Origin: a virus
Virus record (IMG/VR): IMGVR_UViG_3300027797_000026
Span: 1-64,000 of that record
Length of the DNA stretch: 64,000 nucleotides
Reading direction: 5' to 3' (one strand)
Numbering within the stretch: position 1 is the stretch's first letter; each line of letters begins with the position of its first letter. The translations under genes and the position numbers were made by a program. Below the pieces are notes generated by a model that was given only the letters and a program-made list of their open reading frames with translations, ran no database searches and had not been told where the DNA came from. This document shows, piece by piece, positions 1-64,000 of the stretch.

Positions 1-28
1 TGAATGCAAAGTTTGCTCTGTCTCCCAT
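1..28 (-). CDS. Partial phage protein, N-terminus only
   Basis: Reading leftward from the ATG at 28 gives MGDRANFAF before the window ends. The ATG shares its first base with the stop of the DUF7455-type gene (TAATG), the commonest junction in this arm. Proteins opening with MGDRAN are familiar to me as small unknowns in actinobacteriophages, but nine residues cannot prove a family. Confidence 0.55.
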
Positions 29-237
29 TATAGTTCCGCCTCTTCTAGTATAGGTAATTCTTCGGTCTTGTTTAATTCTATCATCTCATAGGCAACTTTG
101 TCTAGGGCCACTTCAAATTTGTTTTTGTGATGGCCACAGAAATACAGTTCACCTTCAACTAGTTTAATTAACCACATAGCCTGTGCTGAATCACCGCATT
201 TATCGCAAGCAATCCATCGATTTAGATCTTCGTTCAT
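28..237 (-). CDS. DUF7455-type zinc-binding protein, 69 aa
   Basis: A short protein with a CDKCG pair near residues 12-16 and a CGHH pair near 34-37, the zinc-ligand arrangement of the DUF7455 family of actinobacteria and their phages. The function is unknown, and the fold probably holds one Zn2+. The C-terminal third is acidic. Its ATG overlaps the TGA of the upstream 49-residue gene by four bases. It appears to be the second-to-last gene of the operon driven from the promoters at 1105 and 1272. Confidence 0.8.
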   Translation of the reverse strand: MNEDLNRWIACDKCGDSAQAMWLIKLVEGELYFCGHHKNKFEVALDKVAYEMIELNKTEELPILEEAEL

Positions 238-383
238 AGGTGTCCTCCTTCAATCATGTCTGCTAGTTTATCTAATAGCCATGAATCAATATCCATGATA
301 TCAATCTCACGCAGCTTTTCTGTGATTTCCTCACGAGCCCATCGTGCCCCGTCAGTAAACCCATCTTGATACGTGTCTGCCAT
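234..383 (-). CDS. Small hypothetical protein, 49 aa
   Basis: A 49-codon ORF found by direct reading (starts MADTYQDGFTDGARWAREEI), rich in Asp and Glu and probably helical. The YxDGFxDGxRWAREE pattern recurs in short phage proteins of unknown role. A GGAGAAA Shine-Dalgarno precedes the ATG. Its stop overlaps the next gene (ATGA). I do not recognise a function. Confidence 0.75.
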   Translation of the reverse strand: MADTYQDGFTDGARWAREEITEKLREIDIMDIDSWLLDKLADMIEGGHL

Positions 384-384
384 T

Positions 385-597
385 TTAGTTTCTCCTATAT
401 CCCGTTTGTTCTGAATCGCTTTCGTGAATTAACTTTAAGTTATGTTTTTCACGAAGACGTGTTACTTTCTCAATACTACCAGTTCCAATGTTGAATGTCA
501 ACGAACCCATTTCTTCAGGGTCCAGTCCAATAATTTCTGCATCCCAGATGGCCCTCGCAAAGGCCACCTGAGATGGAGCGGTAAGTTCAAAGTACAT
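385..597 (-). CDS. Hypothetical protein, 70 aa
   Basis: Unrecognised. A small soluble protein with hydrophobic stretches around residues 5-25, ending in a basic YRRN. The start ATG overlaps the TAG stop of the upstream 222-residue gene, and the next gene starts two bases after its stop. Co-directional tight packing supports a real gene. No motif is visible. Confidence 0.7.
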   Translation of the reverse strand: MYFELTAPSQVAFARAIWDAEIIGLDPEEMGSLTFNIGTGSIEKVTRLREKHNLKLIHESDSEQTGYRRN

Positions 598-1265
598 TAG
601 TTCTCCCTTACATTTGTAACTTCGGTATCATCTACTTGGATGTTACCGTGTTGTGATTCAACATAAAGATTGTCGTAGATTTCTGATTCAACATCTGTAT
701 CTGAATCAGCAAGCAAATCTAATTCAATAGTTCCGCTAACTTCAATAGTTGCAGACCATTCAACTGTTCTAGTTAATTCAATATCAAGTGCTTCAGCAAT
801 TGAACGAAGTGTTTCTTGGTCATCTGAATCAGCATATGCTTCAGTAATAATATCTTTAACTAAACTAATTTTGTTAGTCAAGGAGTTGTTTGTTTTTTGA
901 GTTTGACGTGCATTGTGCAAATCCCATTCAATAGATGCAACCTTGGTAGTTGCATATTCAGGGTCAGAGTATCCGTGGATAATCTTATATGTAACTAATT
1001 GATTTGGATTGTACTCCACTGCAGGTGAGTGTGTAGCATCTGAGCCGATTGTTGCTTCTTCCATTTGTTCCTCTTTCGTTGGTAGGGGTGTATCTGTATA
1101 TGGTATTGTAGCATCTTCAACTGACAATAATGTGCAACTGGTCCCACATCTGCATGTTAGGTCCATCACACCGTTTGGCCATCCATAGCCATCCTTAAAG
1201 GTATATTCAATTAAGGCATCACAATCGCTTGTACATATCCAGGTATACTTCTGATATTTTGTCAT
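597..1265 (-). CDS. Cys-rich N-terminal phage protein, 222 aa
   Basis: The N-terminal ~50 residues hold four to five Cys (CTSDCD, then CRCGTSC), a probable zinc ribbon. The rest is acidic, with predicted helix and strand and no recognised domain. Two starts are plausible. The ATG at 1265 lies exactly six bases after a TACAAT box, so it would be leaderless. An internal ATG at 1064 (155 aa product, MEEATIGSD) has the arm-typical CCAACGAAAGAGG leader and its own promoter at 1105-1126. Both forms may be made: full-length with the zinc ribbon and a short form without it. The function is unknown. Confidence 0.7.
   Translation of the reverse strand: MTKYQKYTWICTSDCDALIEYTFKDGYGWPNGVMDLTCRCGTSCTLLSVEDATIPYTDTPLPTKEEQMEEATIGSDATHSPAVEYNPNQLVTYKIIHGYSDPEYATTKVASIEWDLHNARQTQKTNNSLTNKISLVKDIITEAYADSDDQETLRSIAEALDIELTRTVEWSATIEVSGTIELDLLADSDTDVESEIYDNLYVESQHGNIQVDDTEVTNVREN
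1105..1126 (-). promoter_or_regulatory. Internal left-arm promoter P1b
   Basis: On the minus strand TGTCAG (1126-1121), exactly ten bases, then TACAAT (1110-1105), preceded by TGC as an extended -10. The predicted start near 1098 would give a leader with AACGAAAGAGG before the ATG at 1064. It lies inside the 222-codon ORF. Confidence 0.65.
1155..1170 (-). promoter_or_regulatory. CRP/GlxR-type box, P1b
   Basis: TGTGATGGACCTAACA on the minus strand, a 9/10 match to TGTGA-N6-TCACA. It is centred about -64.5 from the predicted start of P1b. It is coding as well, so chance conservation is possible. Confidence 0.45.
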
Positions 1266-1271
1266 GCGAGT

Positions 1272-1293
1272 ATTGTAGCAGTTGCCACTGACA
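1272..1293 (-). promoter_or_regulatory. Left-arm promoter P1 (leaderless)
   Basis: TGTCAG (1293-1288), ten bases, TACAAT (1277-1272) with TGC before it. Six bases separate the -10 from the ATG at 1265, so transcription should start on the A of the start codon. Confidence 0.75.
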
Positions 1294-1322
1294 TCTGTCT
1301 ATAGATTCCAGGGAAATTTTTA

Positions 1323-1338
1323 TGTGATACGTAACACA
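1323..1338. promoter_or_regulatory. CRP/GlxR-type box, P1
   Basis: TGTGATACGTAACACA, a 9/10 match to TGTGA-N6-TCACA, centred near -65.5 from the P1 start. It is followed by AAAATTTG, resembling the AAAATTC flank of the boxes at 2592, 4462 and 5842. Confidence 0.6.
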
Positions 1339-1347
1339 AAATTTGAA

Positions 1348-1363
1348 CCCGCACCTTTGCGGG
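1348..1363 (-). terminator. CCCGCA-TGCGGG intergenic hairpin
   Basis: A perfect six-base stem with a four-base loop, just downstream of tRNA-Asp and just upstream of the P1 box. There is no strong U-run, so it may be a weak terminator or a tRNA 3' processing signal. The same stem recurs at 2653 and 4523. Confidence 0.5.
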
Positions 1364-1370
1364 CATTTTG

Positions 1371-1444
1371 CGATCTGTAACGGACTTGAACCGTCGACCT
1401 CTACCGTGACAGGGTAGCGCTCTAACCAACTGAGCTAACAGACC
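1371..1444 (-). tRNA. tRNA-Asp (GUC)
   Basis: Full cloverleaf on the minus strand. The acceptor GGTCTGT pairs with ACAGATC (one G-U). The D stem is GCTC/GAGC. The anticodon stem CTACC/GGTAG holds loop CTGTCAC, giving anticodon GTC. The T arm is GACGG-TTCAAGT-CCGTT. The discriminator is G, as expected for Asp, and CCA is not encoded. It lies between the DUF932 gene's terminator and promoter P1. Confidence 0.93.
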
Positions 1445-1445
1445 A

Positions 1446-1480
1446 AGAAAAAAATTGTGAGCAGTTTTAAATCATGCTCA
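1446..1480 (-). terminator. Rho-independent terminator after the DUF932 gene
   Basis: On the minus strand TGAGCA, an 11-base loop, TGCTCA, then a run of seven T. It lies between the DUF932 gene stop and the 5' end of tRNA-Asp, so the tRNA would need read-through or its own promoter. Confidence 0.65.
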
Positions 1481-1493
1481 GGATTTTATTTAT

Positions 1494-2501
1494 TTAGAAA
1501 GCAGAAACCAATTTCTTGATTTTGTTTTTCTCAGCAGTTAGAATTGGGTCAAATCCTGATGCACCAGCCATAAGTGTTTCAGCATTGCCACGTGATGAGC
1601 GATAGTAATCAAGGCGCTCAGTTAGTGCATTGAATGCACCCCACTTTGTTCCTTTGATGTTCGCGTTAGTTGGTGAGTTGTGATACAAAGAATCAAGGAG
1701 CACAACTTTGTTCTCCCACTTTGTTAGCGCAACTTTTGCGGCATCCTTATCTGGCTTAGGATAAATTGTCTGAATCAACTTAGAGAATTCAGCATCAGTA
1801 ATTGCCTGAGAGTATAGAGCCTTAGCCTCAATCTCGAATTCATCAAAGTATCCAAGAGCAAGACCGAGAGTCTCACGAGCAACGGCAATGCGACCTTCAA
1901 CAGATTGCGTGTGACGAATCTTGAATGATTGCTTAGCATTACGCATTGCAAGATTCAAAGTGTTTTGGCATACAACACGAACAGGAGTAACGGCTGCCTG
2001 AACGGCAACTGAACCATCGTGTGATGTCCATACGATTAAATAGAGTTTAGTTTCATCGTTGGCACCTTGTGGGTCAAGAACCATTGTGCGAGGAATATCA
2101 ACAGTACCGAATACAACTTTGCCCTTCTTAAGAGAGCCAGCAGATTCCCAACGGCAATCTGCATTTGCATCATGAATTGCATCCGCAAAAGCGAATAGTT
2201 CTTCATTCTGCACAGGCTTGTAACGCTTGCCAACAGTGGCAAGAACATCGGTGCCCTTGTTGAATGGGTTGTCACGAATGACAAGGGATGCAGTAGATAC
2301 ATCATTCCAAGATTCTGGAATATGCTCAGTGATAGGAGACAAGCGAACATTCCAATTGGAAAGTTTTGCTTCGTCTAGCATCGTTTGTGTTGTGACTTCC
2401 TCATCTTGTGTAAAGATTCGGTTTGCAAGGTTGTGCCATGCAGGTGAGCCACGGAGAGCGAATGCAACTTCGCCGTTTTCCATTTCGAGATTATGAGCCA
2501 T
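1494..2501 (-). CDS. DUF932 / TIGR03299 phage-plasmid protein, 335 aa
   Basis: Family features: an N-terminal GSPAWHNLANRI segment, a central VGKRYKPVQNEELF, and TPVRVVCQNTLNLA in the middle (about residues 168-183). These match the DUF932 proteins carried by phages and plasmids, whose biochemical role is unknown. The length is normal for the family. The ATG at 2501 follows an AACGAAAGG leader and promoter P2 with a -35-like TAGACA. It is likely strongly expressed in the left-arm regulon. A terminator hairpin follows it. Confidence 0.85.
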   Translation of the reverse strand: MAHNLEMENGEVAFALRGSPAWHNLANRIFTQDEEVTTQTMLDEAKLSNWNVRLSPITEHIPESWNDVSTASLVIRDNPFNKGTDVLATVGKRYKPVQNEELFAFADAIHDANADCRWESAGSLKKGKVVFGTVDIPRTMVLDPQGANDETKLYLIVWTSHDGSVAVQAAVTPVRVVCQNTLNLAMRNAKQSFKIRHTQSVEGRIAVARETLGLALGYFDEFEIEAKALYSQAITDAEFSKLIQTIYPKPDKDAAKVALTKWENKVVLLDSLYHNSPTNANIKGTKWGAFNALTERLDYYRSSRGNAETLMAGASGFDPILTAEKNKIKKLVSAF

Positions 2502-2531
2502 TATTTTTTACCTTTCGTTTGATTAGTTGTA

Positions 2532-2560
2532 AGTATAACATCTGGCACTGACATTGTCTA
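2532..2560 (-). promoter_or_regulatory. Left-arm promoter P2
   Basis: TAGACA (2560-2555), 17 bases, TATACT (2537-2532). A TGTCAG box (2553-2548) lies ten bases upstream of the -10. It drives the DUF932 gene with a leader of about 24 bases. Confidence 0.8.
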
Positions 2561-2591
2561 GGATTAGATACAATATGTCCGAATTGATCCA

Positions 2592-2607
2592 TGTGAGTAA
2601 TCTCACA
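2592..2607. promoter_or_regulatory. CRP/GlxR-type box, P2
   Basis: TGTGAGTAATCTCACA, a perfect TGTGA-N6-TCACA, centred about -74.5 from the P2 start, followed by AAAATTCC. Confidence 0.75.
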
Positions 2608-2652
2608 AAATTCCTGGCGTTTTCCACAGGCTCTCTTAAACCTGTGGATAAC

Positions 2653-2668
2653 CCCGCACCTATGCGGG
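2653..2668. terminator. CCCGCA-TGCGGG hairpin upstream of the P2 box
   Basis: A perfect six-base stem with loop CCTA, in the same relative place as the hairpin at 1348. A second stem, GGGGC/GCCCC (about 2686-2709), lies between it and the stop of the 77-residue gene. Together they probably end the transcript coming from 2718. Confidence 0.5.
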
Positions 2669-2717
2669 CATCTCAAATAATAAGATGGGGCGGGATCAAG
2701 ATCCAGCCCCAAACCTA

Positions 2718-2951
2718 TTACTTATTTACTATTAAAGACTTTACGTAATTAACTGTCTCCATAGGAAAGAATGCTGCAGATGTCTTTTTCTTATTCTTTT
2801 GGTCATAAACAAAAGCTTTAACGTTTCCGTCAAACTTTATTAGATTAGAGAATACTAATTCCTTTAGACTATCATTATCATAGCCTTCATCTGAGTACAT
2901 CGTTAAATCATTTGCTTTTACTTCATCGTACATTTCAATCTTGAAACGCAT
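2718..2951 (-). CDS. Hypothetical protein, 77 aa
   Basis: Unrecognised, mixed charge, no Cys, no membrane segment. The start ATG follows AACAAAGGTAACACA, a usable Shine-Dalgarno. No TGTCAG-type promoter is seen upstream, so it is probably read from P3 through the 140-residue gene. A CCCTGAAGGGAGAG element upstream (from about 2976) resembles one upstream of P3. Confidence 0.65.
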   Translation of the reverse strand: MRFKIEMYDEVKANDLTMYSDEGYDNDSLKELVFSNLIKFDGNVKAFVYDQKNKKKTSAAFFPMETVNYVKSLIVNK

Positions 2952-3010
2952 TGTGTTACCTTTGTTAGTAGTTGTCCCTGAAGGGAGAGCAGTTTGGCGA
3001 CTTACTCAGG

Positions 3011-3040
3011 TCGTTCGCAATTTATCGTTATGCGAGAACG
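3011..3040. terminator. Hairpin downstream of the 140-aa gene
   Basis: Imperfect stem CGTTC-CGCA / TGCG-AACG between the 140-aa and 77-aa genes. There is no U-run on either strand, so it may be an attenuator or processing site rather than a full terminator. Confidence 0.35.
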
Positions 3041-3047
3041 ATTTTAT

Positions 3048-3470
3048 TTAGAGATACTGTGCAACCGCATTGTAGGTTGAAGTATTTACTGTTTCCTCAT
3101 CTGTCATTTTCAGAATACGGATTGCGTTAGAGATTTCTGACTTCTGCTCATTGTATGAGTGTTGGTGTAGTGTCACAAAGTCCTTGACAGGCTCTTTAGG
3201 CATGTCTTTCTCTGTAACTGTTAGGTCAAAGTCAATGTTAAGACTATTGTTCCATGAGCGATAGTTGGTACGGAAGTTTTCTGCCTTCTTGATGTTTGCT
3301 ACCGCAAAGTCAATAACTTCCTTTTTCCACTTTTCCATAGCCTTGTTATACTTTGCTTCGTTGGCTTCTTGTGAAGTCCAATCAAGTTCTAACTTAGCAA
3401 GTGATTGCTCTAGTGCCTTGATGATTTTAGGTGTTGCGATTTTTACTGAGATTGCTTTTCCTCTAGCCAT
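3048..3470 (-). CDS. Hypothetical protein, 140 aa
   Basis: Unrecognised. A basic N-terminus, long predicted helices (residues 15-70) with many Lys, Glu and Ala, then a mixed C-terminal half. The ATG follows the leader CCAACGAAAGAGGAAACAA and promoter P3. The size and helical character would fit a small DNA- or protein-binding factor, but nothing specific is visible. Confidence 0.7.
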   Translation of the reverse strand: MARGKAISVKIATPKIIKALEQSLAKLELDWTSQEANEAKYNKAMEKWKKEVIDFAVANIKKAENFRTNYRSWNNSLNIDFDLTVTEKDMPKEPVKDFVTLHQHSYNEQKSEISNAIRILKMTDEETVNTSTYNAVAQYL

Positions 3471-3503
3471 TTGTTTCCTCTTTCGTTGGTTGGTTGGTTG
3501 ATT

Positions 3504-3525
3504 AGTATAGCAGTTGCTACTGACA
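3504..3525 (-). promoter_or_regulatory. Left-arm promoter P3
   Basis: TGTCAG (3525-3520), ten bases, TATACT (3509-3504) with TGC before it. No TGTGA-N6-TCACA box is found at -60 to -90, unlike most of its relatives. The 163 bases to the next gene upstream also hold a CCCCGAAGGG hairpin and a GAAAC/GTTTC stem. Confidence 0.7.
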
Positions 3526-3633
3526 TTTTCCCCGAAGGGAGAGAGTTCTTACTTACGACATTGGACTAGAACACTCTCTGAAACTGTCCCTGTTTCGTGG
3601 CTTAGCACCCGATTAGTGGTGTGTGCCTCCGTC

Positions 3634-3816
3634 TTATGCGCCTGTTAGGGCTGAGTCGCTAACTGTTGTCCAACGAGTTTCCTTTGTTGGCATTTCTAGT
3701 AGCACTCGCACCGAGCCAGATGCGTTAGGAATAATCTCTTTGATTACTCCTGTCTTTTTTGACTTTAGGGTGGTGAATAAATCGCCAACCTTGTATGTGT
3801 ATCCATTTACTGTCAT
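3634..3816 (-). CDS. Small SH3-like barrel candidate, 60 aa
   Basis: The YKVGDLFTTLKSKKTGVI pattern, followed by alternating strands, looks like a KOW/SH3-type small beta barrel. This is inference from the pattern of turns and strands only. The start at 3816 follows AGAAAGGAAGC and promoter P4. A short stem (GAAAC/GTTTC) follows the stop. Confidence 0.65.
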   Translation of the reverse strand: MTVNGYTYKVGDLFTTLKSKKTGVIKEIIPNASGSVRVLLEMPTKETRWTTVSDSALTGA

Positions 3817-3842
3817 TTTGCTTCCTTTCTGTTTAGGGTCTT

Positions 3843-3872
3843 ATTGTAGCATTGGGGTGTGACATTCGTCTA
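3843..3872 (-). promoter_or_regulatory. Left-arm promoter P4
   Basis: TAGACG (3872-3867), 18 bases, TACAAT (3848-3843). The box at ten bases is TGTCAC (3864-3859), one base off the consensus. Confidence 0.7.
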
Positions 3873-3902
3873 GCCCTATCTCACCATGTGAGAATGTTAT
3901 TG

Positions 3903-3918
3903 TGTGACCTTAGTCACT
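3903..3918. promoter_or_regulatory. CRP/GlxR-type box, P4
   Basis: TGTGACCTTAGTCACT, a 9/10 match to TGTGA-N6-TCACA, centred about -74.5 from P4. It overlaps the last codons of the 89-aa gene. Confidence 0.6.
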
Positions 3919-4179
3919 TTCAGGTAGCCAAAACTCTAGGTGGTGTTGTTCGATAATAGCGGAGGCGGGTGCAAATTTTTCTCCACGATACGACACGCCT
4001 TCAGGCATTGCGATTAGTTTATTATAATCCTCATCATAGTATGCATCAATAGCATCAATGCAAGGTTGTACCATAGATAGCGGAACGGGTGGATAGTGAT
4101 TACCCTGTAAGTGATAACCTAATTGTGTTTCCAAATCTAACACGCTATCTTGAATACCTAGTGCAGTTACGCTTCCCAT
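3910..4179 (-). CDS. Hypothetical protein, 89 aa
   Basis: Unrecognised. Acidic, with LSMVQPCIDAIDAYYDEDYNK and a C-terminal EQHHLEFWLPESD. One-base TAATG overlap with the upstream 67-aa gene shows translational coupling. The stop region overlaps the CRP-type box of P4. Confidence 0.7.
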   Translation of the reverse strand: MGSVTALGIQDSVLDLETQLGYHLQGNHYPPVPLSMVQPCIDAIDAYYDEDYNKLIAMPEGVSYRGEKFAPASAIIEQHHLEFWLPESD

Positions 4180-4382
4180 TAGTTAGCAACCTTTAGAATA
4201 GCGTATGAGCCATTTTCGTTAATCTCATCAAGAATTGGTTGCAAGCGAGAGCCTACCAATTCCTTTAGCATGCCTTCAAGCATTGTAATACGCATTGACT
4301 CATCAAGTGCCATTACCTGTGCAGTTATAGGGTGACCTTCCTTAAACTCTGTTACGAATTTTAGGTTATGTTCTACTATCAT
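4179..4382 (-). CDS. Hypothetical protein, 67 aa
   Basis: Unrecognised, with a predicted helical second half (MRITMLEGMLKELVGSRLQ). First gene after promoter P5, with the AACGAAAGG leader. It is coupled to the 89-aa gene. Confidence 0.7.
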   Translation of the reverse strand: MIVEHNLKFVTEFKEGHPITAQVMALDESMRITMLEGMLKELVGSRLQPILDEINENGSYAILKVAN

Positions 4383-4412
4383 TTTATTGCCTTTCGTTTG
4401 TTGGATAAGAGT

Positions 4413-4434
4413 ATTTTAGCATAACCCACTGACA
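4413..4434 (-). promoter_or_regulatory. Left-arm promoter P5
   Basis: TGTCAG (4434-4429), ten bases, TAAAAT (4418-4413), extended by TGC. Confidence 0.7.
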
Positions 4435-4440
4435 TTACCT

Positions 4441-4570
4441 AATCTATTACCGCATAAGTCTTGTGATAAACCTCACAAAATTCCAGGGTGATTTTGATCA
4501 CACCCGTAACGACACGCCCGACCCCGCAGCTATGTGCGGGATTTTGGCAACTTGTCAAGTCGAAACGCTT
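4441..4570. repeat. Dispersed regulatory module, copy A
   Basis: This stretch shares order and wording with 5821-5950: TGTGA box, TCACAAAATTC, a variable stretch, ACGACACGCCCGACCCCGCA, a GCGGG hairpin (stem 4523-4528 with 4535-4540), then TTGTCAAG and a CGAAACG or CGACACG tail. A shorter relative is at 2590-2670. It appears to be a duplicated terminator-operator-promoter cassette. Confidence 0.65.
4462..4477. promoter_or_regulatory. CRP/GlxR-type box, P5
   Basis: TGTGATAAACCTCACA, a perfect TGTGA-N6-TCACA with AAAATTCC after it, centred about -63.5 from P5. Confidence 0.75.
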
Positions 4571-4669
4571 TTATAGATTAGAAAAAATATAATAAACAAG
4601 AGCAAAAGGCAAAATAGCCAGGGCAATAGTAATCACTCCACCAATTAAACCAATTAGATCATAGATCAT
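4571..4669 (-). CDS. One-TM micropeptide, 32 aa
   Basis: MIYDLIGLIGG followed by a long hydrophobic stretch (ITIALAILPFALVYYIF), almost wholly one membrane helix. An AAAGGG Shine-Dalgarno sits before the ATG, which overlaps the stop of the preceding basic ORF. The role is unknown; superinfection exclusion or a lysis helper are guesses. Confidence 0.55.
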   Translation of the reverse strand: MIYDLIGLIGGVITIALAILPFALVYYIFSNL

Positions 4670-4808
4670 TTTTCCCTTTGTGTTTTATTTTACGTGTGTA
4701 TTTTTTTTTATTGCGAACAGGTTGCGCCGCATTGCTACGGCGCAATTCCTGAATGCGTTTAACTTTATCTCGAAGAGAGGTTTGGAACACTGTAGCCACA
4801 CGCCTCAT
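4659..4808 (-). CDS. Basic 49-aa peptide (overlapping ORF)
   Basis: An ORF opening MRRVATVFQTSLRD and continuing into a strongly basic tail rich in Lys and Arg. It overlaps the last 44 bases of the 63-aa gene in another frame and ends inside the start of the TM peptide. It fills a gap that would otherwise be empty, with end-to-start coupling. A GC stem (4722-4745) inside it could instead be a terminator. Real or chance is undecided. Confidence 0.45.
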   Translation of the reverse strand: MRRVATVFQTSLRDKVKRIQELRRSNAAQPVRNKKKYTRKIKHKGKNDL

Positions 4809-4956
4809 GAAATTTATTCACGTTAAAGTTTGGATTTTCTTTTGCGAACATTAACGCAAAATCATTAACCATTTTAGAAAAAACAGCGGGATGAGTTTTA
4901 TCGCTGGCAAACTTTAGAATTTCTGCAGTTGCCTCGAAGTGCTTTCGTGTCATCAT
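4765..4956 (-). CDS. Hypothetical protein, 63 aa
   Basis: Unrecognised. The pattern FEATAEILK...MVNDFALMFAKENPNFNVNKFHEACGY resembles small phage proteins of unknown function found in many actinophages and cyanophages. ATGATG overlaps the TGA of the previous gene. Confidence 0.7.
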   Translation of the reverse strand: MMTRKHFEATAEILKFASDKTHPAVFSKMVNDFALMFAKENPNFNVNKFHEACGYSVPNLSSR

Positions 4957-5156
4957 TTTACGGATACCATTCCTGTTCTATAAAATACCTTTGTGTAGCA
5001 TTTTCCGCTAGGTGTGTAAAGATTTACAGTTGAGTATTCATCAGCAAATCCCCAGTCAATGAATTTAGCAAACTCGGTGTGTGCTTCTAATTCATCTGAG
5101 TATTCTTTTATAAAGTGTAGCGGTTCGCTATCATTAGCAACAGTTATTTTATACAT
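4953..5156 (-). CDS. Hypothetical protein, 67 aa
   Basis: Unrecognised small alpha/beta protein. Overlaps both neighbours by a few bases and is part of the run 5737 to 4571 transcribed from P6/P7. No motif is seen. Confidence 0.7.
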   Translation of the reverse strand: MYKITVANDSEPLHFIKEYSDELEAHTEFAKFIDWGFADEYSTVNLYTPSGKCYTKVFYRTGMVSVK

Positions 5157-5292
5157 TATCGCCTTCCCATTCTAGCGTTACACATTCGCATTTTGTGATT
5201 TCAATTGTGTTTCCAAATTGTGAAACAGTTGCGAGAGTATCGCAATTATCACAAATAAAAACTCCTTCAAGTACATCAAATAGATTTCCCAT
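5149..5292 (-). CDS. Zinc-ribbon-like micropeptide, 47 aa
   Basis: MGNLFDVLEGVFICDNCDTLATV with a later CEC: two Cys pairs (CDNC, CEC) suggest a metal-binding knuckle. An ORF too short for most gene callers, but it fits exactly between neighbours, overlapping the start at 5156 by eight bases. The function is unknown. Confidence 0.65.
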   Translation of the reverse strand: MGNLFDVLEGVFICDNCDTLATVSQFGNTIEITKCECVTLEWEGDNV

Positions 5293-5418
5293 TTATTCAA
5301 ACGCTCCTTCGTTTAGTAATCCAATTTCAATGTTAAACAATTCATCTGGTGTTGCTTCGGCTAAATCAACCCAAGAAACGCCTTCCTCATTTATTCTTGC
5401 GAATTCAATGTATCCCAT
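5293..5418 (-). CDS. Hypothetical acidic micropeptide, 41 aa
   Basis: MGYIEFARINEEGVSWVDL, strongly acidic and closely packed between neighbours. Unrecognised; the operon context is the main support. Confidence 0.6.
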   Translation of the reverse strand: MGYIEFARINEEGVSWVDLAEATPDELFNIEIGLLNEGAFE

Positions 5419-5420
5419 TA

Positions 5421-5621
5421 TTATTCACCAACCTTTACCGCTAAAGTGCGGTGAGCATAACCGCCGTTAGAATTGCGAACCTCTACGAGATAACTTTCGC
5501 AATCTTGATACCAAACCGCTTTAGGGTGTATCTCCGCTGAGATAATTTCTCCAGTAAGAGATTTAGAGCGATACATTTTTCCGATTAGTAAATCGGGAAT
5601 TGAATAGACATTTGCTGACAT
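5421..5621 (-). CDS. Hypothetical SH3-like protein, 66 aa
   Basis: IPDLLIGKMYRSKSLTGEIISAEIHPKAVW and the remainder alternate short strands and turns, compatible with a small beta barrel. Start after AACGAAAGAAGG. Promoter P6 lies inside the preceding 38-aa gene, giving it its own transcript. Confidence 0.65.
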   Translation of the reverse strand: MSANVYSIPDLLIGKMYRSKSLTGEIISAEIHPKAVWYQDCESYLVEVRNSNGGYAHRTLAVKVGE

Positions 5622-5737
5622 TATTTGCCTTCTTTCGTTGTTGGAATTGTAATTGTAGCAGATAGGGCTGACAAGGCTTCTGCCTTGCTTGCTTGGCGGG
5701 TGGCGTTTACATACGCCTTGAATTCATCTAGGTTCAT
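5621..5737 (-). CDS. Micropeptide, 38 aa
   Basis: MNLDEFKAYVNATRQASKAE, Ala-rich and helical. The ATG at 5737 is chosen because the AACGAAAGAAGG leader and P7 lie just upstream; a longer reading to 5821 would run through the promoter. Its last codons double as the leader (AACGAAAGAAGG) of the 66-aa gene. Confidence 0.6.
   Translation of the reverse strand: MNLDEFKAYVNATRQASKAEALSALSATITIPTTKEGK
5652..5673 (-). promoter_or_regulatory. Left-arm promoter P6
   Basis: TGTCAG (5673-5668), ten bases, TACAAT (5657-5652), extended by TGC, inside the end of the 38-aa gene. No CRP-type box is found upstream. Confidence 0.65.
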
Positions 5738-5771
5738 GAATTGACCTTCTTTCGTTGTTGTTATAGTAGAC

Positions 5772-5793
5772 ATTATACACGAAAACACTGACA
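5772..5793 (-). promoter_or_regulatory. Left-arm promoter P7
   Basis: TGTCAG (5793-5788), ten bases, TATAAT (5777-5772). It drives the 38-aa gene and the run below it. Confidence 0.75.
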
Positions 5794-5820
5794 AAAAATA
5801 ATTACTAGCCAGTAAGTCCA

Positions 5821-5950
5821 TGATGTGAGACGCTCAACGTATGTGATTAATCTCACAAAATTCGGGGGATTTTATAACGTCTTCATAACGACACGCCCGA
5901 CCCCGCACCAGTGTGGGGGTGGCGCCCTGAATTGTCAAGGCGACACGCCG
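5821..5950. repeat. Dispersed regulatory module, copy B
   Basis: Second copy of the cassette at 4441-4570, with a CCCCGCAC/GTGTGGGG hairpin at 5901-5918 and TTGTCAAGGCGACACGCCG near its end. The same last phrase recurs at about 6856-6873 upstream of P8. Confidence 0.65.
5842..5857. promoter_or_regulatory. CRP/GlxR-type box, P7
   Basis: TGTGATTAATCTCACA, perfect, followed by AAAATTCG, centred about -84.5 from P7. A half-site TGTGA lies at 5824. Confidence 0.7.
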
Positions 5951-5951
5951 T

Positions 5952-6149
5952 TTATTCTATGTGACCTTCCTCACGCATGTAGTCCTCATGCTCTACTAGC
6001 CCAATCGCAAACGCTACGGGATCGCAACATTCTAGAATTTCGGCGGGGGTGAATGTAGAGTAGCCGATTTTTACTGTAGGATAAACATCATTAAGTAAAT
6101 CTATAAAGCTTTCTTTTATTTCTAAGTCTTGCTCGAATTGTGATTTCAT
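5952..6149 (-). CDS. Hypothetical protein, 65 aa
   Basis: Acidic and unrecognised (ILECCDPVAFAIGLVEHEDYM). Similar short phage proteins containing a DPVAF phrase are common unknowns. It overlaps the upstream one-TM peptide (ATGA). The repeat module lies just after its stop. Confidence 0.7.
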   Translation of the reverse strand: MKSQFEQDLEIKESFIDLLNDVYPTVKIGYSTFTPAEILECCDPVAFAIGLVEHEDYMREEGHIE

Positions 6150-6259
6150 TTAGTTAATTCTCTCATCTCTTCTAGAAAGTCATGCCATACAATGCGCCCC
6201 ATGTAGAGGGCGGGTACTATAAGGGCTAATTGCACTAGGGTAGTTAGTAGTCTATTCAT
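6146..6259 (-). CDS. One-TM micropeptide, 37 aa
   Basis: MNRLLTTLVQLALIVPALYMG then a charged tail (WHDFLEEMRELTK): an N-terminal membrane helix or signal anchor. Coupled at both ends (TAATG, ATGA). Unknown role, next to another membrane protein. Confidence 0.6.
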   Translation of the reverse strand: MNRLLTTLVQLALIVPALYMGRIVWHDFLEEMRELTK

Positions 6260-6453
6260 TAGTTAGCCCATAAATCATTAGTAGCGTTATCTAGTGAGTA
6301 ATTCTCTACTACTTTTTTATTGCGTATGCGCTTATAAATCTTATAAGCGATTATAGATAAGGCGGTCAAGATAATGAACGCCCATGATAGGGATAGATAA
6401 ATAAAGTCTCCCATGTCGAACATGAAGCCGTAGTCATTTAGTTCAATAGTCAT
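6259..6453 (-). CDS. Single-pass membrane protein, 64 aa
   Basis: An acidic N-terminus, a membrane helix about residues 18-38 (IYLSLSWAFIILTALSIIAY), then a basic stretch (KIYKRIRNKK), giving an N-out, C-in orientation. The role is unknown. Confidence 0.7.
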   Translation of the reverse strand: MTIELNDYGFMFDMGDFIYLSLSWAFIILTALSIIAYKIYKRIRNKKVVENYSLDNATNDLWAN

Positions 6454-6645
6454 TTATTTATCTCCGAACATGTTAAAGACCTCGTCTAGTTGCTCATCTG
6501 TTAAGTGGTCTAGTTGGATAGCCTTAGAAAAGCCTAGTACATCATCTTCATCATTATCTAGTGCCTTATTGTATTCTTCTTCTTCATCTAGGTGAATGTA
6601 TGCGTCTGATACGTCTGCCTGTATAGTGTCCCATTTAGTCATCAT
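6454..6645 (-). CDS. Acidic hypothetical protein, 63 aa
   Basis: Very acidic (DEEEEYNKALDNDEDD). Small acidic phage proteins are sometimes DNA mimics or inhibitors of host enzymes, but this is only a possibility. Coupled to the upstream gene by TAATG. Confidence 0.65.
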   Translation of the reverse strand: MMTKWDTIQADVSDAYIHLDEEEEYNKALDNDEDDVLGFSKAIQLDHLTDEQLDEVFNMFGDK

Positions 6646-6794
6646 TAGTTCTGTTCTACCTTTCGTAGGTGTGCTACAACATTTTTAGAAATTGACTGTA
6701 AATCTTTTACTGTCTTATTCATTTCGTCTGCGCTAGTTGCGGTAAAGAAACCGAGAAACTGTGCGCTGTCCCATAGTGAGTATGTGATTGTCAT
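6645..6794 (-). CDS. Hypothetical protein, 49 aa
   Basis: An ORF opening MTITYSLWDSAQFLGFFTAT, probably alpha/beta. First gene after P8, with leader AACGAAAGAAG. Resembles short unknown actinophage proteins by its opening pattern. Confidence 0.65.
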   Translation of the reverse strand: MTITYSLWDSAQFLGFFTATSADEMNKTVKDLQSISKNVVAHLRKVEQN

Positions 6795-6832
6795 TTTATT
6801 TTTTCTTCTTTCGTTAGTTGGTTATAGTTGGA

Positions 6833-6861
6833 ATTATAGCGGATAGGTCGGACATTATCAA
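6833..6861 (-). promoter_or_regulatory. Left-arm promoter P8
   Basis: TTGATA (6861-6856), 17 bases, TATAAT (6838-6833): the closest of the set to the housekeeping consensus. The box at ten bases is TGTCCG (6854-6849). Confidence 0.8.
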
Positions 6862-6884
6862 GGCGACACGCCGTAGCGTATGCC

Positions 6885-7022
6885 CTATGCGGTGTGAGTT
6901 GGCTCACATCTCGCATGGTATAGGGCGGGGGCTAAAACTACCTGCCCGCATGGACAGAGGTTCATTAGACCTCTAGGGTAGTTATTTACAGTAGCGAAAG
7001 GCTCGAAAATTCGATTAGTCAT
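6885..7022 (-). CDS. Cys-containing micropeptide, 45 aa
   Basis: MTNRIFEPFATVNNYPRG then CPCGQ and a later CEP: a half zinc-ribbon pattern. Its last codons overlap the CRP-type box of P8. The start overlaps the upstream stop (TAATG). Confidence 0.6.
   Translation of the reverse strand: MTNRIFEPFATVNNYPRGLMNLCPCGQVVLAPALYHARCEPTHTA
6893..6908. promoter_or_regulatory. CRP/GlxR-type box, P8
   Basis: TGTGAGTTGGCTCACA, perfect, centred about -74.5 from P8, inside the 3' end of the 45-aa gene. Confidence 0.7.
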
Positions 7023-7192
7023 TACTTAACCTCCTTACAGATACACTCGATACAGTAGCAAGCCTTGCTACTAAGTAGGTCACGCAATAGAGCCTTGCGT
7101 GTGTAGGCGTTTAATCCATAAGAGGACTTTACTCCACCATTGTGGAAATCATGCACGATTGTGCTATAGATTGTTTCTGTTAATTGAGTCAT
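7022..7192 (-). CDS. Hypothetical protein, 56 aa
   Basis: Start at 7192 (MTQLTETIYSTIVHDFHNGG) chosen for its AAAGGAG Shine-Dalgarno; a reading to 7249 would include the -10 of P9. The C-terminus has CYCIECICKEV, four Cys in eight residues, possibly metal-binding. First gene of the left arm. Confidence 0.7.
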   Translation of the reverse strand: MTQLTETIYSTIVHDFHNGGVKSSYGLNAYTRKALLRDLLSSKACYCIECICKEVK

Positions 7193-7239
7193 TATCTGAC
7201 TCCTTTCTAGTAAGAGTTTCTTACTTTCTTTATACTTTA

Positions 7240-7261
7240 AGCATAACACGGGGCACTGACA
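7240..7261 (-). promoter_or_regulatory. Left-arm promoter P9
   Basis: TGTCAG (7261-7256), ten bases, TATGCT (7245-7240). First leftward promoter of the divergent 7193-7461 intergenic region. Confidence 0.65.
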
Positions 7262-7298
7262 AATAGAGGCATTACTGGCTAGTATTAAAATAAATCTT

Positions 7299-7314
7299 TG
7301 TGATAGTCGTCACA
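7299..7314. promoter_or_regulatory. CRP/GlxR-type box, P9
   Basis: TGTGATAGTCGTCACA, perfect, centred about -73.5 from P9 and about -155 from the rightward gene, so probably serving the leftward side only. Confidence 0.7.
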
Positions 7315-7446
7315 TTCACGCTCAAGGTCATTTATCTATGTGCGGACTATGCAGACAAAACGGACATTTCAAATACGTGTATCATACATATTAAAAATTT
7401 ATTAACATTTTGTAAGATCTCAAATAGCAGTTGACTAAAATACAGA

Positions 7447-7455
7447 TGATATAAT
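7447..7455 (+). promoter_or_regulatory. Leaderless promoter of sulfotransferase-like gene
   Basis: TGATATAAT, an extended -10, followed by exactly six bases and ATG. A TTGACT upstream is too close (13 bases) to be a normal -35. Confidence 0.75.
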
Positions 7456-7461
7456 TAATAC

Positions 7462-8079
7462 ATGACAACAAAAACAGTTATAATAAATTCTCCACCTGGA
7501 AGCGGGAATACCTATTTAACTTATTTATTAAAAAAAGTTATTGAATGTGATGAAGTAACCGTAAACCATGATCTAGAGATATTAAATAGTGATCTAAAAC
7601 AAGTTGCTTTAATTAGAAATCCTTATGAATCAATTGCGTCTGCAGCAAGTAGGCATTTTTTTGCAAACGAATATCCAATACCAGAAGAAGACAAGTGGAA
7701 CATTGAAGATACTAAAATCATTCAAGTATCAATAAACGACTATATGCATAGAAGTAGGTTGTTTTTTGAATCTATTCAAAAAAAATCTGATCATATTAAA
7801 CTTATTGCATTTGATGATTTTAAAAATAATGAATTAAAATATGCAGAAGAGATTGCAAAATTTTATAATTTTGAATTTAAAGATCCTGATTACGATATTA
7901 ATGAGTTTATTTACAAAGAGGCAACTGATTTTGGAGTTGGCTCTAGACTCTCAAATACAAAAAGTAAAGAAAGAGAAATTTTAGATGAAATGGTAAGGTC
8001 TTATAATAAAATTGAAGAAGTATATGAGACCTATTTGGCTATAAAAGATAGTATTCAGTCAACTAGAAATATGCTATAA
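7462..8079 (+). CDS. Sulfotransferase-like P-loop protein, 205 aa
   Basis: SPPGSGNTYL (residues 10-19) fits the 5'-phosphosulfate loop of PAPS sulfotransferases, and LIRNPYESIAS (50-60) fits the 3'-phosphate motif (Arg52, Ser60). The protein would transfer sulfate from PAPS to an acceptor I cannot name; phage or host surface glycans are possibilities. It is shorter than full sulfotransferases (usually 250-300 aa), so the C-terminal part is reduced. Very AT-rich, standing alone between a leaderless promoter and tRNA-Ile, like a moron gene. A generic nucleotide kinase is the alternative. Confidence 0.7.
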   Translation: MTTKTVIINSPPGSGNTYLTYLLKKVIECDEVTVNHDLEILNSDLKQVALIRNPYESIASAASRHFFANEYPIPEEDKWNIEDTKIIQVSINDYMHRSRLFFESIQKKSDHIKLIAFDDFKNNELKYAEEIAKFYNFEFKDPDYDINEFIYKEATDFGVGSRLSNTKSKEREILDEMVRSYNKIEEVYETYLAIKDSIQSTRNML

Positions 8080-8080
8080 T
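8072..8080 (+). promoter_or_regulatory. Leaderless promoter of CxxC peptide
   Basis: TGCTATAAT, extended -10, then six bases to the ATG at 8087. It overlaps the stop of the sulfotransferase-like gene and could also serve the tRNA. Confidence 0.75.
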
Positions 8081-8086
8081 AATATT

Positions 8087-8203
8087 ATGAAATGTGACTT
8101 TTGCGAAAACCCAAAGTATGTTGAGCGTATTAATGCTAAAGGCATACTCGAAAATTTTTGCACAAACTGCATTGAAAAATTAGTAGCAAGCCGAATACGC
8201 TAG
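8087..8203 (+). CDS. Zinc-finger micropeptide, 38 aa
   Basis: MKCDFCENPKYVERI then FCTNCIEK: two CxxC knuckles 19 residues apart, a complete small zinc ribbon. Short unknowns of this type are common in actinophages. Co-directional, between the sulfotransferase-like gene and tRNA-Ile, with its own leaderless promoter. Confidence 0.75.
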   Translation: MKCDFCENPKYVERINAKGILENFCTNCIEKLVASRIR

Positions 8204-8209
8204 TCCCTA

Positions 8210-8284
8210 GGGGATATAGCTTAATCTGGTTAAAGCACTTGTCTTATATACAATAGATTCTGGGTTCAAATCCCAGTATCCCTA
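8210..8284 (+). tRNA. tRNA-Ile (UAU)
   Basis: Acceptor GGGGATA/TATCCCT with one G-U. D stem GCTT/AAGC. Anticodon stem CTTGT/ACAAT with a 27-43 mismatch. Loop CTTATAT, anticodon TAT, A at 37. T arm CTGGG-TTCAAAT-CCCAG. Discriminator A, as in Ile tRNAs, and no encoded CCA. UAU reads AUA directly, without the lysidine-modified CAU that most bacteria use. The gene set here uses many ATA codons. Confidence 0.85.
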
Positions 8285-8298
8285 CAATGGAGAAATAT

Positions 8299-8964
8299 AT
8301 GAAAAATGTTTATATGCTAAGTGATTGTCACTTATCTAGAGCCATAGAGCATTATTATCCAGAGCTACACGATGTAACATTTATTCCTTGGCCTAAAGCT
8401 GGACTAAAGATGCATGCATTTAGTATTGAAAAAATGCGGGAAGAAAACGAAATGTCATCTGGAGTTGAATTTACAAGAACTGTCAATCATTTGCCACAAC
8501 CAATATCAATTGTTAAAGATGATGGCATATTAGCCTTATGGATGGGATATGTAGACACTAGAACATTCTTGCCTAGGTATAAAAATGCAGATGCTACAGT
8601 AAAAGCTTTTATCGACAATATTAAATTAAACTTTCCTAATTCTCGTGTTGTGATTATAGAGCCATTGCCTCAGTTTACTGAGATGCTGCTAAAGCATGAA
8701 GGGATTAGTCCTTACTACACACATGAGCAGAGGATAGATCAGAATAGAGAGCTATTGGCTGCATTACACAAGTATGCAAGTGAAGCGGGATTCGAAATAA
8801 TTATTACTCAGCAAGATATATTAGATGCAATAGAAGTTCCTGAGCTAATTCCATCTATGACTCATACAGATGCTCCACATCCAGTAGATGGATTAAAACC
8901 TGAGTATATGAAAAAAGTCTGGAAATTATTTTCAGATAAACTTAGTATTATTGCAGTTGACTAG
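8299..8964 (+). CDS. SGNH/GDSL-hydrolase-like protein, 221 aa
   Basis: LSDCHLSR at residues 7-14 resembles the first SGNH block (Ser nucleophile followed by Asp). DAPHPVDGLKPEYM near the C-terminus resembles block V (Asp-x-x-His-Pro). An ALWMGYVDTR stretch would supply block III. Such enzymes remove acetyl or acyl groups from glycans or lipids. The canonical GDS is altered, so activity is uncertain. The ATG at 8299 is chosen because GGAG lies six bases upstream; an ATG at 8287 touches the tRNA. Confidence 0.55.
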   Translation: MKNVYMLSDCHLSRAIEHYYPELHDVTFIPWPKAGLKMHAFSIEKMREENEMSSGVEFTRTVNHLPQPISIVKDDGILALWMGYVDTRTFLPRYKNADATVKAFIDNIKLNFPNSRVVIIEPLPQFTEMLLKHEGISPYYTHEQRIDQNRELLAALHKYASEAGFEIIITQQDILDAIEVPELIPSMTHTDAPHPVDGLKPEYMKKVWKLFSDKLSIIAVD

Positions 8965-8971
8965 GATATAT

Positions 8972-9049
8972 ATGACTTGGATACAGGTAGCAATTATACT
9001 TTCATCAATAGTACTTTTCTTACTAGTATTTTGGGGTGATAGAAAATGA
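8972..9049 (+). CDS. One-TM micropeptide, 25 aa
   Basis: MTWIQVAIILSSIVLFLLVF and a short charged end (WGDRK). Almost entirely a membrane helix. First of three overlapping membrane peptides after the SGNH-like gene; ATGA-type overlap with the next. Confidence 0.55.
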   Translation: MTWIQVAIILSSIVLFLLVFWGDRK

Positions 9050-9174
9050 AAAAGATTTACGCAGGGATATTTCTAATTGCGACAGCAATCCTTACAGGAG
9101 CTATGTTGTCTTCATTTTTAAAATGGGCGGGGGACAAAGAGATCTTTGATCTTGATGACGAATATGACCTATAA
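9046..9174 (+). CDS. One-TM micropeptide, 42 aa
   Basis: MKKIYAGIFLIATAILTGAM looks like a signal peptide or anchor; the tail is acidic (DLDDEYDL). Overlaps both neighbours by a few bases. The function is unknown; a spanin-like role is conceivable but there is no lipobox Cys. Confidence 0.55.
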   Translation: MKKIYAGIFLIATAILTGAMLSSFLKWAGDKEIFDLDDEYDL

Positions 9175-9262
9175 GAAGTGGAAAGTATATATCTATCTAA
9201 TTAGATTCTCTATGACTCTTATCAGTCTATATATCGTCCTACTTGCTACTGGGAAAATTTAG
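9164..9262 (+). CDS. One-TM micropeptide, 32 aa
   Basis: MTYKKWKVYIYLIRFSMTLI followed by SLYIVLLATGKI: a basic N-terminus then a membrane helix. Third of the overlapping set. Unknown role. Confidence 0.5.
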   Translation: MTYKKWKVYIYLIRFSMTLISLYIVLLATGKI

Positions 9263-9451
9263 AATAATTACGTAAAGGCCTTTTTTGGCCCCCTCCCGTC
9301 CTTGGGTAGGCAAAGAGTCCAGAAATGGCTTAGAGAGCCTCTAGAGGCTTTATAAAGGGTATTTCAGATAATATGTTCCACGTGAAACCATATATTACAG
9401 TTGACTGGAATGTTCTTCTCTCGCGGCGCACTTTTTCGCACTATATAGCGA
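9263..9451. other. Convergent intergenic region with hairpins
   Basis: No gene is seen here. It holds a short GGCC-T6-GGCC stem (9277-9290), a perfect palindrome AGCCTCTAGAGGCT (9336-9349) and the parS-like site. It probably ends transcripts from both sides, though neither hairpin is a textbook terminator. Confidence 0.5.
9374..9389. other. parS-like ParB-binding palindrome
   Basis: TGTTCCACGTGAAACC matches the bacterial parS consensus TGTTNCACGTGAAACA at all but the last base, including the central CACGTG. No ParA or ParB gene is in the window, so the likely partner would be the host chromosomal ParB. One site, in a convergent intergenic gap. Confidence 0.6.
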
Positions 9452-10300
9452 TTAGTGTTCTTTAAAATCACCCATAAATGCATCAGAAAGTTTTTCTCCT
9501 TCTAATCCAGAGGCCTGATACTTTTTAATCAGCTCTCTTGTAAATTGTGGGTTTTCTTTTAGGGGTTGCATCCACTTACCAATAAATTGCATAAATGTAA
9601 TGTCGTCTTTATCTTTAATCTGCTCGTAATATTCTGGAGTCTTGTAGTTATAAAATGTTCCAGGGTTATCTTCTGCTTTTAGCACAAAGTTTGAGAAAGC
9701 ATATCTTCTTCCAGAATCAACTGGCTTAACTCCGTGTGCATGTGTATTAAAAGCTCCGTGAATAATAAGGTCGCCTCTTTCTGGCTTTATTCTTAGCTGA
9801 TCTTCTTCTTTAACTGCATCTTGTCTAATTCCGTCTTTGTCTATATTTACATAGAATATTTCTCCGCCAACAAAATCTCCAAAATAAGCAACTAAACCAA
9901 AATCAAGCTCGCAGCAAGTTTTCCATACATCAACCTGTGACAATCTGTGGCACTCGCCTTTTCCAGGTGAGTCTGAATGAGTAAACATTCCTTCGTTCAT
10001 TTCTGGAGTAATAATTAATACGTTTCCTTGTGGGTGCATTACATACTCTGGGTACAAAAGCTCACTTGCCTTTTCCCAAAGCGGGTGTATAGCTTCAAGT
10101 GGTGGGCTTATTTTATTAGAGTACCAGCTTATAAGAGTGTCCATGTATTCTTGGTCGCACTTATAGTCTTTAAGTTCTTCTTCAACCGTTTTGCACTCTT
10201 CATCGGTAAAAAATCCTTTAAATATAAAAACTCCACTTTGTGTGCCGTACTCATCTAAAAAGAATGAGGCCTTGATACAATCTTCTCTGTCATAAAACAT
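9452..10300 (-). CDS. 2OG-Fe(II) oxygenase, prolyl-hydroxylase-like, 282 aa
   Basis: Double-stranded beta-helix dioxygenase. H108-x-D110 (FTHSDS) and H189 (HAHGV) would hold Fe(II), and R199, ten residues on, would bind 2-oxoglutarate. The family hydroxylates protein side chains or small molecules using O2 and 2OG. The core motifs are similar to the five oxygenases at 27.2-31.6 kb, but this one stands apart on the other strand, longer and with an extra C-terminal helical part. Coupled by TAATG to the 49-aa gene. The substrate is unknown. Confidence 0.85.
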   Translation of the reverse strand: MFYDREDCIKASFFLDEYGTQSGVFIFKGFFTDEECKTVEEELKDYKCDQEYMDTLISWYSNKISPPLEAIHPLWEKASELLYPEYVMHPQGNVLIITPEMNEGMFTHSDSPGKGECHRLSQVDVWKTCCELDFGLVAYFGDFVGGEIFYVNIDKDGIRQDAVKEEDQLRIKPERGDLIIHGAFNTHAHGVKPVDSGRRYAFSNFVLKAEDNPGTFYNYKTPEYYEQIKDKDDITFMQFIGKWMQPLKENPQFTRELIKKYQASGLEGEKLSDAFMGDFKEH

Positions 10301-10449
10301 TATTTGTTAACCATCTTTCTAATAATTTTTTCCAATTTGGAATCGGGTTTTTTCTTCTTCATTGTGTGCTCAATTTTACAATCTGTGTCACATGCGTCAA
10401 CATGATTGAATTGTGGGCTAGCCATAAACTTAGCAAAGTGATGAACCAT
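10300..10449 (-). CDS. Basic hypothetical peptide, 49 aa
   Basis: MVHHFAKFMASPQFNHVDAC with a later CDTDC and a Lys-rich tail. The H/C content could bind a metal. Translationally coupled to the oxygenase, so it may be a partner or chaperone for it. Nearly leaderless from the -10 at 10459. Confidence 0.65.
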   Translation of the reverse strand: MVHHFAKFMASPQFNHVDACDTDCKIEHTMKKKKPDSKLEKIIRKMVNK

Positions 10450-10458
10450 AGTAATTAT

Positions 10459-10467
10459 ATTATATCA
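10459..10467 (-). promoter_or_regulatory. Extended -10 promoter of oxygenase pair
   Basis: TGATATAAT on the minus strand, nine bases before the ATG at 10449, giving a leader of about three bases. Confidence 0.65.
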
Positions 10468-10472
10468 TGCAA

Positions 10473-10502
10473 AACCCCTACAGAGGCGGATCCGTAGGGG
10501 TT
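10473..10502 (-). terminator. Terminator of the endolysin operon
   Basis: AACCCCTAC / GTAGGGGTT, a nine-base perfect stem with a 12-base loop, followed on the minus strand by TTTTG-like sequence. It separates the operon above from the oxygenase pair. The 82 bases between it and the 60-aa gene hold nothing I can name. Confidence 0.65.
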
Positions 10503-10583
10503 ATGTGCATCTTCATGCATACGCCAGGATTGACTCAACTAGCGTAATTATATGATAGTATATTTATTATTAAAAATCAATAC

Positions 10584-10766
10584 TTAAAATATATTTTTTT
10601 CAAACATTTTTTCTACAACTTGAGCTAATAAAAACTCAATGGACACATGGTACTCGACATTTTTGGCATCTGCTTCATCTGGCGTAATGCCGCTGTTTAT
10701 CATAGCTTCTTTATTAGCATTTTCAAACTCAGCTATCATAAAACGTAATAGTTCTTCTTTATTCAT
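10584..10766 (-). CDS. Hypothetical protein, 60 aa
   Basis: Start at 10766 (MNKEELLRFMIAEFENANKE) with AGGAGAAG just upstream. Helical and acidic, ending in a FLLAQVVEKMFEKNIF amphipathic helix. Overlaps the stop of the 70-aa gene. Unrecognised. Confidence 0.65.
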   Translation of the reverse strand: MNKEELLRFMIAEFENANKEAMINSGITPDEADAKNVEYHVSIEFLLAQVVEKMFEKNIF

Positions 10767-10971
10767 TTTCTTCTCCTGGGTTAAAGGACGGAACTGGTCC
10801 CAAAAGGTATCCCGCCTCATGATACTCAATCATTTTTTCAACATCTTTTGGATCTGCAACTTTGCTAGCTATAAGGCTAAGCAAGTCATATATTCTGTGG
10901 AGCATTATGTAGGTAACCATTGGTAGGCTATCTTCTAAATTGCTAGTTTCCGCCTTCTGGTCTTCCTGCAT
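10759..10971 (-). CDS. Hypothetical protein, 70 aa
   Basis: Helical, acidic at both ends, with a central MLHRIYDLLSLIASKVADPK. Unrecognised. It overlaps the 35-aa ORF at its start and the 60-aa gene at its end, in the endolysin operon. Confidence 0.65.
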   Translation of the reverse strand: MQEDQKAETSNLEDSLPMVTYIMLHRIYDLLSLIASKVADPKDVEKMIEYHEAGYLLGPVPSFNPGEENE

Positions 10972-11050
10972 CTTCCCACCAAATTTCTCTTCCCATAGAA
11001 TCCGTAGGGGAAACTATGTCAGACTCAAACTCAAACTCTTTTTTGCTCAT
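10943..11050 (-). CDS. Micropeptide, 35 aa
   Basis: MSKKEFEFESDIVSPTDSMG ending WWEDAGRPEGGN. It overlaps both the zinc-ribbon gene and the 70-aa gene, in frame with neither. Support is only its fit in the operon. Confidence 0.45.
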   Translation of the reverse strand: MSKKEFEFESDIVSPTDSMGREIWWEDAGRPEGGN

Positions 11051-11246
11051 TTACTAATTCTACTATACTTTCATATTTTGTTATGCCAATAGTATTTTTA
11101 TAATCACACTCTAGGCAATATAAATATATATAGTCATCTCCGTCGCCGTTACATTGAAGAGAGCCCTGATCCTGTGGGCATAAAAGCTTAGGAACAAGGC
11201 CCTCTTCCGAAAGTTTAATGTATGTAGACACGTATTGTATCCTCAT
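11031..11246 (-). CDS. Zinc-ribbon protein, 71 aa
   Basis: CPQDQGSLQC and CLECDY form two Cys pairs of a zinc ribbon, typical of small phage or ribosomal-type zinc proteins. AAAGGAAG precedes the ATG. Downstream of the endolysin with a 12-base gap, same operon. Confidence 0.7.
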   Translation of the reverse strand: MRIQYVSTYIKLSEEGLVPKLLCPQDQGSLQCNGDGDDYIYLYCLECDYKNTIGITKYESIVELVNEQKRV

Positions 11247-11258
11247 TACACTTCCTTT

Positions 11259-11807
11259 CTAATTTGTAGGGAATTTCAAATAAAATTCCTTTGCTCTTTG
11301 GGTTAAACCCTTCCAAGCTGACCAATTAATACCGCCATTAGTCATGTGATACGCTATCTCTGCATTTATAGTTGGGTCAAATAATAGTACGTTTGACTTT
11401 AAGTTAAATTTTTCTTTACGATCTGTGCCGAGTGAACCCAACATATTGATCTGAAAAATTCCGTAGGAACTGTCTCCAGTATTCCTGTTGCCATTATATG
11501 CCATTGGTCGTCCGTTAGACTCCCTCTTAGCAATGGCCCAAGCCATTTTAAGGCCCTTACCTTCAAAACCTACTGCCATTAAAAGATCTTTTAAATCTTC
11601 GTCTGACAGAGCCTGAGAAGGCTTGTAAACAGTATTGCTGTACTTTTCTAAGGTTTCTTTCTTAAGTTGTACTTCTGTCTTTGGTTTTACTATTAAAGCT
11701 TGAGCGGCTGGTGCACCAACTGTATTCGAAAACAAAAACATTACTGTGATTGCAATCGCTGCATATTGATGAACAATATCGCTTAAGCTTTTCTTTATAT
11801 TCTCCAT
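11259..11807 (-). CDS. Lysozyme-like endolysin / transglycosylase, 182 aa
   Basis: The C-terminal half has the lysozyme-fold signature AWAIAKRESNGRPMAYNG, with the likely catalytic Glu in KRESNG, then DSSYGIFQINM, as in SLT and Rpf-type muramidases that cleave the glycan strand of peptidoglycan. Residues 15-38 form a hydrophobic segment, a signal peptide or anchor (YAAIAITVMFLFSNTVGAPA), so export could be Sec-dependent. The start at 11807 is eight bases from GGAGG; an upstream ATG at 11813 is too close. A virion-associated role is possible. Confidence 0.75.
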   Translation of the reverse strand: MENIKKSLSDIVHQYAAIAITVMFLFSNTVGAPAAQALIVKPKTEVQLKKETLEKYSNTVYKPSQALSDEDLKDLLMAVGFEGKGLKMAWAIAKRESNGRPMAYNGNRNTGDSSYGIFQINMLGSLGTDRKEKFNLKSNVLLFDPTINAEIAYHMTNGGINWSAWKGLTQRAKEFYLKFPTN

Positions 11808-11840
11808 TGGCATTTCCTCCTTTAGAGATAGCGAACTATA

Positions 11841-11849
11841 ATCATACCA
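11841..11849 (-). promoter_or_regulatory. Extended -10 promoter of the endolysin
   Basis: TGGTATGAT on the minus strand, giving a leader of about 27 bases with AAAGGAGG. Confidence 0.6.
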
Positions 11850-11881
11850 TTTGAATTAAGAATATGTCAAATCATTTTTCC

Positions 11882-11909
11882 TTGACAAAGAATATGTAAA
11901 TAGTATACT
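11882..11909 (+). promoter_or_regulatory. Sigma70-type promoter upstream of RNR
   Basis: TTGACA, 16 bases, TATACT: one of the few textbook promoters in the window. It leaves a leader of about 195 bases before the RNR gene. The leader has G-runs, a TATATA-rich stretch and a homopurine/pyrimidine tract. I see no cobalamin riboswitch box. Confidence 0.75.
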
Positions 11910-12110
11910 TCCAATAGGGGGGTCGGGGGGTCAGCAAATCAACATAAATCAACATATATTATATATATGTATATATAGAGTATTATATATTATAGTTAAC
12001 TAAAAAACAACAACAAAAATTATTTTTCTTTTCTTTTATAAAAAAGTTTGATACACTTAGACTTCACTTAAAAAATAATCAGTCCGTATGGCGGAAGAAA
12101 AAGGCGACAA

Positions 12111-14045
12111 ATGAAAAATACTATCGAAAATCCTTATGAAAACTTTATTGCACTATCAAGATATGCTAAATGGGTAGAAGCAGAAGGACGTAGAGAGACA
12201 TGGGGAGAAACAGTAGATAGATACTTTTCTTTTATGACTAACCACTTAGAAAAAAATCACAATTACATTCCAAATGAAAAGCTAGTTGCGGAATTAAAAG
12301 AGTTTGTTTTTGAACGAAATGTAATGCCTTCCATGAGATCTGTAATGACTTCTGGGGCAGCCCTTGAAAGAGATAATGTAGCAGGATATAACTGTGCTTT
12401 CTTGCCAGTTGATTCCCCACGTTCTTTTGATGAAACTATGTATGTTTTGATGTGTGGAACTGGAGTTGGATTCTCAGTAGAATACAAGTATATTAATAAA
12501 CTTCCTGCCGTTCCAGAAAAACTTGAAAAAACGGATACAGTTATTGTAGTTGAAGATTCAAAACAAGGATGGGCTAAAGCATATCGTGAACTCCTTGCTT
12601 CACTTTGGGCAGGATATATTCCAGCAATTGATGTAACAAAAGTTAGACCTTCTGGTGCAAGATTAAAAACAATGGGTGGTCGCTCATCTGGTCCACAGCC
12701 ACTTATTAACCTTTTTGATTTTACTATTTCAAAATTTAAAGCTGCAACAGGAAGAAACCTTAAGCCGATTGAATGTCACGACATAATGTGCAAAATTGGC
12801 GAAGTAGTTGTAGTTGGTGGAGTTAGACGCTCTGCAATGATTTCACTTTCAAATATAAATGACATTGAAATGGCACAAGCTAAATCAGGTAACTGGTGGG
12901 AAGCAAGCCCACAACGTGCACTATCTAATAACTCAGTTGCGTATTCACGCAAGCCAGGAATGGAACAGTTTATTGCAGAATGGAAATCACTTTATGACTC
13001 AAAATCTGGAGAACGTGGTATATATAACGTTGCAGCAGCACAAGCACAAGCAGCTAAGTTTGGTAGAAGAGATCCAGAGATACACTATGGAACTAATCCA
13101 TGCTCTGAAATTATTTTGCGCCCATATCAGTTCTGCAATCTTTCAGAAGTAGTAGTTCGTGAAAATGATACTAAAAAAGACATTCAAAGAAAAGTTGAGT
13201 TAGCAACCATACTTGGAACATGGCAATCTACACTTACTGATTTTAAATATCTTAGAAAGATATGGAAAGATAACACAGAAGAAGAAAGATTACTAGGAGT
13301 TTCCTTGACTGGACAATTTGGACACAAGTTTATGTCTGGAAAAGAAGATTTGGTTATGCTTGAAGCATTCCTAATGACTCTTCGTGAAAAAGCAAGAGAA
13401 GTAAATAAAGAAGAGTCTGGGAAAATTGGGATTCCTGAGTCTGCAGCTATTACATGTGTAAAGCCTTCTGGAACAGTATCTCAATTGGTCGGGGTATCTT
13501 CAGGAATGCATCCATGGCATTCTCCATATTATATTCGTACAGTTCGTGGTTCAAAGGGGGATCCAATTTCTACATTTTTAAAAGAAGTTGGAATTCCAGT
13601 AGAAGATGACGTAATGAAGCCAAATGAGACTTATGTATTTTCATTTCCAGTTAAAGCTCCAGAGGGAGCAATTGTAAGAAATGACCTTACTGCAATTGAT
13701 CATTTAAATATTTGGCTAGTTTATCAACGTGCATGGTGTGAACACAAACCATCAATTACTGTTTCTGTAAAAGAAGAAGAATGGATGGAAGTAGGGGCTT
13801 GGGTATATAAAAACTTTGATGAAGTTTCTGGTATTTCATTCTTGCCTCATTCAGATCATACATATAAACAAGCTCCATACCAAGAAGTCTCAAAAGAAGA
13901 GTATGAGGCATTAGTTTCAAAGATGCCCAACAATATTCGTTGGGAAGACCTATCGTTTTATGAGACAGAAGATGGAACCTCACCCTCTGCCACCCTCGCA
14001 TGTAGCTCAGACGGCAATTGCGAACTTGTAGATATATCTGCCTAG
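12111..14045 (+). CDS. nrdJ: Class II (B12-dependent) ribonucleotide reductase, 644 aa
   Basis: Reduces ribonucleotides to deoxyribonucleotides for phage DNA synthesis using adenosylcobalamin. NPCSEIIL places the radical Cys at 331 with Asn329 and Glu333. C95 (GYNCAF) and C342 (FCNLS) are the reducible pair. KPSGTVSQL is the phosphate loop. The C-terminal ACSSDGNC holds the shuttle Cys pair that takes electrons from thioredoxin. Length fits the monomeric RTPR type. An eight-codon ORF at 12088 (MAEEKGDK) ends ATGA on this start, which could couple translation. The host must make or import B12. Confidence 0.92.
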   Translation: MKNTIENPYENFIALSRYAKWVEAEGRRETWGETVDRYFSFMTNHLEKNHNYIPNEKLVAELKEFVFERNVMPSMRSVMTSGAALERDNVAGYNCAFLPVDSPRSFDETMYVLMCGTGVGFSVEYKYINKLPAVPEKLEKTDTVIVVEDSKQGWAKAYRELLASLWAGYIPAIDVTKVRPSGARLKTMGGRSSGPQPLINLFDFTISKFKAATGRNLKPIECHDIMCKIGEVVVVGGVRRSAMISLSNINDIEMAQAKSGNWWEASPQRALSNNSVAYSRKPGMEQFIAEWKSLYDSKSGERGIYNVAAAQAQAAKFGRRDPEIHYGTNPCSEIILRPYQFCNLSEVVVRENDTKKDIQRKVELATILGTWQSTLTDFKYLRKIWKDNTEEERLLGVSLTGQFGHKFMSGKEDLVMLEAFLMTLREKAREVNKEESGKIGIPESAAITCVKPSGTVSQLVGVSSGMHPWHSPYYIRTVRGSKGDPISTFLKEVGIPVEDDVMKPNETYVFSFPVKAPEGAIVRNDLTAIDHLNIWLVYQRAWCEHKPSITVSVKEEEWMEVGAWVYKNFDEVSGISFLPHSDHTYKQAPYQEVSKEEYEALVSKMPNNIRWEDLSFYETEDGTSPSATLACSSDGNCELVDISA

Positions 14046-14112
14046 TGGTAGAATAATAGTATTGGGTAAAACCAAAATTCATGGGCAACACCGCTCAAAT
14101 GGAGATGACAAA

Positions 14113-14355
14113 ATGGCTATCAAAAATTTTGATAAAGCTGATTTAAATAAAGACGGGAAAGTAACTATGCAAGAACAAATCTTAGCAGCACTAGGAACTT
14201 ACGGAAGAGCATTTTTGGCAGCAGCCACTGCTCTATATATGACTGGAAATACTAATCCAAAGGATTTAATTGCAGCTGGCGTAGCAGCAATAGCTCCAGT
14301 AATTTTAAAGGCACTAAGTCCAAGTAATAAAGAATTTGGATTTACAAGCAAGTAA
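14113..14355 (+). CDS. Holin candidate with EF-hand-like N-terminus, 80 aa
   Basis: Residues 6-20 (DKADLNKDGKVTMQE) match an EF-hand calcium loop (D-x-N-x-D-G-x-V-x3-E). It is followed by two hydrophobic segments (AFLAAATALYMTG and LIAAGVAAIAPVILKAL), the two-helix pattern of small holins. The start at 14113 has GGAGATGA upstream. It sits between RNR and the fibre genes, and the endolysin is 2.3 kb away on the other strand. No other protein in the window is a better holin. Confidence 0.55.
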   Translation: MAIKNFDKADLNKDGKVTMQEQILAALGTYGRAFLAAATALYMTGNTNPKDLIAAGVAAIAPVILKALSPSNKEFGFTSK

Positions 14356-14380
14356 TTATTAGTCAATTAGGAATGCCCTT

Positions 14381-14389
14381 ATGCTAAAA
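14381..14389 (+). promoter_or_regulatory. Late promoter before fibre region
   Basis: TGCTAAAAT inside a CCCTTA...TAAGGG hairpin (about 14370-14401). The same stem followed by TTTCCTTTT could be a terminator for the holin gene, so the two readings compete. Confidence 0.45.
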
Positions 14390-14422
14390 TGGTGTAAGGG
14401 TATTTCCTTTTAGGGGTAAAAA

Positions 14423-14767
14423 ATGGCAGCTCAAAAAAATTTTCAAGTAGACGAGAATACGACGTTTACTTTTGAGGTACAATACCTTGATGAAGAAAAT
14501 GCTCCAATACAATTAAACCACCATACAGCAAAAATGCAAGTAAGAGATACACAAGGTGGAAAAAAGTTAGCATTTACATTAACAGAGCAAGACGGAATAG
14601 TAATAATACCTTCTTTAGGAAAGCTTTCAGTTTCTTTGTCACCAGAAAGAACTAAAAAGCTTTTTTATCCCAAGTCTGCATATGACTTAGTTATAATTGA
14701 TCCAAGCATTAATATAACAAGACTTCTAGAAGGATATCTAACATTAAATAGGGCGGTAACTATATAA
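14423..14767 (+). CDS. Virion-associated beta-domain protein, 114 aa
   Basis: The pattern MQVRDTQGGKKLAFTLTEQD...IVIIPSLGKLSVSLS...YDLVIIDPS is a known small beta-rich phage domain found beside fibre and baseplate genes. Structural, function not established. TAATG overlap with the next gene. Confidence 0.6.
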   Translation: MAAQKNFQVDENTTFTFEVQYLDEENAPIQLNHHTAKMQVRDTQGGKKLAFTLTEQDGIVIIPSLGKLSVSLSPERTKKLFYPKSAYDLVIIDPSINITRLLEGYLTLNRAVTI

Positions 14768-15204
14768 TGGCAACCCGCTTAATTGTAACCGAAAATAATC
14801 CACTTGTAGTAGTAAGAGCATCTGGGTCTCCAGGAAGAACAATTATCAGCGGTGCTGGAAATCCAGCAAATTCACTGGGGGCTCCAGGAGATTTCTATTT
14901 TGATACAAACACCACAAGATTTTGGGGTCCAAAGTCATTAGTTTCAAATTCTTGGAATATCCAGAACAGTTTTGTTCTGGACAAGCAGGTATCATTTATG
15001 TATGCGTGGGAAATGAGCCAGATAACTGGCCCAGTAAATGGCATATATTCAGTTATAATAAATCATAATTTGCAGTTTAACCCTAATGTCTTAGTCAAGT
15101 CAAGCTCTGGGGACATATTAGAAACTGGAATAGACTATAATAGTATTAACCAAATAACATTGACAATGGCCCAGCCATTTTCGGGGACAGCATACCTGTC
15201 CTAA
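14767..15204 (+). CDS. Fibre-region protein, 145 aa
   Basis: LGAPGDFYFDTNTTRFWGPK is the small beta repeat seen at phage fibre N-termini, followed by a WEMSQITGPVNGIYSVIINHNLQF strand region. Probably an adhesin or its adaptor. Not otherwise recognised. Confidence 0.6.
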   Translation: MATRLIVTENNPLVVVRASGSPGRTIISGAGNPANSLGAPGDFYFDTNTTRFWGPKSLVSNSWNIQNSFVLDKQVSFMYAWEMSQITGPVNGIYSVIINHNLQFNPNVLVKSSSGDILETGIDYNSINQITLTMAQPFSGTAYLS

Positions 15205-15219
15205 AAAGGAGATATAGAA

Positions 15220-16419
15220 ATGGCAAGAAAATTTTTAGTAAGCATTGATTTAAACAAGAATGAGTTACTCAATGCTAGAATTCAAAACTTAGGCGCAGCC
15301 CCATCAAACCCAGTCATTGGTCAGATCTACTACAACAGTGGCGACAATGTTATGTACTACTACAATGGACTAGCATCACCAAACGGTCCATGGCAGTCAA
15401 TGAGTGGTTCTCAAGAAGTAATTCAAGATGCAGTTGGCGCATCAATCGAAGGCGGAGTCGGGTTAACAAAAACATACGTTGATTCTACAGGAATCACAAC
15501 AATAGATTTAGACAATACAGCAGTAACAACTGGTTCATACGGATCACAAACAAAGATACCTACATTTACAGTAGATCAGCAAGGTAGATTAACTGCAGCT
15601 GGTGAAGTAGATGTTGCAACAGAGCTTTCAATAACTGGAGACACTGGAACAACTGCAATCTCTCTTCTTACAGAAGGCTTAACAGTAAATGGCGGAGAAG
15701 GAATTGATGTTGCTGTAACAAATAATGCAATTACAATTTCAGCAGAAGATGCAAGCACAACAAACAAAGGTGTTGCTTCTTTTGATGCAGCAGACTTTAA
15801 TGTAAATGCAGGAATCGTATCTGTAAAAGATATTAATTTAGATTCACAAACAACAGGTGATTATGTAGCAACAATTGTTGGAACCGCAAATGAAGTTACA
15901 GTTTCACCAAACAGTGGACATAATGCTGCAGTAACAATTGGATTACCAGACAATGTAGAAATTACTGGTAATTTGCAAGTTGGCGGAAACCTAAATGTTA
16001 TTGGAACTGTTAATTCTGTAAATACAACTCAGATTAACATTGAAGATAATAAAGTAAAGCTTAATAGCAATTTTACTGGAACACCTACAACAGACGCTGG
16101 ATTAACAGTAGAGCGTGGATCAGAAATAGATGTTGAAATACTATGGAATGAAACATCTGATAAGTGGACATTAACAAATAATGGCACAGATTATCATGCA
16201 ATTACTAGAAAGTATGCCGAAACATTAGGCGCATCAGCAACATCTTATACAATAACACATAACCTTGGAACAACAGATGTAACTGTTCAGATTTTTGAAG
16301 CTGCAGTACCATTTGCTCAAGTAGAAGCAGATGTTCAAAGATCAGCTGCAAATTCTGTAACTATTAACTTTGCCTCTGCACCTGCTGCTGGAGAATACAG
16401 AGTAGTTGTAGTAGGATAA
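15220..16419 (+). CDS. Tail fibre protein, 399 aa
   Basis: The N-terminal IGQIYYNSGDNVMYYYNG is a fibre-type beta motif. The middle has repeated GLTVNGGEGIDVAVTNNAI and GNLQVGGNLNVIGTVNSVNT strands, typical of trimeric phage fibres including T4-like and cyanophage types. A C-terminal domain (TSYTITHNLGTTDVTVQIFE) resembles a lectin-like beta sandwich. Preceded by AAAAAGGAGATATAGAA. Likely a receptor-binding or fibre shaft protein. Confidence 0.75.
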   Translation: MARKFLVSIDLNKNELLNARIQNLGAAPSNPVIGQIYYNSGDNVMYYYNGLASPNGPWQSMSGSQEVIQDAVGASIEGGVGLTKTYVDSTGITTIDLDNTAVTTGSYGSQTKIPTFTVDQQGRLTAAGEVDVATELSITGDTGTTAISLLTEGLTVNGGEGIDVAVTNNAITISAEDASTTNKGVASFDAADFNVNAGIVSVKDINLDSQTTGDYVATIVGTANEVTVSPNSGHNAAVTIGLPDNVEITGNLQVGGNLNVIGTVNSVNTTQINIEDNKVKLNSNFTGTPTTDAGLTVERGSEIDVEILWNETSDKWTLTNNGTDYHAITRKYAETLGASATSYTITHNLGTTDVTVQIFEAAVPFAQVEADVQRSAANSVTINFASAPAAGEYRVVVVG

Positions 16420-16421
16420 TC

Positions 16422-16880
16422 ATGTCTAGACAAATGCTAGTCCCACTAAGACTTCTAGCTTTGTCAACAGACCCAGTTTTTGGACAAGTTGGCGAAATTT
16501 ATATAAACACAGTAACCAAAAATTTGCGTGTTCATAATGGAACCACTTGGATAGAGCTAACTCCACCAAGCACAGACCCAACACCATTTTACATGCACAC
16601 TCACACATTTGATGGAGATGTTCATACAATTGACATACAGAATCAAATTGATTTTAAATCATTGTCTAATCCAAATACACCAGGAAAAGTATTACCAGAA
16701 ATTATAGGATATGATGGTGGAAATCCAGCAGACAATCTGCTAACACCGTCATTCGTAGAAGAAAGTTTATTTGATGCTGGGCTATATGACGGCACACAAG
16801 AAGAAACAATAGAAACAGGAACAGGTGGCGGAGGTTCCGAAGATTTCGACGCACCATCACTTGATGGAGGAGGCTCATAA
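16422..16880 (+). CDS. Fibre-region protein, 152 aa
   Basis: VGEIYINTVTKNLRVHNGTTWIEL is again the short fibre beta repeat, then His-rich MHTHTFDGDVHTID, then a Gly/Asp-rich end (GTGGGGSEDFDAPSLDGGGS). Could be a fibre adaptor. The His cluster may bind metal. TAATG coupling to the next gene. Confidence 0.6.
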   Translation: MSRQMLVPLRLLALSTDPVFGQVGEIYINTVTKNLRVHNGTTWIELTPPSTDPTPFYMHTHTFDGDVHTIDIQNQIDFKSLSNPNTPGKVLPEIIGYDGGNPADNLLTPSFVEESLFDAGLYDGTQEETIETGTGGGGSEDFDAPSLDGGGS

Positions 16881-18472
16881 TGGCATTAAAAATTCAATTA
16901 AGAAGAGACATAGCAGCAAACTGGACAGCAAATAATCCACTTCTTTTAAACGGTGAAATTGGAATAGAAACCGATACACTAAAGTTTAAAGTTGGAAACG
17001 GAACACAAAGATGGAATGTTCTTGGAAGTTATGCTCTAAGGCCAGGAGAAGCAAACGGTGTTGCCACATTAGGATCAGATGGCAAGATACCATTGTCACA
17101 ACTTCCAAGCCAGGTCTCACTTGACGCAGAAGCTTTAATAGCAATACAAAATGCCTTATCTTCAATTACAACAACAAATATTTCAGAAGGAAATGGTCTG
17201 TATTTTACAAATGCTAGAGCAGTAACCGCAGTAAGTGGATTATTTGATTCAGCGGGATCTTCCGCTAATGCTTTAGATGCAGCAAAATTAGATGCAACAT
17301 CAAAGGTAAATGTAGGAATTTCAATTTCATCAACTGACGCAAGCGCAAAAGCTACTCAATCTCTTTTAATTGCAAAAGCAGATTCTGAGCTATTTACAAA
17401 CAATGCAATTAATTCACTTACAACATCTGATATAGAAGAAGGAACAAGACTTTATTTTACACCACTAAGAGTTAATAATATAGTTGGTCCGCTTATTTCA
17501 GAAACAAGAGGATATGTAGATAGCCAACTAGTTGTTGCTAAAGCATATACCGATGCCGCATTAGGTGGATTTACACCACCATTAACTAATATAAGCTCTA
17601 CTTCAGATGTTCCAGAAGGAAGTAATTTATATTTTACAAATTCAAGAGCAATTACAGCAACTCAAGCAGCAAGAACTTCTGTTTTAGTTTCCGCCCTTGG
17701 AGCAGTAGACGATTTAAGAACTGAAATTCAAACTAGTTTAACTAACTATCTTCCAGTATCTGAACGTAATGCAATTAATGGATTAGCTGGGCTAGATGCA
17801 AATAGTAAAATACAAGAAATTCAAATTCCATCAACAATTGCAAGAACAGCGGATGTATCATCTACTGTAACATCTGCAATAGCAAATGTTGTTGATTCTG
17901 CGCCAACTGCTTTTGATACTCTTAAAGAAATTGCAACGTATATTGTCGCAGACGGGGCTGCCGCCACTGCTTTAGCAACACTAGTTGATACAAAGCTTGC
18001 ATCTACATTGGCAGCAACAACATATTCTCCAATTGTGTCTCCTACATTTACTGGAACAGTTACAATACCAGCAGGGGCATTAATATCTGGATATGCAACA
18101 GCCATCAACCTAACTTCAGGTTTGTCTTCTACTTTAACCTCTGCTAATGATTACACTGACTTAGCAATAGAAGGAATAGAAAACTCACTTGGTGGGTATC
18201 AGCCAGAAAATGAAAGAAACCAAAGCAATGGGTATGCTGGTCTAGATTCAGCAGGCAAGATATTAACATCTGCTGTGCCAGCAATATCAAATACAATGCT
18301 TGAAAATAATTCAATTACCATAAATGGAACAGCGATAGCACTTGGCGGAACTGTTATTACTGGATACACAAATGGTATATCAGGATCAAATATTAATAAA
18401 ATTACTTATGGAACAAATATAACACCACCTTCAAGCGGAAACTCTGCTGGAGACATCTACATTCAATACTAA
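16880..18472 (+). CDS. Tail fibre with Mtd-like N-terminal domain, 530 aa
   Basis: The first 50 residues (IQLRRDIAANWTANNPLLLN then GEIGIETDTLKFKVGNGT) match the major tropism determinant N-terminal domain found on many phage fibres. The shaft has NISEGNGLYFTNARA repeats at least three times and coiled-coil-prone Ala-rich parts, with a small C-terminal beta domain. A trimeric receptor-binding fibre is likely. Confidence 0.75.
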   Translation: MALKIQLRRDIAANWTANNPLLLNGEIGIETDTLKFKVGNGTQRWNVLGSYALRPGEANGVATLGSDGKIPLSQLPSQVSLDAEALIAIQNALSSITTTNISEGNGLYFTNARAVTAVSGLFDSAGSSANALDAAKLDATSKVNVGISISSTDASAKATQSLLIAKADSELFTNNAINSLTTSDIEEGTRLYFTPLRVNNIVGPLISETRGYVDSQLVVAKAYTDAALGGFTPPLTNISSTSDVPEGSNLYFTNSRAITATQAARTSVLVSALGAVDDLRTEIQTSLTNYLPVSERNAINGLAGLDANSKIQEIQIPSTIARTADVSSTVTSAIANVVDSAPTAFDTLKEIATYIVADGAAATALATLVDTKLASTLAATTYSPIVSPTFTGTVTIPAGALISGYATAINLTSGLSSTLTSANDYTDLAIEGIENSLGGYQPENERNQSNGYAGLDSAGKILTSAVPAISNTMLENNSITINGTAIALGGTVITGYTNGISGSNINKITYGTNITPPSSGNSAGDIYIQY

Positions 18473-18481
18473 GGAGACCAA

Positions 18482-20899
18482 ATGCCGCTAAATATTTTTG
18501 ACGGTTCCAGTTGGAATCCTTTAAAAAAAGTACAGATTCATGATGGCACAGCCTGGAATGAATCAAAAGCGGCATATGTATGGACAGGTACAGAATGGAA
18601 GTCTCTACTTGATTTAAAACCAAAAAATACAGAGCTTCCAATATTATCTTTACAAAATGGTGCATTTTGGTATGCTGCACAAGAAACAGTATCTGTATCA
18701 AATGGCGTATGGGAAAATTCCCCAACATCATTTAAATATCAGTGGCAAAAATCATCTTATAGTCAATCTGGATACAATTGGTCAAACATACTTGATAAAA
18801 CTTCAAGTACATTATTATTTGACGAAGACGAATGGGCAACAATAAGATCTTTAAAGTATGTTGGATATGCTGTAAGATGCAAAGTAACAGCTACAAATGC
18901 AGCTGGTGACAATGAAGATCCTGTCTATACACTACCAAGCCCATTAATAGGACCACAAAAGCTTACTATTTTAACTGCCGCTGTAGTTGAAATTGCAGGA
19001 ATAAAACAAAACGGACGCATAAAGCTAGATTGGGTTAAACCAATTGGAGCAAATAATTTTTACATACAATATTCAGGTGCAGCATCAGGCGAAGTAGCCC
19101 TTGCTGGTGACGTTAATACATATGAAATAGATACTGGAAACGGCAGCGGAGGATTGATAGTATTAGTTAGACCATTAAATACATCTAATGCAAGTGGAAT
19201 TACTGTTGAAGGACTAGGTACAAACGCATCAGTTTCTGATGTTAAGCCAAATAAACCTGCAGTAACATCGAGCCTTGTTTCAAAATCAACTGGCGGAACA
19301 TTTAATTGGTCATTGAATTTAATTCAACCTACAGAGTGGATTATTTATAATAATGGAGAACTATATACAAGTTCTTATCTATCAGGTCTTGGTGCATCAG
19401 CAACATCTTATGAAATTGATAGAATTGGCGCAGGCGGAACTACATTTGGTTCATTTACAATTACGGTTACTGGAACAGCACCAAGATTCTCAGATACTTC
19501 ATGGTCTTCTTCACCAGCCCTTACAATAACATACCCATCAGTTCCTCTACCAGTAAATCAAACGGCACCAACTGTTTCTGGAACAGGAAGATCATTTACA
19601 TCAACAAATGGAACATGGAGCAACTCAAATTCAATATCTTCATACATACATGAATGGTACGCAGACGGCGTAACAATACCATTTGGAATTGGAAGCAGTT
19701 TAAGTTTAGGAGATACAACACAGTATGATAACAAATCAATAACATCTTCTGTTTACGTATTAACCACTGATTTAAATACTACCGCAAAAACATATAGTAG
19801 CAACTCAGTCCCATCTACAACAATTGCTGCTGAAGAGCCTACTTCTCCTGTTCAATATTGGGGATGTTGTTCAAACGGAGGTGGAGTTACTGGAGTTTAT
19901 GCAAATAGTGGTGCAGCCGTAACTGGTTTAGGCCAATTATGTGCAAATGACGAACCTGGTAACACCTTAACTGGCGGAGTTTCCAGAACAGCAGTTTGTG
20001 TAGCTGTAAATTATACAATTCCAAACTTAGTTGGTATTTATACCCCTGCCAGCACATCAAATTACAACATTTCAGTTGGAACTTCTGTTGCAACTACTGA
20101 TTATACAAAAGAAGGAGTTGTTTCTTCTCAATCTCCAGTAGCTGGAACAATTGTAAGCTCTCCTCCAATTCCTACAATCACTGTACGTCAATTTGCTTAT
20201 CAGGCACCACCAGATTTCCCACCAGGATTACCAGCATGTCCTGGAACTATAACTAATGCAAACGCATACACATGTAATGAATTAGGAAGAACACTTCTTG
20301 GAAACTCTACTAATTATTCAATAAGCGTTGGACAACAATGCTGCGGAGATCTTGTAACATGTCCTTCTCCAGGAGAATGGAGTGCATGGAGTACATGCGT
20401 TGGAAGTAGCCAAAGTAGAACAAGAACAAATTATCGTTATGCTACATGTACATCTTATACTGAAACTCAAACACAATCTTGTACCCCACCAGTAGTTAAT
20501 GTAACTTACTACGCTGGATATTCTTTATGTAATAACAACTCTGGTGTTTATGGTTCTGGAAGTCCAACCGTTAGTGGTCCATATTCAGCAGCATCAATAC
20601 CATCAGATGTAATTATGGGACCAAGCACAGCAAGAGAAGTATTTAGATATAGATCTACATCGGAAGCCGCCCTGTCTGCAGCTGCTCAAGCTGGGTGTTC
20701 TGCCCCACCATTTTTCCCACCAGCATTCCCACCTGAACCAGTGTTTGCACCACCAACATTCTTTGATCCACCAGCTTTCCCAGGTGAACCAGAGGAACCA
20801 GTGTTTGCACCACCAACATTCTTTGATCCACCAGCTTTCCCAGCACCACCAGATTTCCCACCACCAAATTTCCCAGGCGGGTTCATTAGGGCATATTGA
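18482..20899 (+). CDS. Large adhesin: Ig-like, PASTA-like, TSP1-like, Pro/Phe tail, 805 aa
   Basis: In order: an N-terminal FDGSSWNPLKKVQIHDGTAW fibre motif; Ig/FN3-type beta domains to about 450; Cys-rich CCSNGGG; a PASTA-like unit near 510-575 (IPNLVG ... SSQSPVAGTIV), a peptidoglycan-binding type; a WSAWSTC thrombospondin type 1 like unit near 635; then a Phe/Pro tail from about 740 with a 49-base exact DNA repeat, ending GGFIRAY. It looks like a cell-wall adhesin. A TSP1-like unit in a phage is unusual and should be checked by structure prediction. Confidence 0.65.
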   Translation: MPLNIFDGSSWNPLKKVQIHDGTAWNESKAAYVWTGTEWKSLLDLKPKNTELPILSLQNGAFWYAAQETVSVSNGVWENSPTSFKYQWQKSSYSQSGYNWSNILDKTSSTLLFDEDEWATIRSLKYVGYAVRCKVTATNAAGDNEDPVYTLPSPLIGPQKLTILTAAVVEIAGIKQNGRIKLDWVKPIGANNFYIQYSGAASGEVALAGDVNTYEIDTGNGSGGLIVLVRPLNTSNASGITVEGLGTNASVSDVKPNKPAVTSSLVSKSTGGTFNWSLNLIQPTEWIIYNNGELYTSSYLSGLGASATSYEIDRIGAGGTTFGSFTITVTGTAPRFSDTSWSSSPALTITYPSVPLPVNQTAPTVSGTGRSFTSTNGTWSNSNSISSYIHEWYADGVTIPFGIGSSLSLGDTTQYDNKSITSSVYVLTTDLNTTAKTYSSNSVPSTTIAAEEPTSPVQYWGCCSNGGGVTGVYANSGAAVTGLGQLCANDEPGNTLTGGVSRTAVCVAVNYTIPNLVGIYTPASTSNYNISVGTSVATTDYTKEGVVSSQSPVAGTIVSSPPIPTITVRQFAYQAPPDFPPGLPACPGTITNANAYTCNELGRTLLGNSTNYSISVGQQCCGDLVTCPSPGEWSAWSTCVGSSQSRTRTNYRYATCTSYTETQTQSCTPPVVNVTYYAGYSLCNNNSGVYGSGSPTVSGPYSAASIPSDVIMGPSTAREVFRYRSTSEAALSAAAQAGCSAPPFFPPAFPPEPVFAPPTFFDPPAFPGEPEEPVFAPPTFFDPPAFPAPPDFPPPNFPGGFIRAY
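20735..20843 (+). repeat. 49-base direct repeat in adhesin tail
   Basis: Copies at 20735-20783 and 20795-20843, period 60, identical by eye. They encode EPVFAPPTFFDPPAFP twice. Confidence 0.8.
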
Positions 20900-20906
20900 C
20901 ATTAAA

Positions 20907-20915
20907 TGCTACAAT
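20907..20915 (+). promoter_or_regulatory. Late extended -10 promoter
   Basis: TGCTACAAT seven bases before the ATG at 20923. The context ACATTAAATGCTACAATAT nearly repeats at 27251. Confidence 0.65.
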
Positions 20916-20922
20916 ATGTTTT

Positions 20923-21159
20923 ATGGAAGAAAAAAGTCAATGGGAAAAATATAAAGAAAATCTAGGAGATACTAGGCCATGGGATCTGCTAAACCCAAAC
21001 ACAGAATTTGCAGACGAATCCTTGCAAGAAGAAAGATATAGCATATGCAAGATGTGTCCAGAATTTATTGGTGTAACTTCTCAATGTAAAAAATGCGGTT
21101 GCATAATGAAGTTAAAAACAAAGCTTTTGTTAGCACAATGTCCATTAGAAAAATGGTAA
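20923..21159 (+). CDS. Zinc-ribbon protein with CPLxKW end, 78 aa
   Basis: ICKMCPEF then CKKCGCIMKLKTK and CPLEKW: five to six Cys and a CPLxKW end, a recurrent pattern in small phage and cyanophage proteins next to structural genes. Role unknown. Start at 20923 from the leaderless-type promoter. Confidence 0.7.
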   Translation: MEEKSQWEKYKENLGDTRPWDLLNPNTEFADESLQEERYSICKMCPEFIGVTSQCKKCGCIMKLKTKLLLAQCPLEKW

Positions 21160-21188
21160 ATTTAGCCAGTTTATAAATATTTATAGGA

Positions 21189-21194
21189 TATAAT
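21189..21194 (+). promoter_or_regulatory. -10 candidate upstream of 185-aa gene
   Basis: TATAAT with no TGn and no clear -35; leader of about 30 bases with AAGGGGG. Confidence 0.4.
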
Positions 21195-21230
21195 TAACTA
21201 AGTAACACGATTTATACAAGGGGGTAGCCA

Positions 21231-21788
21231 ATGGCCACCAGTTATCCAAACGCAATAGATCAGCTTATTAATCCAAGCGGATCAGATGCATTATCAGCAC
21301 CATCACATTCAGAACAGCACTCAAATGCAAATGATGCCATCGAGGCATTGCAAACAAAAGTTGGAGCAAATGGTTCAGCAGATGCTAACTCTTTAACATA
21401 CAAAGTTAGTACTATTCAAACCGCATTAACAAATCTTACTAATAGCTCAGATACAATCTCAGAGCTTTTAGGTTTAGAAGGAAATAATGATCTTACAGTT
21501 TATGGAATTGAAAATCCAACCAACGTAGATTCATTTGCAAAGGCTACTTGGAGAACAGTCAATTACAATCTTCAGGTAACAAAGGGAACAGATGTCTACA
21601 CATCAGAAATCCTTGCTTCACATGATGGAACAAACATAATGGTTTCAGAGTCAAACATCATCTCAAACACCAGCACCAACCTATTTACCTATACCTTTGA
21701 AGAAAACTCAGGTATAATTAGTTTAAGAATCACCCCTGTTTCTGGTTCTATTTCAGTTAGATTTTCAAGAACAGCGCTTAAAGCATAA
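21231..21788 (+). CDS. Phage tail/fibre protein, 185 aa
   Basis: HSEQHSNANDAIEALQTKVG is the common fibre-trimer phrase of actinophage and cyanophage tail proteins. The C-terminal beta domain (NIMVSESNIISNTSTNLFTY ... VSGSISVRFSRTALK) resembles the end of the next protein. Structural role likely. Confidence 0.65.
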   Translation: MATSYPNAIDQLINPSGSDALSAPSHSEQHSNANDAIEALQTKVGANGSADANSLTYKVSTIQTALTNLTNSSDTISELLGLEGNNDLTVYGIENPTNVDSFAKATWRTVNYNLQVTKGTDVYTSEILASHDGTNIMVSESNIISNTSTNLFTYTFEENSGIISLRITPVSGSISVRFSRTALKA

Positions 21789-21816
21789 CAAAAAAGCAGT
21801 AAGAGGAGTCATATAA

Positions 21817-23379
21817 ATGGCAACAGTAACAAAAAACTTTAGAATTAAATCTGGCCTCATTGTTGAAGGTACTTCAGGTACTATCAATGGCCAAAACATC
21901 CTTACAGAAACAGGTGGAGATAGTTATATCCTCAATCTTGTTGGTGGTGCTACTCTTGTAAAATCAGTAGAAGCAACCCAACTTGAAGTCAACGGAGCTG
22001 GAAAACTATCCGTAAAATCTGGCGTATTTGATGCAGCAGGTGCAGCAGCAGCAGCACAGTCTGCAGCAGAAGCAACTGCATCAGCAGATGCAAGCGCAAA
22101 AGCAGGCGCAGCACAATCAGCCGCAACAACAGCAGCAGCAACTGACGCAAATACAAAGGTAGCCGCAGAAGCAGCTCTCAGAGTATCAGGCGATTCAGCT
22201 TCAGTATCAACTGCAGCAGCAGATGCTACAACTAAGTCAGCAACTGCTAAGTCAGAGGCAATAGCTGCAGCAGCAACAGATGCAACTACTAAGGTAGCAG
22301 CAGAAGCAGTACTTAGAGCATCAGGCGATACAGCTGCAATATCTGCAGCAGCAACAGATGCTACAACTAAAGCAGATGCCGCTCAAGCAGCCGCTATCTC
22401 AGCAGCAGCAACAGATGCGACTACAAAGGCTAACGCAGCAAAGGCTGGAGCAGAAGCAACAGCAGCAGCAGCACTAACATCTGCAATCTCAACAGAGGTT
22501 TCAAACCGTAATACAGCAATTGGAGCAGCAGTAGATTCATTAGTAGATGGTGCACCAGGGATTCTTAACACATTAAATGAATTAGCAGATGCAATTAACA
22601 ATGATGCTAACTACACAACAACACTAACATCAGCACTTGCTCTAAAAGCTAACTCAGCAGATGTTACAACAGCAATTGCAACAGCTAAATCAGAAGCAGC
22701 AACAGATGCAACAGACAAGGTAGCTGCAGAAGCAGCCCTCAGAGTATCAGGCGACTCAGCTTCAGTTTCAACTGCAGCAGCTGACGCAACATCAAAGGCT
22801 AACGCAGCCCAGGCAGCCGCTATCTCTGCAGCAGCAACTGATGCTACTACTAAGTCAGCAGCAGCACAAGCAGCAGCTATTGCAGCAGCAGCAACTGATG
22901 CTACTACAAAGGCTGGAGCCGCACAATCTGCAGCAACAACAGCAGCAGCAACTGATGCTACTACAAAGGCAAATGCAGCTCAAGCAGCCGCAGAAGCTAC
23001 TGCAGCAGCAGCTAATACAGCTCAGCAAGCAGGCACAACATCTTTCACAGCATTAAATGTTAACGACCAGGCTAAGCAAATTGCAGCCTCATCTTCTGGA
23101 ACAGCAACAGTTGCTGGAACAGCTTATGAGTGGGCAAAGGCTGATTACCGTTCAGGTAAGTTCCTTGTTAAAATTGACAATGCAACTCACAATGAAATAT
23201 CAGAAATTCTAGTAACACTAGATTCATCAGACAACGTAGCAGTTACAGAATATGCAATTGTCGGAACTAATGGATCAAGAGGAACTATTACAGCTGATGT
23301 ATCAGGTTCAAACGTAAGAATACGGGTTACTCCAGTAAATAACTCAACAGTTAAAGTATCTGGAACACTGATTAAATAA
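21817..23379 (+). CDS. Ala-rich repetitive fibre, 520 aa
   Basis: N-terminal NFRIKSGLIVEGT pairs with NFKVKNGLNVAGT of the gene at 23450. The central 350 residues are near-repeats of AAATDATTKA / AEAALRVSGDSASVS, likely a long trimeric coiled coil. The C-terminal domain (about 400-520) matches the end of the 185-aa protein. A shaft fibre. Its repeat DNA is recombination-prone. Confidence 0.7.
   Translation: MATVTKNFRIKSGLIVEGTSGTINGQNILTETGGDSYILNLVGGATLVKSVEATQLEVNGAGKLSVKSGVFDAAGAAAAAQSAAEATASADASAKAGAAQSAATTAAATDANTKVAAEAALRVSGDSASVSTAAADATTKSATAKSEAIAAAATDATTKVAAEAVLRASGDTAAISAAATDATTKADAAQAAAISAAATDATTKANAAKAGAEATAAAALTSAISTEVSNRNTAIGAAVDSLVDGAPGILNTLNELADAINNDANYTTTLTSALALKANSADVTTAIATAKSEAATDATDKVAAEAALRVSGDSASVSTAAADATSKANAAQAAAISAAATDATTKSAAAQAAAIAAAATDATTKAGAAQSAATTAAATDATTKANAAQAAAEATAAAANTAQQAGTTSFTALNVNDQAKQIAASSSGTATVAGTAYEWAKADYRSGKFLVKIDNATHNEISEILVTLDSSDNVAVTEYAIVGTNGSRGTITADVSGSNVRIRVTPVNNSTVKVSGTLIK
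22030..23035 (+). repeat. Short tandem repeats in Ala-rich fibre
   Basis: A GCAGCAGCAACWGATGCWAC unit recurs many times with synonymous drift. It encodes the AAATDATTK segments. Confidence 0.75.
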
Positions 23380-23393
23380 TTAAATAAAGGTTT

Positions 23394-23418
23394 TGGGGGA
23401 TTCCTTAAAAATCCCCCA
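23394..23418 (+). terminator. Rho-independent-type hairpin
   Basis: TGGGGGATT / AATCCCCCA, nine bases, after the Ala-rich fibre gene. The following sequence is A-rich, so the stop may be partial. Confidence 0.6.
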
Positions 23419-23449
23419 CAATAAACAATTAGGGGATATGTGAACTTAA

Positions 23450-23812
23450 ATGGCAACAGTAGATAAGAACTTTAAAGTAAAGAATGGGTTAAATGTAGCA
23501 GGAACTGCAACGTTTGATTCTAATATCGTATTAGGAACAGCCCCAATATCTTTTGATACAACAACAAAAAGGCTACAAGTCCAGATTGATGGATCTTGGC
23601 AGCCTATAGCTTTGTATTCAGAAATTCCAAATGAGGCAGAAATGCTTTCATTTATGGATGTAGGATTGGCAATTGATTACAATGGCCAGCCAACATATAT
23701 TATTCAGGCAAATGGAGTTACGCCATCAGGAACAAGCAAATATGTTTCTGGCGGAAATGCTTCAACTTCTGAGTTTGGAATGACTTTTGATTCAGGAGCA
23801 TTAGTAGCATGA
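23450..23812 (+). CDS. Small fibre-related protein, 120 aa
   Basis: NFKVKNGLNVAGTATFDSNI and TTKRLQVQIDGSWQPIALYS form an N-terminal fibre domain, followed by a short unknown end. It looks like a paralogue of the first domain at 21817. Confidence 0.6.
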   Translation: MATVDKNFKVKNGLNVAGTATFDSNIVLGTAPISFDTTTKRLQVQIDGSWQPIALYSEIPNEAEMLSFMDVGLAIDYNGQPTYIIQANGVTPSGTSKYVSGGNASTSEFGMTFDSGALVA

Positions 23813-23834
23813 TGCTTAATTGTAATGGTTTAAA

Positions 23835-23843
23835 TGCTATAAT
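23835..23843 (+). promoter_or_regulatory. Late extended -10 promoter
   Basis: TGCTATAAT; leader of about 24 bases with AAAAGGGG before the ATG at 23874. Confidence 0.65.
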
Positions 23844-23873
23844 TTCAATATATCAAATAAAAGGGGTGGCATA

Positions 23874-26336
23874 ATGTCAACAGTAAGAATTCAAGTAAGA
23901 AGAGGTACAGCCTCTGAATGGACCGCAGCAAATCCAGTATTGGCTGCAGGTGAAATGGGTGTTGAAACAAACACTAATTTATTTAAGTTTGGTAACGGGT
24001 CTTCTACATGGACTGCCCTTTCATATGCCAACAACTCAGACGTAGCAATTGGTGAAATTTCCCAAGATGCTATTGATACAGCCCTTACAATGGGCGCAGG
24101 ACTAACAAAGACTTATAACGATGGAGCAAATACAATAACTATAACTGTTGATACAGCTGTAGTTTCAACAAAAGCATTTGCAACATCAGAAGCTGCAGCA
24201 GCACAGACTGCAGCAGCAACAGATGCAACTACTAAGGTTGCAGCAGAAGCAGTACTTAGAGCATCAGGCGATACAGCTGCAATAGCTGCAGCAGCAACAT
24301 ATACAGACTCTGCGGTAAATGGAGTCAACAGCTCATTATCAGGATACCTAGAAACAGGAGATAGAGGAGTAGCAGGCGGAGTAGCCTCACTTGATTCAAA
24401 CGTTAAGGTTCCTCAAGCACAGCTTTCTTTAGGCAACTTAACAACAAATGTTACTACATCAGCTAACATGAATGCAGCAAATATGACTGCAGAGAATATG
24501 ACTTCAAGTACTTTATTGACAGCAAATAACGTAACTATTTCTGGAAACCTAACAGTTAACGGAACAGCTACAACTGTAAACTCAACAAACGTAACAATTG
24601 ATGATCCAATGATTTACATTGGTGATGGAAACCAGTCAAACGCAGTTGACCTTGGTGTTGTAGCAGCATTTAATAACGGAACATATCAGCATGCTGGTCT
24701 TGTTCGTGATGCTTCAGACAACGGAATTTGGAAGTTATTCTCAGGAGTAGTATCAGAACCTGGAACAACAGTAGATTTTACTACTTACACAAAAGACAAG
24801 CTAGAAGTAGGAACTTTATTTGCAGACATAGCACACATTGGAGCAGTATCAAATGCTGATCTTCAAAATGTAGCAGGTCTTACTTCACCAATTCAAACAC
24901 AGCTTAATAATAAATTAGAGTTTGTAGCTGATGGCCATATAACATCACCTAGAATTGCAGATTTAGCAGTAATTAATGCAAAGATTGCAGATTCAGCAGT
25001 AAGTGTTGCAAAGCTTGCAGACGGTTCAGTCACTACTGCAAAAATTGGAAACGCAGCAGTAACAGCTGCAAAGATTGAAAATGCAGCAGTTGGAGCATCT
25101 GCTCTAGCTTCTGATTCAGTAGAAACAGCAAAAATTATGAACGCAGCAGTAACTTCTGCAAAGCTTGCAGTTGATGCAGTTGCTACAGCAAACATTGCAG
25201 ACGGCGCAGTAACTACCGCAGAGCTTGGAGCAGCAGCAGTAACAGCTGCAAAGATTGTAGACGGTGGAGTAACAAATGATAAAATTGCAGACGTAACTAT
25301 TACAAATGCAAAGATTTCAGCATCCGCCGCAATCGATCAATCAAAGGTTGCTGGACTAACTGAAGCGCTAGCTACAAAAGCAACAATTGATTCACCAACT
25401 TTCACTGGAGCAGTTGTTCTTCCAGCAACAACAACTATTGGTACAGTTGATTCAACCGAAATGGGATATCTAAACGGTGTTACATCTTCAGTTCAAACAC
25501 AACTTACAGCTAATGCAACAGCGCTTTCAACACATGATGCAGATACAACAAATATTCATGGTATTGCAGATACTTCAGTCCTTGCAACAGCAACAACAGT
25601 TGCTACAGCAAAATCTGAAGCAATCACAGCAGCAGGAACAGCAGCAGACACAAAGGTTTCAACTGCAGTAGCAGCACTTACAAAGTCTTCAGTAGGACTT
25701 GGAAGTGTTGACAATACAGCAGATGCTTCAAAGCCAGTATCTACAGCCCAGGCTACAGCAATCGCAACTGCTAAGTCAGAAGCAATTGCAGATGCAACAT
25801 CACAGGTTAACGCATTACTAACAGGTGCACCAGCAGCACTAAATACACTTGATGAGCTTGCAGCAGCCCTTGGAGACGACGCAAACTTTGCATCAACCGT
25901 TACAACATCACTTGCAGCAAAAGCACCAATTGCTAGCCCAACCTTTACTGGAACAGTAACAGTTGCAGCAGCAGGTGTAGCGTTTACAGATAAGACACAG
26001 ACAAAAGCAGGTGTACCATCACTTACCGCAATAGCAGGAACTCAGTCAGCAAGCACAACGCTTGATGCTCTTGGAACAGATGCAGCAGTAAGAGATTCAC
26101 TAGTTCCTCTATCAGGAGCAGTAAACATCAGCTTTGAAGCAACAGGAAATGCTAAGTATGCGATTGGTTCTTCAATCAGCTTCTATCAATCAGCAGGAAC
26201 TGGTGCAAACATAACTGGAAACACAATAACAATTCTTGCAACACCAGGTGCAACATTAAGAACAACAAATTCATCAGTAACAGCCACTAAGGTTGCAGCA
26301 ACAACATGGTTGTTAGCTGGAGACTTAAGAGCGTAA
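23874..26336 (+). CDS. Long tail fibre with Mtd-like N-terminus, 820 aa
   Basis: N-terminal IQVRRGTASEWTAANPVLAA is an Mtd-like domain, a paralogue of the one at 16880. The middle holds a GNLTVNGTATTVNST beta domain. Residues about 360-490 are repeats of the VTTAKIGNAAVTAAKIENAA type, a known phage fibre shaft repeat, then Ala-rich coiled coil and a C-terminal beta domain. Trimeric fibre. Confidence 0.75.
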   Translation: MSTVRIQVRRGTASEWTAANPVLAAGEMGVETNTNLFKFGNGSSTWTALSYANNSDVAIGEISQDAIDTALTMGAGLTKTYNDGANTITITVDTAVVSTKAFATSEAAAAQTAAATDATTKVAAEAVLRASGDTAAIAAAATYTDSAVNGVNSSLSGYLETGDRGVAGGVASLDSNVKVPQAQLSLGNLTTNVTTSANMNAANMTAENMTSSTLLTANNVTISGNLTVNGTATTVNSTNVTIDDPMIYIGDGNQSNAVDLGVVAAFNNGTYQHAGLVRDASDNGIWKLFSGVVSEPGTTVDFTTYTKDKLEVGTLFADIAHIGAVSNADLQNVAGLTSPIQTQLNNKLEFVADGHITSPRIADLAVINAKIADSAVSVAKLADGSVTTAKIGNAAVTAAKIENAAVGASALASDSVETAKIMNAAVTSAKLAVDAVATANIADGAVTTAELGAAAVTAAKIVDGGVTNDKIADVTITNAKISASAAIDQSKVAGLTEALATKATIDSPTFTGAVVLPATTTIGTVDSTEMGYLNGVTSSVQTQLTANATALSTHDADTTNIHGIADTSVLATATTVATAKSEAITAAGTAADTKVSTAVAALTKSSVGLGSVDNTADASKPVSTAQATAIATAKSEAIADATSQVNALLTGAPAALNTLDELAAALGDDANFASTVTTSLAAKAPIASPTFTGTVTVAAAGVAFTDKTQTKAGVPSLTAIAGTQSASTTLDALGTDAAVRDSLVPLSGAVNISFEATGNAKYAIGSSISFYQSAGTGANITGNTITILATPGATLRTTNSSVTATKVAATTWLLAGDLRA
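24945..25350 (+). repeat. AVTxAKI repeats in long fibre
   Basis: At least eight degenerate copies of a 30-45 base unit built on GCAGTAACAGCTGCAAAG. Confidence 0.7.
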
Positions 26337-26357
26337 TTGGAAAAATAGGAGAATAAA

Positions 26358-27200
26358 ATGTCAAAAAATATAGGTAATAAAGCCGCAGCACAAGACAACT
26401 TCATTGGACCAACGCCACCAACTAGTTTGACGGCAACCAACGTAGGTACTGGAAGATCATTTAATGATGGTCGTATAGATCTAGCGTGGGTTGCTCCAAC
26501 TGGTGGCAACGCCGCTACATCATATAAGATTATGCGTGGAGGAGCAGAAATTGCAACAGTTACTGCCCCTACCGTAACTTATTCAAATACTGGATTAGCA
26601 GGAGGAACAGCTTATTCTTATACAGTAAGAGCAGTAGATTCCTTTGCAACTTCAACAGATTCAAATACAGCTTCAGCAACAGCAACAACAAAGCCATCTG
26701 CTCCAACAAGCGCAGCAGCAACAGCTGGAGTTAATGCAAATACAGTTAGTTGGACAGCCCCATCAAATGGTGGATCTGCAATAACTAATTACTATGTTGT
26801 TGGTAATGATGGAACAACTGGAAATACAGCTGCAGTATCTATATCAATTGCAGATACTGCTAATACATCTCAGTACTATAACGTATATGCAGATAATGCT
26901 AATGGAAGATCAGATGCATCAAATAACACTAATACTGTTACTACTCTTGCTCCAAGCTTCTTTGCTCCACCGTTCTTCCCACCGTTCTTTCCACCAAGCT
27001 TCTTTGCACCACCGTTCTTCCCACCATTCTTTCCACCAAGCTTCTTTGCGCCACCAGGATTCTTTGCGCCACCAAGCTTCTTTGCGCCACCAAGCTTCTC
27101 CTTCGCACCGCCAAGCTTCTTTGCGCCACCAAGCTTCTCCTTTGCTCCACCAAGCTTCTTTGCACCACCAGGGTTCTCTAACTTTAGCAGATCCTATTAA
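26358..27200 (+). CDS. FN3-type adhesin with Phe/Pro repeat tail, 280 aa
   Basis: Two fibronectin type III-like domains (about 18-112 and 113-195; the first has IDLAWVAPTGGNAATSYKIM) and then an about 80-residue tail of SFFAPPxF and FFPPFFPP repeats ending FSNFSRSY. It sits directly before the oxygenase operon. The Pro-rich tail is the most obvious hydroxylation target in this genome. FN3 units often bind glycans or scaffold virion surface proteins. Confidence 0.7.
   Translation: MSKNIGNKAAAQDNFIGPTPPTSLTATNVGTGRSFNDGRIDLAWVAPTGGNAATSYKIMRGGAEIATVTAPTVTYSNTGLAGGTAYSYTVRAVDSFATSTDSNTASATATTKPSAPTSAAATAGVNANTVSWTAPSNGGSAITNYYVVGNDGTTGNTAAVSISIADTANTSQYYNVYADNANGRSDASNNTNTVTTLAPSFFAPPFFPPFFPPSFFAPPFFPPFFPPSFFAPPGFFAPPSFFAPPSFSFAPPSFFAPPSFSFAPPSFFAPPGFSNFSRSY
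26952..27175 (+). repeat. Phe/Pro tandem repeats
   Basis: Repeats of AAGCTTCTTTGCNCCACC and TTCTTCCCACCNTTCTTTCC encoding SFFAPP and FFPPFFPP. Confidence 0.85.
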
Positions 27201-27210
27201 TAATATAAAA

Positions 27211-27242
27211 CACAATAGCAAGGGGAAACCCTTGCTATTGTG
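27211..27242 (+). terminator. Strong terminator before oxygenase operon
   Basis: A perfect 14-base stem (CACAATAGCAAGGG) with a GAAA loop. It isolates the fibre transcript from the operon beginning at 27273. Confidence 0.8.
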
Positions 27243-27257
27243 CTATATAAACATAAA

Positions 27258-27266
27258 TGCTACAAT
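27258..27266 (+). promoter_or_regulatory. Leaderless promoter of oxygenase operon
   Basis: TGCTACAAT followed by six bases and ATG at 27273. Confidence 0.75.
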
Positions 27267-27272
27267 ATAAAC

Positions 27273-27986
27273 ATGACAAATTTAAATGAAACTTTTGGAT
27301 TTTCATCCAAAGAAATGCTTTTCCCAGGGGTTTGGGTTTATAGAGACGTAATTAAAAAAGAAACTGATGTCATTAATAGACTTAATGAAATTGGTAATTC
27401 TGCAACTAATGACAATGATTCAAGGTACGAGTGGACTTTTGGTTTTGTTGGTTATAGCGAAAAAAGGCCATCATACAGAGATTGCGAAGACATTAAAATA
27501 GGAGAAGTTAAAAATCCTAGATCTACAACAGAGTCATTAGTCAATAGTCTTTGGTCTGATTTAAGACAATCACAAATGCCAGCAGTTCAAGATTATTGTG
27601 ATATGTATAATGTCAGAATGAATTATTGGGAAGTTATGAACTGTATTAGATATGGCAAAGGACAGCACTTTCAAGAACATGCAGATCACGGATTTTCTTA
27701 TAGCGCTACAGTATCATTAGTTGCATATGTAAATGACGAGTATGAAGGCGGAAACCTGTATTTCCCTAAGCTTAATTTAGATATTAAACCAAAAGCAGGA
27801 GATCTTTATATATTCCCATCAACATATTTATTCTCACACAGAGCAATGCCAGTTGAGTCTGGCATGAAGGTTTCAATTGTAACTATGTTAGATTACAACG
27901 ACCATTCACATAGACAAGAGTTTATGCAAATGAGAAGTAAATGGGTAGAAGAAGATTTGGCCTCTGGCAAAAATCAAAATGCATAA
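27273..27986 (+). CDS. 2OG-Fe(II) oxygenase 1 of operon, 237 aa
   Basis: H136-x-D138 (QEHADH) and H189 (SHRAMPV) are the iron ligands; K199, ten residues later, binds 2OG. Lys at this place is what animal collagen prolyl 4-hydroxylases use. The NDEYEGGNLYFPK sheet is shared by all members here. The start at 27273 is set by the leaderless promoter (a longer reading from 27240 would begin inside the promoter). Overlaps the next gene by eight bases. The substrate is unknown. Confidence 0.85.
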   Translation: MTNLNETFGFSSKEMLFPGVWVYRDVIKKETDVINRLNEIGNSATNDNDSRYEWTFGFVGYSEKRPSYRDCEDIKIGEVKNPRSTTESLVNSLWSDLRQSQMPAVQDYCDMYNVRMNYWEVMNCIRYGKGQHFQEHADHGFSYSATVSLVAYVNDEYEGGNLYFPKLNLDIKPKAGDLYIFPSTYLFSHRAMPVESGMKVSIVTMLDYNDHSHRQEFMQMRSKWVEEDLASGKNQNA

Positions 27987-28701
27987 TATAGAAGCCTATA
28001 CTATAAGAGAAGGTTTAGGCCAGCTAAGCTCTTTGTCTGCTAAAAGAGACTGGATGGATAACACATACGATGCACACGCATATAAATGTTTCCCAGTTAG
28101 CTTAACAAACCAGTTGGGCTGGGGCATATCTTTTCCAGAAGACATTTCTTTTATTTGGGATGGAATTTCAGACAGCACTCCAGAACACGTAAAAGTATTG
28201 TCTGGTGAAAAATATGCATATGCTGGAAGAGCTAATGGAACAATTAGTTTTAATACTGGGCTAATGTTTAAAACTGATGAAAACTTAAGTTTAATATCTA
28301 TGCCCGTTCCAAATTTATTTATTGACGGAGCAACACCATTTACAACATTAATAAGCACGTCTTTTTTTAGAGGTGAACTACCAGCAGCCTGGATGATAAC
28401 TAAAGCAAATGAAGTTATAACAATTAAAGCAGGAACTCCAATAATTGCAATAATGACAATAGACTTAAACTCTATTAATAATTCAGAAATAACATTTAAG
28501 CCAATTTCTAGTTTACCGCAACCCTCGTTTGACCCAAATGAGTATTCTAATGTTATTTACGAATTAAACAGGACCGCAACATGGTCTAATTTTTACAGAG
28601 ATGCAGTTGACCATTTAAAAAGAAAAATAGGATCTCATCAAATAAAAGCAATTAGGTTAAAAGTAAATAATGATATAATGGAGCAAGGAGATAATAAATG
28701 A
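27979..28701 (+). CDS. DUF6065-like protein, 240 aa
   Basis: CFPVSLTNQLGWGISFPEDI is the hallmark of DUF6065, a family of unknown function that I recall occurring near 2OG oxygenases in phage and marine bacterial genomes. The protein is probably beta-rich, with no catalytic motif I can name. It lies within the oxygenase operon, four-base overlap with the next gene. It may act as a substrate-holding or partner protein. Confidence 0.65.
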   Translation: MHNIEAYTIREGLGQLSSLSAKRDWMDNTYDAHAYKCFPVSLTNQLGWGISFPEDISFIWDGISDSTPEHVKVLSGEKYAYAGRANGTISFNTGLMFKTDENLSLISMPVPNLFIDGATPFTTLISTSFFRGELPAAWMITKANEVITIKAGTPIIAIMTIDLNSINNSEITFKPISSLPQPSFDPNEYSNVIYELNRTATWSNFYRDAVDHLKRKIGSHQIKAIRLKVNNDIMEQGDNK

Positions 28702-29372
28702 AACCATCAAATAACTGGAACGGCAATCAGCCTAAATCTATAACCCCATCTGGGTTTTTTGGCAATTCTTCGAGTAACATTGTAGAAATTAAAGATTTCT
28801 TGTCTATAGAAGAAAGAGAAAGACTAATGAAGTTTGCCCTAAACAATAAAGTTTGGGACATAACAGAGACTCACAGAGACGAAGATGGTCTTGTTTTATA
28901 TGATCACAGAGTTTGGGAAGACAGAGTTTGTACATACAACTCTTTAATGGCTTCAGATCCAAGTATATTAGAATTAATTTATAGCATGATTGCAAGACTA
29001 AAAATTGAAGTTGATGCTTTCTTTGATGTTGATGCAAAAGAAACTGGGCCAGCAATTGTTAGATGGCCAGTCGGATCGAGACAAGAGCCACACGCAGATA
29101 AAGAATTTCATTCTGGTGCAGAAAAGGGCAGAGCCAATGACTTTCCTTGGTATGATTTAGCTGGACTATTTTATTTTAACGATGATTACGAAGGCGGAGA
29201 ACTTTATTTCCCACAACATGGAATTGAATTTAAGCCAGTTGCTGGAGCTGCATATTTTTTTCCAGGAGACATGCATTATACACACGGAGTACGTCCAGTA
29301 AAATCTGGAAATAGATTTACATCTCCATTTTTTTGGACGATTAAAAAACATACGGGGGAAAAACAGCCATGA
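28698..29372 (+). CDS. 2OG-Fe(II) oxygenase 2 of operon, 224 aa
   Basis: H132-x-D134 (EPHADKEFH), H196 (YTHGVRPV), R206 (SGNRFTSPFFW). Core strand FNDDYEGGELYFP. The N-terminal 30 residues are extra and not conserved. ATGA overlaps at both ends. P4H-type oxygenase by motif. Confidence 0.85.
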   Translation: MKPSNNWNGNQPKSITPSGFFGNSSSNIVEIKDFLSIEERERLMKFALNNKVWDITETHRDEDGLVLYDHRVWEDRVCTYNSLMASDPSILELIYSMIARLKIEVDAFFDVDAKETGPAIVRWPVGSRQEPHADKEFHSGAEKGRANDFPWYDLAGLFYFNDDYEGGELYFPQHGIEFKPVAGAAYFFPGDMHYTHGVRPVKSGNRFTSPFFWTIKKHTGEKQP

Positions 29373-30187
29373 GTGAATTAGATTATGTAGAGCTTTATCC
29401 AAAGGTAGATGTGTACAGAAATGTATTACAAGACCCAGCACAACTTTATGAAGTAATGAACAATTCTGAAAAAACTTCAGAGGGGAAATACTTTTTACAT
29501 AAATGGGACCCTTGGGCACATTTTGGTACTTACACACAGAAGAAAGATATGAGAGAGGTTTCTCCAGAAGTCTTGTCTGACGAAATGTTTCTTAAAGAAA
29601 AGAAATTTGTTGAAGAAGTAGAAGAGGCATACAAAAAAGTAATTCTAGACTATGTAGAAAGACATGGGATTGATCTTCCAGAAGGATGGCATTTTAGCGG
29701 ATGCTCATACTCTAAATATAATGCTAAAATTGATACCCTGCTTAATAAAATGACAATGCAATATCACACAGACCATATAACTTCTCAAAAAGATATGCCT
29801 GGAGATAAATTTTTTCTAACATGCACAATGTACATTAACGATGACTATGATGGCGGAGACATAGAGTTTTATATTGATGGACAGCTTATCAATCACAAAC
29901 CAGCAGCTGGAGACATACTAGTGTTTCCATCTACTCAGCCATATTTTCATGGAGTAAAAACAATTAATACTAATGAAAAGTTTTTTGTTAGAAACTTTAT
30001 AATGACCCCACACAACGGAACAGAAGAATGGCTAGCCAACCAAAGAAAATATGGGGCATACCGATGGGCAAAAACAGAAGCAGAAAGAATAGATTACGAA
30101 GACAAAAGAAACATGCTTTACTTTAATGATGGAAAAATTCTTTCATATGAAGATTATATTGAAATTAAAAAAGGGTGGTTAGATTAA
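29369..30187 (+). CDS. 2OG-Fe(II) oxygenase 3 of operon, 272 aa
   Basis: H133-x-D135 (YHTDHITS), H194 (YFHGVKTIN), K204. The longest in the operon, with a C-terminal 65-residue extension rich in aromatic and charged residues (YGAYRWAKTEAERIDYEDKR). Divergent, so the substrate may differ from its neighbours. Confidence 0.85.
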   Translation: MSELDYVELYPKVDVYRNVLQDPAQLYEVMNNSEKTSEGKYFLHKWDPWAHFGTYTQKKDMREVSPEVLSDEMFLKEKKFVEEVEEAYKKVILDYVERHGIDLPEGWHFSGCSYSKYNAKIDTLLNKMTMQYHTDHITSQKDMPGDKFFLTCTMYINDDYDGGDIEFYIDGQLINHKPAAGDILVFPSTQPYFHGVKTINTNEKFFVRNFIMTPHNGTEEWLANQRKYGAYRWAKTEAERIDYEDKRNMLYFNDGKILSYEDYIEIKKGWLD

Positions 30188-30188
30188 A

Positions 30189-30941
30189 ATGGAAAGAGAT
30201 ATGATTATAACTAGACATAAGCCAGACATTGTTCAGTATGACAATTTTTTAACCCCAGAAGAATGTAAATCAATCATTGATATCTTGGCAATAAAAATGG
30301 AAAAAGAGCAACTTAAATGGATGCCAATTTCATTTTATGAGTCTTATTCATCAGGAACCCCAGAGGTAAACGATCCAGATGTGCTTGCGGCTAATCTCCC
30401 AGGAGATTTTTTTAAGTCATTAGAGCAGAGAGTAATTGATGCTACAGCAGAAATGGCAGGCAAAGATCCAAAGCAAATGTCAAAAATTAGTTGGCACTCA
30501 CAAAGATGGGCACCAGGAGCATTTGCAAATATGCATTCTGACAATACTTCTAATGAAGGAGTGTCTGGAGCGTTTACTAGAAGTAGATACGCAACATTCC
30601 TTTATTTAAATGATGACTTTGAAGATGGAGTTTTAAACTTTAAGCACGGCCTAACAATTGTTCCAAAAACTGGAACCTTAGTAACATTTGCTGGTGGCTT
30701 TGAAAATATGCATGAAGTTACCACAGTAAAGAAAGCAATTCGATACACCCTAGGATCATTTTGGGATGACAGAGAAGAATCAGATTACCCACAAGAAGTC
30801 AGAGATGCTTGGGCAGAAGAGCTTGCAAAGATACGAGCAATTCAAAAAGAAGAAGCGGCTGAATGGGAAGACTACAGAAATAAAGGCCTTAGAATAACTT
30901 CACAAGGAAAAGAATATCCTGCTTCAGAAGTGGAAAATTAA
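30189..30941 (+). CDS. 2OG-Fe(II) oxygenase 4 of operon, 250 aa
   Basis: H116-x-D118 (NMHSDNTS), H175 (NMHEVTTV), R185. A helical, charged C-terminus from about 195 (EVRDAWAEELAKIRAIQKEE) looks like a protein-binding tail. No overlap, one base after the previous stop. Confidence 0.85.
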   Translation: MERDMIITRHKPDIVQYDNFLTPEECKSIIDILAIKMEKEQLKWMPISFYESYSSGTPEVNDPDVLAANLPGDFFKSLEQRVIDATAEMAGKDPKQMSKISWHSQRWAPGAFANMHSDNTSNEGVSGAFTRSRYATFLYLNDDFEDGVLNFKHGLTIVPKTGTLVTFAGGFENMHEVTTVKKAIRYTLGSFWDDREESDYPQEVRDAWAEELAKIRAIQKEEAAEWEDYRNKGLRITSQGKEYPASEVEN

Positions 30942-30942
30942 T

Positions 30943-31593
30943 ATGCAAAAGGATGTTGATTTTAAACAGTTTACTTTATTTGATTTACAAGTTCTAGAAA
31001 ATAATATTTGGTATTGGGAAAATGCTTTAAGTTTTCCAAATGAACTAAATACGTTTATAGAAGAAATAGATTCTGAGCCACTTTCTTATTCAAGAATTTC
31101 AAAATGGAATAATTGGACTGCAAGCGACGACTCAAATTTAATATACGGTGCTACAAAAAACATATCAATGGCTCAACTTAAAGAAACTACTGGATCTGAT
31201 GAAGTAGATAAAAAAACTTTATATATTGCAAATAGTTTTGCAATGGCTTTTGAGATGGCTAGCGATAGATATTTTGCAGGACACAATTTAGATAAAGCCC
31301 GTTATAATTTAGAAATAAATACAATCCCAATTAAAAAATGGAATCAGGGACAATCAATGGGCCCCCATTTTGATGGTCAGGACGGGAATAAAGATTTAGC
31401 ATTTTCATTAGTTGCTTATATTAATGATGACTACGAAGGTGGAGAAATTAATTTTCCAAATCAAAATGTTACTGTAAAGCCAAAGGCTGGAAGCTTAATT
31501 ATGTTTCCTTCACAACTTCCATATTTACATGAAGTAAAGCCTATTGTTTCTGGCACAAGATATATGAGCCCAGCACACGCATATATTAAATAG
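30943..31593 (+). CDS. 2OG-Fe(II) oxygenase 5 of operon, 216 aa
   Basis: H142-x-D144 (GPHFDGQ), H196 (YLHEVKPI), R206. Core strand NDDYEGGEINFPN. The operon's last oxygenase; the next gene is a collagen-like fibre with its own leaderless promoter, 20 bases downstream. Confidence 0.85.
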   Translation: MQKDVDFKQFTLFDLQVLENNIWYWENALSFPNELNTFIEEIDSEPLSYSRISKWNNWTASDDSNLIYGATKNISMAQLKETTGSDEVDKKTLYIANSFAMAFEMASDRYFAGHNLDKARYNLEINTIPIKKWNQGQSMGPHFDGQDGNKDLAFSLVAYINDDYEGGEINFPNQNVTVKPKAGSLIMFPSQLPYLHEVKPIVSGTRYMSPAHAYIK

Positions 31594-31598
31594 ATAGG

Positions 31599-31607
31599 TG
31601 GTATAAT
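31599..31607 (+). promoter_or_regulatory. Leaderless promoter of collagen-like fibre
   Basis: TGGTATAAT, then six bases and ATG at 31614. Confidence 0.75.
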
Positions 31608-31613
31608 AAAAAA

Positions 31614-32726
31614 ATGAGCACAACAGGCAAGGGCTTTAGATACCCAGTATACACAGACACCCCAGACGTACCCAGAGACCTTGGATACCTTGCGGCTGAT
31701 GTAGATGCCTACCTGGATGCTCATCCAGGCCCACAGGGGCCTTCAGGAACGTTATCCGTAGGCTCTGTTACTACAGTTAGCGCCTCTACTCCAGCGTCAG
31801 TTGTAAATGTTGGAACCGCATCAGCAGCTATATTAAATCTAACTTTGCCTAGAGGAATTGATGGTATTATTGGCGGTCCAGGTCCTTCAAATGTATTGTC
31901 TATTGGAACTGTAGCACAGGGCGGTACAGCATCAGCAACAATTACTGGAACCTCACCTACACAGACATTAAATTTAGTTTTGCCAGAAGGCCCACAAGGA
32001 ATACAGGGTCCAGTTGGCCCGCAGGGTCCTACCACGCTTGCGGTTGGAACGACTACAACTGGTGCAGCTGGAACAAATGCTTCAGTTACAAACACTGGCA
32101 CAAGTACAGCAGCAGTTTTTGCATTTACAATTCCAAGAGGAGCAACTGGTGCCACAGGTGCCACTGGAGCACAAGGAATTCCTGGTTCAAGTGCAACAAT
32201 AGATCCAGTGCCAACTACAATATCTTTAAATATTCCAACAACAGCAGGCTACGGAGTAAACTCAAATTGGTACCCACTTGCAAACAATTTATACTCAATT
32301 GGTCAGCCAATAGATACTCCTTCAGGAGTTACATCAAACAGATTTTGGAAAACAATATATTCTAATACTGGAGCAGTTGCTACATCAGATCAGCGACTAA
32401 AGACAGATATAGTTAGCTCCACACTCGGTCTTAATTTTATAAACGATTTAAATCCAGTAAGTTATAAGTTTATTGAAGGCGGTAAAGAAATAGTTGATGG
32501 TGATTTAGTTTCTATACCTGGATCAAGAACTCATTACGGACTTATTGCACAAGAGGTAAAAGAAGTTTTAGATGCATCTGGAGTAGCAGATTTTGCTGGT
32601 TGGGTAAAGCTGGATATGTCAGAAGCAGATTCTATGCAAGCATTAAGATATGATCAGTTTATTGCACCACTTATTAAAGCAGTACAAGAGCTTACAGCGA
32701 GAGTTAAAGCCCTAGAAGAGATTTAA
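31614..32726 (+). CDS. Collagen-like fibre with S74 chaperone domain, 370 aa
   Basis: Short collagen-type Gly-X-Y parts (PGPQGPSG, GPQGIQGPVGPQGPT, GATGATGATGAQGIPG) alternate with beta repeats. The C-terminal third from about 256 (SDQRLKTDIV ... HYGLIAQEV) is a peptidase S74 / intramolecular chaperone, which assists trimerisation and then usually cuts itself off; the Ser nucleophile is in ATSDQR. Prolines in the Y position are the classic target of prolyl 4-hydroxylases, and this gene follows the oxygenase operon directly. Confidence 0.8.
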   Translation: MSTTGKGFRYPVYTDTPDVPRDLGYLAADVDAYLDAHPGPQGPSGTLSVGSVTTVSASTPASVVNVGTASAAILNLTLPRGIDGIIGGPGPSNVLSIGTVAQGGTASATITGTSPTQTLNLVLPEGPQGIQGPVGPQGPTTLAVGTTTTGAAGTNASVTNTGTSTAAVFAFTIPRGATGATGATGAQGIPGSSATIDPVPTTISLNIPTTAGYGVNSNWYPLANNLYSIGQPIDTPSGVTSNRFWKTIYSNTGAVATSDQRLKTDIVSSTLGLNFINDLNPVSYKFIEGGKEIVDGDLVSIPGSRTHYGLIAQEVKEVLDASGVADFAGWVKLDMSEADSMQALRYDQFIAPLIKAVQELTARVKALEEI

Positions 32727-32729
32727 GAC

Positions 32730-34535
32730 ATGTCATATAAATATACTGTCTTAAAAGATAACCCAGTCGCATTTTTTTTATTAGACGAAGTTCGTTCTGG
32801 AGAAGCTGGTGTATACAGCAATTTAACTACATTATATCCAACATACCAAGCTTTAAAAGATAGCGGAGTTTCATATGCTGCAGTAAGCGGGCTGCCAATA
32901 ATTGATTACACTGGAAACTCTATGGAGGGGTATGCAATTAATACTTCAAGCATGGAGGTTCTTCCTATTATTGGAGCGGGAGTAAGAGGAACAGAAATAA
33001 ATGAAGATGCACAGATAAGCCTAAAAGCCCTAGGACTTGGTATGAATAGAAATCCAGATGGCCCATTCTCATTTGAAATATGGTTTAGTCCAGCCAAAGA
33101 TGACAATGCCGAATATATTATTCTAGGCGATGCTGCCAATTCAATTGGCCTATTCTATAAAAATGAAAATATTATTTTTAAATGTAGCCCAACACAGACG
33201 GTTTGGCATAAGATTACAAAAAATAAAGCTATGCATGTTGTAGGTATGTTTTCTAAAGATACAATTTCACTTTATGTCGATGGCAAAATTGTTTCTGAAA
33301 GTCCAGTTGTAGATAGCTTTAAATTTACTAATACAAGCTTAAACCTATCTTTGGGGCCAGCCAACTCAGGCAAAAAATTTATTGTTGATTCAGCAGCAAT
33401 ATATGCCTATGAGCTAGAAGAAGCAAAAATATTAAATCATTATCTGTCTGGATACAAAGAGACAAAGTACTCACAAATTGTTTATTCAAATAATGGAATT
33501 CTTTTTTCATTAAACTCGGCCTCAGTAAGACCAGACATTTCATATAGGTATCCTGGAATAAAAGCACTAGAAGAGCTTGCCTCTGGAGATGCATATTATA
33601 ACTCAGAGTATAACAGAATTGAGTTTGAAGAAACAGATGCCGTGGAAACAAAAACATTTTCTTTTCAAGAAAGACTGTATGTATCAAATCCAGAAGATAT
33701 TGTTTCTTCTAAAATTTGCTATGGGCAGGATGTAGATAATATTTTGGTTGAAATACAAATCCCAAATCAGCCATGGGTAGTTTGCAAAAATAATTCTCCA
33801 ATGCCATACTACAACAAAAACCAGAACTCAGGAAGCCCAATATTAGATATAAGGGTAACAATGACGACACAGGATTCATCCTTTGACCTACCTTACTTTG
33901 ATAAGCTAGAAATTGATATGTATTCAAATAAAGATTTTTATGCAGATAATTCTGGATCAAAAATATACTCAGCATACGACTATGCAGTAGGACAATATAA
34001 TTACCCAGTAAGAATGCAGAATAAATACAACGGACTTTCAATGTATTCTGGCCACGGGTTTTCTGTAGATCTTTCTATTCAGCCACGGACAATAGAGATG
34101 TTCTTTACTCCAAGGGGTGGACAAAATGTATTGTTTTCTTCAGCATCCTCATCAATTAAATGGGCGGCTAACGGGTTAATAACAAAAGCTGGAATTTCTG
34201 CTATATACGTAAATGGTATAAATAGGACATCAGAGACTAATGTATCCACGTTCTTGCTAAATGATGTTGCACACCATATTGTAATTGTATTAAGTCAGTC
34301 AGCCTTAAATATTAAGTTTAATCAAAATCAATTAGATACAGAGTATGGAACTTCAAATCTATATAACAATATAGCTTTTTACGAGAAGGCTTTTACGTCC
34401 GCAGAAGCAATAAATAACTACAGGCTTTACTGCTCAGATAACTCAAAGGTTGTTACTGACCCAGGAGTGACTATATCTGAAAGTGCCCAAGGTCAGGATG
34501 GAACCTCATACTTTATAAGGTTATTTGACCAGTAG
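32730..34535 (+). CDS. LamG/ConA-type adhesin, 601 aa
   Basis: GPFSFEIWFSPAKDDNAEYI then AMHVVGMFSKDTISLYVDGK is a concanavalin A-like (LamG) fold of glycan-binding proteins; a second copy appears near 440-560 (RTIEMFFTPRGGQNVLFSSA). No catalytic residues are evident. A likely receptor-binding virion protein. Confidence 0.75.
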   Translation: MSYKYTVLKDNPVAFFLLDEVRSGEAGVYSNLTTLYPTYQALKDSGVSYAAVSGLPIIDYTGNSMEGYAINTSSMEVLPIIGAGVRGTEINEDAQISLKALGLGMNRNPDGPFSFEIWFSPAKDDNAEYIILGDAANSIGLFYKNENIIFKCSPTQTVWHKITKNKAMHVVGMFSKDTISLYVDGKIVSESPVVDSFKFTNTSLNLSLGPANSGKKFIVDSAAIYAYELEEAKILNHYLSGYKETKYSQIVYSNNGILFSLNSASVRPDISYRYPGIKALEELASGDAYYNSEYNRIEFEETDAVETKTFSFQERLYVSNPEDIVSSKICYGQDVDNILVEIQIPNQPWVVCKNNSPMPYYNKNQNSGSPILDIRVTMTTQDSSFDLPYFDKLEIDMYSNKDFYADNSGSKIYSAYDYAVGQYNYPVRMQNKYNGLSMYSGHGFSVDLSIQPRTIEMFFTPRGGQNVLFSSASSSIKWAANGLITKAGISAIYVNGINRTSETNVSTFLLNDVAHHIVIVLSQSALNIKFNQNQLDTEYGTSNLYNNIAFYEKAFTSAEAINNYRLYCSDNSKVVTDPGVTISESAQGQDGTSYFIRLFDQ

Positions 34536-34558
34536 GTTGCACAATTTTTAAAAAAAGT
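34536..34558 (+). terminator. Hairpin at end of fibre region
   Basis: TGCAC / GTGCA with an A/T-rich loop; a weak stem just after the LamG gene stop. Confidence 0.4.
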
Positions 34559-34579
34559 GCATTGTCGTGGTATCAAGGC

Positions 34580-34608
34580 TGGACTTTTGCTAAGAATAAT
34601 GATAAACT
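34580..34608 (+). promoter_or_regulatory. Promoter of the head module
   Basis: TGGACT, 17 bases, TGATAAACT-type -10 (TAAACT at 34603-34608), leaving a leader of about three bases. Confidence 0.6.
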
Positions 34609-34617
34609 GTTTTACAT

Positions 34618-34956
34618 ATGGAAATATTAAACCAAAAAAGCGAAGTTGTTGAAGAAACACGCCTAGGCATATACGTATGGGAAATGCCAGATGGTCGATG
34701 GATTGGAGACGATGATGGCAATTTCCTTTCGATAACATCCGTAAAAGGAAATAGATCTAGAATGAACGTTCTAGCTGATGCCGTAAGACACTATGGGATA
34801 TATGAAGGAAAGCCAAAGTTTTTGTCTGGAAGAAGAAAGATTGATGACGAAGAGTTTGAGTATCAAAACCAAAGACTTAAATGGGGGCTTACACCAGACC
34901 CTCTTGATATCGGAGAATATAAAGACCAGGTTTTACGAGGGGGATCAGTAACATGA
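34618..34956 (+). CDS. Hypothetical protein upstream of portal, 112 aa
   Basis: WEMPDGRWIGDDDGNFLSIT, then a helical part. Its four-base overlap with the portal gene links it to head assembly. Unrecognised; the place just before portal suggests a packaging or portal partner. Confidence 0.7.
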   Translation: MEILNQKSEVVEETRLGIYVWEMPDGRWIGDDDGNFLSITSVKGNRSRMNVLADAVRHYGIYEGKPKFLSGRRKIDDEEFEYQNQRLKWGLTPDPLDIGEYKDQVLRGGSVT

Positions 34957-36536
34957 CACAATTTTTAGAAGACGGAACAGAAGATACATACGAGGTATCT
35001 GTTAAAAATAGCTCAGATCTATTTTCATTTAAAAAAGAAAAAGAGCATGTGGACCCATTTGGTATTGGAATAGATGACCTTAAAAAAGTAAGAGGTCTAG
35101 GAACAAACTTTAAAAGAAAAGTAAACAGAGACTTTGCAAAATCATTTACTGGTAAAGATGGTTCGGGAACACAACAGAATCTATTGCAGTCAGCCGTTAC
35201 TGGATATGCAATGTTTGATCTTGTTCAGCCAGTATATAACCTAGAATACCTATCTCAAATCTATGAGGTTTCAACTTACAACTACGCTGCTATCAATGCA
35301 AAGGTTGCAAACATTGTTGGTCTTGGATATTCCTTTATGGAAACTAGAAAAACAAACGACGCAATTGATGCAATATCAGATGATAAGCAATTAGATAGAG
35401 CACGTAGAAAGCTAAATAAATTAAAGCAGGATTTGCAAGACTGGCTAGATGCAACTAACGATGAAGATACTTTTACAGAGACCCTTATAAAGGTCTATAC
35501 AGACTTAGAGGCAACAGGCAACGGATACATTGAAATTGGAAGAACTACAGGCGGAGACATTGGGTATATAGGACACATCCCAGCTAAGACAATGCGTGTT
35601 AGAAGACTAAGAGATGGCTTTATGCAATTGCTTTACGGCAAGGCTGTTTTCTTTAGAAACTTTGGAGATTCAGAAACTGTGAACCCAATTGGAGAATCAG
35701 AAGATAGACCAAATGAGATTATTCATTTGAAGAAGTATACTCCAATGAATAACTATTACGGTATCCCAGATATTGTTGCAGCTCAAATGTCATTGGCTGG
35801 AAATGAATTTGCTGGAAGATATAACCTAGATTACTTTGAAAATAAAGCGGTCCCAAGATATATTATTACAGTAAAAGGAGCAAAGCTTTCACCAGAGTCA
35901 GAAAGAAAATTGCTTGAATTTTTCCAGGTTGGATTAAAAGGAAAGAACCACAGATCTCTTTATATACCTTTGCCAGCAGACACACAGGATAATAAAGTTG
36001 AATTTAAAATGGAGCCAGTCGAGGCTGGAGCCCAAGAGTCATCATTTAATATTTACAGACAGTCGAATAGAGACGAAATATTGCTTGCCCACAGAGTCCC
36101 AATTAATAAAATTGGTGTTCCAGAGGGAGTATCTTTGGCAAATGCCAGAGATGCAGATAAAACATTTAAAGAGCAGGTTTGTCGTCCAGCACAAATGAGA
36201 TTAGAGAAAAGAATTAATTCAATTATTGAAGAAAAGACTGACGCTCTAAAAATTAAATTTGAAGAGCTTACTCTTACAGATGAAGATACTCAATCTCAAA
36301 TAGATGAAAGATATCTTAGAATGCAGGTAATTACCCCTAATGAAGTTAGAATTAGAAAGGGATTAATTCCAGTAGATGGCGGAGACGAAATGGTTGAATT
36401 AAAACCTCAGCAAGCCGCTGACCAAAAGGCTACAGCTGGAAAAACTAGAGCCAGGGATTCTGAAAGATCTGCTGCCTCATCGGATAAAGTCGGAGAAGGC
36501 AGAAATGCTAAAGGCGACGGAAGCCGAGTCGACTAA
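34953..36536 (+). CDS. Portal protein, 527 aa
   Basis: Forms the dodecameric DNA entry channel of the head. Portal features of the PBSX/HK97-like type: YNYAAINAKVANIVGLGYSF, KTMRVRRL, a long central part with NYYGIPDIVAAQMSLAGNEF, and DRAPINKIG-like HRVPINKIGVPEGVS. The C-terminus is helical and polar (KPQQAADQKATAGKTRARDS). Next to protease and capsid. Confidence 0.9.
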   Translation: MTQFLEDGTEDTYEVSVKNSSDLFSFKKEKEHVDPFGIGIDDLKKVRGLGTNFKRKVNRDFAKSFTGKDGSGTQQNLLQSAVTGYAMFDLVQPVYNLEYLSQIYEVSTYNYAAINAKVANIVGLGYSFMETRKTNDAIDAISDDKQLDRARRKLNKLKQDLQDWLDATNDEDTFTETLIKVYTDLEATGNGYIEIGRTTGGDIGYIGHIPAKTMRVRRLRDGFMQLLYGKAVFFRNFGDSETVNPIGESEDRPNEIIHLKKYTPMNNYYGIPDIVAAQMSLAGNEFAGRYNLDYFENKAVPRYIITVKGAKLSPESERKLLEFFQVGLKGKNHRSLYIPLPADTQDNKVEFKMEPVEAGAQESSFNIYRQSNRDEILLAHRVPINKIGVPEGVSLANARDADKTFKEQVCRPAQMRLEKRINSIIEEKTDALKIKFEELTLTDEDTQSQIDERYLRMQVITPNEVRIRKGLIPVDGGDEMVELKPQQAADQKATAGKTRARDSERSAASSDKVGEGRNAKGDGSRVD

Positions 36537-36589
36537 ATCCAATCAACTACGATTTGCCTTTTTATATGTATAAGTATAAAATTAAGCAT

Positions 36590-37933
36590 ATGAACATAGA
36601 AAAAAGCCAGTGGTCCTCCGACGGCCAAAACCTTCATTTATCTGTTCCATTTACAAAAGTAAACAGAGAGAATAGAACCGTGTCTGGATTTGCTACATTA
36701 GATAATGTGGATCAAACAGGAGACGTTGTTACTGCTGAAGCAAGCCTAAAAGCATTCGAAGCTTTTAGAGGAAACTTAAGAGAGATGCATCAGCCAATGG
36801 CAGTAGGCAAGGTTGTATCATTTAAGCCAGAGACATACTATGATCAAAAGTCAAAAGAATTTTACAATGGAGTTTATGTTACTTCATATATTTCAAAGGG
36901 CGCACAAGATACTTGGGAGAAAGTTCTTGACGGAACACTTTCAGGTTTTTCAATCGGCGGAAAGATTAAAGAGTCAGACAACGAAATGAATAAGTCAACA
37001 GGAGAGACTGTAAGATTTATTAAAGATTATGATTTAGTAGAACTTTCAATTGTAGATTCACCAGCTAACGAAATGTGTAATATCATTTCAATTGAAAAAG
37101 CAAATGGTCAGCTTATTTTTAAAGGAATGGCAACAGAAGTTGTCACAGAAAATATTTTTTATTGTGAAGATAGCGATTCTGTTTTTATCTCAACAGACAA
37201 GACATACTCTTCTCCAGTCACTGGAAAAGAAGCTACGCTAATTGGTTGGGTTGAAAGCTCAGACCATAACAAATCAAAAGAGATAGATAAAGTTCTTGCT
37301 TCATTTAAGAAGTCAAGAGTTACGTTGCCTGCAACACAAACAATAGCAAAACAGGCAAACGCACAAGGAGGTAATGAAGTGGAAAAACTAAACGCACAGG
37401 CTGCAGAATCAGTTGTAACTGAAGAAGTAGTTGTAGTTGAAGAGACCATGGCAGAGACTAATATCGATGCCGTCGAAGAAGCATCAGCTGCTGTTGATAC
37501 AGTAGAAGATGCAGACTCTGCTTCTGTAGATGTCTTTAAGTCAGCTGATGCTAACGCACCAGTTGCAGTTGAAGTCGAAGAGCCTGATTTTGCAAAAATG
37601 TTAGTAGACCTAAAGGGATTCTTTGCAGATACTCTTAGCAAGGCTACAGAGGCAAATGCAGTACAGGTTTCAGAAATTAAAGAAACTGTAGAAACTTTTA
37701 GCAAGGGCTTAAATGCTCAAATCACAGAATTAGCAGAAAAGCACAGCGCACTTAGTGCAGCTGTAACAGAAATAAAGGGCACCATTGATGGTGTTCAAAA
37801 GCGTGTAGATGCCGTAGAAGGCGATACAGCAATTAAGAAGTCCTCAGACCTTGGCGGGTCTGCGGTACAAGCAGTAAACAAATCAAAATGGAACGGTTCT
37901 TTCCTCGGTTCCGTAAACGAAATATTTAACTAG
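36590..37933 (+). CDS. Prohead protease fused to scaffold-like tail, 447 aa
   Basis: The N-terminal domain is the XkdF-like / caudoviral prohead serine protease: GFATLDNVDQTGDVV, His in LREMHQPMAVG, Ser in VELSIVDSPANE. The C-terminal half from about 270 is acidic, Ala/Val-rich, then a coiled coil (SEIKETVETFSKGLNAQITE), like a scaffolding protein. A protease-scaffold fusion would explain why no separate scaffold gene lies before the capsid. The start at 36590 is chosen by the family's usual beginning; a reading from 36554 is longer. Confidence 0.8.
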   Translation: MNIEKSQWSSDGQNLHLSVPFTKVNRENRTVSGFATLDNVDQTGDVVTAEASLKAFEAFRGNLREMHQPMAVGKVVSFKPETYYDQKSKEFYNGVYVTSYISKGAQDTWEKVLDGTLSGFSIGGKIKESDNEMNKSTGETVRFIKDYDLVELSIVDSPANEMCNIISIEKANGQLIFKGMATEVVTENIFYCEDSDSVFISTDKTYSSPVTGKEATLIGWVESSDHNKSKEIDKVLASFKKSRVTLPATQTIAKQANAQGGNEVEKLNAQAAESVVTEEVVVVEETMAETNIDAVEEASAAVDTVEDADSASVDVFKSADANAPVAVEVEEPDFAKMLVDLKGFFADTLSKATEANAVQVSEIKETVETFSKGLNAQITELAEKHSALSAAVTEIKGTIDGVQKRVDAVEGDTAIKKSSDLGGSAVQAVNKSKWNGSFLGSVNEIFN

Positions 37934-37947
37934 GGTAGGTGAATTAT

Positions 37948-38994
37948 ATGAGCAATGAATTATTAGAAAAAGCAGCAGCAGCTGGTACAACAGTATCAAC
38001 TGGCTTCGACTCAAACACTGGAATGTCAGGAGTACATCGTCAATCAGAAGATGGTAACGGTGGACTTTTAAATCCAGAACAATCAGCTCGCTTCCTAGAC
38101 TATATGTTCGACGCAACCGTAATTGGTAAGGTCGCACGTACGGTCAGAATGAAGTCAGACACAACAGAGATTGATCGTATGTCAGTAGGAGAAAAGCTTG
38201 TTAAGCTTGCATCCGAAGGAGAAAACACAGGAGTTAACTCAGGTGTAACTTTCTCAAAGATCTCTCTCACAACAAAGAAGCTCCGCCTTGACTGGGAACT
38301 CTCAACAGAGTCACTAGAAGACAACATCGAGGGTGCAGATCTAGAAGATCATATTGCACGTTTGATGGCAACACAGGCTGGAAACGACATTGAAGATCTT
38401 CTTCTTAACGGTAACGCCGCAGGAACAGATCCACTATACAAGGCCTTTGATGGTGTTGTAAAGAAGGCCAAGACAAGTGCTCACGTAGTAGATGCTGCAG
38501 GTGCAGCAATTTCTCGTGAAGTATTTAACAAGGCACTTAAGGCACTTCCACGTAAGTACAAGCAGCGTCGTACAGACCTACGCTTCCTTGCGGGATCAAA
38601 CTTGATCCAGGATTACCTATTCTCAACATCACAAAACATCCAGAACGTTAACCCACAGGATATTGCTTCAGGCATCATCCGCGGTGAGGTTGCACCAGTT
38701 TCAGGTCCAGCAGGATATGTAGCTCCATACGCATTTGGTATTCCAATCGTTGAAGTTCCATTGCTTCCAGAAACACAAGCAGGAGATTACGCATCACCAA
38801 CAGGTTCACACGGAGATATCCACTTGACATTTCCTAATAACGTTGTTGTCGGCGTAAAGCGTGACGTAACAGTCTACCGCTTCTTCTGGCCACGTAAGGA
38901 CTCAATCGAGTACACAATGTATACTCGTGTTGGTGTTCAGATCGAGCAGGCAGACGCTTGGGTAGTCGTAAAGAACGTTAAGGTTGCTTCCTAA
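37948..38994 (+). CDS. Major capsid protein, 348 aa
   Basis: HK97-fold type by length, position and the phrases TVRMKSDTTEIDRMSVGEKL, LDWELSTESLEDN and NDIEDLLLNGNAA. The start at 37948 (MSNELLEKAAAAG) has GGTAGGTGA upstream; a GTG at 37939 is less likely. Codons shift to CGT/CGC, CTC and GGT, unlike the AGA-rich neighbours, as expected of the most abundant protein. Confidence 0.9.
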   Translation: MSNELLEKAAAAGTTVSTGFDSNTGMSGVHRQSEDGNGGLLNPEQSARFLDYMFDATVIGKVARTVRMKSDTTEIDRMSVGEKLVKLASEGENTGVNSGVTFSKISLTTKKLRLDWELSTESLEDNIEGADLEDHIARLMATQAGNDIEDLLLNGNAAGTDPLYKAFDGVVKKAKTSAHVVDAAGAAISREVFNKALKALPRKYKQRRTDLRFLAGSNLIQDYLFSTSQNIQNVNPQDIASGIIRGEVAPVSGPAGYVAPYAFGIPIVEVPLLPETQAGDYASPTGSHGDIHLTFPNNVVVGVKRDVTVYRFFWPRKDSIEYTMYTRVGVQIEQADAWVVVKNVKVAS

Positions 38995-39016
38995 TTAGGA
39001 ATTAATCTCAAGAAAG

Positions 39017-39038
39017 GCCCCCAATTAATTTTGGGGGC
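39017..39038 (+). terminator. Strong terminator after capsid gene
   Basis: GCCCCCAA / TTGGGGGC with loop TTAATT and a TTTTCATTTT tail. Confidence 0.9.
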
Positions 39039-39058
39039 TTTTCATTTTAATTATACAA

Positions 39059-39067
39059 TGCTATAAT
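39059..39067 (+). promoter_or_regulatory. Late extended -10 promoter
   Basis: TGCTATAAT right after the capsid terminator; leader of about 21 bases with AAAAAGGAG. Confidence 0.75.
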
Positions 39068-39094
39068 GGTTTTACCTAGAAAAAGGAGTATTAA

Positions 39095-39490
39095 ATGTCT
39101 TTTGACACATTAAAGGTCGGAGAGCTGAAAGCAATTGCAGAGGATTTTGCGGTTGATACAGAAGGCCTTAAAAACAAGCAGGATATAATTGCAGCACTAT
39201 CAGAAGAAGGAGTGACTTACGCAGTATATGCAAAGACACTCAAGGATGTAGAAGACGCAAAAGAAGAGATTGAAATCCTTCCAGTATTTGATCCAAAGTC
39301 GGAACGCTCAGAGGATACAGTACTAGTTATGATGACAAGAGCAAATGTTAGATACGATATTTTGGGACACACTTTTACAAGCACCCATCCATTCGTAGCA
39401 ATGCATAAAGATGCTGCTCAGCAAATTTTTGATATAGAGGAGGGTTTTCGTTTAGCGACACCAAAAGAAGTACAGGATTATTACAGCTAA
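39095..39490 (+). CDS. Head protein with SAP/HeH-like N-terminus, 131 aa
   Basis: LKVGELKAIAEDFAVDTEGL and KNKQDIIAALSEEG make a two-helix SAP/HeH motif, used by some phages to hold DNA or capsid. The C-terminal part (TFTSTHPFVAMHKDAAQQIF) resembles head accessory proteins of actinophages. Next to capsid. Confidence 0.65.
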   Translation: MSFDTLKVGELKAIAEDFAVDTEGLKNKQDIIAALSEEGVTYAVYAKTLKDVEDAKEEIEILPVFDPKSERSEDTVLVMMTRANVRYDILGHTFTSTHPFVAMHKDAAQQIFDIEEGFRLATPKEVQDYYS

Positions 39491-39505
39491 GCTTAAACGT
39501 AACAA

Positions 39506-40486
39506 ATGGAAATTATAGTAGGAACAAACTCACCAGTAAAACAAAGAGTCTTTTGGAAAGGTGGAATAGCTGAAGCAGATGCACTGCCAACAGTTAAATT
39601 CTACGACATAACCGAAGACCCAGCAGTTGCTCCATCTATAAATCCAGTAACTGTTTTACATACTCAAATTGCAGAAAAGATAGATACAGACTACGGTGTA
39701 TACAGTGTATACCCACCCCTGTCTCTAACAAATAGACCTAGATCATTAAAACTGGTCTGGGAATATCGGGTTGAAGGACAGTTAGTAACAAAAGAACACA
39801 AGATTTTTGTTGTTACTCCATATGCAGATTTAACACAGGCAGCGGACGCTCTTGGATTTGGGTTTGACCAATCTGATCCAAACTACAGAACCTTTTCAGA
39901 TTTAGTTGCAGCAGAAAGATATGCTAGAAAACTAATTGAAAATTACACTGGGCAGCAGTTTCATTTATATGATGACATAAACGTTGTTTATTCAACTGGA
40001 GCAGATGTACTTCCATTGCCACAAAAGATTAACCAGCTGCACGAGCTTTATTTAAATGATCAGCTTCTAGTTGATACTATTAATAATGTAAACAATTTAA
40101 GTATGCCAGTATCAATATCTGAAAGCGGATTCGGATTAAGAGTTGATAGATCTAATGCTCTAGATAATGTAGTATATTACGCAAACGGAATGATACCTCC
40201 AAGCATTAATGATAGTGCAAGAGGAATCTTTATCAATGGCGGAACTTATAGAGTCGCTGGCAGATATGGTTGGCAGAATGTCCCAGACGAAGTAGAGCTT
40301 GCATGTATTGAATTAATGAAAGACTTTTTCTCTAAAGATAAAGAATGGCGTAATAAATACATTAAGAGCATCCAGACATTTGACTGGCAGTTCCAATACG
40401 ATACATCAGCATTTAGCGGTACAGGCAATAACTATGCTGACCAGCTATTACTTCCATACGTCACAAATAAAATGGTAGTTATTTAA
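39506..40486 (+). CDS. Head-to-tail connector (adaptor), 326 aa
   Basis: The C-terminal half (YRTFSDLVAAERYARKLIEN ... IELMKDFFSKDKEWRNKYI) has the helical gp6/gp15 adaptor pattern that attaches to the portal. The N-terminal half is a beta domain extra to the basic adaptor. Position before stopper and terminator supports it. Confidence 0.75.
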   Translation: MEIIVGTNSPVKQRVFWKGGIAEADALPTVKFYDITEDPAVAPSINPVTVLHTQIAEKIDTDYGVYSVYPPLSLTNRPRSLKLVWEYRVEGQLVTKEHKIFVVTPYADLTQAADALGFGFDQSDPNYRTFSDLVAAERYARKLIENYTGQQFHLYDDINVVYSTGADVLPLPQKINQLHELYLNDQLLVDTINNVNNLSMPVSISESGFGLRVDRSNALDNVVYYANGMIPPSINDSARGIFINGGTYRVAGRYGWQNVPDEVELACIELMKDFFSKDKEWRNKYIKSIQTFDWQFQYDTSAFSGTGNNYADQLLLPYVTNKMVVI

Positions 40487-40487
40487 T

Positions 40488-40916
40488 ATGAATAACCTAG
40501 TCGATTCTATTTTCAACATGAAAGTAGATGTATATCTGCAAGAAGATTATCAGGACCAGAATACTGGTGCTATTAAAAAGTCTTGGGTATATGCAAAGAC
40601 TGTTCCGTGTTTTGCAAAAGGAATGATATCTAATTCATCCACTGCAAGAAGCGGAGATAACAGGGCCATATCAACTAAATATGAGAATACTCAAACTATA
40701 GAAATTAGAACTCAAACACCAATTACATATAGGCAAAAAATAACTAATATTAGAGATTCATCAAACAACGTTATATGGTTTGAATTAAATTATCCAAACG
40801 ATACACCAACAGTATTTGAGATAGTAAGCTCAACTCCAATCACAGATCCTTTTGGAACACTCATGGCATACAACTCAATTGCCAAGAGGTCGGAGAACCA
40901 GATAATTGGAGACTAG
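40488..40916 (+). CDS. Head-tail stopper protein candidate, 142 aa
   Basis: Beta-rich; VDVYLQEDYQDQNTGAIKKS and a central IEIRTQTPITYRQKITNIRD fit the head-tail stopper family, which plugs the connector. One base after the adaptor stop. Confidence 0.65.
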   Translation: MNNLVDSIFNMKVDVYLQEDYQDQNTGAIKKSWVYAKTVPCFAKGMISNSSTARSGDNRAISTKYENTQTIEIRTQTPITYRQKITNIRDSSNNVIWFELNYPNDTPTVFEIVSSTPITDPFGTLMAYNSIAKRSENQIIGD

Positions 40917-41700
40917 TGGAGTAGCTTTATTACATGCATCATCTGGTCTAGAAAGATTAATGGTGGGATCAGCAGAAGCTGGTGTTCTCAAAGACAGCAA
41001 TGTTGCACAGATATCTGCTTTCTTATATTATCAAGCAAATGTTGCAGCAAGACTAGAGTCTAACAAGGCATTTCAAAGATTATTTAAAACAACAATATTT
41101 AACCAGATAGAAAAAGATTTTGGTTTATTTATTGATTCACAGGCTAGAACAAAGCCAAAGTCCCTGCACCATGTTTATGAATGGAATAAGACTGGGCAAT
41201 CAGCAAGTCGTCTTTTTAAGCTAAATCAATTAGATGGCATAGGGCTATCATTTAAAATTAACTATGAGTTTAAGCTTTCAAAATCTTCAGTGCCATCAAG
41301 AAGCAGAGAGCAAAAAAGCAGATATGTATTTGAAAGAAAAGCTGCTGTTATGGAAAAGGGAATGCCGATAGTTATTAGACCAAAATCAGCAGAGAGATTA
41401 GTTTTTGAAATTGATGGAGAAAAGGTTTTTATGCCCAAAGGGAAGTCAGTTACTGTAAAGAGCCCTGGAGGAAGACTATCTACAAATCAGTTTGACTTAA
41501 CATATAGCAGATATTTTAGCGGACCACTAGTAAGCAATTCAATAAAGATGTCTGGATTCCAAAATCTATTTGGAGCCAAGTTTGAAAGAGCCATGAGAGT
41601 TCCTTCATCTATTGCCAAGGTGCGTTATTCATTCAGTCCAGGTACAATTAGATTGCAAGCTGAGGCGGCATTAACAGAAAAATTCGGAGGAGTATTCTAA
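40906..41700 (+). CDS. Tail completion / HK97 gp10-like protein candidate, 264 aa
   Basis: TTG start at 40906 with GGAG ten bases upstream, overlapping the stopper gene by 11 bases. Basic, beta-rich, with QARTKPKSLHHVYEWNKTGQ near residues 80-100 as in neck proteins. Between stopper and terminator, the normal place for a gp10-like tail completion protein. Confidence 0.6.
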   Translation: METSGVALLHASSGLERLMVGSAEAGVLKDSNVAQISAFLYYQANVAARLESNKAFQRLFKTTIFNQIEKDFGLFIDSQARTKPKSLHHVYEWNKTGQSASRLFKLNQLDGIGLSFKINYEFKLSKSSVPSRSREQKSRYVFERKAAVMEKGMPIVIRPKSAERLVFEIDGEKVFMPKGKSVTVKSPGGRLSTNQFDLTYSRYFSGPLVSNSIKMSGFQNLFGAKFERAMRVPSSIAKVRYSFSPGTIRLQAEAALTEKFGGVF

Positions 41701-42206
41701 TGACAGATTATAGTATAGACGCAATGTATGAAGTAAGAAAGCACCTCTGGAGTCAGCTTGTACTAAATAACATAATTGATCCAAATGATTACTACAGCGA
41801 CAACCTTGGGGAAACTATTATTCCAATAATACCAGTTCAGCAATCTCCAGAAATGAATCAATTCTTGAGCGGCAAGACCCATATAGTATATGACAAAATG
41901 GGTAGCACCTATGAAGAGAACTGGATGATATGCTGCGAGAAGATATCATTTACAATATACTCAGTAGACTTTGCAGAGATCAATATAATAAGAAATATGA
42001 TGATAGACGTATTTAGAAGAATGGATGAGTCAGCCAGAGACCTAAATAAGTCTAAGTCAACAAGCAAGATAATATTTCACAATACCATGATATTAGAAAT
42101 GTCTCCAACAGAGCCATCTACAGAGCTGGCAGGCTTCCTGGCAGCCGATGTTATTCTAGAGGTCAAATATTCTAGAACCGTAGGTCCAAAAGGTAGATTT
42201 GACTAG
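41700..42206 (+). CDS. Tail terminator protein candidate, 168 aa
   Basis: YEVRKHLWSQLVLNNIIDPN and IIPIIPVQQSPEMNQFLSGK match the general pattern of tail terminator proteins that cap the tail tube. TAATG coupling with the previous gene, then the major tail protein. Confidence 0.7.
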   Translation: MTDYSIDAMYEVRKHLWSQLVLNNIIDPNDYYSDNLGETIIPIIPVQQSPEMNQFLSGKTHIVYDKMGSTYEENWMICCEKISFTIYSVDFAEINIIRNMMIDVFRRMDESARDLNKSKSTSKIIFHNTMILEMSPTEPSTELAGFLAADVILEVKYSRTVGPKGRFD

Positions 42207-42207
42207 T

Positions 42208-42236
42208 TTGCTTTTTAGTTGATTGTAAGATAAAAT
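42208..42236 (+). promoter_or_regulatory. Promoter of major tail protein
   Basis: TTGCTT, 17 bases, TAAAAT, with a long leader (about 85 bases) including an (AT) run and GGAGG. Confidence 0.55.
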
Positions 42237-42328
42237 TATACCAAGAGGAAATGAGCCTAGCCAGCTTGATTTAAAGTTTTAAAGTAAGTCAATATATATA
42301 TATTTATTTAATAATGGAGGTTTTACAC

Positions 42329-43039
42329 ATGGCAAATCAAATTGCAGGTAATGCTAAGAATATTCTAGTTGGTGCTTCACCACTATTTCTTTCAAACTTA
42401 GACGTTACAACAACAGGATACGTAGAAAATTTTGCACCTGGAGAAGCAGGCTCAACAGCCCCAGCATTTTCAGCTCCAACAACTACGCTTGACGGAAAGT
42501 CTTACACAGATACTTTGAACGAAGTAACTGCATCAACAACACCAGCATTCTTTTACAGAAACGTTGGTTTCACAAACAACGGTCTTCAGGTAACATACAA
42601 CCCATCATACGGTTCAGTTACAGTAGATCAGCTTCTTGATACAGCAAAGCTTTTCAAGGAGTCAATGGAAGTTATGATCGCAACAGAAATGGCAGAAGGT
42701 ACTCTTGAGAACGTTCTTGCTGTATTCGGTCAGCGTTCAAGTACACTTACAACTGGAGCACTAACAGACAAGCTTGGTCTTGCTGGTGGAGCACTAGGTG
42801 AGGCTCCAACAGAGCGTCAGCTCGTTGCAGTCGGAGCTGCACCAACATCTGAAGCAACAGCAACTGAGCGTGTATATTATGCACGTCGTGTTCTTTCTGT
42901 ACAACAGTCACAGTTCTCTTTGGCTCGTAACGCAGCATCAACATTCCCAGTCACATTCCGTTTGCTACCAGACGGTGCAAAGCCAGGTCAGGAATATGGT
43001 TTCATTGTAGACCGTGTACTTAACAAGACAGGCGCATAA
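42329..43039 (+). CDS. Major tail tube protein, 236 aa
   Basis: Position after the tail terminator and before tail chaperones, length, and a beta-rich sequence (ANQIAGNAKNILVGASPLFL; VSFTNN-like VGFTNNGLQVTYNPSYGSVT) indicate the tail tube subunit. The start at 42329 has GGAGG eight bases upstream. Codon use is again biased to CGT and CTT/CTC, as in the capsid. Confidence 0.85.
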   Translation: MANQIAGNAKNILVGASPLFLSNLDVTTTGYVENFAPGEAGSTAPAFSAPTTTLDGKSYTDTLNEVTASTTPAFFYRNVGFTNNGLQVTYNPSYGSVTVDQLLDTAKLFKESMEVMIATEMAEGTLENVLAVFGQRSSTLTTGALTDKLGLAGGALGEAPTERQLVAVGAAPTSEATATERVYYARRVLSVQQSQFSLARNAASTFPVTFRLLPDGAKPGQEYGFIVDRVLNKTGA

Positions 43040-43062
43040 TTAATACAATTAATTAATAGAAG

Positions 43063-43082
43063 CCCCCCAAGAAATTGGGGGG
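43063..43082 (+). terminator. Strong terminator after tail tube gene
   Basis: CCCCCCAA-GAAA-TTGGGGGG followed by TTTCTTATT. Confidence 0.9.
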
Positions 43083-43109
43083 TTTCTTATTGCCATTATA
43101 TTTTACATA

Positions 43110-43118
43110 TGATACAAT
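43110..43118 (+). promoter_or_regulatory. Late extended -10 promoter
   Basis: TGATACAAT; leader of about 24 bases with AGGAGG. Confidence 0.7.
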
Positions 43119-43148
43119 AATTAAGACGAGATCCTAGGAGGATTTAAA

Positions 43149-43481
43149 TTGGCAACAACAGTATATGATGTAGAAGAAATTCAGCTACAAAACGGAGCAA
43201 CCGTAAAGCTAAAGCCTTTAACAATTAAAGAGCTTAGAAAGTTTATGGCAGCTATTGCAAAGACAGCAGAAGTTACTACAGAAGATGAAACCCTAACAAT
43301 TCTTATTGACGCTTGTGCAGTAGCACTAGAAAAGCAGTTACCAGAATTAGTAGCAGACAGAGACGCATTTGAGGACGTATTAGATGTACCAACAATTAAT
43401 CGTATCCTTGAAGTTTGCGGTGGTATTAAGATGGATGATCCAAATTTGCTAGCAGCAGCGGTTCTAGCTGGTCAGAACTAG
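43149..43481 (+). CDS. Tail assembly chaperone G, 110 aa
   Basis: Tail chaperone by position and helical acidic make-up (LKPLTIKELRKFMAAIAKTA). TTG start with AGGAGG seven bases upstream. It ends with a TAG at 43479 unless ribosomes slip at AAATTTG (43442-43448). Confidence 0.8.
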   Translation: MATTVYDVEEIQLQNGATVKLKPLTIKELRKFMAAIAKTAEVTTEDETLTILIDACAVALEKQLPELVADRDAFEDVLDVPTINRILEVCGGIKMDDPNLLAAAVLAGQN

Positions 43482-43804
43482 ATCTAGCTGCTTTAGAAGG
43501 AGAAGTATTTCTAATAGGAAACTATAAGAATTACGAAGAGTTGGAAGATAACCTTTCAATGCCAGAATTGATTCAAACTTTTAAATCTATGCAAAAGTCG
43601 GAATCAGAAAAAAGAAAGTTCTTAGCTGCAATACAAGGTGTAGACCTTGATGCTAACGAAGAAGAAACCAGCAGCTTTGAAGATGTAAAAAGAAGAGCTC
43701 TTGGAATTACTGCAGATGCAACAGATGTTGTTTCACTACAAGGTCAGTTTGCATCAGAAGCAGGGTTTGGTATCGGAGCTGGCCTCGGATACAAAAAGGA
43801 GTAG
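43149..43804 (+). CDS. Tail assembly chaperone GT by -1 frameshift, 218 aa
   Basis: The -1 frame is open from 43448 to the stop at 43802-43804. A slippery heptamer A AAT TTG (X XXY YYZ) sits in the G frame at 43442-43448, 31 bases before the G stop. The joined product is 100 residues of G plus 118 of T, the usual two-product system that loads the tape measure. The T region alone starts poorly (no SD), supporting the slip. Confidence 0.75.
43442..43448 (+). other. -1 frameshift slippery site
   Basis: AAATTTG read as A AAT TTG in the zero frame; both tRNAs can re-pair on AAA and TTT after slipping. Confidence 0.75.
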
Positions 43805-43808
43805 GTAG

Positions 43809-46800
43809 TTGGCAGATCAAAATATAGTTACCAACATAACTGCGACGGCTAATTTTTCTAGCCTAACAGCGCAGTTACAAGCGGTGACCTCCCAACTCCT
43901 TAAGCTTCAAGCAACAACGATTGGTTTAAATAAAAATCTAACTAGCCAAGTTGGAGTAATGAATCGTCAGTTTGACGAAACCATGCGCTCTACTGGTCAG
44001 TTTGCCAGACACTTTGTAACATTAACTTCAGACGTATCTAAGTTCGGTCAGAACCTAGATAGCGGAAGAATGAAGCTGGGACAATATTTTCAAACCTGGC
44101 AAGGACACACAAGAAAAACTAGCTCATTAGTTAAAGAATTAGCTAAGCAGCAGGTAATGCTTGAAAATGCAGTTGTACAACCCCTTGGTAAAAATGCACA
44201 AGGCTTAATGCAATATAACGTTATGGTTCAATCTGGACTAGACGTAACAAAAAATAAATCAGCTCTGTTAAGACAAGAGCTATCGATCATGAACAAGGTC
44301 ATGAATGATGGAGCAACAGGTCTTATTAACTGGGGTAAGAATACTCAGTGGGCTGGTAGACAGCTTACAGTAGGACTAACCGTTCCTCTTGCAGCATTTG
44401 GAATGGCGGCTGCAAAAGCATTTAGACAAGCAGATGAAGAATTAGTAAGACTAACAAAGGTTTATGGCGGATTAACAGCAACATCAAGTGCTGACTTATT
44501 GCAAGTTAGAAAAGATGTAATTGCTGTATCAAGAGAATTAGCTTCTGGATTAGGTGCAAACTTTAAAGAAACTATTGGAATAGCAGCGGACATTGCAGCA
44601 ACTGGAAAGCAAGGCGCAGAACTTATAGATTCTACAAGACAAACAACAAGACTTGCAATCCTTGGTGAAGTAGATAGACAAGATGCTATGAAGGCAACGC
44701 TAGCAATTCAAACAGCATTTGGCCAGAACACTATGCAGCTTGCAGAGTCTATTGACTTCCTTAACGCCGTTGAAAACCAGACTTCTACAACACTAGAAGA
44801 TTTAGTAACAGCAATTCCAAAAGCTGGTCCAGTAGTAAAAGCTCTAGGCGGAGATGTACAAGATCTTGCACTTTATTTAACAGCAATGCGTGAAGGTGGA
44901 ATTAATGCTTCAGAAGGAGCAAACGCACTTAAGTCTGCATTAGCATCTGTTATTAATCCAACCAAGGTTGCAAAAGAAATGTTTATGGGTCTTGGTATAG
45001 ATTTATCAGGCATTGTAGATAAAAATGCTGGTAACTTAACTGGCACAATCATGGCTCTTAAAGATTCATTAGATTCACTTCAGCCACTACAAAGAGCAAG
45101 AGCAATTGAGCAACTATTTGGAAAGTTTCAGTTTGCTAGAATTAATGCTTTATTTGAAAACTTAGGTAAAGAAGGAAGCCAGACACTTCAAGTTTTAGAT
45201 TTAATGAAGGCTAGCACAAAAGATCTAGCTAGTATATCTGAGCGAGAATTAAAGGCATTAACTGAATCTGCATCTGGTAAATACAGAAGAGCATTAGAAT
45301 CAGTAAAAGCAGATTTAGCTGTAGTTGGAGAGCAGTTCTTAAAAGTTGGAGCATTTGTATTAAATGCAATAGACGGAATTATAAAGTTTATTGGTAATCT
45401 TCCAGGCCCAATTAAAGCTGTATTAGGATTTATTGGAGGCCTCACAGCAATTGCTGGTCCAATAATTATGCTTACAGGTGTACTTGGAAACTTCTTTGGA
45501 TATATTATAAAGGGAGTTTTAGCATTAAAAAATATTGGAAAAGGCGGAACAGGGTTTAAGTTATTAACTCCAGAATTAGTTGCAGCAGCATCTGCTGCAG
45601 AAACTGTAGAGCAATCATTCTATAGCGACACAAAAGCAGCAGCAACATTTTCTGATGCAGTTTTAACACTAGCAGCATCATTTGAAAAGCTAAAACAAAG
45701 CGCAATGAGTTCTACAATTGCTACATCTAATAGCATGTCTACAGTTGCAGGTAACCCAGTCATGGGAGTTGGTGGAAGAATTGTAGATAAGAATAATCCT
45801 CTTATTGGGCGGCCTTACTCAAGAGACATGTCTCATCTTACTCCTACTGGATCTCTTACTCCAGAACAAAGAGCTAGAGAAACAATTTTCTCAACAGTTC
45901 CTGGCCCTAAGCCAGTAAATCAAAGAATTTCAAATTCTCCGCAGTTATACATGGATAAAGATCTTCCAAAGATTCCAGGAGTAACATCTGTAAATGGAGT
46001 TTCAACTGGTGTAGTTGCAGCCGAAGCAGCCAAGTGGCACTCAATGACTGCAGCAATTGCTATGCAGTCAAAGGCAGAATTAGCAGTACTTAAAACTGAA
46101 ATAGCAGCAACAGGAACAATTACAGCTTCACTTGCAGATTCATATCAAGCACTTCTTCCTCAAATGACAAAGGTAACAACCTTAGCCGCACAAGAAACAG
46201 CATTAATAGTTCAACAACTACAAGCTGGAAAGATTACTGTTGAAGCGGCAAGGGCAAAGATATTTGCATTAAATGCTCAAGTTGAAGCAATGATAGCCCA
46301 AACAGCTACAGGCGTTGCAACAGCACAAGCAAGAACTTTAAGTTTAACCACAGTTCCTTTAACAACTCAGCCAGTAGTAAATGCAGCTGGAAGATCAAAC
46401 ATGAAAGAGCTTTTCCATAAGTCAGAAACATCAAAGATGGTTGATGTAATTGCAAGAGCTTTGGGAGTTAGAACTTCTGGTGCTGGATACAGCATGCACA
46501 CAACAAAGCCTAGATTTAACGCTGGTGGACAGGTTGAATCCTTTGGATCAGGCAGAACGCGGGTTAGTGGTCCTTCATCAATTTCATACGATGATAGAAT
46601 GGGCTCAGTTCCACTGGGTGGATATGTATTAAATCAAAATGCGTCAATGGATCCAAGGAATGCTGCACTTGTTTCAGCAGCTCCTTCAACTTATAGAAAC
46701 AGCGGCGGGAATATAACTGCATTACTTACACCAAAAGAAACAGTATTTGGTTCAGGGATTCAAGACAATCCAGAACTATTTGCAGCAGTAGATTCAGCAA

Positions 46801-49800
46801 ACAATGGTATCCCACTTTCATCACATATGGGTGGTGGAAACATTACTTTGTCTAGATCAAACTATGGCGCTATAAATCCTGTAGCATTAGCAAAAATTTT
46901 AGGGCAATTATTTAGACGCAATCCAAAGCTTTCAAGAGAAATTCTTAAGGGAAGAGATCTAAGGCTTTCTGGTGCAGAAGCAAGAGCATACCAAGAAAGT
47001 GCGTTTGGATCTGCATTAAAATCATCTTCTAGAGCATTAAGCAGAGAGTATTATTTTGTAGGTAATTGGGGCGGAAGATTAAGATCAAGTGTTAACACAG
47101 CACTTGCTCATGGCGCTGCAAAGAAAGCAGATGTTGTAAGCGACTTAATGCATAGCTCATCACAAGCAGCACTTCCATCACTTACTAGATTTTTAGAAGT
47201 AAATAAAGTATCTCCAGATAAAATACAGTTCTTTACTGAACGTGCTAGAGCAAATATTGTTTCTAGGTTAGGTGGAACTGGAAAAATTGGAGAAGCAGAA
47301 TGGTCTAGAGTTCAACATAAAGAATATCTTGATATAGCAAAAGAACTTAAACTTAAAAAACAGTATTTTGATAGCTTAAATGTTCCAGGACAAAGAAGAG
47401 CTCATTCAACTAACCCAGCTGCTAGAGGAATTCAAGCAGAGACTCCTTTAAACCCATATGGTACAACAGATCTAGCTAAACTTATAGCAGAAAATGATGT
47501 AAATGGCACAAGATACATGGGCTCATATCGTAACTATGGAATAGAAAAAATTAATGGAGAGCCAACTGCATTAGCACACATGATGCCTAAGTTTAATCGT
47601 GGAGGCCAGGTTGGCGGAAGAATAAGAACTGGACAATACAACTATGGAGTAATGGGCAATGTTCTAAAGGGATTAGCCATGAGAAGGATTGGCGCAACCT
47701 TTGGTCCAACAGGTGCACCAAAGCCTAGCATGTACGAGTCAGCTCCATGGGGAGTAAGCTCTTTATCAATTAAAGCAGCTGAGACACTGTTTGCAAACAC
47801 TGGTTTAAGAAAGCATTCACAAAAATTATTCTACGATAAGTTTGCCGCGGCTCTTGCTAAAGAAAAGCCTTATGGATATGTAAAGGGCCCTAACGGAGAA
47901 TTAAAGAACGCACTTGAGCCAAGCTCAATGGATGCGGTTGTTAGACAAGCTGCTAGCGACTTGATGTCTGATAGAAGAGTCTTTATGCAACTTTCTCCAA
48001 TTGATAGAGATATTATTAGAAAGAAATACTTAAACTTTGAGTCTAAAAAAGACACTCCCGTAACTGATGCTTTAAGAAAAAGAATATTTGGAAGTGATTC
48101 CCCAGGTTTTGCAGCAGGTGGAGTTGTTCGCCGTGGTAAAAATTCATATGGAGTAAAGGGTAACCCAGCAGCTCGTGCAGAACAAGAAGCAGCAAGAAGA
48201 GCACGTGCAGCAGCATTTACTCCTGCAGCAGGATCTGCTCCAGTATATCAAGATGGCCCATTGACTGGATCCAGAACAACTGTAATTGGAAATGGCGGAG
48301 TAAGAACAAATACTTATGGAGTACAAGGTTCACTTCCATATATGCCTGGTCTTACAATCGGGCACGGAGCTTTAAATAAATCACAAGCACTTCTAGCATC
48401 TGCTGCAAAACAAATAGAGATGTCTTTATATGCACTAGGAACTAGTATTAAAAAAGACGCCATCATGGTAGGGAAAACATTAAGATTCTCTGGTGATCAA
48501 ATAGTAATAGGCGCAAGATTAATGCAGGGACAAATAAAGACTTCAATAGATACAATGGCTACAGGATTTAAAACTGTAGGAACTGTGATTAGTAATGTTG
48601 TAAAACAAACTGCTTCTCAAATTGGTGCCGCTGCAAAAATGGCGGCCACTAATTTAAATGCTTTAAGAGCAAGTTTATTTAGCCCTCAAGTAATAGCACC
48701 AAGACCACCTGGAGCATTAATAAATCCAGACAGAACATTTGCACAAAACTCTAGACAGTCATTTGCAGCAAATGCAAGGTATAGCACAACAGCAATGCTT
48801 AACCCTATTCAATACACAAGATCTGTATTGAATAAGCCAAAAGATCCAAACAAAGTTCCTGGCCAAGGTATGGGTGGCATGGCAGCTGGCATGGGTGGAA
48901 TGATGGTTGGACAACAAATTGGACAGAAGGTTGGCGGATCAACTGGAGGAATGATTGGCTCAATGGGCGGATATATGGCAGGAATGGCAGCGTATTCAGG
49001 CGCAGCAAAAGGATTTGCGGCATTATCTGCATCAATGGGTGGCGCTGGATTTGCTTCAACCGCAGTTGCAGCAGCAGGACTAGTTGCACCAATAGCAGCT
49101 GTGACAGCAGTTGTAGTTGCTGGTGTATTAGCATGGAAAGATTATAAAAAGGGGCAAGAATTAAATCAAGCAACCTTTGGTCTAACAGCAGAAGCTGCTA
49201 AAAAAGCAGGATTAAGATTCACAGATTTTGGTAAAAGAGTAGCAGATGTAGCCAGTGATCAAAGACATTTAGCTAACACTAACAAGATGATATACGAGAG
49301 CATGAAAGATGGAGGAACGCCATTCCGTATTTCAATTGAAGAATATAGAGCCTTAAAGAAAGAAGTAAAAGAAACATTTGCAGAACAGATTGCAGCAATT
49401 GATCGCCAGCCAAAAGAAAAGGTTGCAGGCGCTGTAGTTAGACTAAAAGAACAGCTTATCGGCGCAGGAATGTCTGCAGAAGAAGCTACTAAAAAGATTT
49501 ATACAATGCTTCAACTTTCTAATAAAAAAGATCAATCAATTAGTGCAACTATTGGTAATAATAAATTCTCAGTAATTACTGATTCCCAAAGCGCTGCAGT
49601 ATCTTCAGTTAATTCTTTTGGGGAAGCTACAAGAAATGAAGGAAGCGTTGAAAAAGCACTATCATTTAATAATGCACTAGCAGCAACTGAAACTGGAATC
49701 AATGACATAATAGCAAAAAGAGAAAGACTTGTAGCAAAAGATCTTAGTGGGAAAACAAAGTCATTGAGTTATTCAGAAGCTGAAAAAATAATGATAGACC

Positions 49801-52800
49801 AGCTAAATGCTTCAAAAGAAGCTGGAACAATAATTACTGAAGAAACTGTAGACGAACTGGCTAAAACAAACCCAAACATAAAAAAGGTTATTAATGGATC
49901 GGATACTATTGTTAGCGTTTGGCAAAAAATTAGATTGCAGGCTCAAGGTTTTAGTGGAGACCTTTCTAAACTAAGTGCTGAACAAGTTGGAGTAATTGCA
50001 AATGTATTTAATGCTATAGCTGCATCTGTTGAATCAACAAATAGAGCTGGAATACTTAAAGATCAATATGCAAATTTAGATAAGCTAAAAGGACAAATTT
50101 CAGACTATACTAAAGCTTTAAAGGGACAAACAGTAACCGAGCAGATATCTGACAGAAAAAGACTTTCAGCAATCAATAAACAAATAGAAGCTATCAATAA
50201 GCTTGCAGAAGCAAGAAAGAAAGCTTTGGCCGCTGCACAAGAAGATGCAGACTTGGGAAGACAAATTGAAAAGGTTAGACTTGAAATACAAAATGCAGTT
50301 TCAGTTGGAGATACTGAAAAGGCACAAAGTCTAAGAATTGATCTAGAGTCACTTACTTCACAGCAGCAAACAGATGCCCAAATGAAGGCAATAGATGCAG
50401 CTGCTGAAAAAGCAACTAAGCCTCTTAAAGCTGCAGCAGAAGCAATTTCAAGCAATCAACAAGACCTTGCAGATTCAGCTGCATTAGCAGGAGAAAGTTT
50501 AGATAAGCTGCAAAAGAAGTATGACAAACAAAAAACAGCAATTGACCTAGTCAATAATGCAATGACTGCACTTTATGGAAATGCAGATGCTGCTGGACAA
50601 TCAGTAGAAGATTATGTTAAGAGCAATAAAACAGCCGCCGCTGGATTTGTAGCTGCAATGGAAGCTGCCACTAACGCAGCAATGCCAAAATATAAAGAAG
50701 TAACTACTACAGAAGTAACAGCTAATGGTCCAGTTACAACTACTACAAAGGTTCCAATTTCTCCAGAGCAAAACGCCCTAGCCCTACTTCTTAAAGCTGG
50801 AACTACAGGTAAAGTAGATATGGCAATTGCAAACAGCATTAAGGGCGGAGCAAGCTTGTTTGATGTTGTTAAAGCTATTAAGACATATATTCCTAGCAAA
50901 AAAGATGGAAACGAAACATTTGGAAATGCTGTTTTAACTGGAACTGGAAAAGACGCATACGCTGCATATAAAAATGTTCTTTCACAAGGACAAAGCCAAA
51001 AACTACTGACAGCTACTGGCGGGATGTTTGAGGTATTTGAGTGGAATAAAAAATCTTATGTAGCTGACGCAACAACTGGAGTTATTTATCCTTATGATCA
51101 AGTTAATAAAATAATTGGTAAAAAAGCAGTTAGCAGACATGAAGGCGGTCCTATATCTGGTGCAGGAACAGCAACATCTGATTCTATTCCAGCAATGCTT
51201 TCAAACGGAGAATATGTAATAAGAGCATCAGCAGTTAAAAAATATGGTGTGGATCATTTTGATGCATTAAATCAGCAAAAATATGCAGATGGTGGACCAG
51301 TAAAACCTGGTTCTCGTCAGCAGCTTCCATTTTTCCCATGGCGTCCAGACCTACCAAACTACTGGAGTAATGGAAAGCCAACTGGCAATCCATACACTGG
51401 AAGGTGGGGAGAGCTAAGATACAATCCTTCAAAGGGTAAAGATATATGGGGCGGAACAGAACCTGGAAGCCATTTTACTGGAAACATTAAAGACAAGTCA
51501 GACTACTGGCATCAGATGGGCGAACAGCCAAGTAAATCTCGTGGTCCAGGAATGGGTATAGATAAAGATCCAATGCGTTATGCAGGCTCTGGAGCTTCTA
51601 TGGGGGGCATTGGAAGCGGCGTATATGGGTTTGGCCCACTATTTTTTGCAGAGGGCGGATTCTTTGGTGGAATAAAATCTTACTTTAATAAATTTGGTAA
51701 AAATAAAGAGTCTGTAGATAAAGCTCCTGGTACAAGAAAATATACTGAAGGAATAATCAGAGGCCTATACGACAATAATCCGCTTACTTATGGAATGAAT
51801 GCAATGAGTGGTAAGTTTAAGCTTGGTAGCAAATGGAGTAATTTTGCTTATTCTGTAGTAGGAAAACCAATTGAAGAAATAATTGCTGGAAGTGGAACTA
51901 AGGGAGATTTTGCTAATACAGCAATAAATCTTATACCTGGAGCAGGTTTAGCTAAAGGTCCTAAGATGGCAAAGAATATTAAAGATGCAAAATCCTGGAC
52001 ACATTATGCTCATCAATCACCAACAGAATTATTACCTAGTATAGGTAGACCAACTACTGCAATGCATCAGTATGGACCTGGAACGTATGGTTCACCCACT
52101 GGCACATTTGCTGGTGATACATTTGGAACAGGAGCACACAAGCTTAGCAATTCTCCGTTAGCTTGGATGAAAACTGCATTAGGAAGAGGCCCCGTAACAG
52201 AAGACCTGTTAGCTTCAGAAAGAGTTCTTTTCACAAAGGCAACTGGGAAAACTGCATATCCGTATGGAATAAGCGATGAGTTTGCTACATTCCTTCGCAG
52301 TAGAGGATACTCTGGCTATAAAACTGGAGACATTGTAACAAATTGGAATATAGGATATCCAGGATTTGGATTAAGTAATAATCTTGGAAAGATTCCTTTT
52401 GGCTCACGTCTTCCAAAAATTGAAGCTCCTATTCCAAATATTGTTCCTGACGGTTTAGTTCTTGCTAATGGCGGTCTAGTAAATATACCTAAATTTAAAA
52501 ATGGAATTAACGTAGTCCCACAGGATATGTTAGCAATGATTCACAAAAATGAATCTATAATTCCTGCCACAATGAATCCATTTAATCCAGATGCCGCAGC
52601 ATCAATGCCAAAATATAATTTTGGTCGATCTTCATTTAGCGTAAATGGCGGAGGAGAATCTGGAGCATCATATACCGTTAACCAAAACATATACGCATCT
52701 GAAGGAATGGATGTAGAGGCATTGTCTAATATGATTGTTAGAAAGGCTGAAGTTGTTATTGGACAAAAGGCTAAGGTTAATGTTAAAATGGTTGGACAGG

Positions 52801-52814
52801 GGAAGAATATATAA
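43809..52814 (+). CDS. Tape measure protein, 3001 aa
   Basis: Sets tail length and may help DNA pass the membrane. TTG start with AAGGAG upstream. Residues ~175-430 hold the phage tail tape measure domain (WAGRQLTVGLTVPLAAFGMA ... GLGANFKETIGIAADIAATG). Then come hydrophobic segments (near 540 and 1690-1780, the latter Gly-rich). GG-rich linkers NAGGQV, NRGGQV and EGGPIS, including the SDSIPAMLSNGEYVIRASAV motif, lie before the tail end. Near the C-terminus is an unusual domain (2710-2880) with YGPGTYGSPTG and GYSGYKTGDIVTNW. At about 0.15 nm per residue a tail near 450 nm is expected. Confidence 0.9.
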   Translation: MADQNIVTNITATANFSSLTAQLQAVTSQLLKLQATTIGLNKNLTSQVGVMNRQFDETMRSTGQFARHFVTLTSDVSKFGQNLDSGRMKLGQYFQTWQGHTRKTSSLVKELAKQQVMLENAVVQPLGKNAQGLMQYNVMVQSGLDVTKNKSALLRQELSIMNKVMNDGATGLINWGKNTQWAGRQLTVGLTVPLAAFGMAAAKAFRQADEELVRLTKVYGGLTATSSADLLQVRKDVIAVSRELASGLGANFKETIGIAADIAATGKQGAELIDSTRQTTRLAILGEVDRQDAMKATLAIQTAFGQNTMQLAESIDFLNAVENQTSTTLEDLVTAIPKAGPVVKALGGDVQDLALYLTAMREGGINASEGANALKSALASVINPTKVAKEMFMGLGIDLSGIVDKNAGNLTGTIMALKDSLDSLQPLQRARAIEQLFGKFQFARINALFENLGKEGSQTLQVLDLMKASTKDLASISERELKALTESASGKYRRALESVKADLAVVGEQFLKVGAFVLNAIDGIIKFIGNLPGPIKAVLGFIGGLTAIAGPIIMLTGVLGNFFGYIIKGVLALKNIGKGGTGFKLLTPELVAAASAAETVEQSFYSDTKAAATFSDAVLTLAASFEKLKQSAMSSTIATSNSMSTVAGNPVMGVGGRIVDKNNPLIGRPYSRDMSHLTPTGSLTPEQRARETIFSTVPGPKPVNQRISNSPQLYMDKDLPKIPGVTSVNGVSTGVVAAEAAKWHSMTAAIAMQSKAELAVLKTEIAATGTITASLADSYQALLPQMTKVTTLAAQETALIVQQLQAGKITVEAARAKIFALNAQVEAMIAQTATGVATAQARTLSLTTVPLTTQPVVNAAGRSNMKELFHKSETSKMVDVIARALGVRTSGAGYSMHTTKPRFNAGGQVESFGSGRTRVSGPSSISYDDRMGSVPLGGYVLNQNASMDPRNAALVSAAPSTYRNSGGNITALLTPKETVFGSGIQDNPELFAAVDSANNGIPLSSHMGGGNITLSRSNYGAINPVALAKILGQLFRRNPKLSREILKGRDLRLSGAEARAYQESAFGSALKSSSRALSREYYFVGNWGGRLRSSVNTALAHGAAKKADVVSDLMHSSSQAALPSLTRFLEVNKVSPDKIQFFTERARANIVSRLGGTGKIGEAEWSRVQHKEYLDIAKELKLKKQYFDSLNVPGQRRAHSTNPAARGIQAETPLNPYGTTDLAKLIAENDVNGTRYMGSYRNYGIEKINGEPTALAHMMPKFNRGGQVGGRIRTGQYNYGVMGNVLKGLAMRRIGATFGPTGAPKPSMYESAPWGVSSLSIKAAETLFANTGLRKHSQKLFYDKFAAALAKEKPYGYVKGPNGELKNALEPSSMDAVVRQAASDLMSDRRVFMQLSPIDRDIIRKKYLNFESKKDTPVTDALRKRIFGSDSPGFAAGGVVRRGKNSYGVKGNPAARAEQEAARRARAAAFTPAAGSAPVYQDGPLTGSRTTVIGNGGVRTNTYGVQGSLPYMPGLTIGHGALNKSQALLASAAKQIEMSLYALGTSIKKDAIMVGKTLRFSGDQIVIGARLMQGQIKTSIDTMATGFKTVGTVISNVVKQTASQIGAAAKMAATNLNALRASLFSPQVIAPRPPGALINPDRTFAQNSRQSFAANARYSTTAMLNPIQYTRSVLNKPKDPNKVPGQGMGGMAAGMGGMMVGQQIGQKVGGSTGGMIGSMGGYMAGMAAYSGAAKGFAALSASMGGAGFASTAVAAAGLVAPIAAVTAVVVAGVLAWKDYKKGQELNQATFGLTAEAAKKAGLRFTDFGKRVADVASDQRHLANTNKMIYESMKDGGTPFRISIEEYRALKKEVKETFAEQIAAIDRQPKEKVAGAVVRLKEQLIGAGMSAEEATKKIYTMLQLSNKKDQSISATIGNNKFSVITDSQSAAVSSVNSFGEATRNEGSVEKALSFNNALAATETGINDIIAKRERLVAKDLSGKTKSLSYSEAEKIMIDQLNASKEAGTIITEETVDELAKTNPNIKKVINGSDTIVSVWQKIRLQAQGFSGDLSKLSAEQVGVIANVFNAIAASVESTNRAGILKDQYANLDKLKGQISDYTKALKGQTVTEQISDRKRLSAINKQIEAINKLAEARKKALAAAQEDADLGRQIEKVRLEIQNAVSVGDTEKAQSLRIDLESLTSQQQTDAQMKAIDAAAEKATKPLKAAAEAISSNQQDLADSAALAGESLDKLQKKYDKQKTAIDLVNNAMTALYGNADAAGQSVEDYVKSNKTAAAGFVAAMEAATNAAMPKYKEVTTTEVTANGPVTTTTKVPISPEQNALALLLKAGTTGKVDMAIANSIKGGASLFDVVKAIKTYIPSKKDGNETFGNAVLTGTGKDAYAAYKNVLSQGQSQKLLTATGGMFEVFEWNKKSYVADATTGVIYPYDQVNKIIGKKAVSRHEGGPISGAGTATSDSIPAMLSNGEYVIRASAVKKYGVDHFDALNQQKYADGGPVKPGSRQQLPFFPWRPDLPNYWSNGKPTGNPYTGRWGELRYNPSKGKDIWGGTEPGSHFTGNIKDKSDYWHQMGEQPSKSRGPGMGIDKDPMRYAGSGASMGGIGSGVYGFGPLFFAEGGFFGGIKSYFNKFGKNKESVDKAPGTRKYTEGIIRGLYDNNPLTYGMNAMSGKFKLGSKWSNFAYSVVGKPIEEIIAGSGTKGDFANTAINLIPGAGLAKGPKMAKNIKDAKSWTHYAHQSPTELLPSIGRPTTAMHQYGPGTYGSPTGTFAGDTFGTGAHKLSNSPLAWMKTALGRGPVTEDLLASERVLFTKATGKTAYPYGISDEFATFLRSRGYSGYKTGDIVTNWNIGYPGFGLSNNLGKIPFGSRLPKIEAPIPNIVPDGLVLANGGLVNIPKFKNGINVVPQDMLAMIHKNESIIPATMNPFNPDAAASMPKYNFGRSSFSVNGGGESGASYTVNQNIYASEGMDVEALSNMIVRKAEVVIGQKAKVNVKMVGQGKNI

Positions 52815-53263
52815 TGGCAACTTTAATTTTACCAGCAGGAGCAGCCTTGTTTATACAAGATGTCGATAACGCATGGCAACAATTAACTGAACATAATAGG
52901 TCTCCTATAGCAATTGATACAGAGAGAATTGAGAAGACTTCTAGGATGGCCAATGGAAGCCTTAGAAAGCTGTTTATAGCCGATAAGAAGAGCATCTCTA
53001 CCTCCTGGAGCATGGTTCCTTCATACACCACTATGACCGTAGACGGAGGCTGGGGAGCAGAAAATATAAAAGACTTTTATTTAAGCGCTAAAGGGCAAGG
53101 CACATTTAACGTAAAAATTGCATATAACTCTACAAGAACAGAGACATTCCTTGCCTCATTTACTTCATGCTCAGCAAGTATGGTTAGAAGAAATGTTAAA
53201 GAAAAAGCGGCAGACACAGCACAAGTATTTTGGGATTTATCTATTTCACTGGAAGAAGTCTAA
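52814..53263 (+). CDS. Distal tail protein candidate, 149 aa
   Basis: Directly after the tape measure (TAATG), and with RKLFIADKKSISTSWSMVPS and a beta-rich C-terminal half it fits the distal-tail or minor-tail protein that closes the tube. Beta sandwich inferred. Confidence 0.65.
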   Translation: MATLILPAGAALFIQDVDNAWQQLTEHNRSPIAIDTERIEKTSRMANGSLRKLFIADKKSISTSWSMVPSYTTMTVDGGWGAENIKDFYLSAKGQGTFNVKIAYNSTRTETFLASFTSCSASMVRRNVKEKAADTAQVFWDLSISLEEV

Positions 53264-56200
53264 TGCAAACCGTAAGCCCCTCAACCTTAAGTTTAATTAA
53301 TGAGTCTGCATCTTATTCAATGTCGGGCGGATGCTGGCTAGAATATAATATGAACGATTTAATTTTAGGCGCTAAAGTAAGAGGGCCAAATGGAACTGAT
53401 GAAAATCCAGAAGGTACTCTTCAAATAACACAAACTGTTAATGGTAAAACATACTACCCATATAAAAAACTATTCCCCTTAACAAATATAATAGATCCAA
53501 GAAGACCTTCTTCTGCGGGCATAAGCTATTTTTTATTAAACAAAATGGTACCAGTTGCTATACCAAAATATAATGTTTCAAAAGAACTTCCCTCCAGACT
53601 TTATTTTGCCAGTGCAAAGAATCAGTATAAGTATTTCTTGGCTGGACCAGCAGAAAACCTTTCTCTGCCTAACTGTAATATTAATGTAGAGTACCCAGTA
53701 TTAAAAACAGCTGTAGCAAATGTTATAGTTGTTAAATTTGAAACTTCATACTCAAAGCCAGTCAGCTGGTCAATTAAAATAAAAAACCATCAGGACGTAG
53801 AGGCGACTATATTTACAAATACAGTTGTATCAAGTAGCAACACAGGAGTATTTGAACTTTATTACAATGGTGGTCTTTGGTCAAGCCCCTCTTCATGGTC
53901 AACTACAAAATTTACAACACCATCAGTTCCAGTAGATATTAAAAACATTACTGTAACAGTAAGCACAATTAGCAAGGCAAACTCATACCTAGGAGTTATT
54001 GAAATAGGAGCAAGATACATACAAGATGTTTCTGATAGAGTAATTTCTTTTCAGGCTTCAAAAATGTCTTCAGATAGTTCATCTGGAATTGTTCCAGTAG
54101 GAGCAGTAACAGCAAACGCCTTATCCTTATCCCTAGAAGGATTTGATAAAAAGGGAATAGAGTACGATAAAACTTACGCATTTAATAAGAACAATATTAA
54201 TTTATATAAAAACGTTAAGATGATTCCATTTAATAAAATAGGATCAGATATGATTTTTCAAGGAGTATTTTATATAGATTCTTTTAGTATATCTGAGTTT
54301 GGAGATATTGATATTCAGGGACTAGACGGAGCCAAATTTTTACAAGAAATATTAGCTCCAGATATTGTAATTCAAAATGCTCCGTCACAGGCAATCATTA
54401 GAAGGCTATTGGACGGCATAGGATTTACTTCTTATAACTTTAATACATATGCAAAAGACAGTACAGACTTAACCGATACAGCTACCATAGTCCCGCTATT
54501 TTGGTATACAGAAGATACAAAGACAGTCTGGGAACATATACAGGATTTATGTAGAGACACACAAATGATAGCTACATTTGATAACAACGACATACTTCAA
54601 TTCTATCCTAGAGACTATCTGTTTGATAAAACAAGAGGAACTAACTTTAAGTTTAGAAGCGAAAAAAAATTATTAAATCTACCCAATATAATGTCTATGA
54701 ATAAAGAAACAGTGCCTTCAGTTAAGGCAGTTAAAGTAATTTATTCTCCAATAATAAGCACAAACTATTCTGGTTCTTCAGACAACCTTTACGTTTCTCC
54801 ACCATCAGCAATTGGTGCAGCCGCCTTACAATCTACTTTATTAGCAACACCACCTGTTACAGTAGACGCCCCATTAGGAATGGTTACTCTCGCACCAATA
54901 AGCGTGTACAGTTCTTTGGCCGACACATCTTTTTATAATAAGTCTGGATATTTTTTAATAAATAATGAAATAATTAAATATGATGCAATTGAATTTCAAT
55001 ACGAGCCTATTTCTGCACCGAACACTCTTATAAAAAAATGGATTACTTCTGACTCAGATATAGCAAAGTGGCTGGGAGAAAGTAAAATAGGTTCTTTTAA
55101 GTCAACGCTAAGGTATAGAATTAAAGAAAGAAATTCATTTAATGCTACTGGTAAAGGGGTTGGTGTTGGAGAAACTCATAATGTAAATATTGATACGCTA
55201 AAAAATGAATGGGCAGGCTCCAGACTCAACCTACTTGCAAAAACAAATGTAGGAGATCAATCAGTCTTTTCATTAAAGCAAACAGATAGTTCAGGCACCG
55301 AAACATCAAGGTCGCTACTTACAATTGTTGCTCCCCCAGCATCTAAAGAATACTATTGTGCATCAATTACTCCAGATACCGTTAACATATCTACAGAAGA
55401 ATATTTTTCTGTAGGAACTGCATTGTTTTTTAAACTTGCACAGGATAGGTTTGGAAGAGTAACTGGAGAGCAGAAAGTATCTGCTGCATTAGGAATAGGG
55501 CTTGACTCTAATAATTTAAATGGCTACATATTAAAAATTTCAACTTCACAAAATGTTGCAATTAAAGGACTAGAGTCTAAAGACGTTCAGCTGTGGAAGA
55601 TTGTAGACGGTAAAGAAACAAAAATTACGGATACGCAAAAGACTGAAGATAATTCAATTACTGGAGTATCTGGCGGAAAGTTTTATAGAATAGATGTAAA
55701 AGTATCTAAAGCAACAGCTGGCCAAAAAATATTTAAAATTAAATTTAATAATCAAGTCATTACGGCAACCGATGAATTCCCTTTAGCAATAACCCCAAAG
55801 ATCTCACTGATTGGAATTGAAGGAGAAGCAGCTTTTGACTATGCATACTGCTCTTCTTTAACTAAAAATGAATTTAACTCTTCTACCTCATACGACAACT
55901 ACGGTTCATATATTTCAGCATCAAACGCCCTACAGAATTTGTTTGGAGATTTTGTTTTTACTGGATCTAATTCTTCTTCTAAGGCTCCATGGATAAAAGA
56001 GTTTGGGCCAGTAGCAAGAGAAATAAAAAAAATATCAACTAAGTATTCAACAAGGCCAGGGCTTGTTAAATATCCTCAGATAATATTAAATCCAAACGTT
56101 ACCCTTATAGGGTATAACGCAAACTCTTTTGGAATAGAGGCCTACATACTAAATAACACTGGCGCATTTGTTGACATAGCAGATGGCGGAGAAAAAAGCT

Positions 56201-56571
56201 TTATTGTTGTTGGAGAAACAATAACAACGTTAGACCCATTTGAGTATATAGACCCATTACTTTCTTCAACTAAAAATGAAGAGCAGGTAGCCTTTGAGTC
56301 CACATGGATACAAAAAGAAGAAGAGGCAAAAAAATTATCTGAATGGATGAGAACTCAGTGGTCAAATCAACAGACTGTTCTTACCCTTGATATTTTCCCA
56401 AACCCTATTCTTGAGATAGGGGATATTGTAGAAATATCCTATCCTAATAACTTAGTCTATTCTACAGAGGATACAGGCAAAACGGCAGGCAAGTATATAT
56501 TATTGGACATAGAGCAAGCCTATAGTTCTGACCCATCTACAAGAATAACGTGCAGGTCGATTTATGTTTAA
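53263..56571 (+). CDS. Baseplate / tail hub protein, 1102 aa
   Basis: Start at 53263 (MQTVSPSTLS) by the TAATG with the previous gene; a reading from 53230 is longer. Large, beta-rich, with LQFYPRDYLFDKTRGTNFKF typical of the phage hub (gp27-like) core and a C-terminal DIFPNPILEIGDIVEISYPN domain. A Siphovirus tail-associated tip protein that may carry the receptor binders or cell-wall contact. Confidence 0.7.
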   Translation: MQTVSPSTLSLINESASYSMSGGCWLEYNMNDLILGAKVRGPNGTDENPEGTLQITQTVNGKTYYPYKKLFPLTNIIDPRRPSSAGISYFLLNKMVPVAIPKYNVSKELPSRLYFASAKNQYKYFLAGPAENLSLPNCNINVEYPVLKTAVANVIVVKFETSYSKPVSWSIKIKNHQDVEATIFTNTVVSSSNTGVFELYYNGGLWSSPSSWSTTKFTTPSVPVDIKNITVTVSTISKANSYLGVIEIGARYIQDVSDRVISFQASKMSSDSSSGIVPVGAVTANALSLSLEGFDKKGIEYDKTYAFNKNNINLYKNVKMIPFNKIGSDMIFQGVFYIDSFSISEFGDIDIQGLDGAKFLQEILAPDIVIQNAPSQAIIRRLLDGIGFTSYNFNTYAKDSTDLTDTATIVPLFWYTEDTKTVWEHIQDLCRDTQMIATFDNNDILQFYPRDYLFDKTRGTNFKFRSEKKLLNLPNIMSMNKETVPSVKAVKVIYSPIISTNYSGSSDNLYVSPPSAIGAAALQSTLLATPPVTVDAPLGMVTLAPISVYSSLADTSFYNKSGYFLINNEIIKYDAIEFQYEPISAPNTLIKKWITSDSDIAKWLGESKIGSFKSTLRYRIKERNSFNATGKGVGVGETHNVNIDTLKNEWAGSRLNLLAKTNVGDQSVFSLKQTDSSGTETSRSLLTIVAPPASKEYYCASITPDTVNISTEEYFSVGTALFFKLAQDRFGRVTGEQKVSAALGIGLDSNNLNGYILKISTSQNVAIKGLESKDVQLWKIVDGKETKITDTQKTEDNSITGVSGGKFYRIDVKVSKATAGQKIFKIKFNNQVITATDEFPLAITPKISLIGIEGEAAFDYAYCSSLTKNEFNSSTSYDNYGSYISASNALQNLFGDFVFTGSNSSSKAPWIKEFGPVAREIKKISTKYSTRPGLVKYPQIILNPNVTLIGYNANSFGIEAYILNNTGAFVDIADGGEKSFIVVGETITTLDPFEYIDPLLSSTKNEEQVAFESTWIQKEEEAKKLSEWMRTQWSNQQTVLTLDIFPNPILEIGDIVEISYPNNLVYSTEDTGKTAGKYILLDIEQAYSSDPSTRITCRSIYV

Positions 56572-56576
56572 TGAAA

Positions 56577-56585
56577 TGGTAGAAT
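56577..56585 (+). promoter_or_regulatory. Leaderless promoter of 125-aa gene
   Basis: TGGTAGAAT then six bases and ATG at 56592. Confidence 0.65.
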
Positions 56586-56591
56586 CTTTAT

Positions 56592-56969
56592 ATGGTTAGA
56601 AAAAATCCTAAAATAGGAAAATCTCAAATAGCTGGTGGAATCAAAGTCCAACTGCCACTAGACTCACCCCTAATTGGTATATTAAAAACAGATCAATACG
56701 ATGTTGTAAATCTATATACAAACGAGGTAGATAAGACTTATGTTCCAGAAGACCCCTTTGAACCACCAGAACCACCTCCAGAACCAGCCCTAGCTCCTAA
56801 CTTAGAAGACATTACTCTTATAGGAAAAACAGGCAAACGATATTCTTCTGGAGCAATAATTACTGACCCAGAAATATACTATGACTCAAATAACAATAGG
56901 TTTCTTAAAGTTACCTTTGAAGTAAAAAACAGCGTAGGAGATATCGTAAAGGGGGCTGTTATAATATGA
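56592..56969 (+). CDS. Proline-rich tail protein, 125 aa
   Basis: Residues 50-75 are Pro/Glu-rich (EDPFEPPEPPPEPALAP) between two small domains; a flexible linker or another possible oxygenase target. Not otherwise recognised. ATGA coupling to the next gene. Confidence 0.6.
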   Translation: MVRKNPKIGKSQIAGGIKVQLPLDSPLIGILKTDQYDVVNLYTNEVDKTYVPEDPFEPPEPPPEPALAPNLEDITLIGKTGKRYSSGAIITDPEIYYDSNNNRFLKVTFEVKNSVGDIVKGAVII

Positions 56970-57853
56970 TAACAAAATTTGGTAAAAGATTTATTACTTC
57001 TTATTTAGCAAATGGGCTTAACTTTAATCAAAAAGATATTGCAATAGGAATAGGCTCAACAGCAGCAACCGTAAACGACACAGATCTGCAATTTGAATTT
57101 TATAGAACTGGAGTAAGTTTAGGAAGCATAGACATACAGACAAATACCTCTACTGGCCAAACAACTTATGCTGTAGTGTATAAAGCTACCCTACCAACAG
57201 ATGCAGAAGGAATTATTTCAGAAATTGGAATCTTTCCCACAGCCTTTGCTCAAAACACAGACTACTCTTCAAAATATATATCTTCATTTGAGAATGCATC
57301 TTCTTGGCTTGACAGTGCTGGTAACCAGCCAACAACAGTTTCAACTCCAACTCCAAAAATAGGATCTTCATTTTTTACGGTATCTGCTGTTAGCGGTGGA
57401 TCTAAATCGTATAGCCTAGATACAATATTTGATATTTCTGGATACGGTGTAGATGACAGTATAAGTTTTGCATTTTATCAATCTGATTTAAACTTAGATT
57501 ATGTTTATGCAAGATTCTACAGCTCCGCCTCCAATTATAAAGAGGTTAGATTTTCTGGAGCTACGTCTATTGGGCATAAGGTATTAACCACTAAGTTGTC
57601 AAATCTTTTTAACTCAGCATTTACTTCAGCTGGAACAACAGACTTTGCTAACATAATAAAGATTGAGGTTGGAGCAAAAGCCAAAACTTCTGTCTCTACG
57701 ACAGTGCTTTTAGATGGACTAAGACTTAATGATGATGATAGATATAATCCACAGTATGGACTTATAAGTAGATCAGTTCTTTCTAGCCCAATAGTAAAGT
57801 TGCTGGGAGTAGAAATGGACATAGAATATAAAATCAATTTAGGGTTTTTATAA
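56966..57853 (+). CDS. Tail protein with CBM-like domain, 295 aa
   Basis: KDIAIGIGSTAATVNDTDLQ and SEIGIFPTAFAQN belong to a widespread tail baseplate/fibre N-terminal domain. Residues ~115-245 look like a jelly-roll carbohydrate-binding module (KYISSFENASSWLDSAG ... VLLDGLRLND). Probably binds a cell-surface glycan. Confidence 0.7.
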   Translation: MITKFGKRFITSYLANGLNFNQKDIAIGIGSTAATVNDTDLQFEFYRTGVSLGSIDIQTNTSTGQTTYAVVYKATLPTDAEGIISEIGIFPTAFAQNTDYSSKYISSFENASSWLDSAGNQPTTVSTPTPKIGSSFFTVSAVSGGSKSYSLDTIFDISGYGVDDSISFAFYQSDLNLDYVYARFYSSASNYKEVRFSGATSIGHKVLTTKLSNLFNSAFTSAGTTDFANIIKIEVGAKAKTSVSTTVLLDGLRLNDDDRYNPQYGLISRSVLSSPIVKLLGVEMDIEYKINLGFL

Positions 57854-60558
57854 TGTCATTTAGATGGATTCAGGCTCATGATGGCGGCGGAGAGACTATA
57901 CCAGCAGACCAAGAGAGATCAGATGCGGATGCAGCAGCAAATGCAAATAAAAAAACTCCAGGCTCATTTACAGTACAAAAATCAGGATTCAATGTTGTCC
58001 AAGGTGGGGTCTATAAGATGTCCTTTGCGTACTTGTATGAAGATCCAGATAATCCTTCCGAAACAATAGTTGGTCCTAGTTCTCCAAATTTTACATTTAC
58101 TTTAGACACACCAGATTTAACTAGAGCAGTTACGGGCTTAGTTGTAACTCCTGGACTATTATCTTATGGCGTTAAATGGGATTTAATTGATAAGGCATTG
58201 CCTGAAAACAAATGGCTAATCGATATACAAATCTACGAAAGCTTAACTGGAGCATTTGCAGGAGAAGAGTATTTAGTTTGGAATGGAAATGGTAACTCTG
58301 CAACAATTTTAGTTTCTGATACAAACAATAGATGGATCCGTGTAGATACAAGGGATCAAGACTATCACAAAAAGAGTGTTATTGCTGGCCCATTTAAAGC
58401 AACTGATCCAATTGTAGTAGATGTAGCTGGTCCAGGAAATGTAGGTTCAGTAACAGCTACAAGCGGCATAGATACATCTGGATATTTAGGATTTAATGCC
58501 TTTGCAAGTATATCTTGGTCACCAGTAACAGGAGACGGTATAAGAGGATATAGAATTAGATTTACCAATGATAGCGGCGCAACATACTCTTATGTTGATT
58601 CTCCAGGAACCGATACTACCTATAAGCTAGCTGGACTAGCAATTGGTTCTCCTTACAAAATAGGAGTTGCAACTTATGACCAATACAATAATACATCTTC
58701 TCAATATGTTCCTGGTCCAGATATAACAGTGACTGGAACTCCATCAGTATCAAATTTTATTAAGGGCGGACCATTTGAATTTGGAGTTGGTGTGGGGTCA
58801 GTATCAACAAACAAAGGACTTTACTTTGATGCGAGTAACTACTGGTATGTAAATGCAACAAATAGTGCCAGACTTAAAGTGGGAGGAGCTACAAGCAACT
58901 TTCTTTTGTGGGATGGATCCACATTTGCAATAGATGGTAACATTACTGCTAGAGGTGGAACATTTAGCGGCAATATATTTATGTCTACAACTGGAGCATC
59001 TATCTATAGTGGAACAATTGATGCGGCCACTGGTAATCTAACTGGCAACGGATTTGCATTAAACTCAACTGGTCTTAAAGTTGCAAATGGCACCAACTCA
59101 GTGACTTTGTCTGCAGCAACTGGAACAATCACAGCAAATGCAGGAAGCATAGGTAGCTGGAATATAACAAATACAACCTTATCTAAAAATAACATAATAC
59201 TAGATAGTGCTGGACAAATTCAAGTTGGATCAACAGCAGCTCAAAGTGTTTATCTGAAATCTTCTGGATCATATGTTATGTGGGCAGGAAACAACACTCC
59301 AGATGCAAATGCTAAGTTTAGAGTAGGAGTAGATGGAACGCTATATGCATCTGGTGCTGTGCTTGGATCGAATACAACTGTAGACGGATATGCAACCACC
59401 GCAACAACAACTGGAATAAATACAAGGCTTACTACAGCAGAAGGTACTGTTTCTACATTGGGTACAAACGTCACAACATTATCTAATAGCGTTGGAACTA
59501 TATCTACTGGCTTAGCTACAAAGAACACAACTTTTGTTGGAGGCACCGCACCTACTGCCAATAGAGCTGGAGACATCTGGATAGACACTAGTAGCGGAAA
59601 CGAATTAAAGACATGGACAGGATCTGTTTGGACAACCAGAAGAGACACTACCTTTGCAAAAACAACAGATTTAGGCACTAAATTAAATGCCACAACTTCT
59701 ATAATTCAAAGCACGGTAGATAATAAAATTACAGCTAATGCAGCGGGACTTGAAATATTTAGTGGTTCTGCAAATAGCGGATTAAAATTTACAGGTACTG
59801 GATTTTTTGGATACAAGAACAGCGTACCAACATTCTCAATTTTATCAGATGGAACCGCGACATTTGCTGGTACATTAAGCGCAGCAACAGGATCATTTAG
59901 TGGAGCAGTAACTGCAACGTCTGGAGTGATTGGCGGCTTTACTCTAACTGGAGGTACTGACTTTACTGGCAACTTAGCCTCTAACCCAAGAATAATTTTT
60001 GGCAATAAGGTTCTAATTGGATCAATTGATTTAGGCGGAACAAGTGGAGATTACGGATTAAGAATAGGAAACCCGTACGGAACTGCAGGTGCATCTTTTA
60101 GAATAAATACAGCAGACGACGTAAATAGATTTGCTGCAGACAGCGCTACAAGAACATATGCTGGAGAAGTAAGAAATGCTCTTAGAGCAGCACCAATTAG
60201 ATCTATCGGCGCTGTTGTTACTGAATCATCTTCTAGAAGATTCAAAGAAAATATAGTTTCAGCACCTAAAAGATATTACGACAGAATATTAAATGTTGAT
60301 CCAATGTTTTATACATACAAGACAGATAGCGAAGAAGTTCTTCCAGAATTGCGTGGACACCACAGATTTGGTATGATAGCTGAAGATTTAGAAGAAGCTG
60401 GTCTTGGATACTTTGTTGAAAGAGACATGCAGGGTAGACCAACTAATCTAAATGACATGATGTCATTCCCTTTGCTTTTAATTCCAATTATTAAAGAATT
60501 AAAACAAGAGGTACAATCACTTAAAGATTCAATAATAGCAATGGGGGGAACTGTATGA
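57853..60558 (+). CDS. Tail tip / fibre with FN3 and S74 chaperone, 901 aa
   Basis: Fibronectin type III-like domains in the first 300 residues (ASISWSPVTGDGIRGYRIRF), then GFFGYKNSVPTFSILSDGTA-type fibre repeats, then from about 792 SSRRFKENIV ... HHRFGMIAEDLEEAG, a peptidase S74 intramolecular chaperone. A J-like or trimeric tip protein that processes its own C-terminus. TAATG coupling. Confidence 0.8.
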   Translation: MSFRWIQAHDGGGETIPADQERSDADAAANANKKTPGSFTVQKSGFNVVQGGVYKMSFAYLYEDPDNPSETIVGPSSPNFTFTLDTPDLTRAVTGLVVTPGLLSYGVKWDLIDKALPENKWLIDIQIYESLTGAFAGEEYLVWNGNGNSATILVSDTNNRWIRVDTRDQDYHKKSVIAGPFKATDPIVVDVAGPGNVGSVTATSGIDTSGYLGFNAFASISWSPVTGDGIRGYRIRFTNDSGATYSYVDSPGTDTTYKLAGLAIGSPYKIGVATYDQYNNTSSQYVPGPDITVTGTPSVSNFIKGGPFEFGVGVGSVSTNKGLYFDASNYWYVNATNSARLKVGGATSNFLLWDGSTFAIDGNITARGGTFSGNIFMSTTGASIYSGTIDAATGNLTGNGFALNSTGLKVANGTNSVTLSAATGTITANAGSIGSWNITNTTLSKNNIILDSAGQIQVGSTAAQSVYLKSSGSYVMWAGNNTPDANAKFRVGVDGTLYASGAVLGSNTTVDGYATTATTTGINTRLTTAEGTVSTLGTNVTTLSNSVGTISTGLATKNTTFVGGTAPTANRAGDIWIDTSSGNELKTWTGSVWTTRRDTTFAKTTDLGTKLNATTSIIQSTVDNKITANAAGLEIFSGSANSGLKFTGTGFFGYKNSVPTFSILSDGTATFAGTLSAATGSFSGAVTATSGVIGGFTLTGGTDFTGNLASNPRIIFGNKVLIGSIDLGGTSGDYGLRIGNPYGTAGASFRINTADDVNRFAADSATRTYAGEVRNALRAAPIRSIGAVVTESSSRRFKENIVSAPKRYYDRILNVDPMFYTYKTDSEEVLPELRGHHRFGMIAEDLEEAGLGYFVERDMQGRPTNLNDMMSFPLLLIPIIKELKQEVQSLKDSIIAMGGTV

Positions 60559-60758
60559 TAAGATTTTTTTGCTCAATATGCATAGACGACATAGACCTAG
60601 ATCCAACAGACATGTGCCTGACTTGCTGCGAGGCAACTTGCCCAGAATGCGGAACTGTTCTTAGAAGCCTATATGCTAGACCAGAAAACCCAACAGAGGA
60701 TATGTTGGGTCTGGCTGCATACAATCAAATTAATTCTATAGACACAAATACACCATAA
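60555..60758 (+). CDS. Zinc-ribbon protein, 67 aa
   Basis: FCSICIDDID, CLTCCEATCPECG: five to six Cys pairs suggest one or two zinc knuckles (a RING-like spacing is not clear). ATGA overlap with the fibre gene. Function unknown. Confidence 0.7.
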   Translation: MIRFFCSICIDDIDLDPTDMCLTCCEATCPECGTVLRSLYARPENPTEDMLGLAAYNQINSIDTNTP

Positions 60759-60767
60759 TGGTATACT
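60759..60767 (+). promoter_or_regulatory. Late extended -10 promoter
   Basis: TGGTATACT; leader of about 16 bases with AAGGAG before the ATG at 60790. Confidence 0.6.
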
Positions 60768-60789
60768 GTAAATCTATCAAGGAGATATA

Positions 60790-60936
60790 ATGGATAAAGC
60801 AGAATTAGTAATTAGCGCACTGCAGCAAAGAATTGGCGAGCTTGTCTCAAATTATGAGACGCATATTGCCATTCTTCGTGCAGAAATAACACAGCTTCAG
60901 CAAGCACAAATGGCTGAGGAGTCAGAGGAGAAATAA
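60790..60936 (+). CDS. Coiled-coil micropeptide, 48 aa
   Basis: MDKAELVISALQQRIGELVS and then LRAEITQLQQAQMAEE: heptads throughout, a small coiled coil. Found by direct reading, SD AAGGAGA. It may bundle with the fibre that follows. Confidence 0.75.
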   Translation: MDKAELVISALQQRIGELVSNYETHIAILRAEITQLQQAQMAEESEEK

Positions 60937-60937
60937 A

Positions 60938-61351
60938 ATGGCAGAGCAATTAAAATCCATGAATGTTAATGAAGGAGATCCAATTACTTCAGAATTACTG
61001 TCTAACATGGTATCAAACATTAATCTAATTAATGCTATGGCAAGTAGCACTACTGGAACACCTGGAGCCCCTGGAGCCCCTGGAGCAACTCAGGTAATTG
61101 ATACTGGCAGACCTTCAGTCCCTTGTAATACAGCAGGCACTGGAGAACTTACAATTACTTTTAAAAAGACTTTTTCCGTAAGGCCTAATATAGTATGCAC
61201 AGTATGGCAGTCAAGCGGGAAAAACTTTTTAACACATAAATATATACCAGTTGTAACAACAGCAAGCGCAACAGAGTTTACTGTAAGAATGATGCCAGTA
61301 GGAGCAACAGCAAACGGAAACGTTTATGTTCAATGGATTGCTACTATCTAA
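60938..61351 (+). CDS. Collagen-like H-lectin-type protein, 137 aa
   Basis: Residues 40-52 (GTPGAPGAPGAT) are a short collagen stretch with Pro in the X and Y places, then a beta-sandwich (LTITFKKTFSVRPNIVCTVW ... FTVRMMPVGATANGNVYVQW) like phage H-type lectin domains. Likely a small receptor-binding trimer. Confidence 0.7.
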   Translation: MAEQLKSMNVNEGDPITSELLSNMVSNINLINAMASSTTGTPGAPGAPGATQVIDTGRPSVPCNTAGTGELTITFKKTFSVRPNIVCTVWQSSGKNFLTHKYIPVVTTASATEFTVRMMPVGATANGNVYVQWIATI

Positions 61352-61361
61352 CAAATAGGTA

Positions 61362-61389
61362 TTGACAATATAACACATAATGCTACAAT
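61362..61389 (+). promoter_or_regulatory. Sigma70-type promoter of replication module
   Basis: TTGACA, 16 bases, TACAAT, extended by TGC. Confidence 0.8.
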
Positions 61390-61403
61390 TTGATGTAGCG
61401 CTA

Positions 61404-61425
61404 AGGCCATGAATATTCATGGCCT
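61404..61425 (+). promoter_or_regulatory. 22-base leader palindrome
   Basis: AGGCCATGAA-TA-TTCATGGCCT, perfect, about eight bases after the predicted transcription start and 20 before the phosphoesterase ATG. No U-run; an operator or an mRNA 5' hairpin. Confidence 0.65.
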
Positions 61426-61444
61426 ATTAACATTAGGGTAAATA

Positions 61445-62245
61445 ATGACAAACGATTTAAAGTGGATGCTATCTTCGGACCAGCAATTCCCTTATCAAGA
61501 TGACAAGATGATCGAGCTTTGGTTTAAAGTAATGAAGTGGTTTAAGCCAGATGTCGTTGACTACCTTGGTGATACAGATGATCAGGCATGCTATAGTAAG
61601 TATACAGAAGGCCGTTCAGCAGAATTTATGCAGCTTCACAAAAATGATAGCAGAGATTTAATAGTCCCAATGATGCGACATGAAGCAAAGGGCGCTAGAG
61701 ATTTTTACGCAAAGACAAGAGAGATGCTTCCTAATGCACAATTATTTTCTGCTTTGGGTAACCACGACATTCGTATCTTTAACTATGTTGATGCCAAGCT
61801 TCCAGATTATATTAATGAGGTAACACCAGAAGCCTTGTGGTCCTTAGACTCACTTGGTTATGAATATATTTATTATGACGAGCTTCCTAAGCGCCGCTTT
61901 GGAGATATTCACGTGCACCATGGACTTTCTATTGCAGCAACAGGCTCAGCAAGAAAAGATATGGAAGACATGCAGATTTCACTAATTCGTGGACACTCTC
62001 ACAGAATTGCTTCGCATATGGTAACATATGAACTAAGAAATGGTGGAGAAGGCGAAACTCTTCGTGGATATGAGATTGGTCACATGTGTGATGAAAAGGG
62101 TCCAGGAATGAAGTATACTCAACACCATGATTGGCAAAAGGGATTTGCCGTTGCACATATTGTTAATGACTATCCTCATATTCAAATGATCCATGTTTCA
62201 CCAGATTACTCATGTGTCGTGGATGGAAAGTTTTTTCAAGTATGA
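61445..62245 (+). CDS. Calcineurin-like metallophosphoesterase, 266 aa
   Basis: SSDQQFPYQD at 10-19, GD at 42-43 (DYLGDTDD), GNHD at 105-108, HHG at 158-160 and GHSHR at 183-187 are the metal ligands of calcineurin-like phosphoesterases. Phages use them on DNA ends, cyclic nucleotides or pyrophosphates. First of the replication-side genes. Confidence 0.85.
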   Translation: MTNDLKWMLSSDQQFPYQDDKMIELWFKVMKWFKPDVVDYLGDTDDQACYSKYTEGRSAEFMQLHKNDSRDLIVPMMRHEAKGARDFYAKTREMLPNAQLFSALGNHDIRIFNYVDAKLPDYINEVTPEALWSLDSLGYEYIYYDELPKRRFGDIHVHHGLSIAATGSARKDMEDMQISLIRGHSHRIASHMVTYELRNGGEGETLRGYEIGHMCDEKGPGMKYTQHHDWQKGFAVAHIVNDYPHIQMIHVSPDYSCVVDGKFFQV

Positions 62246-62430
62246 TAAAGTGTAATAAGTGCGGAGGCAGAGTATTCATAGATAGAGTATTCTCTCAAAA
62301 AATGCATATGGAATTGTTTTGCATCATGTGCGGTAAGCGCTGGATGATGAATAAGAATACAAATAAGTTGGGGAAATGGCTAGAGACACTAGAGGAAAAT
62401 CACTCAAAGAAATACGGTATTTCTTCTTAA
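62242..62430 (+). CDS. Zinc-ribbon protein, 62 aa
   Basis: CNKCGGRVF then CIMCGKRW: a complete two-knuckle zinc ribbon, followed by a basic helical end. Start at 62242 overlaps the phosphoesterase stop (ATGA). Likely nucleic-acid binding. Confidence 0.75.
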   Translation: MIKCNKCGGRVFIDRVFSQKMHMELFCIMCGKRWMMNKNTNKLGKWLETLEENHSKKYGISS

Positions 62431-62858
62431 ACGGAAAAATACATAAGACTCTTAGTTTATCTAGAGCTAAGGATCAGGTAATTGCTTGGTCTTATATAGA
62501 TAAAAAAAGAATGCTGTATCCATACTCAGAAGTAAATAAAAGTATGGGTAACGCATACAGTATTGTTGAAGTAGCCTCTATGCTCAATAAGCATAGGGTT
62601 ACAATACAGGATTATATTCTAGAGGAAAAAATTAAATGTCCCCAAAAGATTTATCCAATAGGCAGTGGCTCAGAAGACAAATGGTATAAATATATGTTTA
62701 GCGACAAAGACGTACTTGACCTACACGAGTATATCCTTGAATCTGGACATTCAAAAAATGTTCCGTCTAAGGCGGAATTAATAGCTCTTCTCAAACACAG
62801 TTTTATATTGTATACTAAGACAGACAGTGGCTTTGTACCAGTATGGAAGGCGGACTAA
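62376..62858 (+). CDS. HTH DNA-binding protein, 160 aa
   Basis: YSIVEVASMLNKHRVTIQDY (61-80) is a helix-turn-helix of the excisionase/MerR type, and the N-terminal part is basic. The ATG at 62376 overlaps the zinc-ribbon gene by 55 bases; the GGGGA before it is a fair SD. Might regulate replication or the left arm. Confidence 0.65.
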   Translation: MARDTRGKSLKEIRYFFLNGKIHKTLSLSRAKDQVIAWSYIDKKRMLYPYSEVNKSMGNAYSIVEVASMLNKHRVTIQDYILEEKIKCPQKIYPIGSGSEDKWYKYMFSDKDVLDLHEYILESGHSKNVPSKAELIALLKHSFILYTKTDSGFVPVWKAD

Positions 62859-62971
62859 TGGAAAAGGGTAGAGTAGTAACCTGCGATATTTGTAACAAAG
62901 ACATAGAGGTTCGTTGGGGTATATTCGCTAACGACACTTTAATTAGACACAAGAAGGCGGAGCACAAATGA
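62858..62971 (+). CDS. Zinc-finger micropeptide, 37 aa
   Basis: MEKGRVVTCDICNKDIEVRW then HKKAEH: C-x2-C plus H-x4-H makes a C2H2-like finger. TAATG and ATGA overlap on either side. Confidence 0.7.
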   Translation: MEKGRVVTCDICNKDIEVRWGIFANDTLIRHKKAEHK

Positions 62972-63171
62972 CAACACGAGTAAAGGTAGATCTTTCTTTT
63001 ACCAGAAACTTAGGCAACTATGAAAGCATTAAGATTAATGTTGGAGTAGAAGATGATGTCCGTGAAGGTGAGACTGTTGATTCTGCTACAGAAAGAGTTT
63101 ACGCATTTGTTGAAGGAAAGCTAATTCAAAAAACAAGTGAGGTAGAGGAAGAACTTAAGAGTGGCAAATAA
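62968..63171 (+). CDS. Hypothetical protein, 67 aa
   Basis: VKVDLSFTRNLGNYESIKIN is a short conserved-looking phage protein pattern found beside replication genes in many actinophages and tail-length siphophages. Acidic, with a helical end. Possibly a single-strand DNA-binding partner, not shown. Confidence 0.6.
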   Translation: MTTRVKVDLSFTRNLGNYESIKINVGVEDDVREGETVDSATERVYAFVEGKLIQKTSEVEEELKSGK

Positions 63172-63481
63172 TAGAGAGCCATATATCCTTATGACAACAT
63201 ATCAGAATCTGTACAAAGATCGATATGGCAAAGCACCCACTCTAAATAAGTTTAGAGAGAAGTGGGCTATGCAAGATGTTATTGATAGTGTAGGATTTAA
63301 TAAGGCTAATGACCTTCTGTATTATTATTTTAGTTTAGAAAAAGCTGGACACCCTTTGCAATTTTTCTATTATAACTTTGACAAAATGGAAAATGCTAGA
63401 GTAGAGTTAAAAAAAGATATTGAGACACGCCGACTACTGCGAGAGTCTACTAAGAAGATGGTGGAAGAAGGCGGGCTATGA
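63161..63481 (+). CDS. Replication-module protein, possible helicase loader, 106 aa
   Basis: Starts at a GTG (GTGGCAAAT), overlapping the previous gene. A helical protein with LNKFREKWAMQDVIDSVGFN and YYYFSLEKAGHPLQFF. Its place immediately before the DnaB-like gene makes a helicase-loading role possible, but no family is proven. Confidence 0.55.
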   Translation: MANNREPYILMTTYQNLYKDRYGKAPTLNKFREKWAMQDVIDSVGFNKANDLLYYYFSLEKAGHPLQFFYYNFDKMENARVELKKDIETRRLLRESTKKMVEEGGL

Positions 63482-64000
63482 ATACAGAAGCAACATTAAT
63501 CTCTGCTATATGTAAGAACAAAGATATTAGCACTGTAATGGCAGAGAATGTAGATGAGCTATTTACATCCCATGGAGATGTTTGGGAAGGCCTAAAGTCA
63601 TACTATAATAAGTTTAAGGCTATACCAGAAATTGGTATCCTTCAAGAGAAGTTTAAAGACTTTGAGCCAGACCTAAATGCAACTGCAGAGACAGCATACT
63701 ATTTAGATAATTTAAAGAATGAGTTTTTATCAAGTAGACTTAAGAGCATTTTAATTCGTGGCGGATCCATGCTTAAAGAAGACGTTGCATCAAGAGTAAT
63801 TGGAGAACTCCAGTCCCAGCTATCTAGTTTAAATAAATATACTAATAACGTACGAGACCTAGATATAACAGATGCAGATAATGCGATTAAGCATTTAGAG
63901 GCTCTGAAGGCCCGTACAGCCGAGATGGGTGGCTCCCCAGGTATTAAGACTGGTTTCCAGTCGATTGACTTAGCATACCCTACTGGAATGGCTCCTGGAC
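63478..64000 (+). CDS. DnaB-like replicative helicase, N-terminal part
   Basis: Partial; continues past the window. The end of the visible part, GIKTGFQSIDLAYPTG, is the segment just before the Walker A motif in phage DnaB/RecA-type helicases. The N-terminal 120 residues are helical. ATGA overlap with the previous gene. Confidence 0.75.
   Translation, partial: MNTEATLISAICKNKDISTVMAENVDELFTSHGDVWEGLKSYYNKFKAIPEIGILQEKFKDFEPDLNATAETAYYLDNLKNEFLSSRLKSILIRGGSMLKEDVASRVIGELQSQLSSLNKYTNNVRDLDITDADNAIKHLEALKARTAEMGGSPGIKTGFQSIDLAYPTGMAPG

Follow-up and report, generated by a model that had tools for sequence, protein, structure and literature searches.

The window examined here comprises the first 64,000 nucleotides of a viral record of 67,380 bases (IMGVR_UViG_3300027797_000026). 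Its left arm carries a gene for a DUF932 protein, ten leftward cores of the form TGTCAG-N10-TANNNT that resemble real promoters, and a series of palindromes of the form TGTGA-N6-TCACA (Table 1). Eight such boxes had been reported in a first-pass annotation, which read them as CRP/GlxR-type sites at class I spacing, and our rescan returned all eight at the same positions and with the same mismatches. Three further sites with one mismatch had been overlooked, at 4487, 5960 and 62069; there is no promoter close to the site at 5960, and that at 62069, in the far arm, is probably due to chance. Five perfect boxes were observed in the window against 0.03 expected from dinucleotide shuffles, and all five lie in the leftward left arm. 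When up to one mismatch was allowed, 11 boxes were observed against 2.7 expected from such shuffles, and 10 of the 11 fall within 1155-7314.

Eight of the ten promoter cores are boxed, with the box centre 56.5 to 77.5 bp upstream of the last base of the -10 element and distances falling at 56.5-58.5, 66.5-67.5 and 77.5 bp; the other two carry no box. Distances near -64, -74 and -84 from the predicted starts, which assume that transcription begins 7 nt downstream of the last -10 base, proved correct when recomputed from the -10 ends, although only seven distances had been listed for the eight boxes. For the eight window boxes alone, helical phasing has a p value of about 2e-4 to 1e-3. A weak -35 element was considered as a mark of activator dependence, but the comparison came out opposite: boxed promoters score better than unboxed ones in the -35 and the same in the -10, many of the boxed -35 elements still being imperfect. 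At one core (1272..1293) only 6 nt separate the -10 element from the ATG, which suggests a leaderless message. Four genomes were searched for TGTCAG cores, and nearly all of these occur in one block of 8-10 kb.

Table 1. Features of the left arm of the window. Distances run from the box centre to the -10 end, and predicted positions refer to the start assumed in the text.
Feature	Position	Strand	Remarks
ORF	597..1265	-	downstream of promoter 1272; contains promoter 1105 and box 1155
Promoter core TGTCAGTTGAAGATGCTACAAT	1105..1126	-	
CRP/GlxR-type box, 1 mismatch	1155..1170	.	57.5 bp from -10 end of core 1105; predicted -64.5
Promoter core TGTCAGTGGCAACTGCTACAAT	1272..1293	-	TAGACA -35 upstream
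CRP/GlxR-type box, 1 mismatch	1323..1338	.	58.5 bp from -10 end of core 1272; predicted -65.5
DUF932 / phrog_1221 protein gene	1494..2501	-	anchor of the arm in relatives
Promoter core TGTCAGTGCCAGATGTTATACT	2532..2553	-	TAGACA -35, 17-nt spacer
Perfect CRP/GlxR-type box, DUF932 gene promoter	2592..2607	.	67.5 bp; predicted -74.5; place conserved in relatives
DnaA box variant TTTTCCACA	near 2623		inverted orientation
Perfect DnaA box TTATCCACA	2643..2651	-	upstream of box 2592
Promoter core	3504..3525	-	no CRP box
Promoter core TGTCACACCCCAATGCTACAAT	3843..3864	-	
CRP/GlxR-type box, 1 mismatch	3903..3918	.	67.5 bp; predicted -74.5
Promoter core TGTCAGTGGGTTATGCTAAAAT	4413..4434	-	
Perfect CRP/GlxR-type box	4462..4477	.	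56.5 bp; predicted -63.5
Second CRP/GlxR-type box, 1 mismatch	4487..4502	.	25 bp behind 4462
CGACACGCC element	4510..4518	+	further copies 3991, 5889, 5941, 6864
Promoter core	5652..5673	-	no CRP box
Promoter core TGTCAGTGTTTTCGTGTATAAT	5772..5793	-	
Perfect CRP/GlxR-type box	5842..5857	.	77.5 bp; predicted -84.5
Promoter core TGTCCGACCTATCCGCTATAAT	6833..6854	-	TTGATA -35, 17-nt spacer
Perfect CRP/GlxR-type box	6893..6908	.	67.5 bp; predicted -74.5
Promoter core TGTCAGTGCCCCGTGTTATGCT	7240..7261	-	
Perfect CRP/GlxR-type box	7299..7314	.	66.5 bp; predicted -73.5

To follow the arm in related viruses we retained 80 IMG/VR loci whose DUF932 proteins are 93-99% identical to that of the window, some of them on contigs of 110-117 kb. 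Farther loci show 45-76% identity to a second query, and the protein of Streptomyces phage Angela (Stanwilliamsviridae) shows ∼51% identity. The 80 near relatives (1.12 Mb) contain 488 perfect boxes, at least one at each locus, while control palindromes and altered spacers gave 0-6; another 184 perfect boxes were found in 45 farther boxed relatives. There are 5-8 perfect boxes per genome, and those listed are confined to a single 8-10 kb block in genomes of roughly 115 kb. This rules out the boxes as a general genome motif; in the long records they are restricted to one arm.

The spacing of the boxes is likewise held across the relatives. In the 80 near relatives, the distances from perfect boxes to the core peak at 57.5, 67.5, 77.5-78.5 and 88.5 bp and a side peak falls at 62.5 bp, and the CRP box matched 180 promoters against 0-3 for control palindromes. 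A scan of the viral collection with a free gap (a box, any gap of 18-47, then a core, thus a 30-bp range) returned at least 120 stretches, and among the matches listed the distances were mostly 57.5 and 67.5 bp. The strongest single result is the periodicity of 10.4 bp, obtained as the best period for 172 promoters with dissimilar spacers (box-to-core distances between 45 and 105, similar box-to-core spacers having been removed) with R = 0.66 and a Rayleigh p of about 1e-33, a value that is approximate because redundancy was cut by shared 10-mers and not by a tree. The search imposes no helical period on the box distances, and the helical repeat of DNA is 10.4 bp. The boxes lie upstream of the -35 element without overlapping it and almost always on one face of the helix. 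Phased boxes, as first noted in the window, are therefore confirmed, and the helical-turn spacing stands across hundreds of relatives, but its reading as CRP class I architecture is only partly supported: the boxes of one class, at 62.5/63.5 bp, are shifted by half a helical turn, and the register lies some 3 bp away from the E. coli class I position of -61.5 (PMC5957442) if transcription starts 7 nt after the -10 element, an offset that a closer start would remove.

Class I activation by CRP in fact covers just part of the promoter architecture, because DnaA boxes, an CGACACGCC element and the TGTCAG element are also present, all three overlooked in the first-pass annotation. The first two motifs surfaced through k-mer counting in the promoters. 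In the 80 loci we counted 418 copies of the predicted DnaA box TTATCCACA but 8 of its reversal, and a DnaA-type box lies within 80 bp upstream of 244 of 672 CRP boxes, with DnaA-to-CRP distances clustering at about 24-25, 44-47 and 65 bp. DnaA boxes in pairs are helically spaced, mostly 11-12, 21 or 23 bp apart. The window has such a pair only at the 2592 promoter; at the 4462 promoter a second CRP box stands at the distance corresponding to the DnaA site, and CRP box pairs 23 and 25 bp apart recur in the relatives. In the DUF932 promoter the whole footprint of box, DnaA box, -35, TGTCAG and -10 is conserved among relatives, the first DnaA box being nearly invariant and the second kept in either orientation, which speaks for protein binding and against an RNA hairpin. 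A literature search on DnaA boxes in phage early promoters yielded nothing usable. The CGACACGCC element was found 424 times in the 80 loci and 0 times when reversed, often at fixed distances to the -10 end of 35 and 43 bp, and no factor could be matched to the motif. Most listed members of the out-of-phase 62.5 class have this element interposed between the box and the -35, so it may change the geometry there.

WhiB is an actinobacterial signature, and we found it in 10 of the 11 phage records searched, the sole exception being the window's own shorter record; the host is therefore very probably an actinobacterium, and likely a freshwater low-GC lineage such as the Nanopelagicales. One match pointed to a cyanobacterial host, through a phage contig binned with a MAG that bears a cyanobacterial label, but we judged this contig misbinned because the only WhiB of that MAG sits on it. 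The best explanation of the virus is a freshwater actinophage with a genome of roughly 115 kb. A search of the literature for CRP in Nanopelagicales yielded nothing usable. As to timing, the terminal repeats of SPO1 and T5 carry the first-expressed host-takeover genes, and these modules resemble the left arm in their dense small genes, strong early promoters and long terminal repeat; we know of no CRP or DnaA sites in them. A distant box-lacking relative (L147/L148) has its DUF932 arm inside an exact terminal direct repeat of 8,517 bp. By analogy with SPO1 and T5, and from a repeat seen only in that distant relative, we infer that the left arm of the window holds early, probably pre-early, host-takeover genes.

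We propose that the left arm comprises leftward early genes, most with their own sigma-A-type promoter, and that the boxes would be operators for a host cAMP receptor protein of the CRP/GlxR family. A dimer placed at one of the several whole-turn spacings upstream of the -35 element, and sharing the helical face that RNA polymerase occupies, would most likely recruit the enzyme by way of its alpha C-terminal domain, in the manner of CRP at class I promoters; early transcription would then depend on, or be boosted by, host cAMP-CRP. In some cassettes host DnaA, on a helically spaced box pair just upstream, may supply a second input on host state. The upstream, non-overlapping position, the single helical face, the several whole-turn spacings and the identity of the site argue for class I activation, and we consider it fairly likely that host CRP/GlxR is a class I-type activator of the early arm genes. 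More tentatively, these may be composite early promoters, in which two global regulators of the host, CRP/GlxR (cAMP and carbon state) and DnaA (replication state), form a phased array that stands with a third factor, at CGACACGCC, behind sigma-A polymerase, allowing the phage to compute host physiology before takeover.

The same protein could act with the opposite sign, host CRP/GlxR (with DnaA) repressing or delaying the arm, for example through a phased loop or a nucleoprotein complex, so that polymerase would be kept at the core pending a change in conditions. Looping repression would likewise need helical phasing, GlxR and CRP are both able to repress, and boxed promoters with a good -35 and an extended -10 may need no activator. 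We nevertheless regard repression as unlikely: the boxes are very seldom near the core, whole-turn steps upstream of the -35 are the classical pattern of activation, a lytic phage would gain little by repressing its takeover genes, and in C. glutamicum GlxR acts mostly by activation (PMC4254451).

For the identity of the protein the central bases are informative. The box logo, TGTGA-T-N-T-A-N-A-TCACA, prefers TA at the centre and T..A at the ends of the centre, and fits the GlxR consensus TGTGANNTANNTCACA (PMC4254451). Rex operators have the same TGTGA-N6-TCACA half-sites, but their centre begins with A and finishes with T (TGTGAA....TTCACA) (PMC5355995). Among 189 boxes with distinct flanks, T..A was found in 43 and the Rex-like A..T in 1, which rules out Rex as the binding protein and upholds the CRP/GlxR-type assignment of the boxes. 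Searches of the 11 phage records, some perhaps incomplete, for HTH_Crp_2, cNMP_binding and Sigma70_r2 domains gave no match while the positive controls did, and we accordingly set aside a phage-encoded CRP or sigma factor as unlikely candidates. It is thus quite improbable that another regulator with the same half-site binds here, whether from the host or the phage, such as the NADH sensor Rex or an HTH protein among the small phage ORFs, most of which are without annotation; both the central TA with its flanking T..A, which is the CRP/GlxR optimum, and the missing CRP-type HTH and cNMP domains speak against it. The first-pass suggestion that the early or middle genes sense host cAMP or a CRP-like regulator gains from the probable actinobacterial host and from the phage records having yielded no CRP-family protein, but its class I reading is incomplete.

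Very unlikely, in our view, is a decoy role, in which the CRP and DnaA boxes would titrate the two host proteins off the chromosome so as to stop replication or catabolic regulation in the host; each genome does offer several perfect sites, and for two host proteins, but titration would not call for a fixed helical position upstream of a promoter, whereas these sites keep to phased distances and persist in the orthologous promoter, and the number of perfect CRP boxes per genome is small against a global regulator. That the boxes and their spacing recur by descent and not by selection, from a promoter cassette that was copied along the arm and dispersed by recombination, is extremely improbable, for although some cassettes share flanks (window 2591, 4461, 5841) and cassette order and make-up differ among relatives, phasing persists at three or more discrete spacings in the 172 dissimilar-spacer promoters, box and DnaA sites stay while adjacent bases change, and the second DnaA box flips in place between relatives.

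Exploitation of host regulators by phages is already known, as with the cyanophage NtcA and PhoB sites. T4-like cyanophages carry 1-16 NtcA boxes per genome, at which a metabolic sensor of the host, likewise from the CRP family, has its sites on phage DNA, but these boxes serve diverse genes and have the operator GTA-N8-TAC (PMC3037559); the actinophage boxes differ in lying in one arm, in strict helical phasing and in being composite with DnaA boxes. The Pho boxes of cyanophage S-PM2d, to which binding of host PhoB was shown by EMSA (PMC10976474), similarly place a host regulator on phage promoters and link infection to host nutrition, but involve a two-component regulator, with neither a CRP protein nor a whole promoter array. 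With E. coli class I CRP promoters (lac type) and actinobacterial GlxR/Mt-CRP promoters the arm shares the 16-bp consensus, the central TA preference, and an upstream non-overlapping site at one-turn steps behind a sigma-70/A-type core; it differs from them in having many promoters in a row, the ∼3 bp phase offset, good -35 elements and the added DnaA, CGACACGCC and TGTCAG elements. Our literature search, of partial coverage, turned up no description of an early arm set with phased CRP/GlxR boxes, nor of such boxes paired with DnaA boxes. To our knowledge there is no earlier case of phased DnaA boxes beside CRP boxes in phage promoters.

If the proposed activation holds, a phage family wires most promoters of its probably first-expressed arm to a second-messenger regulator of the host, in a setting that is probably that of abundant freshwater actinobacteria. 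Near-perfect CRP boxes ahead of probable first-expressed genes suggest that the virus reads the physiological state of its host during takeover. The predictions are concrete and testable by single sites, and they offer a way to tie infection outcome to host carbon and replication state. The helical-phase signature could also reveal the hijack of host regulators in other viral metagenomes.

The distribution of the boxes follows the DUF932 tree, where they are present in 88 of the 88 rows of one clade (support 100/100). No boxes with 0-1 mismatch were found in the scanned Streptomyces, Arthrobacter and Rhodococcus phage relatives (L088, L089, L090). Box-lacking relatives still have some TGTCAG cores and DnaA boxes, so the CRP layer may have been added later. 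Outside the boxed clade only two loci have boxes, L152 with one and L137 with seven, some of them in phase; the latter is a possible second acquisition.

Upstream of the CRP boxes (TGTGA-N6-TCACA) of the left arm, perfect DnaA boxes were found in the window and in its close relatives (L005-L084), frequently as helically spaced pairs, and in the loci of these relatives they were ∼50-fold commoner than the reversed sequence used as a control. A further element, CGACACGCC, often lies at a fixed distance from the promoter in the window and relatives, in which its reversed sequence, used as a control, was not found.

Features of the left arm and genes to its right
Feature	Window position	Remarks
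DnaA-box sites	2643-2651, 2623	upstream of CRP boxes; also in L005-L084
CGACACGCC element	3991, 4510, 5889, 5941, 6864	also in relatives
TTACTGGCTAGTAA palindrome	5806, 7270	conserved; also in relatives
Sulfotransferase-like gene	7462-8079	right of left arm
Ribonucleotide reductase gene	12111-14045	right of left arm, beyond sulfotransferase-like gene

In the left-arm cores of the window and of four phage records (G003, G004, G008 and G009), TGTCAG stands immediately behind the -35 and 10 bp ahead of the -10; the majority of arm promoters carry it and the rest of the genome is almost without it. The hexamer is possibly a spacer element or the site of an additional factor. Where the CRP box centre is 77.5 bp from the last -10 base, GAGCGTCTCA accompanies the TTACTGGCTAGTAA palindrome. 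At 1265-1277 of the window only 6 nt separate the -10 from the ATG, so that the message is likely leaderless.

Among more distant relatives, L147/L148 (124.5 kb) carries the DUF932 arm inside an exact terminal direct repeat of 8,517 bp. L137, placed outside the main boxed clade of the DUF932 tree, also has a boxed arm, with part of its boxes in phase, which may reflect transfer or a second acquisition. TGAGCCTWAGCAAATAA-like repeats lie on either side of the CRP box in L171, L183, L192, L194 and L208; in part of these relatives both strands carry promoters of the arm. One full-size actinophage contig (L085/G011) was binned in a MAG labelled as a cyanobacterium, probably as contamination.

Follow-up and report, generated by a model that had tools for sequence, protein, structure and literature searches.

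A conserved oxygenase–DUF6065 cassette that accompanies a Phe/Pro-repeat tail protein in freshwater tailed phages

Gene content and active sites of the block

This locus raises the question of what a phage would do with five 2-oxoglutarate (2OG)/Fe(II) oxygenases encoded side by side in its tail region, and on which substrate these enzymes would act. We analyzed a window of 64,000 nucleotides, by which we mean the whole stretch of DNA corresponding to positions 1 to 64,000 of the 67,380-bp record IMGVR_UViG_3300027797_000026. Six consecutive plus-strand genes, which overlap or lie 1 to 2 bases apart, occupy positions 27273–31593 and encode five PF13640 2OG/Fe(II) oxygenases (OG1 to OG5) and one DUF6065 protein. 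The flanking genes, a Phe/Pro protein (26358–27200) and a collagen-like fiber (31614–32726), are as the initial annotation described them; a second Phe/Pro-repeat protein, encoded at 18482–20899, was absent from that annotation. The features discussed here are listed below.

9452..10300, − strand: sixth, divergent 2OG oxygenase, below the PF13640 cut-off
18482..20899, + strand: large tail protein with a C-terminal Phe/Pro repeat ending ...GGFIRAY; probable second substrate
26358..27200, + strand: fn3-domain tail protein with a Phe/Pro repeat tail of ~80 residues ending ...FSRSY; probable main substrate
27209..27244, strand unassigned: perfect hairpin between the Phe/Pro gene and the cassette; terminator or processing site
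27273..27986, + strand: oxygenase OG1, Lys 2OG anchor, ATG start; in the core common to a second phage lineage
27979..28701, + strand: DUF6065 protein, constant partner of OG1 and OG2
28698..29372, + strand: oxygenase OG2, Arg anchor; in the shared core
29369..30187, + strand: oxygenase OG3, Lys anchor
30189..30941, + strand: oxygenase OG4, Arg anchor
30943..31593, + strand: oxygenase OG5, Arg anchor
31614..32726, + strand: S74 chaperone-domain tail fiber that contains short collagen-like stretches; probably not a substrate

The OG1 reading frame has an additional GTG start upstream, at 27240.

All five block oxygenases score above the curated PF13640 cut-off (33–53 bits versus 27; Pfam E-values of 8e-14 to 1e-7) and, as the initial annotation had it, each retains the complete HxD...H-x9-[R/K] set. 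Two of the five, the 27273 and 29369 products, use Lys as the 2OG-binding residue; the other four oxygenases, the sixth copy included, use Arg. The sixth copy reported at 9452–10300 does possess this catalytic set but falls below the Pfam cut-off (21.6 versus 27 bits), and the ND[DE][YF][ED] motif described as shared is present in all five block enzymes but is replaced by FGDFVGG in the sixth. The whole record contains exactly six PF13640 matches. Across the set of slot orthologs checked (≥190 aa), the HxD/H iron triad and the Arg/Lys 2OG anchor are intact in 451 of 451 sequences. An NCBIfam search returned sub-threshold matches only, including one to a cyclophane-peptide oxygenase at an E-value of 0.077.

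Although other enzymes with the 2OG oxygenase fold act on nucleic acids or small molecules, the nearest solved relatives of these enzymes are peptidyl-prolyl hydroxylases by both sequence profile and fold, in agreement with their initial description as prolyl-hydroxylase-like. Searched against solved structures, a profile of OG1/OG5 retrieves prolyl 4-hydroxylases (P4Hs) first, the closest being that of Bacillus anthracis (3itq, 5hv0; 5.9e-11), which has the same catalytic residues, as does the Pseudomonas P4H whose structure includes EF-Tu (4iw3). Modeled with AlphaFold (pLDDT 86), OG1 adopts the P4H-type double-stranded beta-helix fold, and its top PDB matches are all P4H or PHD enzymes at moderate TM scores of 0.5–0.63; these include the collagen P4H of the chlorella virus PBCV-1 (5c5t; best fold match, E-value 4.7e-11), an algal P4H with (Ser-Pro)5 (3gze; 4.2e-10), and PHD2 with a HIF peptide. 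These relatives favor a peptide substrate without proving it. The known systems nonetheless differ from the block described here. The PBCV-1 P4H is a single algal-virus enzyme acting on collagen-like or PAPK-type peptides, whereas the tailed phage here has five paralogs together with DUF6065, and these are linked to Phe/Pro repeats; the B. anthracis and Pseudomonas enzymes, products of single chromosomal genes, lie outside any phage tail cassette; and the proline-rich substrate of the algal P4H is a Ser-Pro repeat of the cell-wall type, whereas the PP repeats here are rich in Phe. Among isolate phages, the 2OG-Fe(II) oxygenases of T4-like cyanophages belong to the same PHROG as the block enzymes (PHROG 61), and in cyanophage S-H9-1 two of them adjoin a short tail fiber gene, but the best isolate-phage matches are only about 25–32% identical and other copies are found among replication genes.

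The 27979–28701 product is a clear member of DUF6065 (PF19541; E-value 7e-29, 101 bits versus a curated cut-off of 26.6). We found no relative of it in the PDB, and its AlphaFold model is poor (pLDDT 43). The protein is the constant companion of OG1 and OG2 across loci, which bears out its proposed role as partner of the oxygenases. No DUF6065 protein was found in isolate phages, which also yielded no near DNA match to the window; a first scan of bacterial genomes for DUF6065 was empty, and a second recovered remote copies without neighboring oxygenases, plus L615, a contig considered below.

The cassette across phage lineages

Relatives were collected using DUF6065 and the major capsid protein (MCP) as queries, and in most of them the order F/P protein–OG1–DUF6065–OG2–OG3–OG4–OG5 is found, F/P denoting the Phe/Pro repeat. 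In a tree of 97 representatives, OG1 to OG5 form separate clades with long stems, each mostly limited to its own slot, and dN/dS is 0.01–0.17 for every gene of the block when compared with four relatives. The five oxygenases are old, separate paralog clades under purifying selection that hold fixed slots across many freshwater phages, rather than redundant copies of recent origin. The majority of the relatives searched encode 5–12 PF13640 genes per phage, so that six is ordinary within this phage group and not, as first supposed, far beyond the usual. Additional oxygenases sit elsewhere in the genomes of relatives, and the sixth oxygenase of the window has as its nearest relative in the examined set the last cassette gene of L067.

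The same genes recur in a second phage lineage. Four records of up to 205 kb (G041–G044) give no tblastn match to the MCP or portal of the window, and in each OG2, OG1, and DUF6065 adjoin a small F/P-tailed protein, part of which looks PASTA-like by eye; the oxygenases match OG1 and OG2 best, at 38–41% identity. L615, a contig assigned to a Verrucomicrobiales MAG, looks like phage, since it carries phage tail genes together with PASTA-F/P, OG2, OG1, and DUF6065. OG3 to OG5 are found only in part of the lineages; OG3 is also present in L370, the record of which has an MCP that is 53% identical. The recurrence of the same set in a lineage lacking a matching MCP or portal defines OG1, OG2, and DUF6065 as the core and OG3 to OG5 as additions.

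The tail protein that the cassette follows

The initial annotation placed the enzymes between two potential substrates, and presence and absence across relatives distinguish these. The F/P protein precedes the cassette wherever the site is covered among 26 records examined in full, and an F/P gene lies no more than 4.5 kb upstream of DUF6065 in 65 of the 70 distinct loci with enough upstream sequence; the five exceptions include two with the F/P gene slightly farther away (L285 and L322) and a 4-kb fragment (L485). We also scanned IMG/VR blind to the enzymes, with the DNA of PPxFFxPPxFFxPP, and compared the outcome with a scan for collagen (GPx)n repeats. Within 6 kb of the F/P repeat, an oxygenase is found in 56 of 71 testable loci and DUF6065 in 49 of 71, although these loci belong mostly to one clade and are thus not independent trials, whereas at collagen loci the corresponding counts are 6 of 80 and 0 of 80. 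The proposed link to the Phe/Pro tail protein is supported, while the collagen fiber is not supported as substrate and was rejected on its presence and absence. Phage gene order is conservative, which counts against reading linkage as function.

Repeat and cassette are also exchanged in nature. In L104 and L109, the MCPs of which are 85–86% identical to that of the window, a different cassette occupies the same site. The fn3 protein at the site in the L104 record (G021) carries (FGFTP)n in place of the F/P repeat, and the L109 record was recovered by the same (FGFxP) repeat scan, which yielded 109 stretches in total. The alternative cassette comprises two remote DUF6065-like proteins, a glycosyltransferase-like protein, two other 2OG oxygenases, an SDR-like gene, and a WHDH...H protein that by eye resembles another 2OG oxygenase but has no Pfam match. 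A 272-aa protein of this cassette was considered as a hydroxyproline-glycosylating enzyme and dropped, as it has no Pfam match. When loci of 6 kb or more are compared, DUF6065 accompanies 136 of 165 F/P loci versus 1 of 81 FGF loci, and the family OXY5 shows the converse distribution (5 of 165 versus 53 of 81). At least four changes of repeat type map onto the portal tree, with portals up to 91% identical in phages with different repeats, and the cassette changes along with the repeat in 4 of 4 independent pairs, which are too few for significance (sign test, p = 0.125).

The F/P repeat itself is highly regular. In 140 distinct tracts, the units are [GSAVLRN]FF[ASG]PP or [FHY]FPP, the spacing of PP dyads is 4 or 2 residues with few exceptions, and the Phe beside them hardly varies. 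The repeats of the window and its nearest relatives terminate in ends resembling ...F-x-R-x-Y, which form the natural C terminus in the phage of the window. The C termini of the 18482 and 26358 products resemble each other within a genome more than expected (29 pairs, mean 0.44 versus 0.17 in shuffles, uncorrected for relatedness), as expected if the same machinery handles both. In many relatives, the repeat instead runs directly into a Cys that opens an intein-like Hint domain. A profile search matches this domain to the structure of a bacterial intein-like (BIL) domain (PDB 2lwy; E-value 1.3e-7); here it caps a phage tail repeat, and it is lacking in the window's own protein. C1 and G23-D24 of this domain are invariant among 13 members; some members end in VVHN or LTHN, whereas several lack the C-terminal His-Asn needed for full splicing and end in ...IAIA or ...IIRN, so that cleavage rather than splicing is expected for these.

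The hairpin that separates the F/P gene from the cassette is perfect (−26.1 kcal/mol, z = −7.0), and a strong hairpin of differing sequence occurs at the corresponding spot in seven of eight relatives. Its position suggests that the tail protein and the enzymes may be made in different amounts, an arrangement that would fit a plentiful structural protein and scarcer enzymes encoded downstream of it.

A candidate tailoring function and its alternatives

We propose that the block is probably a cassette with which the phage tailors its repeat-tailed tail proteins post-translationally, prolyl hydroxylation being the most likely chemistry; that the enzymes track the F/P repeat across many relatives suggests that the virus probably modifies its own tail chemically. 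The fn3-Phe/Pro protein (26358), and probably also the 18482 Phe/Pro protein, would be made first, after which the oxygenases, using O2 and 2OG, would hydroxylate the repeat, the likeliest target residues being the Pro-Pro dyads in its [x]FF[x]PP and FFPP units. Different oxygenases may act at different repeat positions or in sequence, with DUF6065 as the constant partner of OG1 and OG2. In those relatives with a Hint domain directly after the repeat, this domain would probably cleave and so free the repeat C terminus.

Other readings of the block assign the enzymes a different substrate or none. Hydroxylation of the collagen-like Gly-x-y stretches of the 31614 fiber, which would stabilize its triple helix, draws on the position of the fiber gene directly after the block, both in the window and in 39 of 58 relatives, and on a viral collagen P4H being the top fold match of OG1; we regard it as quite improbable, because the oxygenases are retained in the 19 of 58 loci that lack the fiber, because records such as G031, G032, G034, and G035 have the cassette and no collagen gene at the site, because few of the 80 collagen loci scanned have an oxygenase nearby and none has DUF6065, and because the stretches in the window are short, at six triplets. 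A collagen-type Gly-x-y substrate thus does not regularly accompany these enzymes, as it should a collagen P4H. In another scenario, the cassette would synthesize or alter a glycan or a different moiety for later attachment to the tail, and the oxygenases themselves would not act on repeat residues. This scenario finds some encouragement in the glycosyltransferase-like protein and SDR-like gene of the (FGFxP) cassette and in sulfotransferase- or acetyltransferase-like genes seen by eye near some F/P loci. The block in the window, however, has no glycosyltransferase, the glycosyltransferase-like protein lacks a Pfam match, and the nearest solved relatives of the oxygenases act on peptides, and we give this scenario little probability.

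The 2OG oxygenases of marine and freshwater phages are usually treated as auxiliary genes (PMC5628999, PMC6359870, PMC10611076), and those of the block could likewise serve host metabolism or modify a host protein such as EF-Tu, a target of bacterial P4Hs with which the Pseudomonas enzyme was solved, their tail-region position then reflecting chance or shared late expression. The further oxygenases elsewhere in these genomes are in keeping with such a role, which nevertheless does not account for why the cassette has a fixed site beside a repeat protein, why it reappears next to F/P proteins in a second phage lineage, or why repeat type and cassette switch jointly; we consider it unlikely. Finally, the location of the genes in a structural region would fit virion components that reuse the oxygenase fold with no need of catalysis, but none of the orthologs checked has lost a metal or 2OG ligand, and this possibility is extremely slim.

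Beyond the tailoring cassette proposed for the window, we give an even chance to a broader view in which freshwater tailed phages possess exchangeable maturation cassettes. Distinct oxygenases and DUF6065-type proteins would rewrite a tail repeat of low complexity, either Phe/Pro or FGFxP, followed in some phages by Hint-mediated C-terminal processing, in a RiPP-like multi-enzyme tailoring of virion parts in which cassette and repeat are swapped as one module. Viral hydroxyproline was proposed early (Eriksson 1999, as cited in PMC9301287), and PBCV-1 is a known case of prolyl hydroxylation by a virus (cited in the same paper); in the open-access papers searched, we found no description of a multi-enzyme, repeat-matched, exchangeable phage cassette. 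In a study of viral P4H genes, the use that viruses make of them "remains cryptic" (PMC9301287).

2OG oxygenases are common yet unexplained in aquatic phages, and the large phage group described here gives a concrete answer that is testable: it combines an adjacent, defined candidate substrate with a cassette of five enzymes and with exchanges of repeat and cassette that occur naturally. If the proposal is true, the tail proteins of common lake phages would be post-translationally modified by the phages' own enzymes, DUF6065 would acquire its first functional context, and new enzymes for the modification of repeat peptides would become available.

Core cassette in other phages

In G041 (a 205-kb record; locus L331) and G042 to G044, which gave no match to the major capsid or portal protein of the window's phage, the core genes OG2, OG1, and DUF6065 adjoin a small PASTA-like protein with a Phe/Pro (F/P) repeat. 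The core cassette is also present on DUCD01000215.1 (locus L615), a contig that is probably phage despite its label as a Verrucomicrobiales MAG; by eye, this contig also carries genes of TauD-like appearance. At L104, L109, L508, L538, and further loci from the (FGFxP)n repeat scan, a different enzyme cassette and (FGFxP)n tail repeats occupy the same genome site. The Hint-like domain of G021, the record containing L104, has lost its Cys.

C-terminal endings of F/P proteins

A Hint/intein-like domain lies immediately C-terminal to the F/P repeat of phage tail proteins at the following loci, a partial list to which further examples belong:

L018:7888-9213
L022:76-2190
L045:7868-9208
L060:2-1198
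L064:3-2486
L067:5020-7041

Some of these domains lack the C-terminal Asn and are thus predicted likely to mediate cleavage without splicing. In L285:9631-10284, the F/P repeat is followed by an apparent S74-type chaperone domain, which by eye looks like a third kind of C-terminal cap. The ending is often common to both F/P proteins of a genome (18482-20899 and 26358-27200 in the window, and pairs in relatives), as if the two had been homogenised.

Surroundings of the cassette and wider occurrence

A perfect hairpin (27209-27244) separates the proposed substrate gene from the enzyme cassette in the window, and seven of the eight relatives examined have a strong hairpin at this spot. A short distance ahead of the tail genes, the window has the following gene:

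12111-14045, ribonucleotide reductase (phrog_367)

In the T4-like cyanophage Synechococcus phage S-H9-1 (L624), two 2OG oxygenases adjoin the short tail fibre gene, and tail-linked oxygenases may therefore occur more widely.
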